Virus record (IMG/VR): IMGVR_UViG_3300028831_000315
Span: 1-37,199 of that record
Source of the DNA: a virus
DNA: 37,199 bases
Direction: 5' to 3' (one strand)
Shown here piece after piece: positions 1 to 37,199 of the stretch. The position numbers and the translations under genes are program-made. Numbering within the stretch: the stretch's first letter is position 1; every line of letters begins with the position of its first letter. The notes beneath the pieces are model-generated. The model searched no databases, was not told where the DNA came from, and saw nothing but the letters and a program-made list of their open reading frames with translations.

Positions 1-238
1 AGATGTTCCCCGAACGCCTGTCGCGGATCCCGGTACGCCTTCGCATACCAACGCGTGCCGTCTGCCGACTGACAGGTGCCGCCGGGATTCGACGCCATCT
101 GGTCGCCGACCCGCTGCGTCAGCAGCGGGTCGGCGACCAGATGGGGTCGAATCCCGGCGGCACCTATCAGTCGGCAGACGGCACGCGTTGGTATGCGAAG
201 GCGTACCGGGATCCGCGACAGGCGTTCGGGGAACATCT
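1..238. repeat. 117-bp foldback inverted repeat at the window edge
   Basis: Bases 1-117 are the reverse complement of 122-238 with a 4-base loop (GTCA, 118-121). I find two mismatches, at 94/145 and 73/166. The right arm is the genuine coding strand: it encodes the conserved start of a kinase-like domain (GSNPGGTY then WYAK). The left arm is therefore an antisense copy. A foldback of this kind at the very end of a contig is typical of chimeric amplification or assembly. A hairpin telomere would look similar but is unlikely, because the gene must have continued upstream of base 122. Confidence 0.93.
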
Positions 239-2162
239 GGCCACAACGCTCTTTCGTGACCTCGGGTTGAGCGTTCCGGAGTCGGTGGTCGGCCGCATGA
301 ATGGCCAGACGGTCTACGCGTCGCAGTGGTTGCCGGATGTGTCCGGCACGCTGTCGGATATCGGTCTCAATCAGCAGAATGCCGAGAAGATTCTTGATGG
401 GTTCGTGGCTGATGCCTTCACCGGCAATTGGGACGCGCTCGGCACGGGCGACGACAACATTGCCGTCCATTCTGACGGGTCGGTCTCGCGCATCGACATG
501 GGCGGGACGTTTCTCCACCGGGCGCAAGGGTCACTCAAGCCCGACCGGTTGTTGAACGACGTGGGCGAGTGGGAGTCGCTGCCGAGTTACGACGCGTACA
601 GTCGCGTCTTTGAAACGGCGGGGGTGGACGGCCCGGATGCGCTCGGCCCACGCGCGGTCAAGCAGATCGATGACATCCTCGAAGTGCGCCAGAAGGCTGG
701 ATCATGGCAGCACTACGTCGACAGCATCATTCCGCATGCCGATCCGGCCTATCGCCAGAAGCTCGGCGCGGTGCTCGAATCGCGCACGCGCTGGCTCGAA
801 CAGAAACGCGCGCAGTTGCTTCAGACCGACCCGACTGTCACCGTCCTGCGTGACGAGGCGGCGGCGCACCGGAAAGCATGGGACACGCGGGGTCGCAGTG
901 AACGCGACCGGCCCGTGCCGATCAAGGTCAACAAAGTCTCGGAGGCGATTCCGCTCATTCTCGCAGGCCACGTGGTCGAACTCCCGAACGTGCGCAAGGT
1001 CAACACGCTACTGGGCAAGCTCGCCAAACTCGCCAAGGAGGCGAAAGCGCGTGGCGAAGCGGCGCCCACCTACGACCTCTGCAAGGTGACGGTCCCGCAT
1101 ACGAACTTATTCTGCGAGAAATCGCTCGGCATTCCCCGGTTGGAGATGCCGCAGTTTCGTGGCGAAGCGATGCGCGGGACACCGGCCGATGCGCTCCCAC
1201 GTGATGAGAAGGGCAAGGTCGACGCCGGGCCAGAATTCATCGATTACTTGGAGAGTATCGGCATCGAGACGAGCAGCGAGAAGGTCAAAGTGTCAAGGCT
1301 GATGGCCAGTCAGTCGCAGCTCGATGGTCCACGGGTCGCCAAGATGCTGAAGAAGTTCGACGAGGACGGCAAGCGGCCCACGGCGCCGATCTTCATCTCG
1401 CGCGATAACTACATTATCGACGGCCATCATCATTGGGCCGCCGCCGTGGCGCATGACTCAGCCGACAATGCGCTTGGCGACATCAAGATGTGGGCGATTC
1501 GTGTGGATGCGCCCATTTCCGAAGTGCTCCAGCGCGCGAAGGCATGGACGAAACGGTTTGGCATCAAGCCCAAGACGACGACGGCAACGGTCGCCGCGCA
1601 CGATGACAGCCATTTTCTCAACTTCGCCACACGCGACGAGGCCGCGGCGCACCAGAAAGCGTGGGATACGCGAGGCCGGTCGACGGCGGAACATGCATCC
1701 AAAGTCACGAATGCGACCAAGACACATAAGCCCTCGACGCGCAGAAAGCAGCAGTGGGCCAAACGCAACGAGCAGGAAATGACTGACCTGCTGGGTGGGC
1801 AGGCCATTCATACCGACGATAATCGGCCCACGGATGTCAACTTCCATATCGGGACCGTGGTGAATGGCATCGAGGTGAAGACGCTGCTCGACAACTCGAA
1901 TTCAAAAATCACGATGCATCGTGAGTCACGTGAGCGCAAGTTGCAGTGGGCGAAAGAGCATGGCGCGATGCTGCACACGCTGGTGATTGATGATCGAAAT
2001 CGCTTCTCGGCGAAGACCGCTTCGACATGGAGTGGTCACCGCCTGTATTACCGTCGTGGCGTCGGGTCGTTTATGGTGCCCGGCAAGTTGATTCCGATCA
2101 AGTCAGCGGCGCATCTGCGACGGCTGATTGCCGCCGATCTGCCCGAACCGACCGAGGACTGA
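3..2162 (+). CDS. 5'-truncated three-module protein: kinase-like, ParB-like, PD-(D/E)XK-like
   Basis: The open frame runs from base 3, but codons before about 122 translate the artefactual foldback arm, so the true N-terminus is missing. Numbering from base 3, residues 48-170 resemble a HipA/PI-kinase-type fold: GSNPGGTY with K66, GNWD at 141-144, N152, and RIDMGG with D165. Residues 284-299 and 545-560 carry the same linker, DEAAAHxKAWDTRGRS. Between the linkers is a ParB/Srx-like domain with IIDGHHHW at 471-478. The C-terminal part has D611 and IEVK (E624, K626), then RKLQWA and LYYRRGVGSF motifs, which suggests a restriction-endonuclease-like fold. Repeated linkers between modules resemble the modular tails of phage MuF-type head proteins carrying toxin domains. 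A lost N-terminal head-morphogenesis domain is an inference. Activity is unproven. Confidence 0.8.
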   Translation: MFPERLSRIPVRLRIPTRAVCRLTGAAGIRRHLVADPLRQQRVGDQMGSNPGGTYQSADGTRWYAKAYRDPRQAFGEHLATTLFRDLGLSVPESVVGRMNGQTVYASQWLPDVSGTLSDIGLNQQNAEKILDGFVADAFTGNWDALGTGDDNIAVHSDGSVSRIDMGGTFLHRAQGSLKPDRLLNDVGEWESLPSYDAYSRVFETAGVDGPDALGPRAVKQIDDILEVRQKAGSWQHYVDSIIPHADPAYRQKLGAVLESRTRWLEQKRAQLLQTDPTVTVLRDEAAAHRKAWDTRGRSERDRPVPIKVNKVSEAIPLILAGHVVELPNVRKVNTLLGKLAKLAKEAKARGEAAPTYDLCKVTVPHTNLFCEKSLGIPRLEMPQFRGEAMRGTPADALPRDEKGKVDAGPEFIDYLESIGIETSSEKVKVSRLMASQSQLDGPRVAKMLKKFDEDGKRPTAPIFISRDNYIIDGHHHWAAAVAHDSADNALGDIKMWAIRVDAPISEVLQRAKAWTKRFGIKPKTTTATVAAHDDSHFLNFATRDEAAAHQKAWDTRGRSTAEHASKVTNATKTHKPSTRRKQQWAKRNEQEMTDLLGGQAIHTDDNRPTDVNFHIGTVVNGIEVKTLLDNSNSKITMHRESRERKLQWAKEHGAMLHTLVIDDRNRFSAKTASTWSGHRLYYRRGVGSFMVPGKLIPIKSAAHLRRLIAADLPEPTED
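852..899 (+). repeat. Inter-domain linker repeat, copy 1
   Basis: This encodes DEAAAHRKAWDTRGRS. It recurs almost unchanged at 1635-1682 (one residue differs, R to Q), 783 bases downstream and in the same frame. The two copies separate the kinase-like, ParB-like and nuclease-like modules, so they look like module boundaries. Confidence 0.85.
1635..1682 (+). repeat. Inter-domain linker repeat, copy 2
   Basis: Second copy of the 16-residue linker seen at 852-899 (DEAAAHQKAWDTRGRS). It lies between the ParB-like module and the C-terminal nuclease-like module. Confidence 0.85.
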
Positions 2163-2163
2163 C

Positions 2164-3714
2164 ATGTCGTTTTACTGTGCCGATGCCAACGGGTATCTCT
2201 CCGATGTGGCCTCAGTGTCCGGCCTCGATGACTTCGCGGCCGAGGCCGAGGTGCACGCGGGGCCGATTGCCGCGTTCGCCGAAGAAGGCTACACGGATGA
2301 CCCGGCCACGCTGGCGGCGCTGCTCGGGTCCGTCACCTTCTCGAACCCCTCAGCCGAATCGGTGCGACAGGCAATTGTGGCCTGCGCGCAACGCGCGGCC
2401 GATGTGCTGATTGTCAGTGATGGCACATCGGATGAGGAGGATCCCAACTTCGTGGATGACACGCCCGACATGTCTGCCCTCGCAGCCGTCACGCCAGTGG
2501 ACGCCCTGAGTGCGGAGGACCAACTGAATGACTATCGGTTGAATCTGGCGGTGCTCTCGCTGGCGGCGCGGGGCGCGCCCTGCGTGCCGGGTGACCCACG
2601 GCCCATCTGTAAGGCATGGGAGAAACGACGCCGCGCTAAAGAGGAGGCCGAGAAACAGAAAGCGGAAGGTGCACAACCGGCCCGCGCCCCGGCCCCGGTT
2701 CCAGCCCCGGCGCCTCCACCGGCACGGCCGGCGGAACCGCCACCGCGCCGCGCCCCGGCCGGTCGTGGTCAGGCCACACAGAACCGATTCGATGAATGGC
2801 GGCAGGCACGGGCAGCGCGACAGGCGAAAGAACCGCGCATCGAAGAACCCGCGCCGGGCGAGGCCGGCTATGGCAATCCGTATCAGGTGGTGCCGGCCGA
2901 GGCGCCGGGTGAGCAGACGCTCTCCGCGCCACGGCAAGTCGATACCAGTAGCACCGACCCGCTCGGCGGGGGCATCAACGAAAGCCTGCTGATCACGACC
3001 ACGGATGGCAACAAGTTCGTGTTCAAACCGGTGCAGGGCGAATCGCGTGGTGCTCGCGCCGACATCGATGAAGACCATGCCTCGGCGGCACAGCGGGAAG
3101 TGCTCGCCAGTCGTGTCGATAGAGCCCTCGGATTCGGGCTGGTGCCGAACACGGTCATGGCGGCCGCCGATCTCCACGGCTATGACGGGCGACATCGCCG
3201 CTATGGCAAGGACACTATCGGCGCCATGCAGCAATTTGTGCCCAATACGGGCCAGAGTTACAACGCCACCAGTCGGGCCGACCGCGCCCGCATGGGTATC
3301 TTTGACGCCGTGATTGGCAACCTCGACCGACACGGCGAGAACTATCTCGTCGCCCGAGACCCGAAGGGGAAGCTGATTGCTATCGACCATGGGCTGTGCT
3401 TTGGCAGGAGTCCCATCCAACCGGCGACGGAACGCCGCAATGCCTACGGTCGCGTGATCCGAGATAGGGGCGGTGTACGGTCTCTGCGCAGTTGGGCGTT
3501 GGCGGGCATCGAAGCGGGCGACCTCTCGCCCAATGAGCAGCGGGCGATAGCGGACAAGCTCGATGCGATGCCGTGGGACCAGATTCTCAAGGGCGCCACG
3601 CTCGATGAGGCCGAACGGTCAAGCCTCTTCGAACGAGCACGGCGCGTCAGTGACCATCTCAAGCGTGGGCAGGCCCACAAGATTCAGGCGGAGTTCAACG
3701 CCAGTGCCTACTGA
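2164..3714 (+). CDS. PI3/4-kinase / HipA-like phage protein (cassette 1 kinase)
   Basis: 516 aa. I chose the ATG at 2164, one base after the previous stop, over an in-frame ATG at 2128 inside the upstream gene. Residues 1-110 are an acidic helical region of unknown role. About 145-260 is a low-complexity linker with an AWEKRR motif, an Ala-Pro stretch and Arg-rich parts. About 265-510 is a kinase domain: VFKP with K288 as the likely nucleotide-binding lysine, a helix with AQREVLASRVDRALG, catalytic-loop-like GNLDRHGEN (N386, D388, R389, H390, N393), and IDHG with D408 as the likely metal ligand. This pattern matches the PI3/PI4-kinase-like and HipA-like families, whose members phosphorylate lipids or proteins. 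The substrate cannot be read here. The downstream 3975 gene is a paralogue. The position beside head genes suggests a virion-associated or ejected enzyme (inference). Confidence 0.85.
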   Translation: MSFYCADANGYLSDVASVSGLDDFAAEAEVHAGPIAAFAEEGYTDDPATLAALLGSVTFSNPSAESVRQAIVACAQRAADVLIVSDGTSDEEDPNFVDDTPDMSALAAVTPVDALSAEDQLNDYRLNLAVLSLAARGAPCVPGDPRPICKAWEKRRRAKEEAEKQKAEGAQPARAPAPVPAPAPPPARPAEPPPRRAPAGRGQATQNRFDEWRQARAARQAKEPRIEEPAPGEAGYGNPYQVVPAEAPGEQTLSAPRQVDTSSTDPLGGGINESLLITTTDGNKFVFKPVQGESRGARADIDEDHASAAQREVLASRVDRALGFGLVPNTVMAAADLHGYDGRHRRYGKDTIGAMQQFVPNTGQSYNATSRADRARMGIFDAVIGNLDRHGENYLVARDPKGKLIAIDHGLCFGRSPIQPATERRNAYGRVIRDRGGVRSLRSWALAGIEAGDLSPNEQRAIADKLDAMPWDQILKGATLDEAERSSLFERARRVSDHLKRGQAHKIQAEFNASAY

Positions 3715-3723
3715 GGGTTCGCA

Positions 3724-3978
3724 ATGCGTACGGTGACAGTCTATCGCTATCTTACGCCCGAGGAACGCGTCGAGATTGGGCGCGCATGGTTGATGCCGAG
3801 TGGCGTCGCCGCTGTTAGCGGATTCGATCCCACCGTGCGGGCGCATTACCAGAACGAAGGCATCATGGATTTCACGCAAGGGGATTTGGTGCCGATCCGC
3901 GAGGGCGCGCGATTCCTCGATACCTTGCTCGCGGACCATCAGCGGACCTACGTGCGCGCCGAAGAAAGCGACGAATGA
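3724..3978 (+). CDS. Small kinase-cassette partner, MRTV family (copy 1)
   Basis: 84 aa, starting at the ATG at 3724 with a GAGGG site just upstream. The sequence begins MRTVTVYRYL and has GRA, GF, GIMDF, VPI, EG, FLDTLL and YVRA in order. Each of these recurs in the protein at 5036, so the two are paralogues. The stop overlaps the start of the next kinase gene (ATGA at 3975-3978), which predicts coupled translation. I know no named family for it. Pairing of a kinase gene with a small MRTV protein twice in a row implies a shared job, perhaps a cofactor, inhibitor or structural adaptor. This is inference from arrangement only. Confidence 0.8.
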   Translation: MRTVTVYRYLTPEERVEIGRAWLMPSGVAAVSGFDPTVRAHYQNEGIMDFTQGDLVPIREGARFLDTLLADHQRTYVRAEESDE

Positions 3979-5030
3979 ACGCCTATCGTCTGCGCTTGCT
4001 CCAGCTCGCGGAGGTGCGTGGCGCCCCCAAATCGGGCGAGTCGTGGGGTGATGTGGTGCGCCGCGCATGGATCACGCGGCATCAGGGGCAGGCGCGCTTA
4101 CCGTTTGCGAGTGAACAGCCTGCTGGAGTCAATACCCCGACGCCGGTGCAAATCGAGGAGGCCGAAATTCTCGGCGAGGGGTCACACCTCAATAAGGTGT
4201 TTCATGTGACCGGCGCCGATGGCGCAGAAGGAGTCTTCAAACCGATCCGCGGTGAAGTGATTCGTGACGATTACGGGGACTTGGTGCGTGAACAAATCAA
4301 TCCCGACAACAGCGAAGCGACATTAGCTGAACGGGAAGTCCTCGCCTCACGGATTGATCAAGCACTCGGACTCGGGATTGCGCCCGAAACCATCATGGCG
4401 CGGACGTCGCTCGCGGAAGGTGCGGATAGCGATGACCGCGCGCTCGGTGTGGGCGCGCTCGCGCGCTTCCTCGACAACGATGGCCCCGACCAACAGCAGA
4501 TTTACTCGCATCCCCAGAATCAGGAACGGGCCGCGAAACTCGGGGTCTTCGACGCCCTCATCGGCAATCTCGACCGCCACGGTGAAAATTTCCTCATTGG
4601 GACCGATGGCAAGTTATACGGCATTGACCACGGGTATTCGTTCGGCGTGACCACACCGCTGACGGGGCCGCCCTCGGATGACGATGACAGTCCGCACTTT
4701 TCGGAACCGGAGTATGTCCGCAGTTGGGCACTGAGCAACATCAAGCAAGGCGATCTGTCGGCGGAGACACAGCGCGATTTAGCGGAACGACTCGATGCCG
4801 TGTCATGGAAGTCGCTGTTGCGCGGGTCCACACTGAGCGAAGAGGAGACGGACGCGCTCCATCAACGGGTCCAACTCGTCATTACGCTGCTCCACCGTGG
4901 CGAGGCCCATCGCATCAAAGAACACTTCTATACGACGCATGAAATCGAGCGGCCGGGGATGTCCCCGTCGGAGGCCTCCTTACCGTATTCCGATGCCGAC
5001 GACGAGGACGATGGGAGCTGGCAAGGATGA
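3975..5030 (+). CDS. PI3/4-kinase / HipA-like phage protein (cassette 2 kinase)
   Basis: 351 aa, overlapping the preceding stop by ATGA. Residues 1-60 are a basic helical leader. The kinase domain spans about 60-320: GVFKP with K89, AEREVLASRIDQALG, GNLDRHGEN with N198, D200, R201, H202 and N205, and IDHG with D218. A C-terminal acidic tail is rich in Asp and Glu. It is shorter than its paralogue at 2164 because it lacks the long Pro/Ala linker, but the core motifs align one for one. All residues expected for nucleotide and metal binding in PI3/4-kinase-like or HipA-like enzymes are present, so it is probably active. The target (protein, lipid or nucleotide) is not determined. The next gene starts inside its stop codon. 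Confidence 0.85.
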   Translation: MNAYRLRLLQLAEVRGAPKSGESWGDVVRRAWITRHQGQARLPFASEQPAGVNTPTPVQIEEAEILGEGSHLNKVFHVTGADGAEGVFKPIRGEVIRDDYGDLVREQINPDNSEATLAEREVLASRIDQALGLGIAPETIMARTSLAEGADSDDRALGVGALARFLDNDGPDQQQIYSHPQNQERAAKLGVFDALIGNLDRHGENFLIGTDGKLYGIDHGYSFGVTTPLTGPPSDDDDSPHFSEPEYVRSWALSNIKQGDLSAETQRDLAERLDAVSWKSLLRGSTLSEEETDALHQRVQLVITLLHRGEAHRIKEHFYTTHEIERPGMSPSEASLPYSDADDEDDGSWQG

Positions 5031-5035
5031 CCCAG

Positions 5036-5320
5036 ATGCGTACGGTGATCGTGCAGAAATATTTACGGCCGCGCCAAGCCACCGAATATGGCCGAGCCAT
5101 TCTCAATCCGGATGGCAGCGTGACGGTCCACGGGTTTCAGTCCAGCCGGCGCCACCAGTGGACGCGACAGGGGATCTATGACTTTCAGGCGAAGCGGTTC
5201 GTACCGCTGACGGAGGGCAACGCCTTTCTCGATGCGCTGCTCAAAGAGTTCAAGGGTGGCTATGTACGGGCGGTGGAGCAGTCGGCCGGCGCCGACGTGG
5301 GTGATACGACTCATCCATGA
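5036..5320 (+). CDS. Small kinase-cassette partner, MRTV family (copy 2)
   Basis: 94 aa. An ATG at 5027 overlaps the previous stop and would add MTQ. I prefer 5036 because the protein then begins MRTV exactly like its paralogue at 3724, and an AAGGA lies eight bases upstream. Shared positions include GRA, GF, GIYDF, VPL, EG, FLDALL and YVRA. The last residues diverge. The role is unknown, as for copy 1. Its 3' end overlaps the tail of a possible minus-strand gene (5250-5480). Confidence 0.78.
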   Translation: MRTVIVQKYLRPRQATEYGRAILNPDGSVTVHGFQSSRRHQWTRQGIYDFQAKRFVPLTEGNAFLDALLKEFKGGYVRAVEQSAGADVGDTTHP

Positions 5321-5480
5321 GGTCACGGAGCCGTTCTTCCGGCACCCCGGCGACCCGCGCGGCGTTCACAATCCATGTAAACAGCGTGACGCAGGTCTGT
5401 TTATCGCTCAGCAAGAGATGGCGTTCACGCAGCCAGCGGGTGAGTGACCCGAGTGGTGGGTCTGGGGCAGGCATGGACAT
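5250..5480 (-). CDS. Possible small helical minus-strand protein
   Basis: About 76 aa from the ATG at 5480; an in-frame TTG at 5489 and another ATG at 5474 are alternatives. The middle is protein-like and helical: TRWLRERHLLLSDKQ, then FTWIVNAARVAGVPEERL. The last 20 residues are Arg/Pro-rich and antisense to the end of the 5036 gene, so the C-terminus is less convincing. A TTGACA -35 box (minus strand, 5511-5516) followed after 16 bases by TACACT (5489-5494) lies directly upstream, which would give an almost leaderless mRNA. Function unknown. It could still be a chance frame. Confidence 0.4.
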   Translation of the reverse strand: MSMPAPDPPLGSLTRWLRERHLLLSDKQTCVTLFTWIVNAARVAGVPEERLRDLMDESYHPRRRRPTAPPPVHSHP

Positions 5481-5488
5481 CGGGGTCA

Positions 5489-5516
5489 AGTGTAACAGTC
5501 ACGACGCGGGTGTCAA
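5489..5516 (-). promoter_or_regulatory. Sigma70-like promoter candidate (minus)
   Basis: Perfect -35 TTGACA (5516 down to 5511), 16-base spacer, and -10 TACACT (four of six consensus bases). It points into the small minus-strand frame at 5250-5480. Confidence 0.4.
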
Positions 5517-5528
5517 TACCCAAATCGT

Positions 5529-5738
5529 ATGAATGGCATCAACGGCCATTGCTATTTTCATCATTGGCGGCAGCTCTCCGTCCGGGTCAGTGGCCCCAAC
5601 TGGACGTGGCGCTATCGCTGTATGCGCTGCGCCACGTTGCAAGTCTTCGTGACGCCCTACCCGCCGGAGACGCCGCGCCTCGGTGAGCCAGACCACGAGC
5701 CCCGCGAGCCGCGTCGCGTGACGCTGGCACACGTCTAA
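5529..5738 (+). CDS. Small Cys-containing protein, possible zinc-binding
   Basis: 69 aa. Residues 1-35 contain HCYFHHW, then WRYRCMRCATLQ: a CxxC pair that, with nearby His and Cys residues, could hold a zinc ion. The tail is Pro/Arg/Glu-rich. No clear Shine-Dalgarno site precedes the ATG. Its start lies about 50 bases from the divergent minus-strand candidate at 5480. Function unknown; confidence is limited by length and the missing ribosome site. Confidence 0.5.
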   Translation: MNGINGHCYFHHWRQLSVRVSGPNWTWRYRCMRCATLQVFVTPYPPETPRLGEPDHEPREPRRVTLAHV

Positions 5739-5759
5739 TTCAAAATTTCCTCACCCTGT

Positions 5760-5789
5760 CAGTCACTTACGGTCATTGACCGATGACTG
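5760..5789. promoter_or_regulatory. Operator-like imperfect dyad
   Basis: CAGTCA (5760-5765) is mirrored by TGACTG (5784-5789), and inside it GGTC (5771-5774) by GACC (5778-5781). A third pairing, GTCAT/ATGAC (5772-5776 with 5783-5787), overlaps these. The site ends three bases before the -35 box of the 5793 promoter, where an activator or repressor would be expected to bind. Confidence 0.35.
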
Positions 5790-5792
5790 GCC

Positions 5793-5821
5793 TAGACCTC
5801 CGCATGGCGTCTGCGTATAGT
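5793..5821 (+). promoter_or_regulatory. Sigma70-like promoter for the head module
   Basis: -35 TAGACC (four of six), 17-base spacer, -10 TATAGT (five of six). It lies in the 129-base gene-free stretch 5739-5867 and points at the protease/scaffold and capsid genes. The flanking CGTATAGT also occurs in the minus-strand promoter at 15755-15784. Confidence 0.55.
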
Positions 5822-5867
5822 GTGCGAACAACATGACCGTTGGCATTCGCATGGAGGTCACGTCGGC

Positions 5868-7343
5868 ATGAGCGCTGTCATTGACCGCGTGATTCTGTCC
5901 TATCCAACTTACTTGTCCGAGGCTGAGGTCACGACGCCGACCGCGGGCACCGCGCCGTCAAGTTGGGTACAGATCGCCAAGACGGGATCATTTGTCTCGC
6001 AGCGATATGGCCAGTTCTCGATTGAGCGCGAGGACTTGGCGCAAATGGTCCATAACTTTCAAAACGTCACGCCGAAAGCGCCGACCCGATTGCCGGTCGA
6101 CTACGACCACCTGTCGATGGACCCGCAACGGCCGGGCGATGGCGTAGCCGCCGGATGGATCAAAGAGCTGCAATTACGCCAGAACGGTGATGAGCTGTGG
6201 GCGTTGGTGGAGTGGACGCCGGAAGGCTCGGCCGCGATTCGGAATAAGCATTACCAGTTCGTCAGCCCATCCTTTGTCAAGAATCACATCCACAAGGATG
6301 GCCAGACCATTGGGACCACCCTGCTGGCGGCCGCCATTACCAATCACCCGTTCCTCGAAGGCATGGCCGCGTTGACGCTGAGCGCCGGCATCAAAGAGTT
6401 GGCGACGCCCGTCGACCTCGCTGACCCCGCGGATGGCAGTGCGCCGCCGGCGGAAGGCCCGACTGACCCTGTGACCGGGCCAGAGGAGGGTGTGGACGTG
6501 GAAGTCGGCCAACGCGTGACGGTTAAGGACGAAGAAATCCAGAAACCGGAGCAAATGGGCATCGTCTTCACCATCGCGCAAGTGGTGGGTGAAGGTGCTG
6601 ATGCGTTCGTCTCGCTCGAAGCCCCGGACGGCACGATTGCCGAGTGGTTCCGGGCGGACGAGTTGGCGCCGGCCCCTGCCGCGGAGCCCGAGCCACCCGC
6701 CGAACCCGTCCCTGCTGCCCCGCCCGCGATGGCCACGCCACCGCCGGTTGCTGCTGATCCTGTCCACGCACGGAGAACCGCCACTATGAGCGAGTACAAA
6801 CTGACCGACAACACGGGCAAAGAGATCACGCTCTCCGCTGATGTGCTGCAAGAGATCGTGGCCAAGGCTATCCCCGGACAGGTGCTGATCAAGTCGAGCG
6901 AGCTTGACGACCTCAAGGGCAAGGTGACGACCTTGAACACACAGGTCGACACGATGGCGAAAGCCGCGGCCGACGCCGAACAGCGGGCGCATACCATCGA
7001 GTTGACGACCCGGCTCGAAAAACTGTCGAAGGGCGGATTCATTCGCAAGGATGAACGGGACTGGGCCGTCGAGATGTGGAAGGACGCGTCGGACTTCGCA
7101 GCGTTCGACAAGTGGGCGGCGACGAAGAATACGCCCATCGTCAAACTCAACACCGAGCACGGTAGTGGGCTCGACAGCGCCACGACGCCGGGCGATGACG
7201 CGCAGGAACGTCTGATCTCGCTGGCGCACAAGATCCAGAAAGAAAAGCGGATTCCGTACAGCCGGGCACTGGTCGAAGCGAGCCGACAGGACGCCGACGC
7301 AGCGCGCAGTTATCAAAACCATATGCGGTCGCGCGTGCAGTAA
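5868..7343 (+). CDS. Mu-I-like head maturation protease with C-terminal scaffold
   Basis: 491 aa from the ATG at 5868, which has GGAGGT nine bases upstream. A longer frame from GTG 5820 is rejected because it overlaps the -10 box. Residues 1-185 match the Mu protein I protease group: VQIAKTGSF, LPVDYDH, AAGWIKEL, LWALVEWTPEG, and FVSPSF. This group cleaves the scaffold and itself during head assembly. Residues about 200-305 are an acidic, Pro/Ala-rich linker. Residues 307-490 are a charged, coiled-coil-prone scaffold-like region containing DDLKGKVTTLNTQVDTMAKA. The layout protease, linker, scaffold is longer than the 361 aa of Mu gpI. Directly downstream are the decoration-like and major capsid genes. 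Confidence 0.88.
   Translation: MSAVIDRVILSYPTYLSEAEVTTPTAGTAPSSWVQIAKTGSFVSQRYGQFSIEREDLAQMVHNFQNVTPKAPTRLPVDYDHLSMDPQRPGDGVAAGWIKELQLRQNGDELWALVEWTPEGSAAIRNKHYQFVSPSFVKNHIHKDGQTIGTTLLAAAITNHPFLEGMAALTLSAGIKELATPVDLADPADGSAPPAEGPTDPVTGPEEGVDVEVGQRVTVKDEEIQKPEQMGIVFTIAQVVGEGADAFVSLEAPDGTIAEWFRADELAPAPAAEPEPPAEPVPAAPPAMATPPPVAADPVHARRTATMSEYKLTDNTGKEITLSADVLQEIVAKAIPGQVLIKSSELDDLKGKVTTLNTQVDTMAKAAADAEQRAHTIELTTRLEKLSKGGFIRKDERDWAVEMWKDASDFAAFDKWAATKNTPIVKLNTEHGSGLDSATTPGDDAQERLISLAHKIQKEKRIPYSRALVEASRQDADAARSYQNHMRSRVQ
6786..7343 (+). CDS. Possible nested scaffold product (internal start)
   Basis: An in-frame ATG at codon 307 of the protease gene (MSEYKLTDN) has GGAG ten bases upstream, at 6772-6775. 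It would produce the scaffold part alone, 185 aa. Phage Mu makes its scaffold (gpZ) from an internal start in gene I in the same way, and lambda does likewise for Nu3 inside C. The site is visible; its use is inference. Confidence 0.5.
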   Translation: MSEYKLTDNTGKEITLSADVLQEIVAKAIPGQVLIKSSELDDLKGKVTTLNTQVDTMAKAAADAEQRAHTIELTTRLEKLSKGGFIRKDERDWAVEMWKDASDFAAFDKWAATKNTPIVKLNTEHGSGLDSATTPGDDAQERLISLAHKIQKEKRIPYSRALVEASRQDADAARSYQNHMRSRVQ

Positions 7344-7357
7344 GCGCGACCCACGAG

Positions 7358-7418
7358 GTTCAGCTCAGGCCGGCGTCATGACCCGGCCGACCAGCGGACT
7401 GGCTTCACCGCGCTGAAC
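7358..7418 (+). ncRNA. Possible three-way-junction RNA in the capsid leader
   Basis: GTTCAGC (7358-7364) pairs with GCTGAAC (7412-7418), enclosing two further stems: GGCCGG/CCGGCC (7368-7373 with 7383-7388) and CCAG/CTGG (7391-7394 with 7399-7402, CGGA loop). It ends just before the AAGGAG of a small leader frame. The pairings are exact, but GC-rich DNA forms stems easily and I have no comparative support. Confidence 0.35.
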
Positions 7419-7436
7419 ACACAAGGAGCCGCGAAC

Positions 7437-7529
7437 GTGGAGCCGTTCGCACCGTTAGCCCGGGAGGGATGCTCGGGCTGGCAGTGGAACGGCTTTTTGT
7501 TTGCGGCTTCGCCTTTTCCAGAGGAGTAG
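7437..7529 (+). CDS. 30-aa leader peptide candidate overlapping a terminator-like hairpin
   Basis: It starts with GTG at 7437, with AAGGAG at 7423-7428 placed eight bases upstream. The frame encodes 30 residues (begins MEPFAPLAREG, contains GWQWNGF) and stops with TAG at 7527-7529. The stop is four bases before the ATG of the 7534 gene and touches that gene's GAGGAG ribosome site (7521-7526). Ribosomes translating it would pass through the terminator-like structure at 7441-7502 and arrive at the next start. It may regulate, or be coupled to, the decoration and capsid genes. It is too short to judge as a protein. Confidence 0.4.
   Translation: MEPFAPLAREGCSGWQWNGFLFAASPFPEE
7441..7502 (+). 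terminator. Nested hairpin with U-tract, terminator or attenuator candidate
   Basis: AGCCGTTC (7441-7448) pairs with GAACGGCT (7487-7494), with an inner AGCCCG/CGGGCT stem (7457-7462 with 7474-7479), and TTTTT (7494-7498) follows. A competing stem, GCGAAC (7431-7436) with GTTCGC (7445-7450), uses part of the same left arm, so the two folds exclude each other. The loop is long, so it would be a moderate terminator. Confidence 0.45.
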
Positions 7530-7533
7530 GGCG

Positions 7534-7956
7534 ATGCGATTGATTGGTCGCGGCGAACCTTCGGATGTGACGTTCGAGGTCGACACGGATCTCTCCACGT
7601 CTCAGTGGACGTTCGTGAAACCGGTCGACGGTGAGGCCGGTGGACCGCAGGCCCGGCTGACGCAGTGCGGCGCTGGCGACAGCGGGTGGATTCTGCAAAA
7701 CAGCCCCGGTGGCGGGCGCGACGTGGCGTACAACGTGCCGCATCTCGGTGGCCGTATCCGCCGCAGTGGGTTTTCCAAACTGAAAGTCGACGGCAGCGAG
7801 ACCGCCATCGCGGTGGGCGACAAGCTCAAGCCGAATGAGGATGGTCTTGGCGTCAAAGCGACCAGTGGCCAGTACTCGGCCATTGCCTACGAGGCGTCGG
7901 ATGCCGAGGGCGACATCATCGAGGTGCTCGTCGAACATGGCTCGGTACCGGCCTAA
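7534..7956 (+). CDS. Putative head decoration protein
   Basis: 140 aa from the ATG at 7534 with GAGGAG seven bases upstream; the longer frame from 7501 begins in the hairpin and is rejected. The protein is beta-rich. Its C-terminal half (AIAVGDKLKPNEDG, GQYSAIAYEAS, EGDIIEVLVEHG) has the form of small capsid decoration or fibre proteins encoded beside major capsid genes (DUF2190-like). The gene sits directly before the major capsid gene, as expected for a decoration protein that stabilises the shell. The N-terminal half (WTFVKPVDGEAG, GGGRDVAYNVP) is less familiar. Identification rests on position and C-terminal pattern, not on a firm match. Confidence 0.65.
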   Translation: MRLIGRGEPSDVTFEVDTDLSTSQWTFVKPVDGEAGGPQARLTQCGAGDSGWILQNSPGGGRDVAYNVPHLGGRIRRSGFSKLKVDGSETAIAVGDKLKPNEDGLGVKATSGQYSAIAYEASDAEGDIIEVLVEHGSVPA

Positions 7957-7987
7957 TCCGGCGCACCAACTCTGAAGGAGCCCGACT

Positions 7988-8914
7988 GTGCCACTCACCA
8001 CCGATATCAAATACGACAAGGTTCTCACGAACATCTCGATCCAGTACCAGCCGGCACCGGATGGTTATCTGGCCGACATGGTGCTGCCGCCTGTGCCGGT
8101 GGCGGTCGAGTCCGGGATCTACTGGACGTACGACAGATCCCGCTTCGATGTGCCCGACTCGAAGCGCGTCCCACGGTCGGAATACAACCGTGTGGATTGG
8201 AGCGCCACGACCAATCACTATCTCACCCAACAGTACGGTCTGGAAGGGGAGATTGATGATCAGGAACGCAAAGTGGCGTCGGCGCCGCTCGACCTCGACG
8301 TCGACACGACCGAAATCGTCACCGATATGGTCCTGAATGGCCGCGAGAAGCGGATCGTGGATCTGGTGATGGACACCTCGGTCGTGACCCAGAACACGAC
8401 GTTGCTGGAGCATTCGCAGTGGAGTGACTACAGCAACAGTGACCCGCGCGATGACGTCAAGACCGCGCGCAACACCATCTTCGCCGCCACCGGGTATCGG
8501 CCGAATCGGATGGTGATGGGCTACATGGTGTACGAAGTCCTCAAGCTGCACCCGGCCATTGCCGAAGTCATCAAGTACACCGAGCGCGCCATCGTCACCA
8601 AACAGCTCTTGGCGACGCTGTTTGAAGTCGACGAGGTGATGGTCGGTGGCGTGCTGCGCCGGACCAGCAAAGAAGGCCGCCCGGACGTGCTGACGGACGT
8701 CTGGGGCACCAGCGTCCTCATCTACTACGCCGACACCGCGCCGTCGCTGAAGCGCGCGTCGTTTGGCTACCAGTTGCGCGAAGAAGACCTGCGGGTCTTC
8801 CGCTACCGCGAAGACAAGCGCGATGTCGATGTCATTCGCGTCACCGAAAAACAGGCCGAGCAGATCGTGGCCCCGGAGCTTGGCTATCTGATCGCGGAAG
8901 CCATCGCGTCGTAA
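7988..8914 (+). CDS. Major capsid protein
   Basis: 308 aa with a GTG start at 7988 and AAGGAG seven bases upstream. The start region (SIQYQPAPDGYLADMVLPPV) and the middle (PNRMVMGYMVYEVLKLHP, LLATLFEVDEV) are typical of the HK97-fold major capsid proteins of the gpE-like group that accompany Mu-I-like proteases. The end (FGYQLREEDLRVFRYRED) fits the surface domain. There is no long N-terminal scaffold segment, in line with a separate scaffold supplied by the 5868 gene. The strong ribosome site suits a very abundant protein. It forms the icosahedral shell. Confidence 0.87.
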   Translation: MPLTTDIKYDKVLTNISIQYQPAPDGYLADMVLPPVPVAVESGIYWTYDRSRFDVPDSKRVPRSEYNRVDWSATTNHYLTQQYGLEGEIDDQERKVASAPLDLDVDTTEIVTDMVLNGREKRIVDLVMDTSVVTQNTTLLEHSQWSDYSNSDPRDDVKTARNTIFAATGYRPNRMVMGYMVYEVLKLHPAIAEVIKYTERAIVTKQLLATLFEVDEVMVGGVLRRTSKEGRPDVLTDVWGTSVLIYYADTAPSLKRASFGYQLREEDLRVFRYREDKRDVDVIRVTEKQAEQIVAPELGYLIAEAIAS

Positions 8915-8925
8915 GGGAGTGCTCC

Positions 8926-9198
8926 ATGCCGCGTGTGATCGTACAGCGCAACATTCGCTGGAATGGCGAGACCTTCGAGCCCGGCGTGTCCGTCGACATG
9001 CCGGATAACGTGCTGAAGAAACTGCCGCCGGGCGTCGTGCGGGCGATGGATGTCCCCACGGAGATTCCGCATCGGGAGGCGCCGAAGCCGAAGCCGCCGG
9101 CCACGTCGAGTGGCCCGACGACCACGACGACGACGGCGACGACGACGGCGACGAAGACTGAGACCCCACCCAAGACGGACGACAAGGACAAGAAATAG
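8926..9198 (+). CDS. Small head-tail region protein with Thr/Lys tail
   Basis: 90 aa. Residues 1-45 are a compact beta-type sequence (VIVQRNIRWNGETFEPGVSV, then MPDNVLKKLPPG). Residues 58-90 are low-complexity Pro, Thr and Lys, encoded in part by an ACG-repeat tract. The N-terminal pattern, an aromatic residue, Gly, a hydrophobic pair and PD.V, recurs in the 11758 gene, so the two may be distant paralogues. It follows the capsid gene by 11 bases and probably shares its transcript. Function unknown. Confidence 0.7.
   Translation: MPRVIVQRNIRWNGETFEPGVSVDMPDNVLKKLPPGVVRAMDVPTEIPHREAPKPKPPATSSGPTTTTTTATTTATKTETPPKTDDKDKK
9119..9156 (+). repeat. ACG/GCG triplet microsatellite
   Basis: A run of mostly ACG codons with ACC and GCG interruptions encodes a Thr-rich stretch inside the 8926 gene. 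It keeps the frame, so triplet gain or loss would only change tail length. Confidence 0.7.
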
Positions 9199-9201
9199 CG
9201 C

Positions 9202-9672
9202 ATGTACGCCACGGTCGAACACCTCCAAGCCCGCATGCCGCAATTCCAACTGACGGCGACCTCGCGGCCGACGCAGGCGGAATCGCAGGTCTTTCTCGAT
9301 GATGTCGAGGCGGAGTTCAACGTGGCGGTCGAAACCTTGGGGATCAGAACGCCCGTGACCGGGACGAAGTCCATTCAGATTGCGCGCACCATCGTCATTT
9401 TTGGCGCGATTGCCCGCGTGCTCTATGCCCGCGCGGCGGCGGTGGGTGGTGACGCGGCGATGCAGAGCGCCAAGGCCCATCAGGCGCTCTACGACCAGTA
9501 CTTGAAGAATCTGGCGGATCCCAAGAATCCGCTCGAACTCACCGATGCCACACGCACCGGGGGGTTCCGCGATAAACCGCAAGCGTTTCCGCGGGCGTTG
9601 TGGCTCGAACCGGTCATCGATGATGACACGGACCCCGGGTGGCCACGCGTCACGATGCGGCAGCAGTTCTAG
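9202..9672 (+). CDS. Putative head-tail connector/adaptor
   Basis: 156 aa, ATG three bases after the previous stop. It opens MYATVEHLQARMPQFQ and is predominantly helical (FLDDVEAEFNVAVETLG, then IARTIVIFGAIARVLYARAA), with an extended C-terminal tail. Small helical proteins with this start, placed directly after the capsid gene and before the virion-morphogenesis gene, usually form the adaptor ring under the portal (HK97 gp6/SPP1 gp15-like). The assignment rests on pattern and gene order. Confidence 0.65.
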   Translation: MYATVEHLQARMPQFQLTATSRPTQAESQVFLDDVEAEFNVAVETLGIRTPVTGTKSIQIARTIVIFGAIARVLYARAAAVGGDAAMQSAKAHQALYDQYLKNLADPKNPLELTDATRTGGFRDKPQAFPRALWLEPVIDDDTDPGWPRVTMRQQF

Positions 9673-9674
9673 TG

Positions 9675-10199
9675 ATGGCCGCGACCTATCCCGGCATCGT
9701 CGTGAGCGCCGACGTCAAAGGTGGCGACCGACTGCTGAAAGCCCTCGCGGGCTTGCAAGACGCGGTGAGTGACTTGCGGCCGTTCTGGCGCAACGTCTTC
9801 GCGCCGCAGTATTTCGGGTCGGTGCAAGACCTGTTCACCACCGAAGGCCGTGTCCGTGGCATCGGTGGACGGTTTCGGAAGGGGTTCGTGTGGGCGCGGC
9901 TCTCGCCGCGGTACAAGGCGTGGAAAGAGCAGCACTACCCGGGCAAGACCATTCTCGTCCGTGAGGGGGATTTGCGCGCGTCCGTGCGCTGGTCGCATGG
10001 CCGGCTCGGGGCCGGCGGGATTTTCGACGCCCAACCGCGCCATCTGATTTTTGGCACGGATGTCCCCTACGCCGCGTACCACCAGTACGGCACGGACAAG
10101 ATGCCGGCCCGCCCGTTTCTGCCGCCGGTCGACGCGAAGGAATACGCGCCACTGCTGCGTAACTGGATCGTGCGGCATGCGAAACAGGGGCGGCCCTAA
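9675..10199 (+). CDS. Phage virion morphogenesis (tail completion) protein, Mu gpG-like
   Basis: 174 aa from the ATG at 9675, two bases after the previous stop; a longer frame from 9639 lies inside the upstream gene. Diagnostic parts are ARLSPRYKAWKEQHYPG, ILVREGDLRASV, FGTDVPYAAYHQYGT and MPARPFLP, which match the Mu gpG/P2 gpS virion morphogenesis family. These proteins complete or stabilise the head-tail joint or tail end during assembly. Its stop overlaps the next start (TAATG). Confidence 0.85.
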   Translation: MAATYPGIVVSADVKGGDRLLKALAGLQDAVSDLRPFWRNVFAPQYFGSVQDLFTTEGRVRGIGGRFRKGFVWARLSPRYKAWKEQHYPGKTILVREGDLRASVRWSHGRLGAGGIFDAQPRHLIFGTDVPYAAYHQYGTDKMPARPFLPPVDAKEYAPLLRNWIVRHAKQGRP

Positions 10200-10705
10200 T
10201 GGCGACGTTGCTGACCGCGCGCGAACCGACCGTGATGTCGCACATCACGCAGGCGAAGCGGGCGCTACAGGCGTTGTTGCAGGAGCAGTTGCCCGCGTGG
10301 CTGAGTCGTGGTGACGCGCTCGCCAATGATGGCGTGACCAGCGACCCGCCCGCGGTGATTTACCTCGAAGACCGTGAGGCGCTCGATATCTATCCGGCCC
10401 TCGAGTTAGTCGTGACCAGTTCGAGGCCGGCGCGGGATTCGTACGCGCAACTGATGGAACACCGGCTGGCGATTGGCTTCACTCTCGCTGGGTCTGATAT
10501 CTCGGTGCTCGCGGTACAGGCGGAACGGTACATGTGGGCGCTGCGCCATGTCTGCCGCGACACGCTACTGGCGCCGGATTGTCCGACGGGTCCGATTGAG
10601 ACGGGGGCCGAGCAATACACGCCGCTGGATCGGAACGCTGGCAACGTGGAGTCGCCGTTTGTGAAGGCCGGATTTATCGAACTGTCACTCACGACGGTTG
10701 AGTGA
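10199..10705 (+). CDS. Putative tail terminator/completion protein
   Basis: 168 aa, starting at the ATG that overlaps the previous stop; a second in-frame ATG lies at 10235. It has an N-terminal helix (THITQAKRAL-like; ALQALLQEQLPAW), then alternating strands (AVIYLEDREALDIYPALELV) and a helix (AERYMWALRHVCRDTL). This mixed alpha/beta layout, with gene order after a virion-morphogenesis protein and before the tail tube, suggests the tail terminator role played by lambda gpU or Mu gp37. No decisive motif is visible. Confidence 0.6.
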   Translation: MATLLTAREPTVMSHITQAKRALQALLQEQLPAWLSRGDALANDGVTSDPPAVIYLEDREALDIYPALELVVTSSRPARDSYAQLMEHRLAIGFTLAGSDISVLAVQAERYMWALRHVCRDTLLAPDCPTGPIETGAEQYTPLDRNAGNVESPFVKAGFIELSLTTVE

Positions 10706-10725
10706 AGCAGTCTGGAGAATAGCCG

Positions 10726-11403
10726 ATGGCCGTGCATTCGGTGCAAAAACCCACGCGCGATGGACATGTGCTCACGGCGGCGGCGGCGACGACCGCCGCG
10801 TCCGCGACCAACTCGATAGGGAGTGGCGGCAACGGCGTCGTGACCACGACCGTGACCGCCACCGGTTCGGCTGGGAATAGTTACACGATGCATGTCGTCG
10901 CTGGCGTCGGCAACGACGTCGCGCTGTCGGCCGCACTCAGTGGCACGGCCATCACCGTGACGCTCGGCACGGATAGCGGCGGCGCGCTCGACGCGAGCAA
11001 AAACACGGCCACGCTGGTCGCGGCCGCGATTGACGCGCTGGCGAATGTCACCGCCGTGGCGAGTGGATCGGGAGCGACGGCTATCTCAGCCGTCTCCGGG
11101 CCGACCGCTTTCACGGGTGGCGTGGACCCGCGTGATGCCTTTACCAATACCGGCGGGGAATTCGTGCACATCACGAATGGGCATGTCTCCGCCTCCCGTA
11201 CCGTCACGTTCGATGCCCCCGGCACATGCAGCTTTGGCGTGTCCGCGCACCCGAATCATGACCTCGTTGTGACCATTGCCGCGGGCGAGACGCGATTGAT
11301 TGGCCCGTTTCCCGCGGGTCGGTTCAACGATAGCAATGGACGGGTCCAAGTCACCTATAGCACCCCCGCCGATCTCACGATGGCGGTGATTGCCGCGTCG
11401 TAG
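10726..11403 (+). CDS. Beta-rich structural protein with inserted domain (paralogue A)
   Basis: 225 aa, GGAG eight bases before the ATG. Residues about 135-225 match nearly all of the next protein (11413): NTGGEF, ITN, SASRTVTFDAPGTCSFG, IGPFPAGRFND, NGRVQVTYS, ADL. Residues about 35-130 are extra, Gly/Ala/Thr-rich and beta-like (GNSYTMHVVAGVGNDVALSA, then ALDASKNTATLVAAAIDAL). This resembles a module common in phage tail proteins. The short N-terminal strand also aligns with the start of paralogue A's partner, so the extra domain looks inserted into a duplicated ancestor. A decoration or tail-tube surface role is plausible. Confidence 0.7.
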   Translation: MAVHSVQKPTRDGHVLTAAAATTAASATNSIGSGGNGVVTTTVTATGSAGNSYTMHVVAGVGNDVALSAALSGTAITVTLGTDSGGALDASKNTATLVAAAIDALANVTAVASGSGATAISAVSGPTAFTGGVDPRDAFTNTGGEFVHITNGHVSASRTVTFDAPGTCSFGVSAHPNHDLVVTIAAGETRLIGPFPAGRFNDSNGRVQVTYSTPADLTMAVIAAS

Positions 11404-11412
11404 GAGTAACCG

Positions 11413-11757
11413 ATGGCCATTCTGACTGTTCAACGACCGGGGATTGGGGGTGCCACCCTGACGCTGACCGCGGCGGCGTCTGGCGGTGATTCGTTTCGGA
11501 ATACCGGCGTCGAGTCCTTCGAGATCACCAATGCGCATGCCTCGGCCTCGCGCACGGTGACGTTTGATTCACCCGGCACCTGTAGTTTTGGCTTGTCGGC
11601 GAATGCCGCGCATGACGCCGTGATTACCGTGGCGGCGATGACGACCAAAATTATCGGCCCCTTTCCGACGGGCCGGTTCAACGATACCAACGGCCGGGTC
11701 CAAGTGACGTATAGCGATAGTGCCGCGGATCTCTCAGTCGCGGTGGTGAAGACATAA
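11413..11757 (+). CDS. Beta-rich structural protein (paralogue B, no insert)
   Basis: 114 aa. It is the compact form of the fold in the preceding gene: FRNTGVESFEITN, SASRTVTFDSPGTCSFG, IGPFPTGRFNDTNGRVQVTY. The tandem pair with one copy enlarged is clear in the sequence. Such small beta proteins between connector and tail tube genes may decorate the head or tail. The function is not established. Confidence 0.75.
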   Translation: MAILTVQRPGIGGATLTLTAAASGGDSFRNTGVESFEITNAHASASRTVTFDSPGTCSFGLSANAAHDAVITVAAMTTKIIGPFPTGRFNDTNGRVQVTYSDSAADLSVAVVKT

Positions 11758-12090
11758 ATGGCCTTCGTGAAAGTGCGGCCGGGTCGGTCGGTCTCGCGCC
11801 ACGGGCAGACGTACCGCGAGGGGCAGGTCTTTGAACTGCCCGACACCGTGCGCGTGGCTGACCTGAGTCATCTCGTTGTGGAAACCGACCCGGACGGGAA
11901 CGAACGTGTCGCGCCGCGGGCACTGGGCCCTGAACTGTCGCGGTTACAGCCGCACGAACGGATCACGATTCTACACACCGAGGAGCGGCGGCTGGCCGAG
12001 GCGCTGTCGCGCGTGCGCAAGCAAATCAGCGAGCTGAGTCACAAGCCCGCGACCGAGCCTCAGTCGGTGACTGAGGACCACAACCGGTAA
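11758..12090 (+). CDS. Small protein with N-terminal beta domain and charged C-terminal helix
   Basis: 110 aa; the ATG follows the previous TAA directly. Residues 1-45 (VKVRPGRSVSRHGQTYREGQ, then ELPDTVRVADL) share a pattern with the 8926 product. Residues 70-100 form a probable helix (LHTEERRLAEALSRVRKQIS). It immediately precedes the tail tube gene. Function unknown. Confidence 0.65.
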   Translation: MAFVKVRPGRSVSRHGQTYREGQVFELPDTVRVADLSHLVVETDPDGNERVAPRALGPELSRLQPHERITILHTEERRLAEALSRVRKQISELSHKPATEPQSVTEDHNR

Positions 12091-12120
12091 GTGCACTTCA
12101 TCTGATGAAGGGGAACGAAC

Positions 12121-12708
12121 ATGGCCCTGTCAGCGCAAAATATTCACATCGGAGCGGCGCGCATCTTTCTGAATGTCACTGCGCCCACGACTGGTACGCC
12201 ACCGACGCTCCTCGGCCACACAGATGGCGTGCCGGATACCGGCACGGAAGTCGGGTACACGCGTGATGCCGCGACGTTCACCTACAAGCAGAACAAGCAA
12301 GAGATTCAGGCCGAACAGTCGCTCAACCCCGTCGGCGTGTTCATCACCACCGAAGAATGCCAGATCGAATTCTCGGCGATGGAACACGTCTACAACACGT
12401 TGAAAACCGCCTTCGACAACGTAGGCACCGTGGACGATTCCACCAAGGCCCTGTTCTACGGCGGTGACGGCGGCCAGCTGGTCGATGTCACGACGCAGTG
12501 CGTGGCTCTGACCTCGCGCATCCGCACCGACCCAACGCATTTCGAAGTGCTGTGCATCTACAACGTGTACAACATCGAAGGGATCGTGATGCCGTACGCG
12601 CGCACGGCGGAAGCGATCTACAAGGTCACGCTCAAGGGTCTGGTCGACAACGCGCGGGACGCTGGCGACCGGTTGTTCCAGTGGTATCGTGAATATCCGA
12701 CCCCGTAA
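12121..12708 (+). CDS. Putative major tail tube protein
   Basis: 195 aa. The start (GAARIFLNVTAPTTGTPPTL, LGHTDGVPDTGTEVGYT) and middle (TFTYKQNKQEIQAEQSLNPV, then EECQIEFSAMEHVYNTLKTA) are characteristic of siphovirus tail tube proteins. These hexamerise and stack around the tape measure. Position after the completion genes fits. In most siphoviruses the chaperone genes come next; here an accessory island of about 3.2 kb separates them. The 12091-12120 leader contains GAAGGGGA before the ATG. Confidence 0.75.
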   Translation: MALSAQNIHIGAARIFLNVTAPTTGTPPTLLGHTDGVPDTGTEVGYTRDAATFTYKQNKQEIQAEQSLNPVGVFITTEECQIEFSAMEHVYNTLKTAFDNVGTVDDSTKALFYGGDGGQLVDVTTQCVALTSRIRTDPTHFEVLCIYNVYNIEGIVMPYARTAEAIYKVTLKGLVDNARDAGDRLFQWYREYPTP

Positions 12709-12725
12709 ATCCGTAGGTCGTCTCC

Positions 12726-12950
12726 ATGATGCTCTCGATGCCCGCGTTGACGCGTGAGCAGCTCGACGCCATCGCGTGCGATTGCGGGGACGGGCCCTAC
12801 CAGAGCACCTTGACCCTGACACCGCGCTGTCACCCCCACAGCGCGGTGTTCGTGTCCTACGAAGACGGCATCGTGAGCGTGACGTGTGCCGCATGTCAGA
12901 CCGTCGTTGCGCAGATTGCCGTGGCGAGTGAGCCCGGACTGATCCACTAG
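12726..12950 (+). CDS. Small Cys-rich, zinc-binding-like protein
   Basis: 74 aa; ATG at 12726, with a second in-frame ATG right after it. CDCGDG near residue 19, then TPRCHPHSAVFVSYEDG, and VTCAACQTVVA give three Cys groups and a His, consistent with one zinc site. The YEDGIVSVTCAACQ ending resembles zinc-ribbon halves. Function unknown. It is the first gene of the accessory island and shares the + strand with the tail tube gene. Confidence 0.65.
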   Translation: MMLSMPALTREQLDAIACDCGDGPYQSTLTLTPRCHPHSAVFVSYEDGIVSVTCAACQTVVAQIAVASEPGLIH

Positions 12951-12972
12951 ACAACCTGTTTCCGGTTCCCCG

Positions 12973-13212
12973 ATGGACTACGGTCGACGCTATCTCACCG
13001 TCGACGAAGCCGCGGCCATCGTGGGCGTCAGCCGGCGCACCATCTACAACTGGATGTACGCCAAACGGGTCACGGTCTGGCGCACGCCGTCCGGGTCACC
13101 GCGCATTGACCGTGACTCGCTGATGCAGGCGGACGAGGCCTATCGTGCACGATTCGACACGGAACGTGCGCGCCGGCCTATTGCCGCGCGGCCACCCCAC
13201 CGACAAGACTGA
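12973..13212 (+). CDS. MerR/excisionase-type helix-turn-helix DNA-binding protein
   Basis: 79 aa. Residues 7-50 (YLTVDEAAAIVGVSRRTIYN, then WMYAKRVTVWRTPSGSPRID) form the familiar winged helix-turn-helix of the excisionase/MerR group: recognition helix at SRRTIYNW and a wing at WRTPSGSPRI. The basic C-terminal tail is rich in Arg. Proteins like this control excision or transcription. In this position it may regulate the neighbouring minus-strand genes or the tail operon. No partner is shown by the sequence. Confidence 0.85.
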   Translation: MDYGRRYLTVDEAAAIVGVSRRTIYNWMYAKRVTVWRTPSGSPRIDRDSLMQADEAYRARFDTERARRPIAARPPHRQD

Positions 13213-13471
13213 GTGATAGTGTTCGGTTCCTCCTGATGGTCAGTCGTGACCGGCCGTATGTGTCGGTCACGACGTTTTTCAGTTCGCACCCCGACTCCCC
13301 CAACGGATGGCTTGGTATGCGCCGCTACTGGGAGTCGTGGTGTGTCATTTCGCTCTGTTTTTCGTACAAAATTCTTTATCATCTGTCGCGCGATCTGGTT
13401 CGTTGGCGTGACGCCCTCCGCCCTTGCGCAACCGCCCGCGGAGGCGGCGCTCGGGACGTTGCCGGTGCCCG
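13213..13471. other. Stretch without a convincing gene
   Basis: 259 bases between the HTH gene and the end of the minus-strand 81-aa gene. It contains an AT-rich patch (about 13345-13385) unlike its surroundings. A + strand frame from GTG 13342, with GGGAG upstream, begins like a signal peptide ending SALAQ but soon turns into antisense-like Arg/Ser/Gly sequence. I do not call it. Confidence 0.4.
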
Positions 13472-13717
13472 CTATCGTGGGAATGATCGGTACCACGGCT
13501 GCGACCCCGGATACCACCAGCGCGGATAGACATGCCGGTCTAGTTCCTCTAGACTGTAGGCCCGGCCGGCGGAGGCCTCGGGGTGGATGGTCGGCGTCTG
13601 GAACTGCGCAAAGAAGTGGCGGATCCGCCGGAGCTGCCGGCCGTTCAGCTCGCGGAAAAATCTGCCGTTCGCGCTCCACTGGTAGCTGGCCGGGACATAG
13701 GTGTCGGGTTCGGTCAT
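13472..13717 (-). CDS. 81-aa protein of unknown function
   Basis: The ATG at 13717 has AGGAGG four bases upstream on the minus strand. The product is protein-like throughout: YVPASYQWSANGRFFRELNG, RRIRHFFAQF, YSLEELDRHVYPRWWYPG. It is rich in aromatic and Arg residues. A longer frame from further upstream exists but lacks a ribosome site and overlaps the + strand 13858 gene. I recognise no family. It lies on the minus strand with the ParB-like group but is separated from it by the + strand 13858 gene, so it probably has its own promoter, which I could not find. Confidence 0.6.
   Translation of the reverse strand: MTEPDTYVPASYQWSANGRFFRELNGRQLRRIRHFFAQFQTPTIHPEASAGRAYSLEELDRHVYPRWWYPGSQPWYRSFPR
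13538..13554. repeat. Perfect 17-bp dyad
   Basis: GTCTAG, five-base spacer, CTAGAC. It lies inside the 81-aa minus-strand gene. It could be an operator, or chance. Confidence 0.3.
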
Positions 13718-13857
13718 CGATCCTCCTGATCGAGGGTCTGAACATGAAACGGAAGCGCCTCTCCTTCGTAATGCCCACCTTTCATGCGACTCGGACACAC
13801 CGTTCCGGCCACACCTTCTAGGAGATAAGAACGGCCCGGTGTTACAGGTGAGCGCGA

Positions 13858-14373
13858 ATGTCGCAACTCTTTGAGCGGGCAGACTTTCTCGGTCAGTTGC
13901 GGTATCTGGAGGATGTCGTGTCGGTGGGCGACATCTCGACCGTGGAGGACTACTTTCAGCCAGCGCGGCCGGCCGGGCGCCGGTTTCTGGACGGCTTACA
14001 GCGGGCGCTCCGGAACGGCGACCGTGAGGCTGGGGAGCGCGCCGTTCGCGTGCTACAGGCCATTCTGACCCGCCAGCCACGGCGTCTGGGCCGTCCGGCG
14101 CGGCCCTCCAAGGTCGACCGTCCGGTGGTTCGGGCCACGCGCGCCAAGTATTTGGCCCTTGTCCGGCGCGTCTGGACGGACCCGGAGCGGGCCGCCACGC
14201 TCGCGCGGGTCACGCTGGCGACGGTGGACCGCACGGCGTTGCGCCGGCTGTTCCAGCGGTCGCATACGCGGCCCTCCGATGTGGCCAATTTCCTGACGGC
14301 GGCCGAGCTACAGCTGCCGGTGCGCCATGTTCGCGCCGCGCTTACGCGGCGTCCGGACCTTGCCTACGCTTGA
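13858..14373 (+). CDS. Arg-rich helical protein of unknown function
   Basis: 171 aa, AGGTGA seven bases before the ATG. Mostly helical and basic: FERADFLGQLRYLEDVVSVG, GRRFLDGLQRALRNG, ATRAKYLALVRRVWTD, RTALRRLFQRSHTRPSDVAN. The high Arg content suggests nucleic-acid contact, but no motif is diagnostic. It is a lone + strand gene between minus-strand genes, and its 3' end overlaps the end of the 14342 minus gene by 32 bases (tail to tail). Confidence 0.6.
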   Translation: MSQLFERADFLGQLRYLEDVVSVGDISTVEDYFQPARPAGRRFLDGLQRALRNGDREAGERAVRVLQAILTRQPRRLGRPARPSKVDRPVVRATRAKYLALVRRVWTDPERAATLARVTLATVDRTALRRLFQRSHTRPSDVANFLTAAELQLPVRHVRAALTRRPDLAYA

Positions 14374-14761
14374 CCTGAAGGGTCCGACGAGTCCGTTCCT
14401 GTCTGGCGCGGCGCGCGTACCATGTCCGCCAGTGGCCGCCACTGGCCTCATGTTTGGCGAGGCTCTCGCCGGCCGCGGTGAGTCGATACTGACCGTCCGC
14501 ATATTCGACCTGACCGGCCTGTTGCAGCTTCCATAAGGCCGAGCACATCACGTCGAAGCGGCCTCGATTGATTCGAACTTGCAAGCTCAGGGGCTGTCCG
14601 TGTCGATTGACCGGGCGGCGGGTATGGCGCCGATAGGTGACGAGAGCGACATTCGGCGCAATCAGTTCTTCACATTCGGCCAACAACGCCTGTGAGGGCG
14701 ACGGCCCGAGTCGCCACAGCGCCACGCGCAAGGCCGTGCTGATGCCACGTCCACGAATCAT
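14342..14761 (-). CDS. Putative winged-helix protein
   Basis: 139 aa. The ATG at 14761 overlaps the stop of the ParB-like gene (ATGA), so the two are one operon. Residues 1-60 contain two helices (ALRVALWRLGPSPSQALLAE). Residues 65-105 (FDVMCSALWKLQQAGQVEYA, then DGQYRLTAAGESLAKH) look like a helix-plus-wing with the TAAGE pattern of winged-helix domains. The last 30 residues are very basic. DNA binding is likely; the target is unknown. Confidence 0.65.
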   Translation of the reverse strand: MIRGRGISTALRVALWRLGPSPSQALLAECEELIAPNVALVTYRRHTRRPVNRHGQPLSLQVRINRGRFDVMCSALWKLQQAGQVEYADGQYRLTAAGESLAKHEASGGHWRTWYARRARQERTRRTLQVKRRQGPDAA

Positions 14762-15732
14762 CGCGCTTTCTGTTTCGTCTCAAGGGCGGCAGTCACTTGC
14801 TTCAACATCGTATCCACCAGCTGCCGCATCCGGTAAAGATACTGACGCATCTTCGTGAGTTCCGCGACCGGCAGGGCGCGGAAGTTGGTGCCGACTTTCA
14901 AGAGATTCCGTTCGAACTGCTGCACGCGCGTGAACAGGCTGCGCACCGGCGAGGCGGCGGGCCGCACCTTCCCGGCCACGCTCTCCTGAATCTCATGGGC
15001 GAAATCCTGTCGCCATTTCTTTAAGGTCGCGGTCGCGGCGACGTCTGAAGTGGCTGAGTTGACGGCGGCGACGAGTTCTTTGGTCTGGTCGGCGGTCATG
15101 CGGGCCTCAGACGCCAACTTGATGGCGTCGATGAAATGCGCGTCCCGCTGGATCTTGCCGAGTTCGCGGCGAAAGCCTTCCGGCATATTGAGGGTGTCGG
15201 GATTGATGCCGGCCCGGCGGAGTCGTTTATCCGCTTCGAGCAGCCGCAGTTTTCGATAGAGCAGGTCCGGTTCCAAGTTGGTCAGACGCGCGGCGTCGAC
15301 GGGGCTGTAACCGTCCTGCACCAGCAAGACCGCCTGCTGCAACCATTCCTCCCGTGACAATGGTTCGCCGTTCAGCAGATTGAGCAGACGACGAATCACA
15401 TTGATCTGCACGATGTCATCGGGTTTGACGTCCACGACATAGCAATCGATCTCCGGTCGCTTGAGGCTGTCGAGGGCACGGTAGCGATGCATGCCGCCGA
15501 GCATGCCGTAGCCGGCCTGACGCCGATAGACCACCAGCGGCGGAAACTGCGCGCCACTCTGATAGGCAATGGCGTACTGGTGCACGCGTTCCATATTCAA
15601 GGGATTGTTCAGACGGATGTTCCGTTCGGCCTCGGGATCGATCACAATCTCCTTGAGCCGAATCTTCGGCTCGTAGCCGAAGACGAACCGGCGTTCTGCG
15701 AACCATCCTTCAAGAATGCTGTCTCGGGCCAT
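14758..15732 (-). CDS. ParB-like nuclease-domain protein
   Basis: 324 aa, with GAGGAGG three bases before the ATG at 15732. Residues 22-110 are a ParB/Srx N-terminal domain: FPPLVVYRR, then GGMHRYRAL at 79-87, the motif that binds CTP or catalyses phosphate chemistry in this fold. Residues 115-165 contain a helix-turn-helix-like stretch (SREEWLQQAVLLVQDGYSPV, then AARLTNLEPDLLYRKLRLLE). The C-terminal half is helical and charged. It resembles phage and plasmid ParB-like regulators rather than chromosomal ParB, and no parA or parS-like site is visible. Transcribed from the near-consensus promoter at 15755-15784, it could act as a phage regulator or a modifier of DNA. Confidence 0.8.
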   Translation of the reverse strand: MARDSILEGWFAERRFVFGYEPKIRLKEIVIDPEAERNIRLNNPLNMERVHQYAIAYQSGAQFPPLVVYRRQAGYGMLGGMHRYRALDSLKRPEIDCYVVDVKPDDIVQINVIRRLLNLLNGEPLSREEWLQQAVLLVQDGYSPVDAARLTNLEPDLLYRKLRLLEADKRLRRAGINPDTLNMPEGFRRELGKIQRDAHFIDAIKLASEARMTADQTKELVAAVNSATSDVAATATLKKWRQDFAHEIQESVAGKVRPAASPVRSLFTRVQQFERNLLKVGTNFRALPVAELTKMRQYLYRMRQLVDTMLKQVTAALETKQKAR

Positions 15733-15754
15733 AAGCCTCCTCTGGTTGCGCTCG

Positions 15755-15784
15755 ACTATACGTCGGCATAGACATAATTGTCAA
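15755..15784 (-). promoter_or_regulatory. Near-consensus sigma70 promoter for the ParB-like operon
   Basis: Minus strand: -35 TTGACA (perfect, 15784 to 15779), 18-base spacer, -10 TATAGT (15760 to 15755). The start codon at 15732 follows at a normal leader distance. This is the strongest promoter in the window and would be expected to work without a phage factor, for example early or in lysogeny. Confidence 0.75.
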
Positions 15785-15885
15785 GACACGGTGTGACACC
15801 ATCCCGCCAGCAGTAGCCAGAGGAACAGGCCGATCAATCCGGCCAGTGTGAGATAAAACCCGCCGCCGACCTGCTTCTGCGTCAT
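15781..15885 (-). CDS. 34-aa single-span membrane protein
   Basis: The ATG at 15885 has GGAGGG just upstream on the minus strand. The product has a short polar start (MTQKQVGGG), then a hydrophobic segment at about residues 10-29 (YLTLAGLIGLFLWLLLAG), and ends WCHTVS. The stop codon overlaps the -35 box of the ParB-like promoter. Its size and shape fit a small inner-membrane peptide such as a holin-like, exclusion or toxin-type peptide. The sequence does not tell which. No promoter for it was found in the short gap to the divergent chaperone gene. Confidence 0.6.
   Translation of the reverse strand: MTQKQVGGGFYLTLAGLIGLFLWLLLAGWCHTVS
15790..15800. promoter_or_regulatory. 11-bp palindrome upstream of the ParB-like promoter
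   Basis: GGTGT-G-ACACC, a perfect dyad six bases upstream of the -35 box (in minus orientation). It also lies within the end of the 34-aa membrane-protein gene. Operator candidate. Confidence 0.3.
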
Positions 15886-15952
15886 TGTCCCTCCGCTGCC
15901 AGAATCTCCCGCCTATTTCCGTCTGCATGGCTTATGGCACAATGCCGGCGCA

Positions 15953-16456
15953 ATGGAGATTTTGAATCCTGCCACGATTCGGGAACAACAACTGGTGGAT
16001 GTGGACTTTGGCGACGGCTCCGGGGTCCGCGCGCGCAAGGCGGATATGGCGCGATTGGTCTTCGATGGCATCGTGCCCACACCCCTCATGAACGCGGCGC
16101 AGGCGCTCGTCAACAACCACGGGCTGCCGCCGGATGAACGCCTCGATGACGAGGCCATCGACAAAGAGCAGATGCTTGCGGTGCTGCGGAAGTACGCCAT
16201 CGCCGTCGTGGTCGAGCCGGTCATTACCACCGAGGATGATGGCGTCGCCACGCACCTCCCGGTGAAATTGCTGACCCTCCCGCAACTCATGGCGATTTGG
16301 AATCAGACGGCGGTGACGCCGCGGCTCGACCCCGCCGCGGCGGCGCGATTTCGTGTACGACAACAGCGACCGGCTGCTGCTGTTCCACATGCTCGGCAAA
16401 ACGTACCGCCGACCGCCCAGCGCGTGGTGGCTGGTGTCGAATTACGACACCGCTGA
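15953..16456 (+). CDS. Tail assembly chaperone, first frame (lambda gpG-like)
   Basis: 167 aa if translated without frameshifting. Residues 1-133 are protein-like: DMARLVFDGIVPTPLMNAAQ, LRKYAIAVVVEPVI, LTLPQLMAIWNQTA, then PAAAARF. This resembles the first chaperone of siphovirus tails, including the conserved EPVI-type segment. After residue 133 (about base 16351) the frame becomes Gln/Arg/Ala-rich with no sign of selection. The adjacent frame then becomes protein-like. The gene opens the tail operon, 67 bases from the divergent small membrane gene. Confidence 0.75.
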   Translation: MEILNPATIREQQLVDVDFGDGSGVRARKADMARLVFDGIVPTPLMNAAQALVNNHGLPPDERLDDEAIDKEQMLAVLRKYAIAVVVEPVITTEDDGVATHLPVKLLTLPQLMAIWNQTAVTPRLDPAAAARFRVRQQRPAAAVPHARQNVPPTAQRVVAGVELRHR

Positions 16457-16547
16457 TCAAATCACGGCGTTCGACTTCGATGGCGCGTGCATGCTGATTG
16501 GGCTCGATGCCGAACGCCAAGCACAGGAGGCGGCGAGAAACCGGTGA
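16349..16547 (+). CDS. Tail chaperone second frame, likely reached by +1 (or -2) frameshift (gpT-like)
   Basis: 64 codons follow in the +1 frame from 16353 to the TGA at 16545-16547: VYDNSDRLLLFHMLGKTYRR, WWLVSNYDTADQITAFDFDG, then a charged helix. There is no ribosome site at the GTG. Frame 0 reads AAAARF up to TTT at 16349-16351, followed by C. A +1 slip of phenylalanine tRNA from TTT to TTC joins the frames and yields a 197-aa fusion. Programmed frameshifting between the two chaperones is conserved in tailed phages, usually -1, with -2 or +1 in some. A sequencing indel would look the same. Confidence 0.6.
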
Positions 16548-17221
16548 TGGACCCGGCCATTCGGACGTGGCTGTTGAATGTCGCCGATATCACGGCGGAT
16601 CTGGTCGACCTGTTAGAGGCAGCCTTGTGCTGCGAGAAAGAGGAGTTCATGAAGCGAATTAAGAGCTATCACCCGGTGACGATGACCCTCGATGGCGAAG
16701 ACGTGACCCTCCACATCCGCCGGATGTCGACGGTGGAGATTCAGGCGTTCGAAGACCAGATGAATAAATTTGGCTTCAACATCAACGCGGCCAAGGAGGG
16801 ACGGACGGAGTTGCCACCCGACGTGAATCCGCAGGAGGTGGCGCAATGGCTGATCGACACCATCAGCACGAATATCACGCTACCCCCCGAGCAGCTGGTG
16901 GTCGAAAACGAGGACGGCACGGAGAAGGAGATTCGCACGGGCGCCGATCTGATTCAGCAGTATGGCGGGCGCGTGGATTTTCTCCCGACCGCCGTGGCCT
17001 TCATTTGGGGTGAGAACCGGTTGCCCGAGAAGCACAAGATCAAGTACCGCACGGCCGCCGCGGATGCCGTTAATCGCATGACCGGGATTACCGATCCGGA
17101 ACCCGCGCTGCCCGAGGCCGTGTCGACGGTCGCGGCCGCCGTGGTGCCGAGCACCGAGGCCGAGAAGGTGGTCAAAGCCCTCCCGGCCGATATGTTCACG
17201 GAGCCGGCGGTGACGCACTGA
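16547..17221 (+). CDS. Tail assembly chaperone-like protein
   Basis: 224 aa from the ATG that overlaps the previous stop (TGATG). A later ATG at 16649 has an AAGAGGAG site only three bases away and would give 190 aa; the first 34 residues look coding, so I kept the longer form. The core (KSYHPVTMTLDGEDVTLHIR, then RMSTVEIQAFEDQMNKFG) matches the beta-type start of tail chaperones and of the pre-tape-measure proteins of siphoviruses. A helical middle and an Ala/Glu-rich C-terminus follow. It lies 20 bases before the tape measure, which it probably helps to coat during tail assembly. Confidence 0.65.
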   Translation: MDPAIRTWLLNVADITADLVDLLEAALCCEKEEFMKRIKSYHPVTMTLDGEDVTLHIRRMSTVEIQAFEDQMNKFGFNINAAKEGRTELPPDVNPQEVAQWLIDTISTNITLPPEQLVVENEDGTEKEIRTGADLIQQYGGRVDFLPTAVAFIWGENRLPEKHKIKYRTAAADAVNRMTGITDPEPALPEAVSTVAAAVVPSTEAEKVVKALPADMFTEPAVTH

Positions 17222-17241
17222 TTCGATGAGGATGCGCGGCG

Positions 17242-20200
17242 ATGGACCCCGAGAATCGCGTTCAATTCGAACTCGAAGCGATTGACAAAGTTACGGAAGT
17301 CATCGCGCGCATCAAGGCCGGTCTTGCCGGTCTCGGTGGCACATTCAAAAGTCAAGCGGACGCGGCCACGCGTGCCTTCGAACCGGCGATGGCGTCAGTC
17401 TCGAAATCGGCGCAAGCGGCCGGACAGGCAGTTAGTCAAGCCTTCGATCAATTCCCCGCGCAGGCCCGGGCTGCCGTCACCGCAGTGTCCTCGCAGTTTG
17501 CGACCATTGTGTCGGATGGCCAGCAGGCTTTTCGCGCCCTCACCGCCGCGGTCGACAGCACATGGGCCGCGCTCGGTGCGGGGGCGACCGCACTCGGCAC
17601 GCAGATTCAGAACGCGTGGCAGTCGCTCTCGGCGCAACCGTTCAAGACGCTCGCCGCCGCGGGGCTGACCGCCCTCGCCTCGCTGGTCGACGGGGCGGCG
17701 AATGTCTGGTCACAGATCACCGCGCAAGCGAAGGCGACCGGCGCCACGCTCGCCAGCGCCTTCTCTGGTCTGACGGGCGCCAGTTTCACCAGTATGGCGA
17801 CGGCCGCCGGGCAGGCATGGACGGCCATTCGTGCTGGCGCGGCGCAGACCGGCGACGTGATCACCCGTGCCTTTGAGGCGCTGACCGGCACGAGTTTCAG
17901 CGGCATCGCCGCGGCCGCGACGCAGGCATGGGACACGATCACCGCTGGCGCCGTCACCGCGCGCGATGCGATTGGGGCCGCCTTATCGAGTTTCGCCGCG
18001 GACCCGTTCGGCGCCTTGTCCACCGCCGCCGCCAGCGCGTGGGAGACGATCACTGCCGGTGCGAGCAGTGTCTCGGATGCCATCGTCGCGGCCTTTGCCG
18101 CCTTTCAAGATTCTCCGTTCGCGGCCTTGTCTGATGCCGCCAGTGCCGCATGGGACGCGATCACGGCTGGCGCCAGCGCCGCGGGGAGTGCCATTACCGA
18201 GGCGCTGTCGAACCTATCCGCGAGCGCTTTCGGCCAACTAACCGACGCGGCGTCGGCCGCATGGGGAACCATTACCGCTGGCGCCGCGTCGGTGGGCGCC
18301 TTCATTCAAGATGCGTTTGACGGGCTCGGGATCGATACGTTCTTCGACAACATCCAAGCGAGTGCCGACGCCGCGTGGGAGGCCATTTCTGGGGCGGCGC
18401 AAGACACGGCGGGCAATATCAGCGAGTGGTTCAGTCAGGCATGGGACCAAGTCACGTCTGGCGCCGCCGATCTGCCCACGCAAGTAGGCAGTGCCTTTGG
18501 CACGCTCAGCGACGACCTCGACCAGTTCTTCGGCGACGATACGACGTTTAGCGACCTGCTCGGTGATGCGTGGGACACGCTGTCGAACGCCGCGCAGTCG
18601 GCCCTGTCGGCGGTCGGCGCGGCGGCGACGAGTGCCGGCACCGTGCTGCAATCCGCGTTGAATGTTGACGCCACGAAGGTCTTTGGCTCACTCAGCGACG
18701 TGGCGACGCAGACGTGGACGTCCGTCCGTGAATCGGCCACCGGAGCATGGGACGGTATTACGACCGCCGTTGGCACGTCCATCCGCAATCTCACCACGCT
18801 CTTTACGGGCTTCAACGATGGCGCTGGAAAATCGACGTCGAGTGTCGCGGAGAAATTACAGGCGCAGAGCCTCGCGTTCGAACGCAGTCGACAAGCCGCC
18901 GTGGCCCACGCGCAGCAGATGCGCGCCACACAAGAGCAGCTCACGAATGAGTTGCAGCAGGTCAATGACAAGATCCGTGAACTCGAAGCGGCGTCCGCGA
19001 GCGGCTATCAGCCGACGATCCAAGCCTTGGCGGCGGCGAGACAGGAGGCGGAACAACTCAAGGATGTCATCAACCGGTTGAACGGCGCGATTCAAGATGA
19101 GGATAACGCCGCGAAAACAGCGGCGAAGTCGTCCGATGACATGTCGGCGGCGGCCAAGAAAGCGAACGACGAGGCCGGCAAGCAAGTCGGGATCGTGGAT
19201 TCGCTGGCCAATTCGTTCATGAAGATGGCGGCGGCGGTGTTCACCGGCAATGCGGCGTGGGACATCACCAAGGGGATCTTGCTGGGACTGTGGCATCAGG
19301 TGACGGGACTGGTGGAGGCATTCCCACATCTCATTGAGCATGTGGCGCACGTGGCCGATGAGTTCTGGGTGATGAGCAAGCAGACCGGGGTGTCGGCCGA
19401 TGCCTTGTCGAAGTTTGATTACGTCGCCAGTCAAACCGGTACCTCGCTCGGCACGATCACGACATCCATCTTCATGATGTCGCGGACACTCGGTGCGGCC
19501 AGTGGTCAGACCGAGGCGGCCGTCAGTCAACTCGGGCTGAGTCTGGACCAGCTGCGGTCGCAATCGCCGGAGGAATCCTTTCAACATATCTTGTCGGGCT
19601 TGAACGCGCTCCCGGCGCAGGCCGACCGCGCGCGGATTGGCATGGAACTCTTCGGGCGTCAGTTCCGGTCCATGTCACAACTGGTGGGGCAAGATATCGA
19701 CGGCATGATGAAGAAGGCCGAGGAGATGGGGTTGGTGATTACCGACCGCATGGCCGAGGCGGGCAATGCCTTCACCGATGCCTTCGACACGCTCGGACGG
19801 GTCACCGAAGGCTTCACGCGACAAATTGGCGTCACCTTTCTGCCGGCCGTGACTAAGGCCGTCAGTGGGATGGCGGACGCGATTGGCGAGGTGTTGTCAT
19901 CGATTCGCTTCGACTTCTCCGGGTGGTACGAACAGGCCGACGCGGCGGCTACGGCTTTCGTCGCGGCGTTCAAAGACATGGCGGAGGCGCTGCAACCGTT
20001 TATCAAAGCGGTCATCGACATCGTGGCGGCAATGGTGCCCATTCTGTCGGGCGCCTTCACGGCCGTTATGAAGGCCATCAGCGCGCTGTCGCCCGTGATT
20101 GCCGCGGTGGCCTCGGTGCTCTCGACCTTTGCCGTGCCGATTGCGGTCGTGACGGTGGCAATCACGGGCTACGTGACCGCCCTGACATTGGCGAAGGTCG

Positions 20201-23200
20201 CGCAGCTCGCGTACGGCCTTGCGGCAAAGGGCCTGTCCGTCGTGATGGGCGAGAGTGCGCTGGCGCAGGGCGCGCAGACGGCGGCCACATGGCTTCAGAC
20301 CGCCGCCACGGGCGCGTTGACGGTGGCCACAGACCTTGCGACGGCGGCCATGACCGGTCTGTTGGCGGTTGAAGCCGGCACCGGGATCGCGGAAGTCATC
20401 ATCGCCGTCGTGGCCTTGGGCGCGGCGCTCGTCGCGCTCTACAAATATTGGGACACCCTCACAGGCGCGGTCTCCACCGCGATTGGCTGGATTCGTGACA
20501 AGGCCGTCGCCGCTTTCACGACCTTATGGAAGGCGATCACGACCAACCCACTGGTGACGCTGGTGAAGACCATCGGCGAACTGGTCCTGCGGATTGCCGG
20601 GTGGGGGTTCATTGCCGCCGGCGTGGCCGCGTGGGCCACACTGAAGGGCGCGGTCCTGCTCGTTGAAGGCGTCTTTGGGCTCGTTGGCAAAGCGATTCAG
20701 GTGGTCTGGGATCTGTTTGGCAGTCCGATCCTGACGGGTGTCGTCACCACCTTTACCTTCCTTGGCAATCTCGTCAAAGGGCCAGTGGTCGCGGCGTTCT
20801 CGCTGCTCGGTCAAGTTGTCACCGTCATTGCCGACAAGATTCAATGGATTCTTGACCATATTCCCAAGTTGCCTGACCTCCCGGCGGCGCCGGCCTTTCT
20901 TGGTGGAGGGGCGACAGACCCGAATGCTGCGGCGTTTAAGTCCGCGCGCGAGCAGGCTGAGGCGGCGGCGAAGACGCGCAAGGCTGATAGCGAAGCCGCG
21001 AAGGCGCTGGCGGCCGACGCGACGAAACGCGCGCAGGCTGGTGAGTTGAATATCGAGTTGCAGGCCGAGATGGATCGCCAGATCCAGCAATATCTCAAAG
21101 ATGGCTTACAGCTCGACCAGTTACCACCGATTCTTCAACGCATCCACAACGGCCAACTGGCGATTGCGCAGGCGACCAAAGAGGCGAAGCAAGCGCAGGA
21201 CGACCAGAACGCGACCGTGGAGATGCTCAAGCGCAACACCGATTATCAGAACACGCTTGTTGACATCACCAGACGCGGTGAAGACGCCCAACTTCAGATT
21301 ATCGAGAATAACAAACAAAAAGAGCTGGCGATTCTTGATGGGAAGTTCGCCGAGAGTGCGCGCGCCACCGACGCGTACCGCAGTGCGAGGGCGAAGATCG
21401 AAACGGACGCCGAGAAGGCGGTGCTGAATATCACGCGTCAGAACGCCGACGCGCACGCCAAAGTCCAAGACGACATTGCGAAGAATCGCCTACAGGCGGC
21501 GCAGCGTGGGGCCGCCGGCGAACTGGCGGCCATCCGACAGTCGGCCGACCAGCAGGTCGCGGAGCTGAAGCGGCAACAGACCGCGATTGATCCGAACTCG
21601 CAAGCGTGGAAAGACCGGGCGCAGAAGATCAACGACATTCAGGCCAAGGCCGCGTCCGACATCAGCCTGAAACTCGCGCAGCTCGCGCGGGAGAGCGGCG
21701 ACAAGATCGAAGATATCGACCGGGACATTGCCGACAGCCGCGTCAAGATTCAACAGCAAGGGTTCGATGCGGAAATTACCGCGATGCGGCAGGCGACCGA
21801 GAAGCAACTGGTCGAATTGAAGCGCCGTAATCTTGGCGCTGTGCAAGAGGCGGCGGAGGCGGCCGCCATCAGGCGCAAACTCGACAACGATATTCAGATC
21901 AAACTAGAGCAGGCGCATAAGGCCGAGGCCGATAAAGCCGCCGAACTCGCCGCCGCGGAGCAGGCCACCCTTATCAAATACGCCACCGATGGCGCTCACC
22001 AGCAGATCGAGTTACTCGATAACGAATGGCGCACGCGCATCGCCAAAGAGCAGCAAGGCTACGACCAGACGGTTGAAGGTCGGCAAGCGTGGCAGGAGCG
22101 CCGCGCCGCGATTGACCGCGAGTTTGCCAACAAGCGTCACGACATCGAACTACAGGAGAAAAAGAAGACAGACCGCGACGTGGAGAACGCCGAGGCGACG
22201 CATGAGTCGGCGATGCACGAGTTGTATCTGCAAGGTACGGCGGCCGAGATTCAATCCCTCAATGACCGGCAAGCCGCAGAACTGCGTGTCTTCGAGAAGT
22301 ACACCGCACCCGCGCTGGCCACGGAGGAGGCCCGCCGGAAGCAGCGCAACGCCATTTTGCAGCGGCAGAATGACGAACAGCTCCAGCTCCAGATCAAGCA
22401 TGAACAGGACGTCGCCACCGAGGTGTACTCCATCGACCAAGAACTGGGTCGGATGCAGATGGACCTGCGCTATACCGGCGTGCAGGCGGCGCTGGCGGCG
22501 AATCAGCAGGAACTCGAGGACCATCTCCGCACTATCGAACTGACGAAGAATGCCGACCAGCGCCTCATGGACGCCACGGTGGCGCTCTATCGCGCGAAGG
22601 CCGAAGCGATCATCCGCGCCAATGACCCCATCTGGAAAGCATGGCAAGACCTCAATCGGGACATGCGCGATGAGTGGGCCTCGACGTGGGAGCAAGTCCT
22701 GTCCGGCGAGAAGGACTGGACCGAAGCGATGCTGCAACCGTTCAAGGATGTGCAGGATAGCTTCAAGAAAATGATCGCCGGCATCATCGCCGACTGGCAG
22801 CAAGAGCTGATGGCGCCGATGATGGACATGGTGAAGAACACCATGCGCGGCTTGTTGGGCCTCGGCCCGAAGAAACTCACTGGCGCGGCGGCGCTTGACG
22901 ACGCGGCGCAGAAAGTGGGCGAGGCCTCGGCCAAGTTGGAGCAATCGGCCTTCCACGCCGGCGGCGCGTCGCAACAGATGGCCAAGTCGGCGCAGGAGGT
23001 CATGGCCGGCGGCGACGCGCTGAAGACCGGCGGGAAAGCGGTGGAGGACTCCGCGAAAGCCTTCCAGATGGCGCAGGTCGACGCCGGCAAGGCGCTCGAC
23101 GCCTCGGCCACGGCCCTGTCGAACGCGGCGGCCGACCTTTCCGCCGCTGCCGCTCATCTGGCCACGTCGCCCCTTCCGGCTGGATTCCAATCGCGCGAAG

Positions 23201-26200
23201 GCATGGTGCCCGGTGTCTCCGATGTGTCGGAGATCCTTGGTGGCCTTACCGGGAATGACGAGAGTGATATTGCCGATGCGATTGATGATTTGAGCAACGA
23301 GGTGGGCATCAGCACGGAAGCCCTCGATGGGTCGATGGAGTCAACGAACGCCCTGTCGAGCGCGCTCAGCGATTCCACCGACGCCACACACACCCTCGCC
23401 GCGCAGAATTCCAAACTCTCGGCTGGCTTCTCCATTGTGGGGTCGCTGATGGGCGGGATGAATCAGGTTATGCGATTCATCACGTCCGGTGGGCAGATGC
23501 CCGCAGGCATGCCGCTGCCGGCGCAGATGTTTGGCGGTGGCGCAATGATGCAGCTACCGGGTCAGCTGCCGGGTATCGGCGGCGCCGTGCCCCTTGGCGG
23601 TCTGCCGCCGATTGGTGGTGGTGGTGGGGCGAACACGCTCTGGAGCCATATTCCGTGGCTTGGCAAGTTCATGCAGCCGATGATCGGTGGGACCCCGGCC
23701 AGCCAGTTCACGGGCCCGCTGCAAGAAGGACAGACCGCCATGCCATCGATGGGCATGCAGCGGGCTGGCGGCGCGATGATGGCCGCCGGCGGCATCGCGC
23801 AACTGTTCACGGCGCAGGGCAAACTCGCCAACACGATGGCCGGCATGCAGGCGGGCGCCGGCATCGGCCAGATGATCATGCCCGGTATCGGCACGGCCAT
23901 CGGTGCAGGTGTGGGTGCGCTGGCAGGGTTCATCAAGGGCGCGCTCCAGAAGCCCGAATTCAAGAAAGCCATGAAGGATGTGGGGCGTGACTGGGGCGTC
24001 ACCATCAGCGAGGAGACCGGCAAAGCGATTGAGAAGACGGAGAAGGATGAGAAGGTCTCGCGTGGCACAGCCACGCTGATGCATCTGCAAGACATCATTC
24101 ACGACGCGGGCGGACTCAAGGCCGATAACGTCGAGATGTTTCATGGCAAGTTACATGACCTGTTCAGCGAGTTCGACCGCGGCAAGCTGACGGCCGACCA
24201 GCTCACGAAGGCCATGCAGGAGAATCTGCAAACCTTCGTGAAGTATGGCGAGACCGACCCGAAAGGTCTGAGCGCCTTCTACGACGCGGCGTCGTTGATG
24301 GTGGCCAAGTTCAAAGAAGGCAAGATCAGCGCCGAACAAGCGTCGACCGCGCTCGAAGATGGGATTGGCAAGATTGCGGCGAAGGCGGTCAAAGACAACA
24401 GCATCGTCAGCCAGTCGTTCCTCGACATGGCGAAGTCGGCGAAGGATGCTGGGCTCCAGCTCGATTCGGTCAAGCAGTTCAACGACGCGATGATGACGAA
24501 GCTCGCCGGTGGGGTGAAAAACCTCACGACGGGCTTTGGCGAGACGCTGAAGGAAGGCCTCCACGCGGCGTTGAAGGATCTGCCGGAACGGTTCGGTGAT
24601 GAGTGGACCGACAAAATCTACGGCGCGCTCGGGAAGGACAGCCATCTCAATGATGCGCTGAAGGAATTCGGTGACGCCATCAAGGGCGTCAATAAGGACG
24701 CGCAGAGCGAGTATCTCGACGAATTTGGCCACGATGTGGTCACGGTGGGTGAGGCCTCGGCCGATGCGACGAAGAAGGCCGAGGGGCTGAACGAACGGTT
24801 CCGCGCCCAACAGACCGCCGTCGCCGATGCCGAACAAGCGGTCAAGTACTACGATGCGGAACTCGCCCGCGCCACGGCGGCCCACAAGGATCCGCTGGCG
24901 CTGCAACGGCTCCAGAAGGAACTCGATAACGCCAAGAACCGGCTGAACGCCGCGAAAGGCGCGCTGGCGACACTGGCCGACGAGTACACCAAAGCACAAG
25001 CGGCGGTCGACAAGTCGAAGCAGCACGTCACCCGCGAGGCCACCGGCGGGCCGGGCGCGCTCGATCCGAAGGCCGAGCAGGCCAAAGTCGAGCAGGCGCT
25101 GGCCGAGATCCGGAGCAAGTTCCAAACCGAGTTCGACCGGATCTCACGGATTACGCTGGCGAGTTTCAACGCGATGATCGCCAACGGCAAGTCGATGGTG
25201 GAGGCCATCGACGCCAATGCCGATGGCATCGACCAACTGACGACAGCCGCCGATAAGTTCGGCCTGCATGGCAATGCCGCCTTCGATCAGCTCAAGCGCT
25301 GGCGGCAACTGACGATTGATAACAAGGGGCTGATTGATTCGGTCGGCGGCCTGAACGATGTCATGGTCGCGCTGGCGAATACGGGTTCGCTCGACGCCGA
25401 CACCTTCGAGGATATCCAGAAGCAAGTGACGGATTCGATTGAGGGTGAAAAAGGCGCGTATCAGCAGATGACCGAGCACGGGTTCACTGCGCGGGAAGCA
25501 GAAGAAGCCCTCAAACCGACGCTCGAAAGCATCATCAAAGCGCACAAAGAACGTGGGCTGGCGATTGATGAGGAGACGCAGAAACTTATCGATCAGGCGA
25601 CGCAAGATGGCGTGCTGAAGAAGGAGCAAATCTCGACCAACGACATTCTGATGCAGGGCCTGACGGCATTGATCACGGCTGTAGGCGGCACGTTACCGGA
25701 GGCATGGCAGAAAGCCGCGGACGCGGCGAAGAACGGCACCAACGACATGAAGCAACACGTGGGCGCGGCGGCGCAGGGTGCGGCCGATGCCTACAACGCG
25801 ATGGGGTCCAAGATCCACGACTACATGCAGTCGGCCTTCGGCGGCCTCGATGTCGACATCGATGGCTTCACGCAAAAACTGGTGCGGGCCGCGAGCGTGA
25901 GCCCCGAGGCGTTCGACAAGGCGATGGGCGAGATCAAGGACACCATCACGGACAAGCTCGGGGATGGGTCGTCTGACGCGGCGCAGCAAGTACTGGCCAA
26001 TCTTGGCAGCGTGGACAGCGCCTTCGCCAAGCTGCGGACGTTCCTCGACCAGTCCAGCCAGCAGTTCGATCAGTGGGCGAGTCAGGCCGGGCAAGCCGCG
26101 GACGATGTTGGCGATAAGGTCGACCGCGTGAACTTTGGCAGTTCACCGGGCGGTCTGAAAGAGATTCCGCTCCTGCTCGGTCATGCGACGGCCGCGATCA

Positions 26201-28437
26201 CCGCTTTTGCGGGGCACGCGACCAAGCACTTCGACATCGTGAAGGATAGCGTCGATGCCATCCACGGGCCCGATCTGTCGAAGGCGACCACCGATGTGAC
26301 CCAGCTCGGTGGCAAGATCACGGATCTATTCAAGGCGAAACCGGAGAGTCAACGTCTGACGGAGTTTGTGAAGGACTTGAATGCGGCGAAAGACGCGCTC
26401 GGTACCCGCATCGGCCAGTTGCAGGCTGGTGCGGATCTCACGCTGGGCGAGAAAATGCTCAATAAAGGCAACCGCGACAAGACGATTGCCGGTCTCCAAA
26501 CCAAGCAGGCGGATATCAGTGACACGCAGTCCGGTCTCTTGTCGGACCTGACCAAGCAATTGTCGACCGGACTCGCGGCGTTACAGCAAGTGCAGCAAGC
26601 GACCCCGAAAGAACTCGCCAAACTCCTCGGCCCAACGGCCGATTTCATGAAGCCTGACAAGTTGCAGCAGGCCGGCGCCGATCTGGCGGCCGGGCTGACC
26701 GCCAAGATCAAGGAGATACAGAGCGCCATCACCGTGACGAAAGAGTCGATGGGCGTCAAGCCTGATCAACCCACCGGCGCTGAGGCTGGCGTACTCGCGG
26801 ACCTGAACAAACAGTTGTCTATCGGTGTGGAGACATTGGCCCGCGTGCAGGAGGCGACGCCGAAAGACCTTGCGAAGATGCTCGGCCCGATGGCCGATTT
26901 CATGAAACCAGACCAGCTCCAAAAGGCTGGGGCCGACCTCGCTGCGGGCTTGACCGACAAAATCAAAGAATTGCGAGCGACCATCGACGCCACGAAGCAA
27001 GCGATGGGGCTCAGACCAGACCAGCCGACTGACGTCGCGGTCAAGACCGCCGTCGAACAACCACCAGACACGCGCCCGCGGGCGCGCGAGATGCCACCGC
27101 TGCCGGAGGGAACGACCGACGCGGATCGAGAGGCGTACGTCAAAGCCTTCCACGACATGCTGGTGGCGACCCAAGAGGAGGCGCAGCAGAGTTCAGACAC
27201 TATCGCCAAGGTGATGGGCGACAAATTTACCGCCGTCATTCCCGATGCGATGCAGACCACGGTCACGGCCATGGGGATGGTCACAGACCACGCCGGATCG
27301 GCCTTCCAGAATCTTGGCGACGACGCGCAGGCCAGCATTCAGGCGATTCTCGACCGGATGCAGCAGACCAATACCGGTTTCGCCGGCATGCATACCAACC
27401 TCGTGAAGGCGGCGACCGATTTCCAGCAGTGGTCGAACGTGGCGGTGTCCTCGACGGGCGCCGTCCAGAGCGCCATCGATGGTGTCAACTTTGGCAGCTC
27501 GCCCGGCGGGCTCAAGGAAATTCCGCGCCTGCTCTCGAAGGCGACCGGTTCGATGGGTGGCTTCGCCACGCACGCGGTCAGACAGATGGCCACGGTTCGC
27601 GGGTCGGTGGATGCCATTCAGTCGCCGTCGCTGGCGCCGTTGCCGGATATTGCTCATCGCGTGCTGCCGGGCTTGTCGGCCGTTCGCCAGCAAGCGCTCG
27701 GGGCGGCGACCGATACGAGTCAGTTTGGCGACCAGTTCGCGGCGGCGATGCACACCACGGCCGTGGCGGCGTCGAATCTTAAGATGCCGACCGAGCAGTT
27801 GAATGGCTGGATGAGCAGTCTCGGGGCGGTGATTGACCAACTGCACATGGCCACCGACGCCTCGGGGTCGTTCTCTACCGCGGTGGCGCAGCAGATGGGT
27901 ACCACGAAGGATGCCGTGGACCAGACCGGCGCGGCGACGGCGGCGATGTCAGATCGCTTGAAGGATCTCGATACCAGTCAGTTGGCGCCGGAGGATCAGG
28001 CGCAGGTCGATCTGAACATCCAAAACTGGGTCGCCGAGCAACAGCGCATGACCGACCAGATGACCGCGGCGTTCTCGCCGCAGGCCATTCAGTCCGCGAT
28101 TGCCAACAAAGTCGTGCCGCCGATGGAGACACTGGCGCCGGAGACCATTCAGAGCCTCGTGCAGAGCATGAAGGGCATGCTGAATACGCCGGACACGATG
28201 CGCGCTGCCGTCCAGCCCGGGTATGCCATCGTGCCGAAAGAGGACCGGCCGTTGCCGGGGCTGCCGGTTGAGAGCCCTAAGGAAGAATTCCAGTTGCACT
28301 TCAACATCAATGCGCTCGAAACCAGCAACTTGCAGGAGGCGATTGACCGGAAAATTCTCCCGGGCATCATCGACGCGCTGCAACGGGGTCGAGAGTTGGG
28401 CTCGTTCCTGAACCTGATTCCTCCAACGAAGGACTAA
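17242..28437 (+). CDS. Giant tape measure protein
   Basis: 3,731 aa. Order: residues 100-500, Ala-rich with a Trp-marked 37-residue repeat; about 650-960, a TP901/phage-minor-tail core (WVMSKQTGVSADALSKFDYV, then IGMELFGRQFRSMSQLVGQD); about 950-1180, several hydrophobic spans; about 1230-1800, long charged coiled coil; about 2060-2240, Gly/Met/Ala-rich membrane-active-looking stretch (GIGTAIGAGVGALAGFIKGA); then helical sequence with an 86-residue tandem duplication (3099-3270) and two copies of NFGSSPGGLKEIP (2964 and 3416). Tape measures fix tail length at roughly 0.15 nm per residue, so a tail of about 500-560 nm is implied if the whole protein is used. It is ejected and may help the DNA cross the membrane. 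A long family member compared with lambda gpH (853 aa). Confidence 0.93.
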   Translation: MDPENRVQFELEAIDKVTEVIARIKAGLAGLGGTFKSQADAATRAFEPAMASVSKSAQAAGQAVSQAFDQFPAQARAAVTAVSSQFATIVSDGQQAFRALTAAVDSTWAALGAGATALGTQIQNAWQSLSAQPFKTLAAAGLTALASLVDGAANVWSQITAQAKATGATLASAFSGLTGASFTSMATAAGQAWTAIRAGAAQTGDVITRAFEALTGTSFSGIAAAATQAWDTITAGAVTARDAIGAALSSFAADPFGALSTAAASAWETITAGASSVSDAIVAAFAAFQDSPFAALSDAASAAWDAITAGASAAGSAITEALSNLSASAFGQLTDAASAAWGTITAGAASVGAFIQDAFDGLGIDTFFDNIQASADAAWEAISGAAQDTAGNISEWFSQAWDQVTSGAADLPTQVGSAFGTLSDDLDQFFGDDTTFSDLLGDAWDTLSNAAQSALSAVGAAATSAGTVLQSALNVDATKVFGSLSDVATQTWTSVRESATGAWDGITTAVGTSIRNLTTLFTGFNDGAGKSTSSVAEKLQAQSLAFERSRQAAVAHAQQMRATQEQLTNELQQVNDKIRELEAASASGYQPTIQALAAARQEAEQLKDVINRLNGAIQDEDNAAKTAAKSSDDMSAAAKKANDEAGKQVGIVDSLANSFMKMAAAVFTGNAAWDITKGILLGLWHQVTGLVEAFPHLIEHVAHVADEFWVMSKQTGVSADALSKFDYVASQTGTSLGTITTSIFMMSRTLGAASGQTEAAVSQLGLSLDQLRSQSPEESFQHILSGLNALPAQADRARIGMELFGRQFRSMSQLVGQDIDGMMKKAEEMGLVITDRMAEAGNAFTDAFDTLGRVTEGFTRQIGVTFLPAVTKAVSGMADAIGEVLSSIRFDFSGWYEQADAAATAFVAAFKDMAEALQPFIKAVIDIVAAMVPILSGAFTAVMKAISALSPVIAAVASVLSTFAVPIAVVTVAITGYVTALTLAKVAQLAYGLAAKGLSVVMGESALAQGAQTAATWLQTAATGALTVATDLATAAMTGLLAVEAGTGIAEVIIAVVALGAALVALYKYWDTLTGAVSTAIGWIRDKAVAAFTTLWKAITTNPLVTLVKTIGELVLRIAGWGFIAAGVAAWATLKGAVLLVEGVFGLVGKAIQVVWDLFGSPILTGVVTTFTFLGNLVKGPVVAAFSLLGQVVTVIADKIQWILDHIPKLPDLPAAPAFLGGGATDPNAAAFKSAREQAEAAAKTRKADSEAAKALAADATKRAQAGELNIELQAEMDRQIQQYLKDGLQLDQLPPILQRIHNGQLAIAQATKEAKQAQDDQNATVEMLKRNTDYQNTLVDITRRGEDAQLQIIENNKQKELAILDGKFAESARATDAYRSARAKIETDAEKAVLNITRQNADAHAKVQDDIAKNRLQAAQRGAAGELAAIRQSADQQVAELKRQQTAIDPNSQAWKDRAQKINDIQAKAASDISLKLAQLARESGDKIEDIDRDIADSRVKIQQQGFDAEITAMRQATEKQLVELKRRNLGAVQEAAEAAAIRRKLDNDIQIKLEQAHKAEADKAAELAAAEQATLIKYATDGAHQQIELLDNEWRTRIAKEQQGYDQTVEGRQAWQERRAAIDREFANKRHDIELQEKKKTDRDVENAEATHESAMHELYLQGTAAEIQSLNDRQAAELRVFEKYTAPALATEEARRKQRNAILQRQNDEQLQLQIKHEQDVATEVYSIDQELGRMQMDLRYTGVQAALAANQQELEDHLRTIELTKNADQRLMDATVALYRAKAEAIIRANDPIWKAWQDLNRDMRDEWASTWEQVLSGEKDWTEAMLQPFKDVQDSFKKMIAGIIADWQQELMAPMMDMVKNTMRGLLGLGPKKLTGAAALDDAAQKVGEASAKLEQSAFHAGGASQQMAKSAQEVMAGGDALKTGGKAVEDSAKAFQMAQVDAGKALDASATALSNAAADLSAAAAHLATSPLPAGFQSREGMVPGVSDVSEILGGLTGNDESDIADAIDDLSNEVGISTEALDGSMESTNALSSALSDSTDATHTLAAQNSKLSAGFSIVGSLMGGMNQVMRFITSGGQMPAGMPLPAQMFGGGAMMQLPGQLPGIGGAVPLGGLPPIGGGGGANTLWSHIPWLGKFMQPMIGGTPASQFTGPLQEGQTAMPSMGMQRAGGAMMAAGGIAQLFTAQGKLANTMAGMQAGAGIGQMIMPGIGTAIGAGVGALAGFIKGALQKPEFKKAMKDVGRDWGVTISEETGKAIEKTEKDEKVSRGTATLMHLQDIIHDAGGLKADNVEMFHGKLHDLFSEFDRGKLTADQLTKAMQENLQTFVKYGETDPKGLSAFYDAASLMVAKFKEGKISAEQASTALEDGIGKIAAKAVKDNSIVSQSFLDMAKSAKDAGLQLDSVKQFNDAMMTKLAGGVKNLTTGFGETLKEGLHAALKDLPERFGDEWTDKIYGALGKDSHLNDALKEFGDAIKGVNKDAQSEYLDEFGHDVVTVGEASADATKKAEGLNERFRAQQTAVADAEQAVKYYDAELARATAAHKDPLALQRLQKELDNAKNRLNAAKGALATLADEYTKAQAAVDKSKQHVTREATGGPGALDPKAEQAKVEQALAEIRSKFQTEFDRISRITLASFNAMIANGKSMVEAIDANADGIDQLTTAADKFGLHGNAAFDQLKRWRQLTIDNKGLIDSVGGLNDVMVALANTGSLDADTFEDIQKQVTDSIEGEKGAYQQMTEHGFTAREAEEALKPTLESIIKAHKERGLAIDEETQKLIDQATQDGVLKKEQISTNDILMQGLTALITAVGGTLPEAWQKAADAAKNGTNDMKQHVGAAAQGAADAYNAMGSKIHDYMQSAFGGLDVDIDGFTQKLVRAASVSPEAFDKAMGEIKDTITDKLGDGSSDAAQQVLANLGSVDSAFAKLRTFLDQSSQQFDQWASQAGQAADDVGDKVDRVNFGSSPGGLKEIPLLLGHATAAITAFAGHATKHFDIVKDSVDAIHGPDLSKATTDVTQLGGKITDLFKAKPESQRLTEFVKDLNAAKDALGTRIGQLQAGADLTLGEKMLNKGNRDKTIAGLQTKQADISDTQSGLLSDLTKQLSTGLAALQQVQQATPKELAKLLGPTADFMKPDKLQQAGADLAAGLTAKIKEIQSAITVTKESMGVKPDQPTGAEAGVLADLNKQLSIGVETLARVQEATPKDLAKMLGPMADFMKPDQLQKAGADLAAGLTDKIKELRATIDATKQAMGLRPDQPTDVAVKTAVEQPPDTRPRAREMPPLPEGTTDADREAYVKAFHDMLVATQEEAQQSSDTIAKVMGDKFTAVIPDAMQTTVTAMGMVTDHAGSAFQNLGDDAQASIQAILDRMQQTNTGFAGMHTNLVKAATDFQQWSNVAVSSTGAVQSAIDGVNFGSSPGGLKEIPRLLSKATGSMGGFATHAVRQMATVRGSVDAIQSPSLAPLPDIAHRVLPGLSAVRQQALGAATDTSQFGDQFAAAMHTTAVAASNLKMPTEQLNGWMSSLGAVIDQLHMATDASGSFSTAVAQQMGTTKDAVDQTGAATAAMSDRLKDLDTSQLAPEDQAQVDLNIQNWVAEQQRMTDQMTAAFSPQAIQSAIANKVVPPMETLAPETIQSLVQSMKGMLNTPDTMRAAVQPGYAIVPKEDRPLPGLPVESPKEEFQLHFNINALETSNLQEAIDRKILPGIIDALQRGRELGSFLNLIPPTKD
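17704..18372 (+). repeat. Tandem 111-bp (37-aa) repeats in the tape measure gene
   Basis: Trp codons in the context AAxxAWxxITAGA occur at residues 156, 193, 230, 267, 304 and 341, exactly 37 apart, then at 379. The consensus unit is roughly AW(D/E)TITAGA, four variable residues, I..AF..F....F..L..AA. The nucleotide copies have diverged, so this is an old duplication series. Confidence 0.85.
26536..27051 (+). repeat. 258-bp tandem duplication in the tape measure gene
   Basis: Copy 1 (26536-26793) and copy 2 (26794-27051) both encode a unit with DL.KQLS.G, ATPK(E/D)LAK.LGP, ADFMKPD, AGADLAAGLT.KIKE and KPDQPT-like ends. Two copies, 86 residues each, with clear divergence. Confidence 0.85.
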
Positions 28438-28440
28438 GCG

Positions 28441-29283
28441 GTGTTTTACTATTGCCGTTGGTCGGACAATCTGGCGCGCACGGCCGGCAAGACGGTGAAT
28501 ACGGGGACCGAAGATGCTGGCTACCCCGCCAGCAATTTATCGGATGACCTGCCGCAACGGCCGGCGAAGCTGACCACAACGGCCGGGTCATGGCTCTTTG
28601 ATTGCGGCACGGAGGTCGCGCCGGAACTTTTCTGTGTCATTCATCACAACCTGCAAAGCGGCAGCACCGCGTGGTTGCAGGCCTCCGCCTCGACCAGTTT
28701 TACCTCACCGGCCCTCAATATCGCGGTCCCGATCATCGCCGCGAATGCCGACAAGTTTCCCGTCAATCTCAAGGTGGACCTCAAGCTGCTCTATCCGTTC
28801 ACGCTAGACCGGACCTATCGCTATTGGCGGTTCGTGGTGGCTGGCAACTCGGTGCCGGTCGCGGTGGGCGAAATCGTGCTCTCGGCCAAGCGCCGGGATC
28901 TGACGGTTCGCAATATTAAACGGGGCTCCGACCGACTGCTGCGCCGACCAGCGGTCATTCACGATACCGAGCTACTGGTTCGTCATGCCTACGATCTCGG
29001 CACCACGATCCGTGGCTGTTCGGTCGAGATTCAACCCTCGGACGCGACGCTGAAAGAAGTCGAGACATGGTTCCGTGATGCGACAGCGACCCGGCCCTTC
29101 ATCATCATTCCGTACTATCCGGACCCGACGGGCGGGTATTCGTCAGCGCTTGATGACGATCCGTGGCTCGTGACATTTCTCAATCAGGATCAACCGTATA
29201 AGCGTGAGTTTCGTAATTACAACACGCTGACGATTCCGTTTCAGGAGTTGAGTCGCGGCCTCTACCCGACGCCGTGGCCGTAG
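28441..29283 (+). CDS. Minor tail protein
   Basis: 280 aa with a GTG start and AAGGA nine bases upstream. Beta-rich: YYCRWSDNLA, YPASNLSDDLPQRPAK, WLFDCG, then FCVIHHNLQSGSTAWLQASA, resembling a galactose-binding/discoidin-like domain. After it come RYWRFVVAGNSVPVAVGEIV and a closing domain with IIPYYPDPTG and NYNTLTIPFQEL. The position directly after the tape measure is where siphoviruses encode the distal tail protein, so a Dit-like baseplate role is likely but not proven. Confidence 0.65.
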   Translation: MFYYCRWSDNLARTAGKTVNTGTEDAGYPASNLSDDLPQRPAKLTTTAGSWLFDCGTEVAPELFCVIHHNLQSGSTAWLQASASTSFTSPALNIAVPIIAANADKFPVNLKVDLKLLYPFTLDRTYRYWRFVVAGNSVPVAVGEIVLSAKRRDLTVRNIKRGSDRLLRRPAVIHDTELLVRHAYDLGTTIRGCSVEIQPSDATLKEVETWFRDATATRPFIIIPYYPDPTGGYSSALDDDPWLVTFLNQDQPYKREFRNYNTLTIPFQELSRGLYPTPWP

Positions 29284-29292
29284 GGAGCGGTG

Positions 29293-30000
29293 ATGGATAC
29301 GAATGATGCAGTCGACCTCGGGGCGGCGAATCTTGTGGGTGGCGCCGATGTGACCGCGTGGCCCGTGACCACGCTCATCACCAGCATTGACTTCACGGCG
29401 ACCGGATTCGGGTTTCATTTCTCGAAGCAGAACGACGGCGACCAACTGCGCTGGCCGGATGTGGTGCCGGACGGGTGGAGCGGGCCAGTGCAGTACACCA
29501 TCTGGGCCGGGGCGTGTGTGCAGGGGCGCTGGGAGTTTGCCGCGATCCTGAATGTCTGGTATGGCCTCTTCATCACCGGTGGCACGGCCATCGACCCGGA
29601 GCAATTCTCCACCAATCTGTGGTACCTCAATCCGACGCTGGCCACGCATACTCCCGTGGAAGCGGAGCCACTCGCGTATTTCGTGACGGCCGGTGGCCTG
29701 CGTGGCGTGTCGGCCGTCAGTGTCCATGAACGGTCGCAAGTCGTGTTGGTTCCGTTCAGCCGGCAACCGCGCACGGTGACGACCTACGTCTCACCACCGC
29801 CGGTTCCCGCGCCCGCACCGCTTCCGCTCCCGCCACCGACGCCGATTCCACCGACGCCACCGGCGCCGCCGGCCCAACCGACCCGACGCCCGCGCCTTCG
29901 GAGCGCCACCCTATGGGCCAGCCTTCTCTCGGGCGTGGTCGTGACCATCTGGCGCGTGTTCCACCGTCCGAAGACGGAGAAACCGGAGAAACCACAATGA
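29293..30000 (+). CDS. Tail protein with Pro-rich stalk and C-terminal membrane segment
   Basis: 235 aa from the ATG at 29293 (GGGAG upstream; a GTG one codon earlier is an alternative). Residues 1-160 are beta-type (FTATGFGFHFSKQNDGDQLR, WPDVVPDGWSGPVQYTIWAG). Residues about 170-200 are nearly all Pro and Ala. Residues 205-225 (LRSATLWASLLSGVVVTIWR) form a probable membrane span, and a basic tail follows. A stalk ending in a membrane anchor is unusual for a tail-tip protein. The stop overlaps the start of the EEP gene (ATGA). Confidence 0.65.
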   Translation: MDTNDAVDLGAANLVGGADVTAWPVTTLITSIDFTATGFGFHFSKQNDGDQLRWPDVVPDGWSGPVQYTIWAGACVQGRWEFAAILNVWYGLFITGGTAIDPEQFSTNLWYLNPTLATHTPVEAEPLAYFVTAGGLRGVSAVSVHERSQVVLVPFSRQPRTVTTYVSPPPVPAPAPLPLPPPTPIPPTPPAPPAQPTRRPRLRSATLWASLLSGVVVTIWRVFHRPKTEKPEKPQ

Positions 30001-30692
30001 TTGTTGCGCAGTGGAACACGCACCATTCCGGCGTTGGGAGCGATGGCAAGCTGAACCCGGAACACATCGCCGACACCCTCGCCATGCTGAACGCCGATGT
30101 GGTCTGCCTCCAAGAGGTGGAACGCTTCACCGGCTATGGCAATTTCGACCCACTCGATAAGTGGTGCAAGCTCCTTGGCGCCAACTGGTCCGGGTACTTC
30201 TGCACGCTCACCGGGCATCTTGATGGCAAAGGGCCGGGCATCATCATCATGTCGCGGCTTCCGATGGAGCTGCCACAGGCCAAGGGACTCGTCGCGGGTC
30301 GGGCCATCCTCACCGCGAACATTGGCGGGCGGCTCATTGCCTGCACTCATCTCGACAACGTGTCGGCGAGTACGCGCAACATCGAAGGCACGCAGATCAA
30401 TTGCTGGCCCGTGGTCAATCAGGCGAGTCCGGCGATTCTCTGCGGCGATTGGAATGCGCAGACGAACACCGTGGAACTGGCGCCGTTCGGGGCGTGGTAC
30501 CGCGACGCGTGGGCGGAGGGCGTCAAGACTGGGCTGGCCACGTCGTTCAACGGCACCGGGAATACCCGGAACACCCGCATCGATATCGTCTACTACCGCG
30601 GCCTGACGTTGAAGCATGTCAATGTGCCGGACACGCGGATCAACGGCGTGTTTCCGTCTGACCATCATCCTGTGGTCGTGGAGTTTGCCTGA
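29997..30692 (+). CDS. Endonuclease/exonuclease/phosphatase (EEP) family enzyme
   Basis: 231 aa from the ATG overlapping the previous stop; the longer frame from 29913 is antisense-like upstream. All EEP motifs are present: WNTHH with N7, LQEVE with E40, ACTHLD, GDWNAQ with D151 and N153, TRIDIVYY, and SDHHP with D222 and H223. Members hydrolyse phosphodiester or phosphate-ester bonds: DNase I, AP endonucleases, sphingomyelinases and inositol-polyphosphate 5-phosphatases share the fold. The exact substrate cannot be read. No signal peptide is seen. Lying in the middle of the tail-tip genes it may be virion-carried (inference). Confidence 0.88.
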   Translation: MIVAQWNTHHSGVGSDGKLNPEHIADTLAMLNADVVCLQEVERFTGYGNFDPLDKWCKLLGANWSGYFCTLTGHLDGKGPGIIIMSRLPMELPQAKGLVAGRAILTANIGGRLIACTHLDNVSASTRNIEGTQINCWPVVNQASPAILCGDWNAQTNTVELAPFGAWYRDAWAEGVKTGLATSFNGTGNTRNTRIDIVYYRGLTLKHVNVPDTRINGVFPSDHHPVVVEFA

Positions 30693-31753
30693 TGGCGTTT
30701 ATTCATTGCGAAGGCTTCGATCAGATGACGGTGAGTCCGACGAACATCACGGAGCTGGCCTTGGAGTACCTCTCACCGGGTGGCAGCACATTTTGGGACT
30801 TGCCGTACACCGGGTCGACCTATGCGCGGCACGGCGTCGGCAAAGGCATCAAGATATACGACCAGCTGGGGCTCATTGTCTCGCCACGGTCCTCCTTCGT
30901 GGAAGGGTTCGCGCTGTATGTGGATGCGAGCGCGCCACAGCCCGGGACGGTTGCCTCGCTGTGGGATGACGCCGGGGCCCGGGCGCAACTGGTATTGACG
31001 ATCAATGGCGACAATTCAGTCAGTGTCTATCTCGGTGGCCTGCTGCATACGTCACCATCCGGGTCGCCGCTCGCTACGAGCGACGTGAACAAGATCCGGC
31101 AGCGGACGTGGATGTTTATCGAATGGAAGGGCGTGATTGACCCGACCGCTGGCAGTGTCACCGTTCGTGTGAACGGGGAGACCGTGGTCGACGTCTCGGG
31201 CATCAATACCCGGAGTACGGCGAATTCGACCTATACGACCGCGTACTTGGCCAACCCCGGCGTCGCCTGCTGGACCGATGACTGGTATTTGCTCGATCAG
31301 GATGGGCTCAGTCTGAACGACTTTCTCGGGGACATCGTGGTCGAGGATCAACTGGCGCTCGCTGGCAACGGCCACTACACGGAATTTACGCCATCGACAG
31401 GCAGCGACCACGGCGCGATGGTCGATGACCCCACCTTCGATGGCGATGACACCTACAACTGGTCGCTGACCCCGGATGTCCGCGACACGTTTGTTTTTCC
31501 GGCCATCACACGTCTCGACTCGGTGGATGCGGTGCGGTTAAGTCTGACCGCGCGCAAGGAAGGGTATGGCACGCGCGCCATCGCCGGCCTCGTGCGGTCA
31601 GGCACCGGCGATGCCACCGATAGCGTGGACCATTATCTCGCGCTGGGCTATGAGGATTATGACGTGCGACTGCCGGTGAATCCCGTGACGAGCACGGCGT
31701 GGAGTGTCGCCAGTGTCGATGCCGCGGAACTCGGCGTGAAAATCACGGTCTGA
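30692..31753 (+). CDS. Lectin-like tail surface protein, family 1 (copy 1)
   Basis: 353 aa, ATG overlapping the previous stop (TGATG). Two beta domains: residues 1-200 of concanavalin A/LamG type (FVEGFALYVDAS, then WMFIEWKGVIDPTAGSVTVR), and a second half with DDWYLLDQDG, NDFLGDIVV, STGSDHGAMVDD, DDTYNW and AELGVKI. The same series occurs in the genes at 33541 and 34661. Likely exposed on the virion as a carbohydrate- or surface-binding protein; the ligand is unknown. Confidence 0.75.
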   Translation: MAFIHCEGFDQMTVSPTNITELALEYLSPGGSTFWDLPYTGSTYARHGVGKGIKIYDQLGLIVSPRSSFVEGFALYVDASAPQPGTVASLWDDAGARAQLVLTINGDNSVSVYLGGLLHTSPSGSPLATSDVNKIRQRTWMFIEWKGVIDPTAGSVTVRVNGETVVDVSGINTRSTANSTYTTAYLANPGVACWTDDWYLLDQDGLSLNDFLGDIVVEDQLALAGNGHYTEFTPSTGSDHGAMVDDPTFDGDDTYNWSLTPDVRDTFVFPAITRLDSVDAVRLSLTARKEGYGTRAIAGLVRSGTGDATDSVDHYLALGYEDYDVRLPVNPVTSTAWSVASVDAAELGVKITV

Positions 31754-31762
31754 AGGAGTGTT

Positions 31763-32689
31763 ATGTCGACTGTTTTTTCCGGTGGCACGTACGTCAATAC
31801 CACATTCACTGGCGATACGAAAGCCAACATCATCAGCAATATCCAGACGCAGTTGACGAACGCCGGGTGGACGGTGGTGTCTGGTGGTGGCACGACCAAT
31901 CTCTTGATGCAGACGGCGCTCGGCGCGGATGGCTATAACCAAGGGCGTGTCCGGTTCAAAGACAATTCCGGGTCGTGCGTGCAGGTCACGCTAGAAAACG
32001 TCAGCGGGACGAAGACGCAAACGCTCAATACCACGACTGGCGGCAACTTGCTGCCCGCGGCCGCGAAAACCTTCCGGATTCTCGCCAGTAAATATCGCTT
32101 TGAATGCTTCACGCCGGGCACGAGTTTGGCGCGGGAAGTGGTGTACGCCGGCATTCTGGCCATTCCGACGCCCTATGTCGGGGTGATCACCGAAGCGATC
32201 TACATGGGCAGTAACGCGGCCAACGACAGCGACACGACGAATCGGGGGAGCTTCAGGAATGCACTCGGCGTCAGTGGTGGCAACTGCTGTGGCATTTATA
32301 ACGGCAGTCTCATGGAAAACAACAACATCGGCAACGGGTATTGCGGGCTTCTTCAAATCCGGGTGAGCGCCTGTGCGTATTTCACGAACTACTCGGGGTC
32401 TCAGGCGCTTGCTGGGTCGCAGAATCTCTATCGATGGAGTCCAGATAACGCCATTGATATGTGCGATGTGCTGATGGGATGGGGCGCTGTGTCAGACGGC
32501 AGTAGCTCAGAGGCGTTCTTACGAGGACAAGTCTACGACTGGACGCTGGTCGCTGACAGTTTTGCGGCTGATACCACCGATACGTGGACAGACGGCGGTG
32601 GCAGTCACAATTGGATTGCCCTCACCGGGAGCAATATCGGCGCCGCGTCGCTCTATCCGCGGGCGACGATTTGGGTGGCGTATTCCTAA
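31763..32689 (+). CDS. Tail protein of unknown fold
   Basis: 308 aa, AAGGAG before the ATG. Gly, Ser, Asn and Thr-rich and beta-like: SGGTYVNTTFTGDTKANIIS at the start, SKYRFECFTPG, then GGNCCGIYNGSLMENNNIGN, with several Cys residues. No family recognised. The gene sits between two lectin-like genes and its stop overlaps the next start (TAATG), so it is probably part of the tail tip or fibre set. Confidence 0.65.
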   Translation: MSTVFSGGTYVNTTFTGDTKANIISNIQTQLTNAGWTVVSGGGTTNLLMQTALGADGYNQGRVRFKDNSGSCVQVTLENVSGTKTQTLNTTTGGNLLPAAAKTFRILASKYRFECFTPGTSLAREVVYAGILAIPTPYVGVITEAIYMGSNAANDSDTTNRGSFRNALGVSGGNCCGIYNGSLMENNNIGNGYCGLLQIRVSACAYFTNYSGSQALAGSQNLYRWSPDNAIDMCDVLMGWGAVSDGSSSEAFLRGQVYDWTLVADSFAADTTDTWTDGGGSHNWIALTGSNIGAASLYPRATIWVAYS

Positions 32690-33534
32690 TGCCTGCTGGA
32701 GTCGTCAATCTGCTGCGTCACACCCACGCGAACACGGAGGGCTATGCGCTGCGGCAGGCCATCCAGTCGGTGACAGCCCCGACGCAAGTGCGGAGTCTGG
32801 CCGCGCGTGATTACGCGACTACCGTCCTGAACGCCTCGCCGAGCGGGTATTGGCGGTTAGATGAGGCGTCCGGGTCGACCGCGCATGACCTCACGGTCAA
32901 CGTCCGACATGGGACGTATCAGTCGGGCACGACGCAGGGTGTTCATGGGGCCCTCCAGTCTGGCGGCGACAACGCCGTCTACCGCGCCACGGCCGGGTCG
33001 ACAGTCGACGTCGCCCACGCCTCGGCGTGGAACACGCTGTTTACTGGCGCCTTCACGCTCGAATGCTGGACCAAAGTGGACACCCTCGAAAACATCTATG
33101 CCGCGCAACTGATCCGCAAAGGCACCGTGGGGACTAACGATGCGGTGGCGCTGTATCTCTCCGGGTCGGCGGCGCCGATGACCGGCCCGGCGCGGCCGGG
33201 TCAGATCCATCTCTGGGCCGGTCTGAACCAGACTGGCGGTGGGGCCGTGTGGACGCTGCTGTCGAACTACTCGCCGGCCATCACGTTGGGCGGCTGGCAT
33301 CACGTGGCGGCGACGTACAGTTCCACCGCGGGCGGCACGATTTATCTCGACGGCGTGGCCAACACGACGCTCGGGCCGCAGCAACTTGGCACCTTAAACA
33401 TCACGAATACGTCGGTGCTGCAATTCGGGTCGGTGCAAGCGACGTCGTCTCTGGATGAAGTGGCGCTCTACAACACGATCCTGTCAGCGGCCACGATTCA
33501 GAACCACGCCGACGCGAATCTGATGCTCTGCTGA
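32689..33534 (+). CDS. LamG / concanavalin A-like tail protein
   Basis: 281 aa from the ATG overlapping the previous stop; the longer frame from 32584 lies in the upstream gene. Residues 55-275 are a laminin-G-like domain of the LamG_3 type: GYWRLDEASGSTAHDL, GTYQSG, FTLECWTKVD, then WHHVAATYSS, GGTIYLDGV and SLDEVALYNTILSAA. Such beta-sandwich domains bind sugars or proteins, and are common in phage fibres and decoration proteins. The first 50 residues could anchor it to the particle. Confidence 0.85.
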   Translation: MPAGVVNLLRHTHANTEGYALRQAIQSVTAPTQVRSLAARDYATTVLNASPSGYWRLDEASGSTAHDLTVNVRHGTYQSGTTQGVHGALQSGGDNAVYRATAGSTVDVAHASAWNTLFTGAFTLECWTKVDTLENIYAAQLIRKGTVGTNDAVALYLSGSAAPMTGPARPGQIHLWAGLNQTGGGAVWTLLSNYSPAITLGGWHHVAATYSSTAGGTIYLDGVANTTLGPQQLGTLNITNTSVLQFGSVQATSSLDEVALYNTILSAATIQNHADANLMLC

Positions 33535-33540
33535 GGAATC

Positions 33541-34644
33541 ATGGCACTTCTGCATACCGAGTCATTCGATTGGTGTACCTCGCTGACGGCGTTAGGGACT
33601 CGGTACGACTCAATCAGCGTCTCTGGTCTCGGGTCGTCCTACGGCCGCACCAATAATGGCTTGTTCATTCAAAGCTACACCCGGTACCTCACGACACGCG
33701 CCCTACCGGCGAGTGGTACCACGTGCATCATTGGTGTGGCGCTCAAGATCACCGATCTCGTCGGCCGCGGCGGTCAGCCCGGGTTGTTCTCGATCATCGA
33801 GGGCACGACGGCGCATCTCACGTTGGTCATCGACAGCACCGGCCATCTCGTCCTGAAGCGTGGCGATTACACCGGAACCACCCTCGGCACGTCGTCTGTC
33901 ATCCTCTCGATGAATGTGTTCTTGTACTTGGAATTGAAGGCCGTCATCCATGACACAACCGGTTCGTACACCGTCCGGGTGAATGGCACGACGTTTGGCG
34001 GCCTGACTGGATCGAGTATGGATACGCGAAATGGCGGATCGGGCACATGGGATCACGTCACGTTAGGTGGCTCGCTGGAGAACGGCTACCAGTATTACGA
34101 CGATTGGTATATCTGCGACGGGTCGGGCTCCGTGAACAATGATTTTCTTGGCGATATTCAAATACGCTGCATCTTGCCGCAGACGGATGCTGTCGGTGGC
34201 ATCGGGTCGAGTGCTCAGTTTGCCTTGTCCACCGGGTCCGATCAAGGCGCACTGGTCGATGAGGCCGAACCGAATGGTGACACCGATTATGTCTACGACA
34301 CCACCGCTGGCCATGCGGTGACCTTCAACTATCCAGCCGTGGGCATCAACGGCACTGTCAAAGGGCTGACGGTGCTGCCCTACCTCAAAAAGACGGACGC
34401 CGGGGCGCGACAGGTGACGACGGTGGCACGCGTGAGCGGGACGACCTACGACGCTGGCAGTTCGATCTCGCCGGAGACGAACTACGTCTGTCAGCCCCAA
34501 ATCTGGGAGCGCAGTCCGGCCACCAACAGCGCGTGGACCGTGAGTGAAATCGACAGCGCCGAATTCGGCTTGAAAATTACCGATCCCATTGGCGTGCCGT
34601 TGTTGGCCTCAGCCACGACGCTTTATACACCTACGGTGAGTTAG
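33541..34644 (+). CDS. Lectin-like tail surface protein, family 1 (copy 2)
   Basis: 367 aa, GAGGA upstream of the ATG. Order of segments follows copy 1: TESFDW start, LELKAVIHDTTGSYTVRVNG, DDWYICDGSG, NDFLGDIQI, PQTDAVGG, STGSDQGALVDE, DTDYVYD, FNYPAVGI, KKTDAGARQVTTVARVSG, AEFGLKIT. It is nearest to the next gene and more distant from copy 1, so the family has expanded in stages. Confidence 0.8.
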   Translation: MALLHTESFDWCTSLTALGTRYDSISVSGLGSSYGRTNNGLFIQSYTRYLTTRALPASGTTCIIGVALKITDLVGRGGQPGLFSIIEGTTAHLTLVIDSTGHLVLKRGDYTGTTLGTSSVILSMNVFLYLELKAVIHDTTGSYTVRVNGTTFGGLTGSSMDTRNGGSGTWDHVTLGGSLENGYQYYDDWYICDGSGSVNNDFLGDIQIRCILPQTDAVGGIGSSAQFALSTGSDQGALVDEAEPNGDTDYVYDTTAGHAVTFNYPAVGINGTVKGLTVLPYLKKTDAGARQVTTVARVSGTTYDAGSSISPETNYVCQPQIWERSPATNSAWTVSEIDSAEFGLKITDPIGVPLLASATTLYTPTVS

Positions 34645-34660
34645 GCACGAGGACCACGCG

Positions 34661-35692
34661 ATGTTGCTCTGGACGGAATCATTTGATTTGGGCTCAGTCT
34701 TCACCAATCGTTATGCCAGTTACAACTACGCGGGCTTAGGTGTGCCTTCGGGAGGAACTGCCCGCACGGACAAAGCCTTCCTCGTCAACAATGGCGGCAA
34801 TCATGTACAGACGGGCGCCTTGGTGCCCGGCAGCACCACCGCAATCGTGGGAGTCGCTTTCTGGACGAGCGCCTTTGGCACGACCGCCCACTTGATCGAG
34901 GTGCGCGAAGGGTCGACGGCCCATTGCACGTTGTACCTTGATGCGTCTGGATATTTGAAGGTCTATCGAGCCGGGTCCACGCTGCTCGCAACCTCCTCGG
35001 TGCCATTGACCACCTACTGCTGGTATTACGTCGAATTCAAGGTGACGGTGCATGACACGGCCGGCGAATTCACCGTGCAGGTGGACGGGTCGACGTTCGG
35101 TGGCTTGACCGCGAGCAGTCAGGACACCCGCAATGGCGGGACCGGGCAGTGGGACACGATCCGGCTCAATGGCTACGGCGGCAACCAAGCGTTCGATGAT
35201 TTCTACATCTGCGATACGGCGGGGAGCTACAACGCGAATTTCCTCGGGAACACGAAGATCAAGGCCGTCGCGCCGCAAACCGATGCGGTGGGTGGAGCCG
35301 GTGGCCATCAGGACTTCACCTGTTCGACCGGGACTGATCATGGCGCGCTTGTGGATGACGCCACCGGGGCCAATCCCAATGATGATACGGATTACGTCAG
35401 TAGTTCGACCGTCAATCAGATCGATACCTTCAATTACGCCGCCCTCGGTATCACGGGATCAATCGCCGCCGTAAATGTCATGCCCTATCTGCGGAAGACC
35501 GACGCGGGCGCCCGTACCGTGTCGACGGTGGCGCGCATCAGCAGCACTGATTATGTGTTCGGAACGAGCTTCACTCCACCTACCTCGTACGTGCATCGAG
35601 GGCAGATTTGGGAAACCAATCCAGCCACGACCAATCCATGGGCCGTCAGTGAGATTGACGCCGCGGAATTCGGCGTGAAAATCATCAGCTAG
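34661..35692 (+). CDS. Lectin-like tail surface protein, family 1 (copy 3)
   Basis: 343 aa. Same segments as the preceding gene: WTESFDL, VEFKVTVHDTAGEFTVQVDG, TFGGLTASSQDTRNGG, DDFYICDTAG, NFLGNTKI, PQTDAVGG, STGTDHGALVDD, DDTDYV, FNYAALGI, RKTDAGARTVSTVARISS, AEFGVKI. The N-terminal half differs most, as expected if it carries the binding surface. Confidence 0.8.
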   Translation: MLLWTESFDLGSVFTNRYASYNYAGLGVPSGGTARTDKAFLVNNGGNHVQTGALVPGSTTAIVGVAFWTSAFGTTAHLIEVREGSTAHCTLYLDASGYLKVYRAGSTLLATSSVPLTTYCWYYVEFKVTVHDTAGEFTVQVDGSTFGGLTASSQDTRNGGTGQWDTIRLNGYGGNQAFDDFYICDTAGSYNANFLGNTKIKAVAPQTDAVGGAGGHQDFTCSTGTDHGALVDDATGANPNDDTDYVSSSTVNQIDTFNYAALGITGSIAAVNVMPYLRKTDAGARTVSTVARISSTDYVFGTSFTPPTSYVHRGQIWETNPATTNPWAVSEIDAAEFGVKIIS

Positions 35693-35694
35693 AG

Positions 35695-36597
35695 ATGGCG
35701 ACTGATGTTCGGATTTCCCAAGCTCCGCTTGAGGTTGTCTACGCGGCCGACAATCAGCCACCCGTCCGGATTTCGCAACTTCCGCTAGAGATCGTTTACT
35801 CGCCGCCGCCACCGGAGACGCGCCTCACGCAGTTGCCGGTCGAAGTCGTTCTCGGGAACGACACCTTACCACCGGTTCGGCTTTCGCAGCTGCCGGTCGA
35901 AGTCGTCTATAGCCGGCCGGCGAGCGGCGGTCACGGGTACTACCGGCAGCACGCCCTCTTTCAGCACAGTAGTGGCGTCCGTGGATCGCTGCTTATTACG
36001 AAGGGCTTCGCTAAGAATCTGCCCGACCGCGGCAAGATTCAACTCGCGCGCTCGATTATTCCAAGCACCCGCGTCCGCGGCGTGGTCACGACCACCGGGG
36101 CCCGGACGTTCATGTCGACGTCGGGCTCGACTGGCGAAGACGGGTATTTCCTCCATGTCGACGGGATCGCGGCGTTCGAATTCACGACGGGGGTCGTCGC
36201 CAGCACCACGACGATGCATGCGCCGACGCTGGCCGATGTCATCGACGCGGCGACGATTGGGTCTGGCGCGGTCGTCTTTACCCCGACTGAGACGCAGAAT
36301 GTTGATCTCAGCACCATCGGCCCGACCAGCACTGTCTCGGGGCCGATTGTCTATTTCGACCCACAGGCGTGGATTTCTCGTGCCGCGCGGCACACGGTCG
36401 GCAGCGTCGACGCGGCGCCACAGGCCGTGGTCAGCCGCGCCGCGCGCCATGTGGTGGGCACGTCGCCGACGCATGGCGAGGCGCGCGTGACACGTGTTGT
36501 GCGTCACGTGATGGGACCACCGAAAGAGGCACTCTTTCAGAACGCCGACAATTTCGGGCCGCTGTCGTGGATTGAGATCACGATTCGTTCGGCCTAA
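35695..36597 (+). CDS. Tail protein with N-terminal VRxSQxPxEVVY repeats
   Basis: 300 aa. Residues 1-75 contain four copies of an 18-19-residue unit: VRISQAPLEVVY, VRISQLPLEIVY, TRLTQLPVEVVL, VRLSQLPVEVVY, separated by Pro-rich spacers. Comparable short (R.TQ..VEV) repeats occur in other phage tail proteins. The middle contains a beta-type domain (GARTFMSTSG, DGYFLHVDGI). Near the end three SRAARHxVG-like units (SRAARHTVG, SRAARHVVG, TRVVRHVMG) recur. Structural role inferred from position. Confidence 0.75.
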   Translation: MATDVRISQAPLEVVYAADNQPPVRISQLPLEIVYSPPPPETRLTQLPVEVVLGNDTLPPVRLSQLPVEVVYSRPASGGHGYYRQHALFQHSSGVRGSLLITKGFAKNLPDRGKIQLARSIIPSTRVRGVVTTTGARTFMSTSGSTGEDGYFLHVDGIAAFEFTTGVVASTTTMHAPTLADVIDAATIGSGAVVFTPTETQNVDLSTIGPTSTVSGPIVYFDPQAWISRAARHTVGSVDAAPQAVVSRAARHVVGTSPTHGEARVTRVVRHVMGPPKEALFQNADNFGPLSWIEITIRSA

Positions 36598-36609
36598 AGG
36601 GAGATCGTT

Positions 36610-37199
36610 ATGGCGAATCGCTATCTCTGTGGCTTTGATGATGTCGACGTGACCTCGCTAGGGTACGAATGGCAGATCAATGATAGCGCCTATGTCTCGA
36701 TTGTAAGTGGACGGGTCGGGAATTGTCTGCGGCTGGGCCCCGGTCCCGGTGGCGATACCGGCGGTAACGTGGCCGTCACCTGTTTGCCGGAAGGTCAGCA
36801 GACCGCCACGGCCGGGTTCGCAGTGCGGTTCAGTAGTGTCGCCACGGCTGGCCCCGCGGCCTTCATGGCCTTCGGGGATACGACGACCACGCATATTCTG
36901 CTGCGCCAGATGGCGGGCGGCAATATCGGGGTGTATCGCTCCTACGGTGTTGGGGACGCACCCTTCCATGTCGCATTTGCCGCGTTGTTGGCAACGAGCA
37001 CCGTCGCCGCGGTGGCGAACACGTGGATCACCATCGAGGTCAAGGCGACCATCGATGATAGCGTCGGGGCGGTCTCGCTGCGGTTTCATGGCGCCACGAC
37101 GGACAACGTGACACTCACCGGTGTGGATACAAGAGCTGGGAGCACGGCATCGATTACGCGGCTCATGTTGGCGAATGGTGGTGGGCAACCGACCGTGGA
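36610..37199 (+). CDS. Lectin-like tail surface protein (3'-truncated by the window end)
   Basis: At least 196 aa, no stop before the window ends; AGGGAG precedes the ATG. It starts RYLCGFDDVDVTSLGYEWQI, then CLRLGPGPGG, GFAVRFSS, ITIEVKATIDDSVGAVSLRF and GVDTRAGSTASITRLMLANG. This follows the N-terminal concanavalin A-like half of the family at 30692 and 33541 (start, EVKATI.D strand, DTR segment), but is more distant. The C-terminal half lies outside. Confidence 0.75.
   Translation, partial: MANRYLCGFDDVDVTSLGYEWQINDSAYVSIVSGRVGNCLRLGPGPGGDTGGNVAVTCLPEGQQTATAGFAVRFSSVATAGPAAFMAFGDTTTTHILLRQMAGGNIGVYRSYGVGDAPFHVAFAALLATSTVAAVANTWITIEVKATIDDSVGAVSLRFHGATTDNVTLTGVDTRAGSTASITRLMLANGGGQPTV

Follow-up and report, generated by a model that had tools for sequence, protein, structure and literature searches.

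The stretch of DNA analysed here (the window) is the whole 37,199-base viral record IMGVR_UViG_3300028831_000315, which encodes the head and tail module of a tailed phage, with a head protease, a major head protein, a neck protein, tail proteins and a 3,731-aa tape measure. Just upstream of the head protease lie two kinase genes and two small partner genes, which form a tandemly duplicated cassette (Table 1). A sequence-only reading of the window had pointed to this arrangement as a duplicated unit of a PI3/4-kinase/HipA-like enzyme and a small partner beginning MRTV, with the second copy joined by ATGA overlaps, and our analysis confirms the observation. The joins from partner 1 to kinase 2 and from kinase 2 to partner 2 are both ATGA overlaps, and the MRTV of partner 2 follows an initial MTQ.

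Table 1. Features of the window discussed in the text
Feature	Coordinates	Strand	Description
Gene 1	3-2162	+	Start probably missing at the contig end; divergent kinase-like domain at about 123-870, region matching phrog_2859 (aa 357-549), unassigned C-terminal region
Kinase 1	2164-3714	+	516 aa, TGA at 3712; ~240-aa N-terminal region of unknown type with Ala/Pro-rich linker, then C-terminal PI4K-II/Fam20/HipA-fold kinase domain (about 2860-3636); K288, E312, D388, N393 and D408 intact
Partner 1	3724-3978	+	84 aa (MRTV...), small alpha+beta protein without known relatives
Kinase 2	3975-5030	+	351 aa; kinase domain about 4095-4871
Partner 2	5027-5320	+	97 aa; homologous part from the MRTV at 5036
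Head protease	5820-7343	+	Mu-like prophage I / head maturation protease (PF10123 E 1.4e-26, phrog_328 E 4.8e-29)
Major head protein	7988-8914	+	phrog_1005 E 5.9e-78
ParB-like partition protein	14758-15732	-	On the opposite strand inside the tail module
phrog_2448 genes	30692-31753, 33541-34644, 34661-35692		Three paralogous genes of unknown function in the late region

The two kinases are 38% identical over 287 aa (BLASTP E 4e-54) and the two partners 46% identical over 81 aa (E 6e-23), far beyond chance. The motifs VFKP, GNLDRHGEN and IDHG are present in both kinases, and the Pfam profile PF00454 scores above its gathering cut-off in both (41.1 and 37.7 bits against 27.1; E 2.5e-10 and 2.7e-9), whereas the small proteins match no family in Pfam, PHROGs, NCBIfam or PADLOC. 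In addition, gene 1 carries a further domain, shared with Gordonia, Pseudomonas, Morganella and other phages, which aligns to the kinase profile with a profile-profile probability of 91% and keeps a Lys, a D/N loop and a DxGG motif, so that probably three kinase-like genes stand in a row.

Regarding the nature of the kinase, a profile of 22 relatives matches Fam20 (E 4e-11), PI4K type II (E 2e-10) and Vps34 in the PDB. A model of kinase 1 and partner 1, obtained by reading through the TGA with partner 1 in the same frame, matches PI4K-II and Fam20 by fold (Foldseek E 5e-10 to 4hnd and 5e-8 to 4kqb), with the Helicobacter kinase CtkA further down (E 3e-5). Thus the kinase has the PI4K-II/Fam20/HipA fold, although the nearest solved structures are PI4K type II and Fam20 rather than HipA. 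The same read-through model gave pLDDT 87 and pTM 0.77, which is compatible with an interface but no proof of one. The partner itself is a confidently predicted 84-aa protein, with a mean AF2 pLDDT of 96.5 on 33 sequences and with strands and two helices. No PDB match to its model was found at E <= 0.001, and only two uncharacterised phage proteins come near in BFVD (E 0.007 and 0.03). A weak profile match to EF-Tu (E 0.1) is treated as chance.

To see how general the pair is, we searched viral contigs for relatives. Single-protein and two-sequence scans of viral sequences and genomes found nothing because their patterns were too narrow, but a scan with an alignment of six diverse kinases gave 65 loci and a second one 80 (loci from our searches carry the prefix L below). 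Across these, 113 non-redundant kinase domains were found, of which 65 have a profile-recognised partner directly downstream, mostly overlapping or within 50 bases, 44 do not and 4 are cut off. The partner profile found 111 hits among 15,933 ORFs of these loci, all beside or within 1.5 kb of a kinase: 105 lie directly downstream, and the other six are directly upstream with an ATGA overlap (L041, same contig as L165), convergent and adjacent (L190), a second tandem partner (L048) or 1.4 kb downstream (L024, same contig as L176). However, these loci were mostly fetched by the kinase, and the independent tests are therefore the searches started from the partner. A viral scan of this kind gave eight loci, seven with the kinase just upstream and one chance match, and in 200 genomes of one actinobacterial order the partner profile hit three, two with the kinase directly upstream and one truncated orphan.

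Several of the kinases without a recognised partner have a small ORF of another type in the same place. A second type of small protein, ending in a GWSNGY-like motif, sits in the downstream slot of other phage kinases (L042, L062, L066, L067, L045, L032), but its homology with the MRTV family is not shown (probability 19%). A mixed small-protein alignment including the HCTV, pMLP1 and plasmid neighbours was uninformative.

The catalytic residues never vary in 63 pairs (K 61/61, E 62/62, D 63/63, N 63/63, D 62/62), and the kinase domain ends within 60 aa of the stop in 56 of 63. In relatives it stands behind portal proteins (L010, phrog_146 E 4e-54; L019, PF05136), MuF (L011, L020), gp7-like head morphogenesis protein (L059), XkdF protease (L025) or Phage_min_cap2 (pMLP1), and one MuF-kinase gene (L015:3925-6681) is interrupted by an intein with an endonuclease-like domain. 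Four other contigs carry tandem cassettes (L028, L048, L052, L205), and arrays of three to six kinase domains of this family occur in one contig (L048, L052, L062, L045, L085), L085 from Allokutzneria having six within one open frame of over 4,100 codons. Moreover, the divergence of kinase and partner correlates (Mantel r 0.48, maximum of 2000 permutations 0.13), though this may reflect shared phage ancestry alone. On the other hand, 13 of 69 partner domains continue into the next protein, two of them into the next kinase (L052).

The pair is not confined to phages. Actinobacteria carry kinases with an overlapping or adjacent partner (L082, L083, L086, L140) in type-VII-secretion-like settings, with WXG100/EspB-like neighbours and an EspC-like N-terminus, although these matches are weak and below Pfam cut-offs, and one large protein (L084) has two kinase domains ahead of an EndoU nuclease tip. 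The actinobacterial partners are homologous to the phage ones (probability 94%, E 8.6e-8). There are also acidobacterial proteins (L089, L093, L098, L099) that join what looks by eye like a metallophosphatase N-terminus to a kinase domain of this family.

Several known systems come near. Enzymatic domains grafted on MuF, portal or other head proteins and predicted to be packaged and injected have been described as MuF-fused effectors or polyvalent proteins (PMC5512222, PMC3482391, PMC9503650). The kinases in the first two are a Ser/Thr/Tyr-superfamily group lacking the C-terminal subdomain, lantibiotic-type or zeta-type kinases, and in the descriptions consulted none is PI4K-II/Fam20-like and none has this partner. 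In the HipBST toxin-antitoxin (PMC10627512, PMC9325769) a HipA-fold kinase is neutralised by a small protein encoded beside it; there, HipS appears to correspond to the HipA N-terminus and to lie upstream of the kinase, with a DNA-binding HipB in the operon, while here the partner lies downstream and has no solved-structure match. PI4K type II and Fam20 kinases (PDB 4hnd, 4kqa) share the fold and catalytic motifs (sequence profile E 3e-10 and 4e-11), but at about 18% identity or less and in a eukaryotic context, and the substrate is not predictable. Among phage families, phrog_3162, and phrog_37179 + phrog_28432 (the HCTV-6 'phosphatidylinositol kinase' and its neighbour), show a kinase of the same superfamily with a small overlapping downstream gene in the head module; they are annotated by name only or not at all, and the HCTV-type small protein is only suggestively related (probability 58%). 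The SCO1664 family (TIGR03843) comprises actinobacterial relatives of the kinase domain, against which the window kinases score 44 and 51 bits, far below the 172-bit cut-off. No paper describing this pair was found among open-access publications, so that a description elsewhere is possible.

The sequence-only reading had proposed a retained pair of kinase and partner in a phage head region, and this claim is supported and generalises. Of the roles it suggested, virion-delivered host modification is supported indirectly by the fusion of relatives to head proteins, and phosphorylation of virion proteins is not excluded. Our preferred explanation, which we hold only tentatively, is that each cassette encodes an intact kinase belonging to the phage head module and a small dedicated protein that binds and controls it. 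The kinase is most likely carried in the virion and acts in the newly infected cell, modifying a host protein or small molecule, while the partner most likely holds the kinase inactive while it is made and assembled, working like the immunity protein or antitoxin of a polymorphic toxin. Packaging and delivery, physical binding, inhibition rather than activation, and the substrate are all inferred. The C-terminal position of the kinase domain, followed by a small cognate gene, is the layout of a polymorphic toxin with its immunity gene. However, the continuation of some partners into the next protein fits a co-packaged module better than a simple cytoplasmic immunity protein and makes pure immunity uncertain. 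Moreover, in the window itself the N-terminal part of kinase 1 is not a recognised head protein, and kinase 2 is nearly stand-alone.

Other explanations seem individually less likely. The partner could be an activator, obligatory cofactor or substrate-presenting subunit of a two-subunit enzyme acting in the virion or in the host, in keeping with the strict pairing, the correlated divergence and the fusions, which show that both can sit in one polypeptide; yet many related kinases have no recognised partner, and the layout in the type-VII-like loci resembles toxin and immunity. We consider this explanation unlikely. Only slightly less probable is a loading chaperone that brings the kinase domain into the procapsid or keeps it soluble without regulating catalysis, as the position next to the head protease and the fusions to portal, MuF and protease proteins might suggest, but the same partner family accompanies kinases next to type-VII-type genes, where no capsid loading is needed.

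It is more doubtful still that the kinase is not delivered but phosphorylates virion or host proteins late in infection as an assembly or maturation enzyme. Its position beside the head protease and major head protein would agree with this, whereas the patchy distribution, the varied fusion partners and the tandem copies are unlike a core assembly factor, and no close relative was found in 50,697 phage records. Least likely of all is an ordinary HipBA/HipBST toxin-antitoxin or a defence module carried as cargo. The kinase fold is shared with HipA/HipT, and there are weak matches to PADLOC PDC-M03A (E 2e-5), but no HipB-type family match exists among the genes between 1 and 7343, the partner model has no PDB match at E <= 0.001, and related kinases are fused to head proteins.

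What is already known is the existence of head-fused phage effectors, and what would differ here is the type of kinase and its dedicated partner. In a wider view, which we regard as about as likely as not, this would be a previously undescribed, widespread two-gene system of tailed phages, in which PI4K-II/Fam20-like kinases are carried on head proteins into the host, each with a cognate regulator of a new fold, multiplied as tandem cassettes and shared with actinobacterial secreted toxins. The finding would add kinases of the PI4K/Fam20/HipA fold, each with its own control protein, to the list of enzymes that phages are thought to carry in their heads. It gives a context to a small protein family absent from all family libraries searched and to PHROGs of unknown function, and it links phage virion effectors with actinobacterial secreted toxins.
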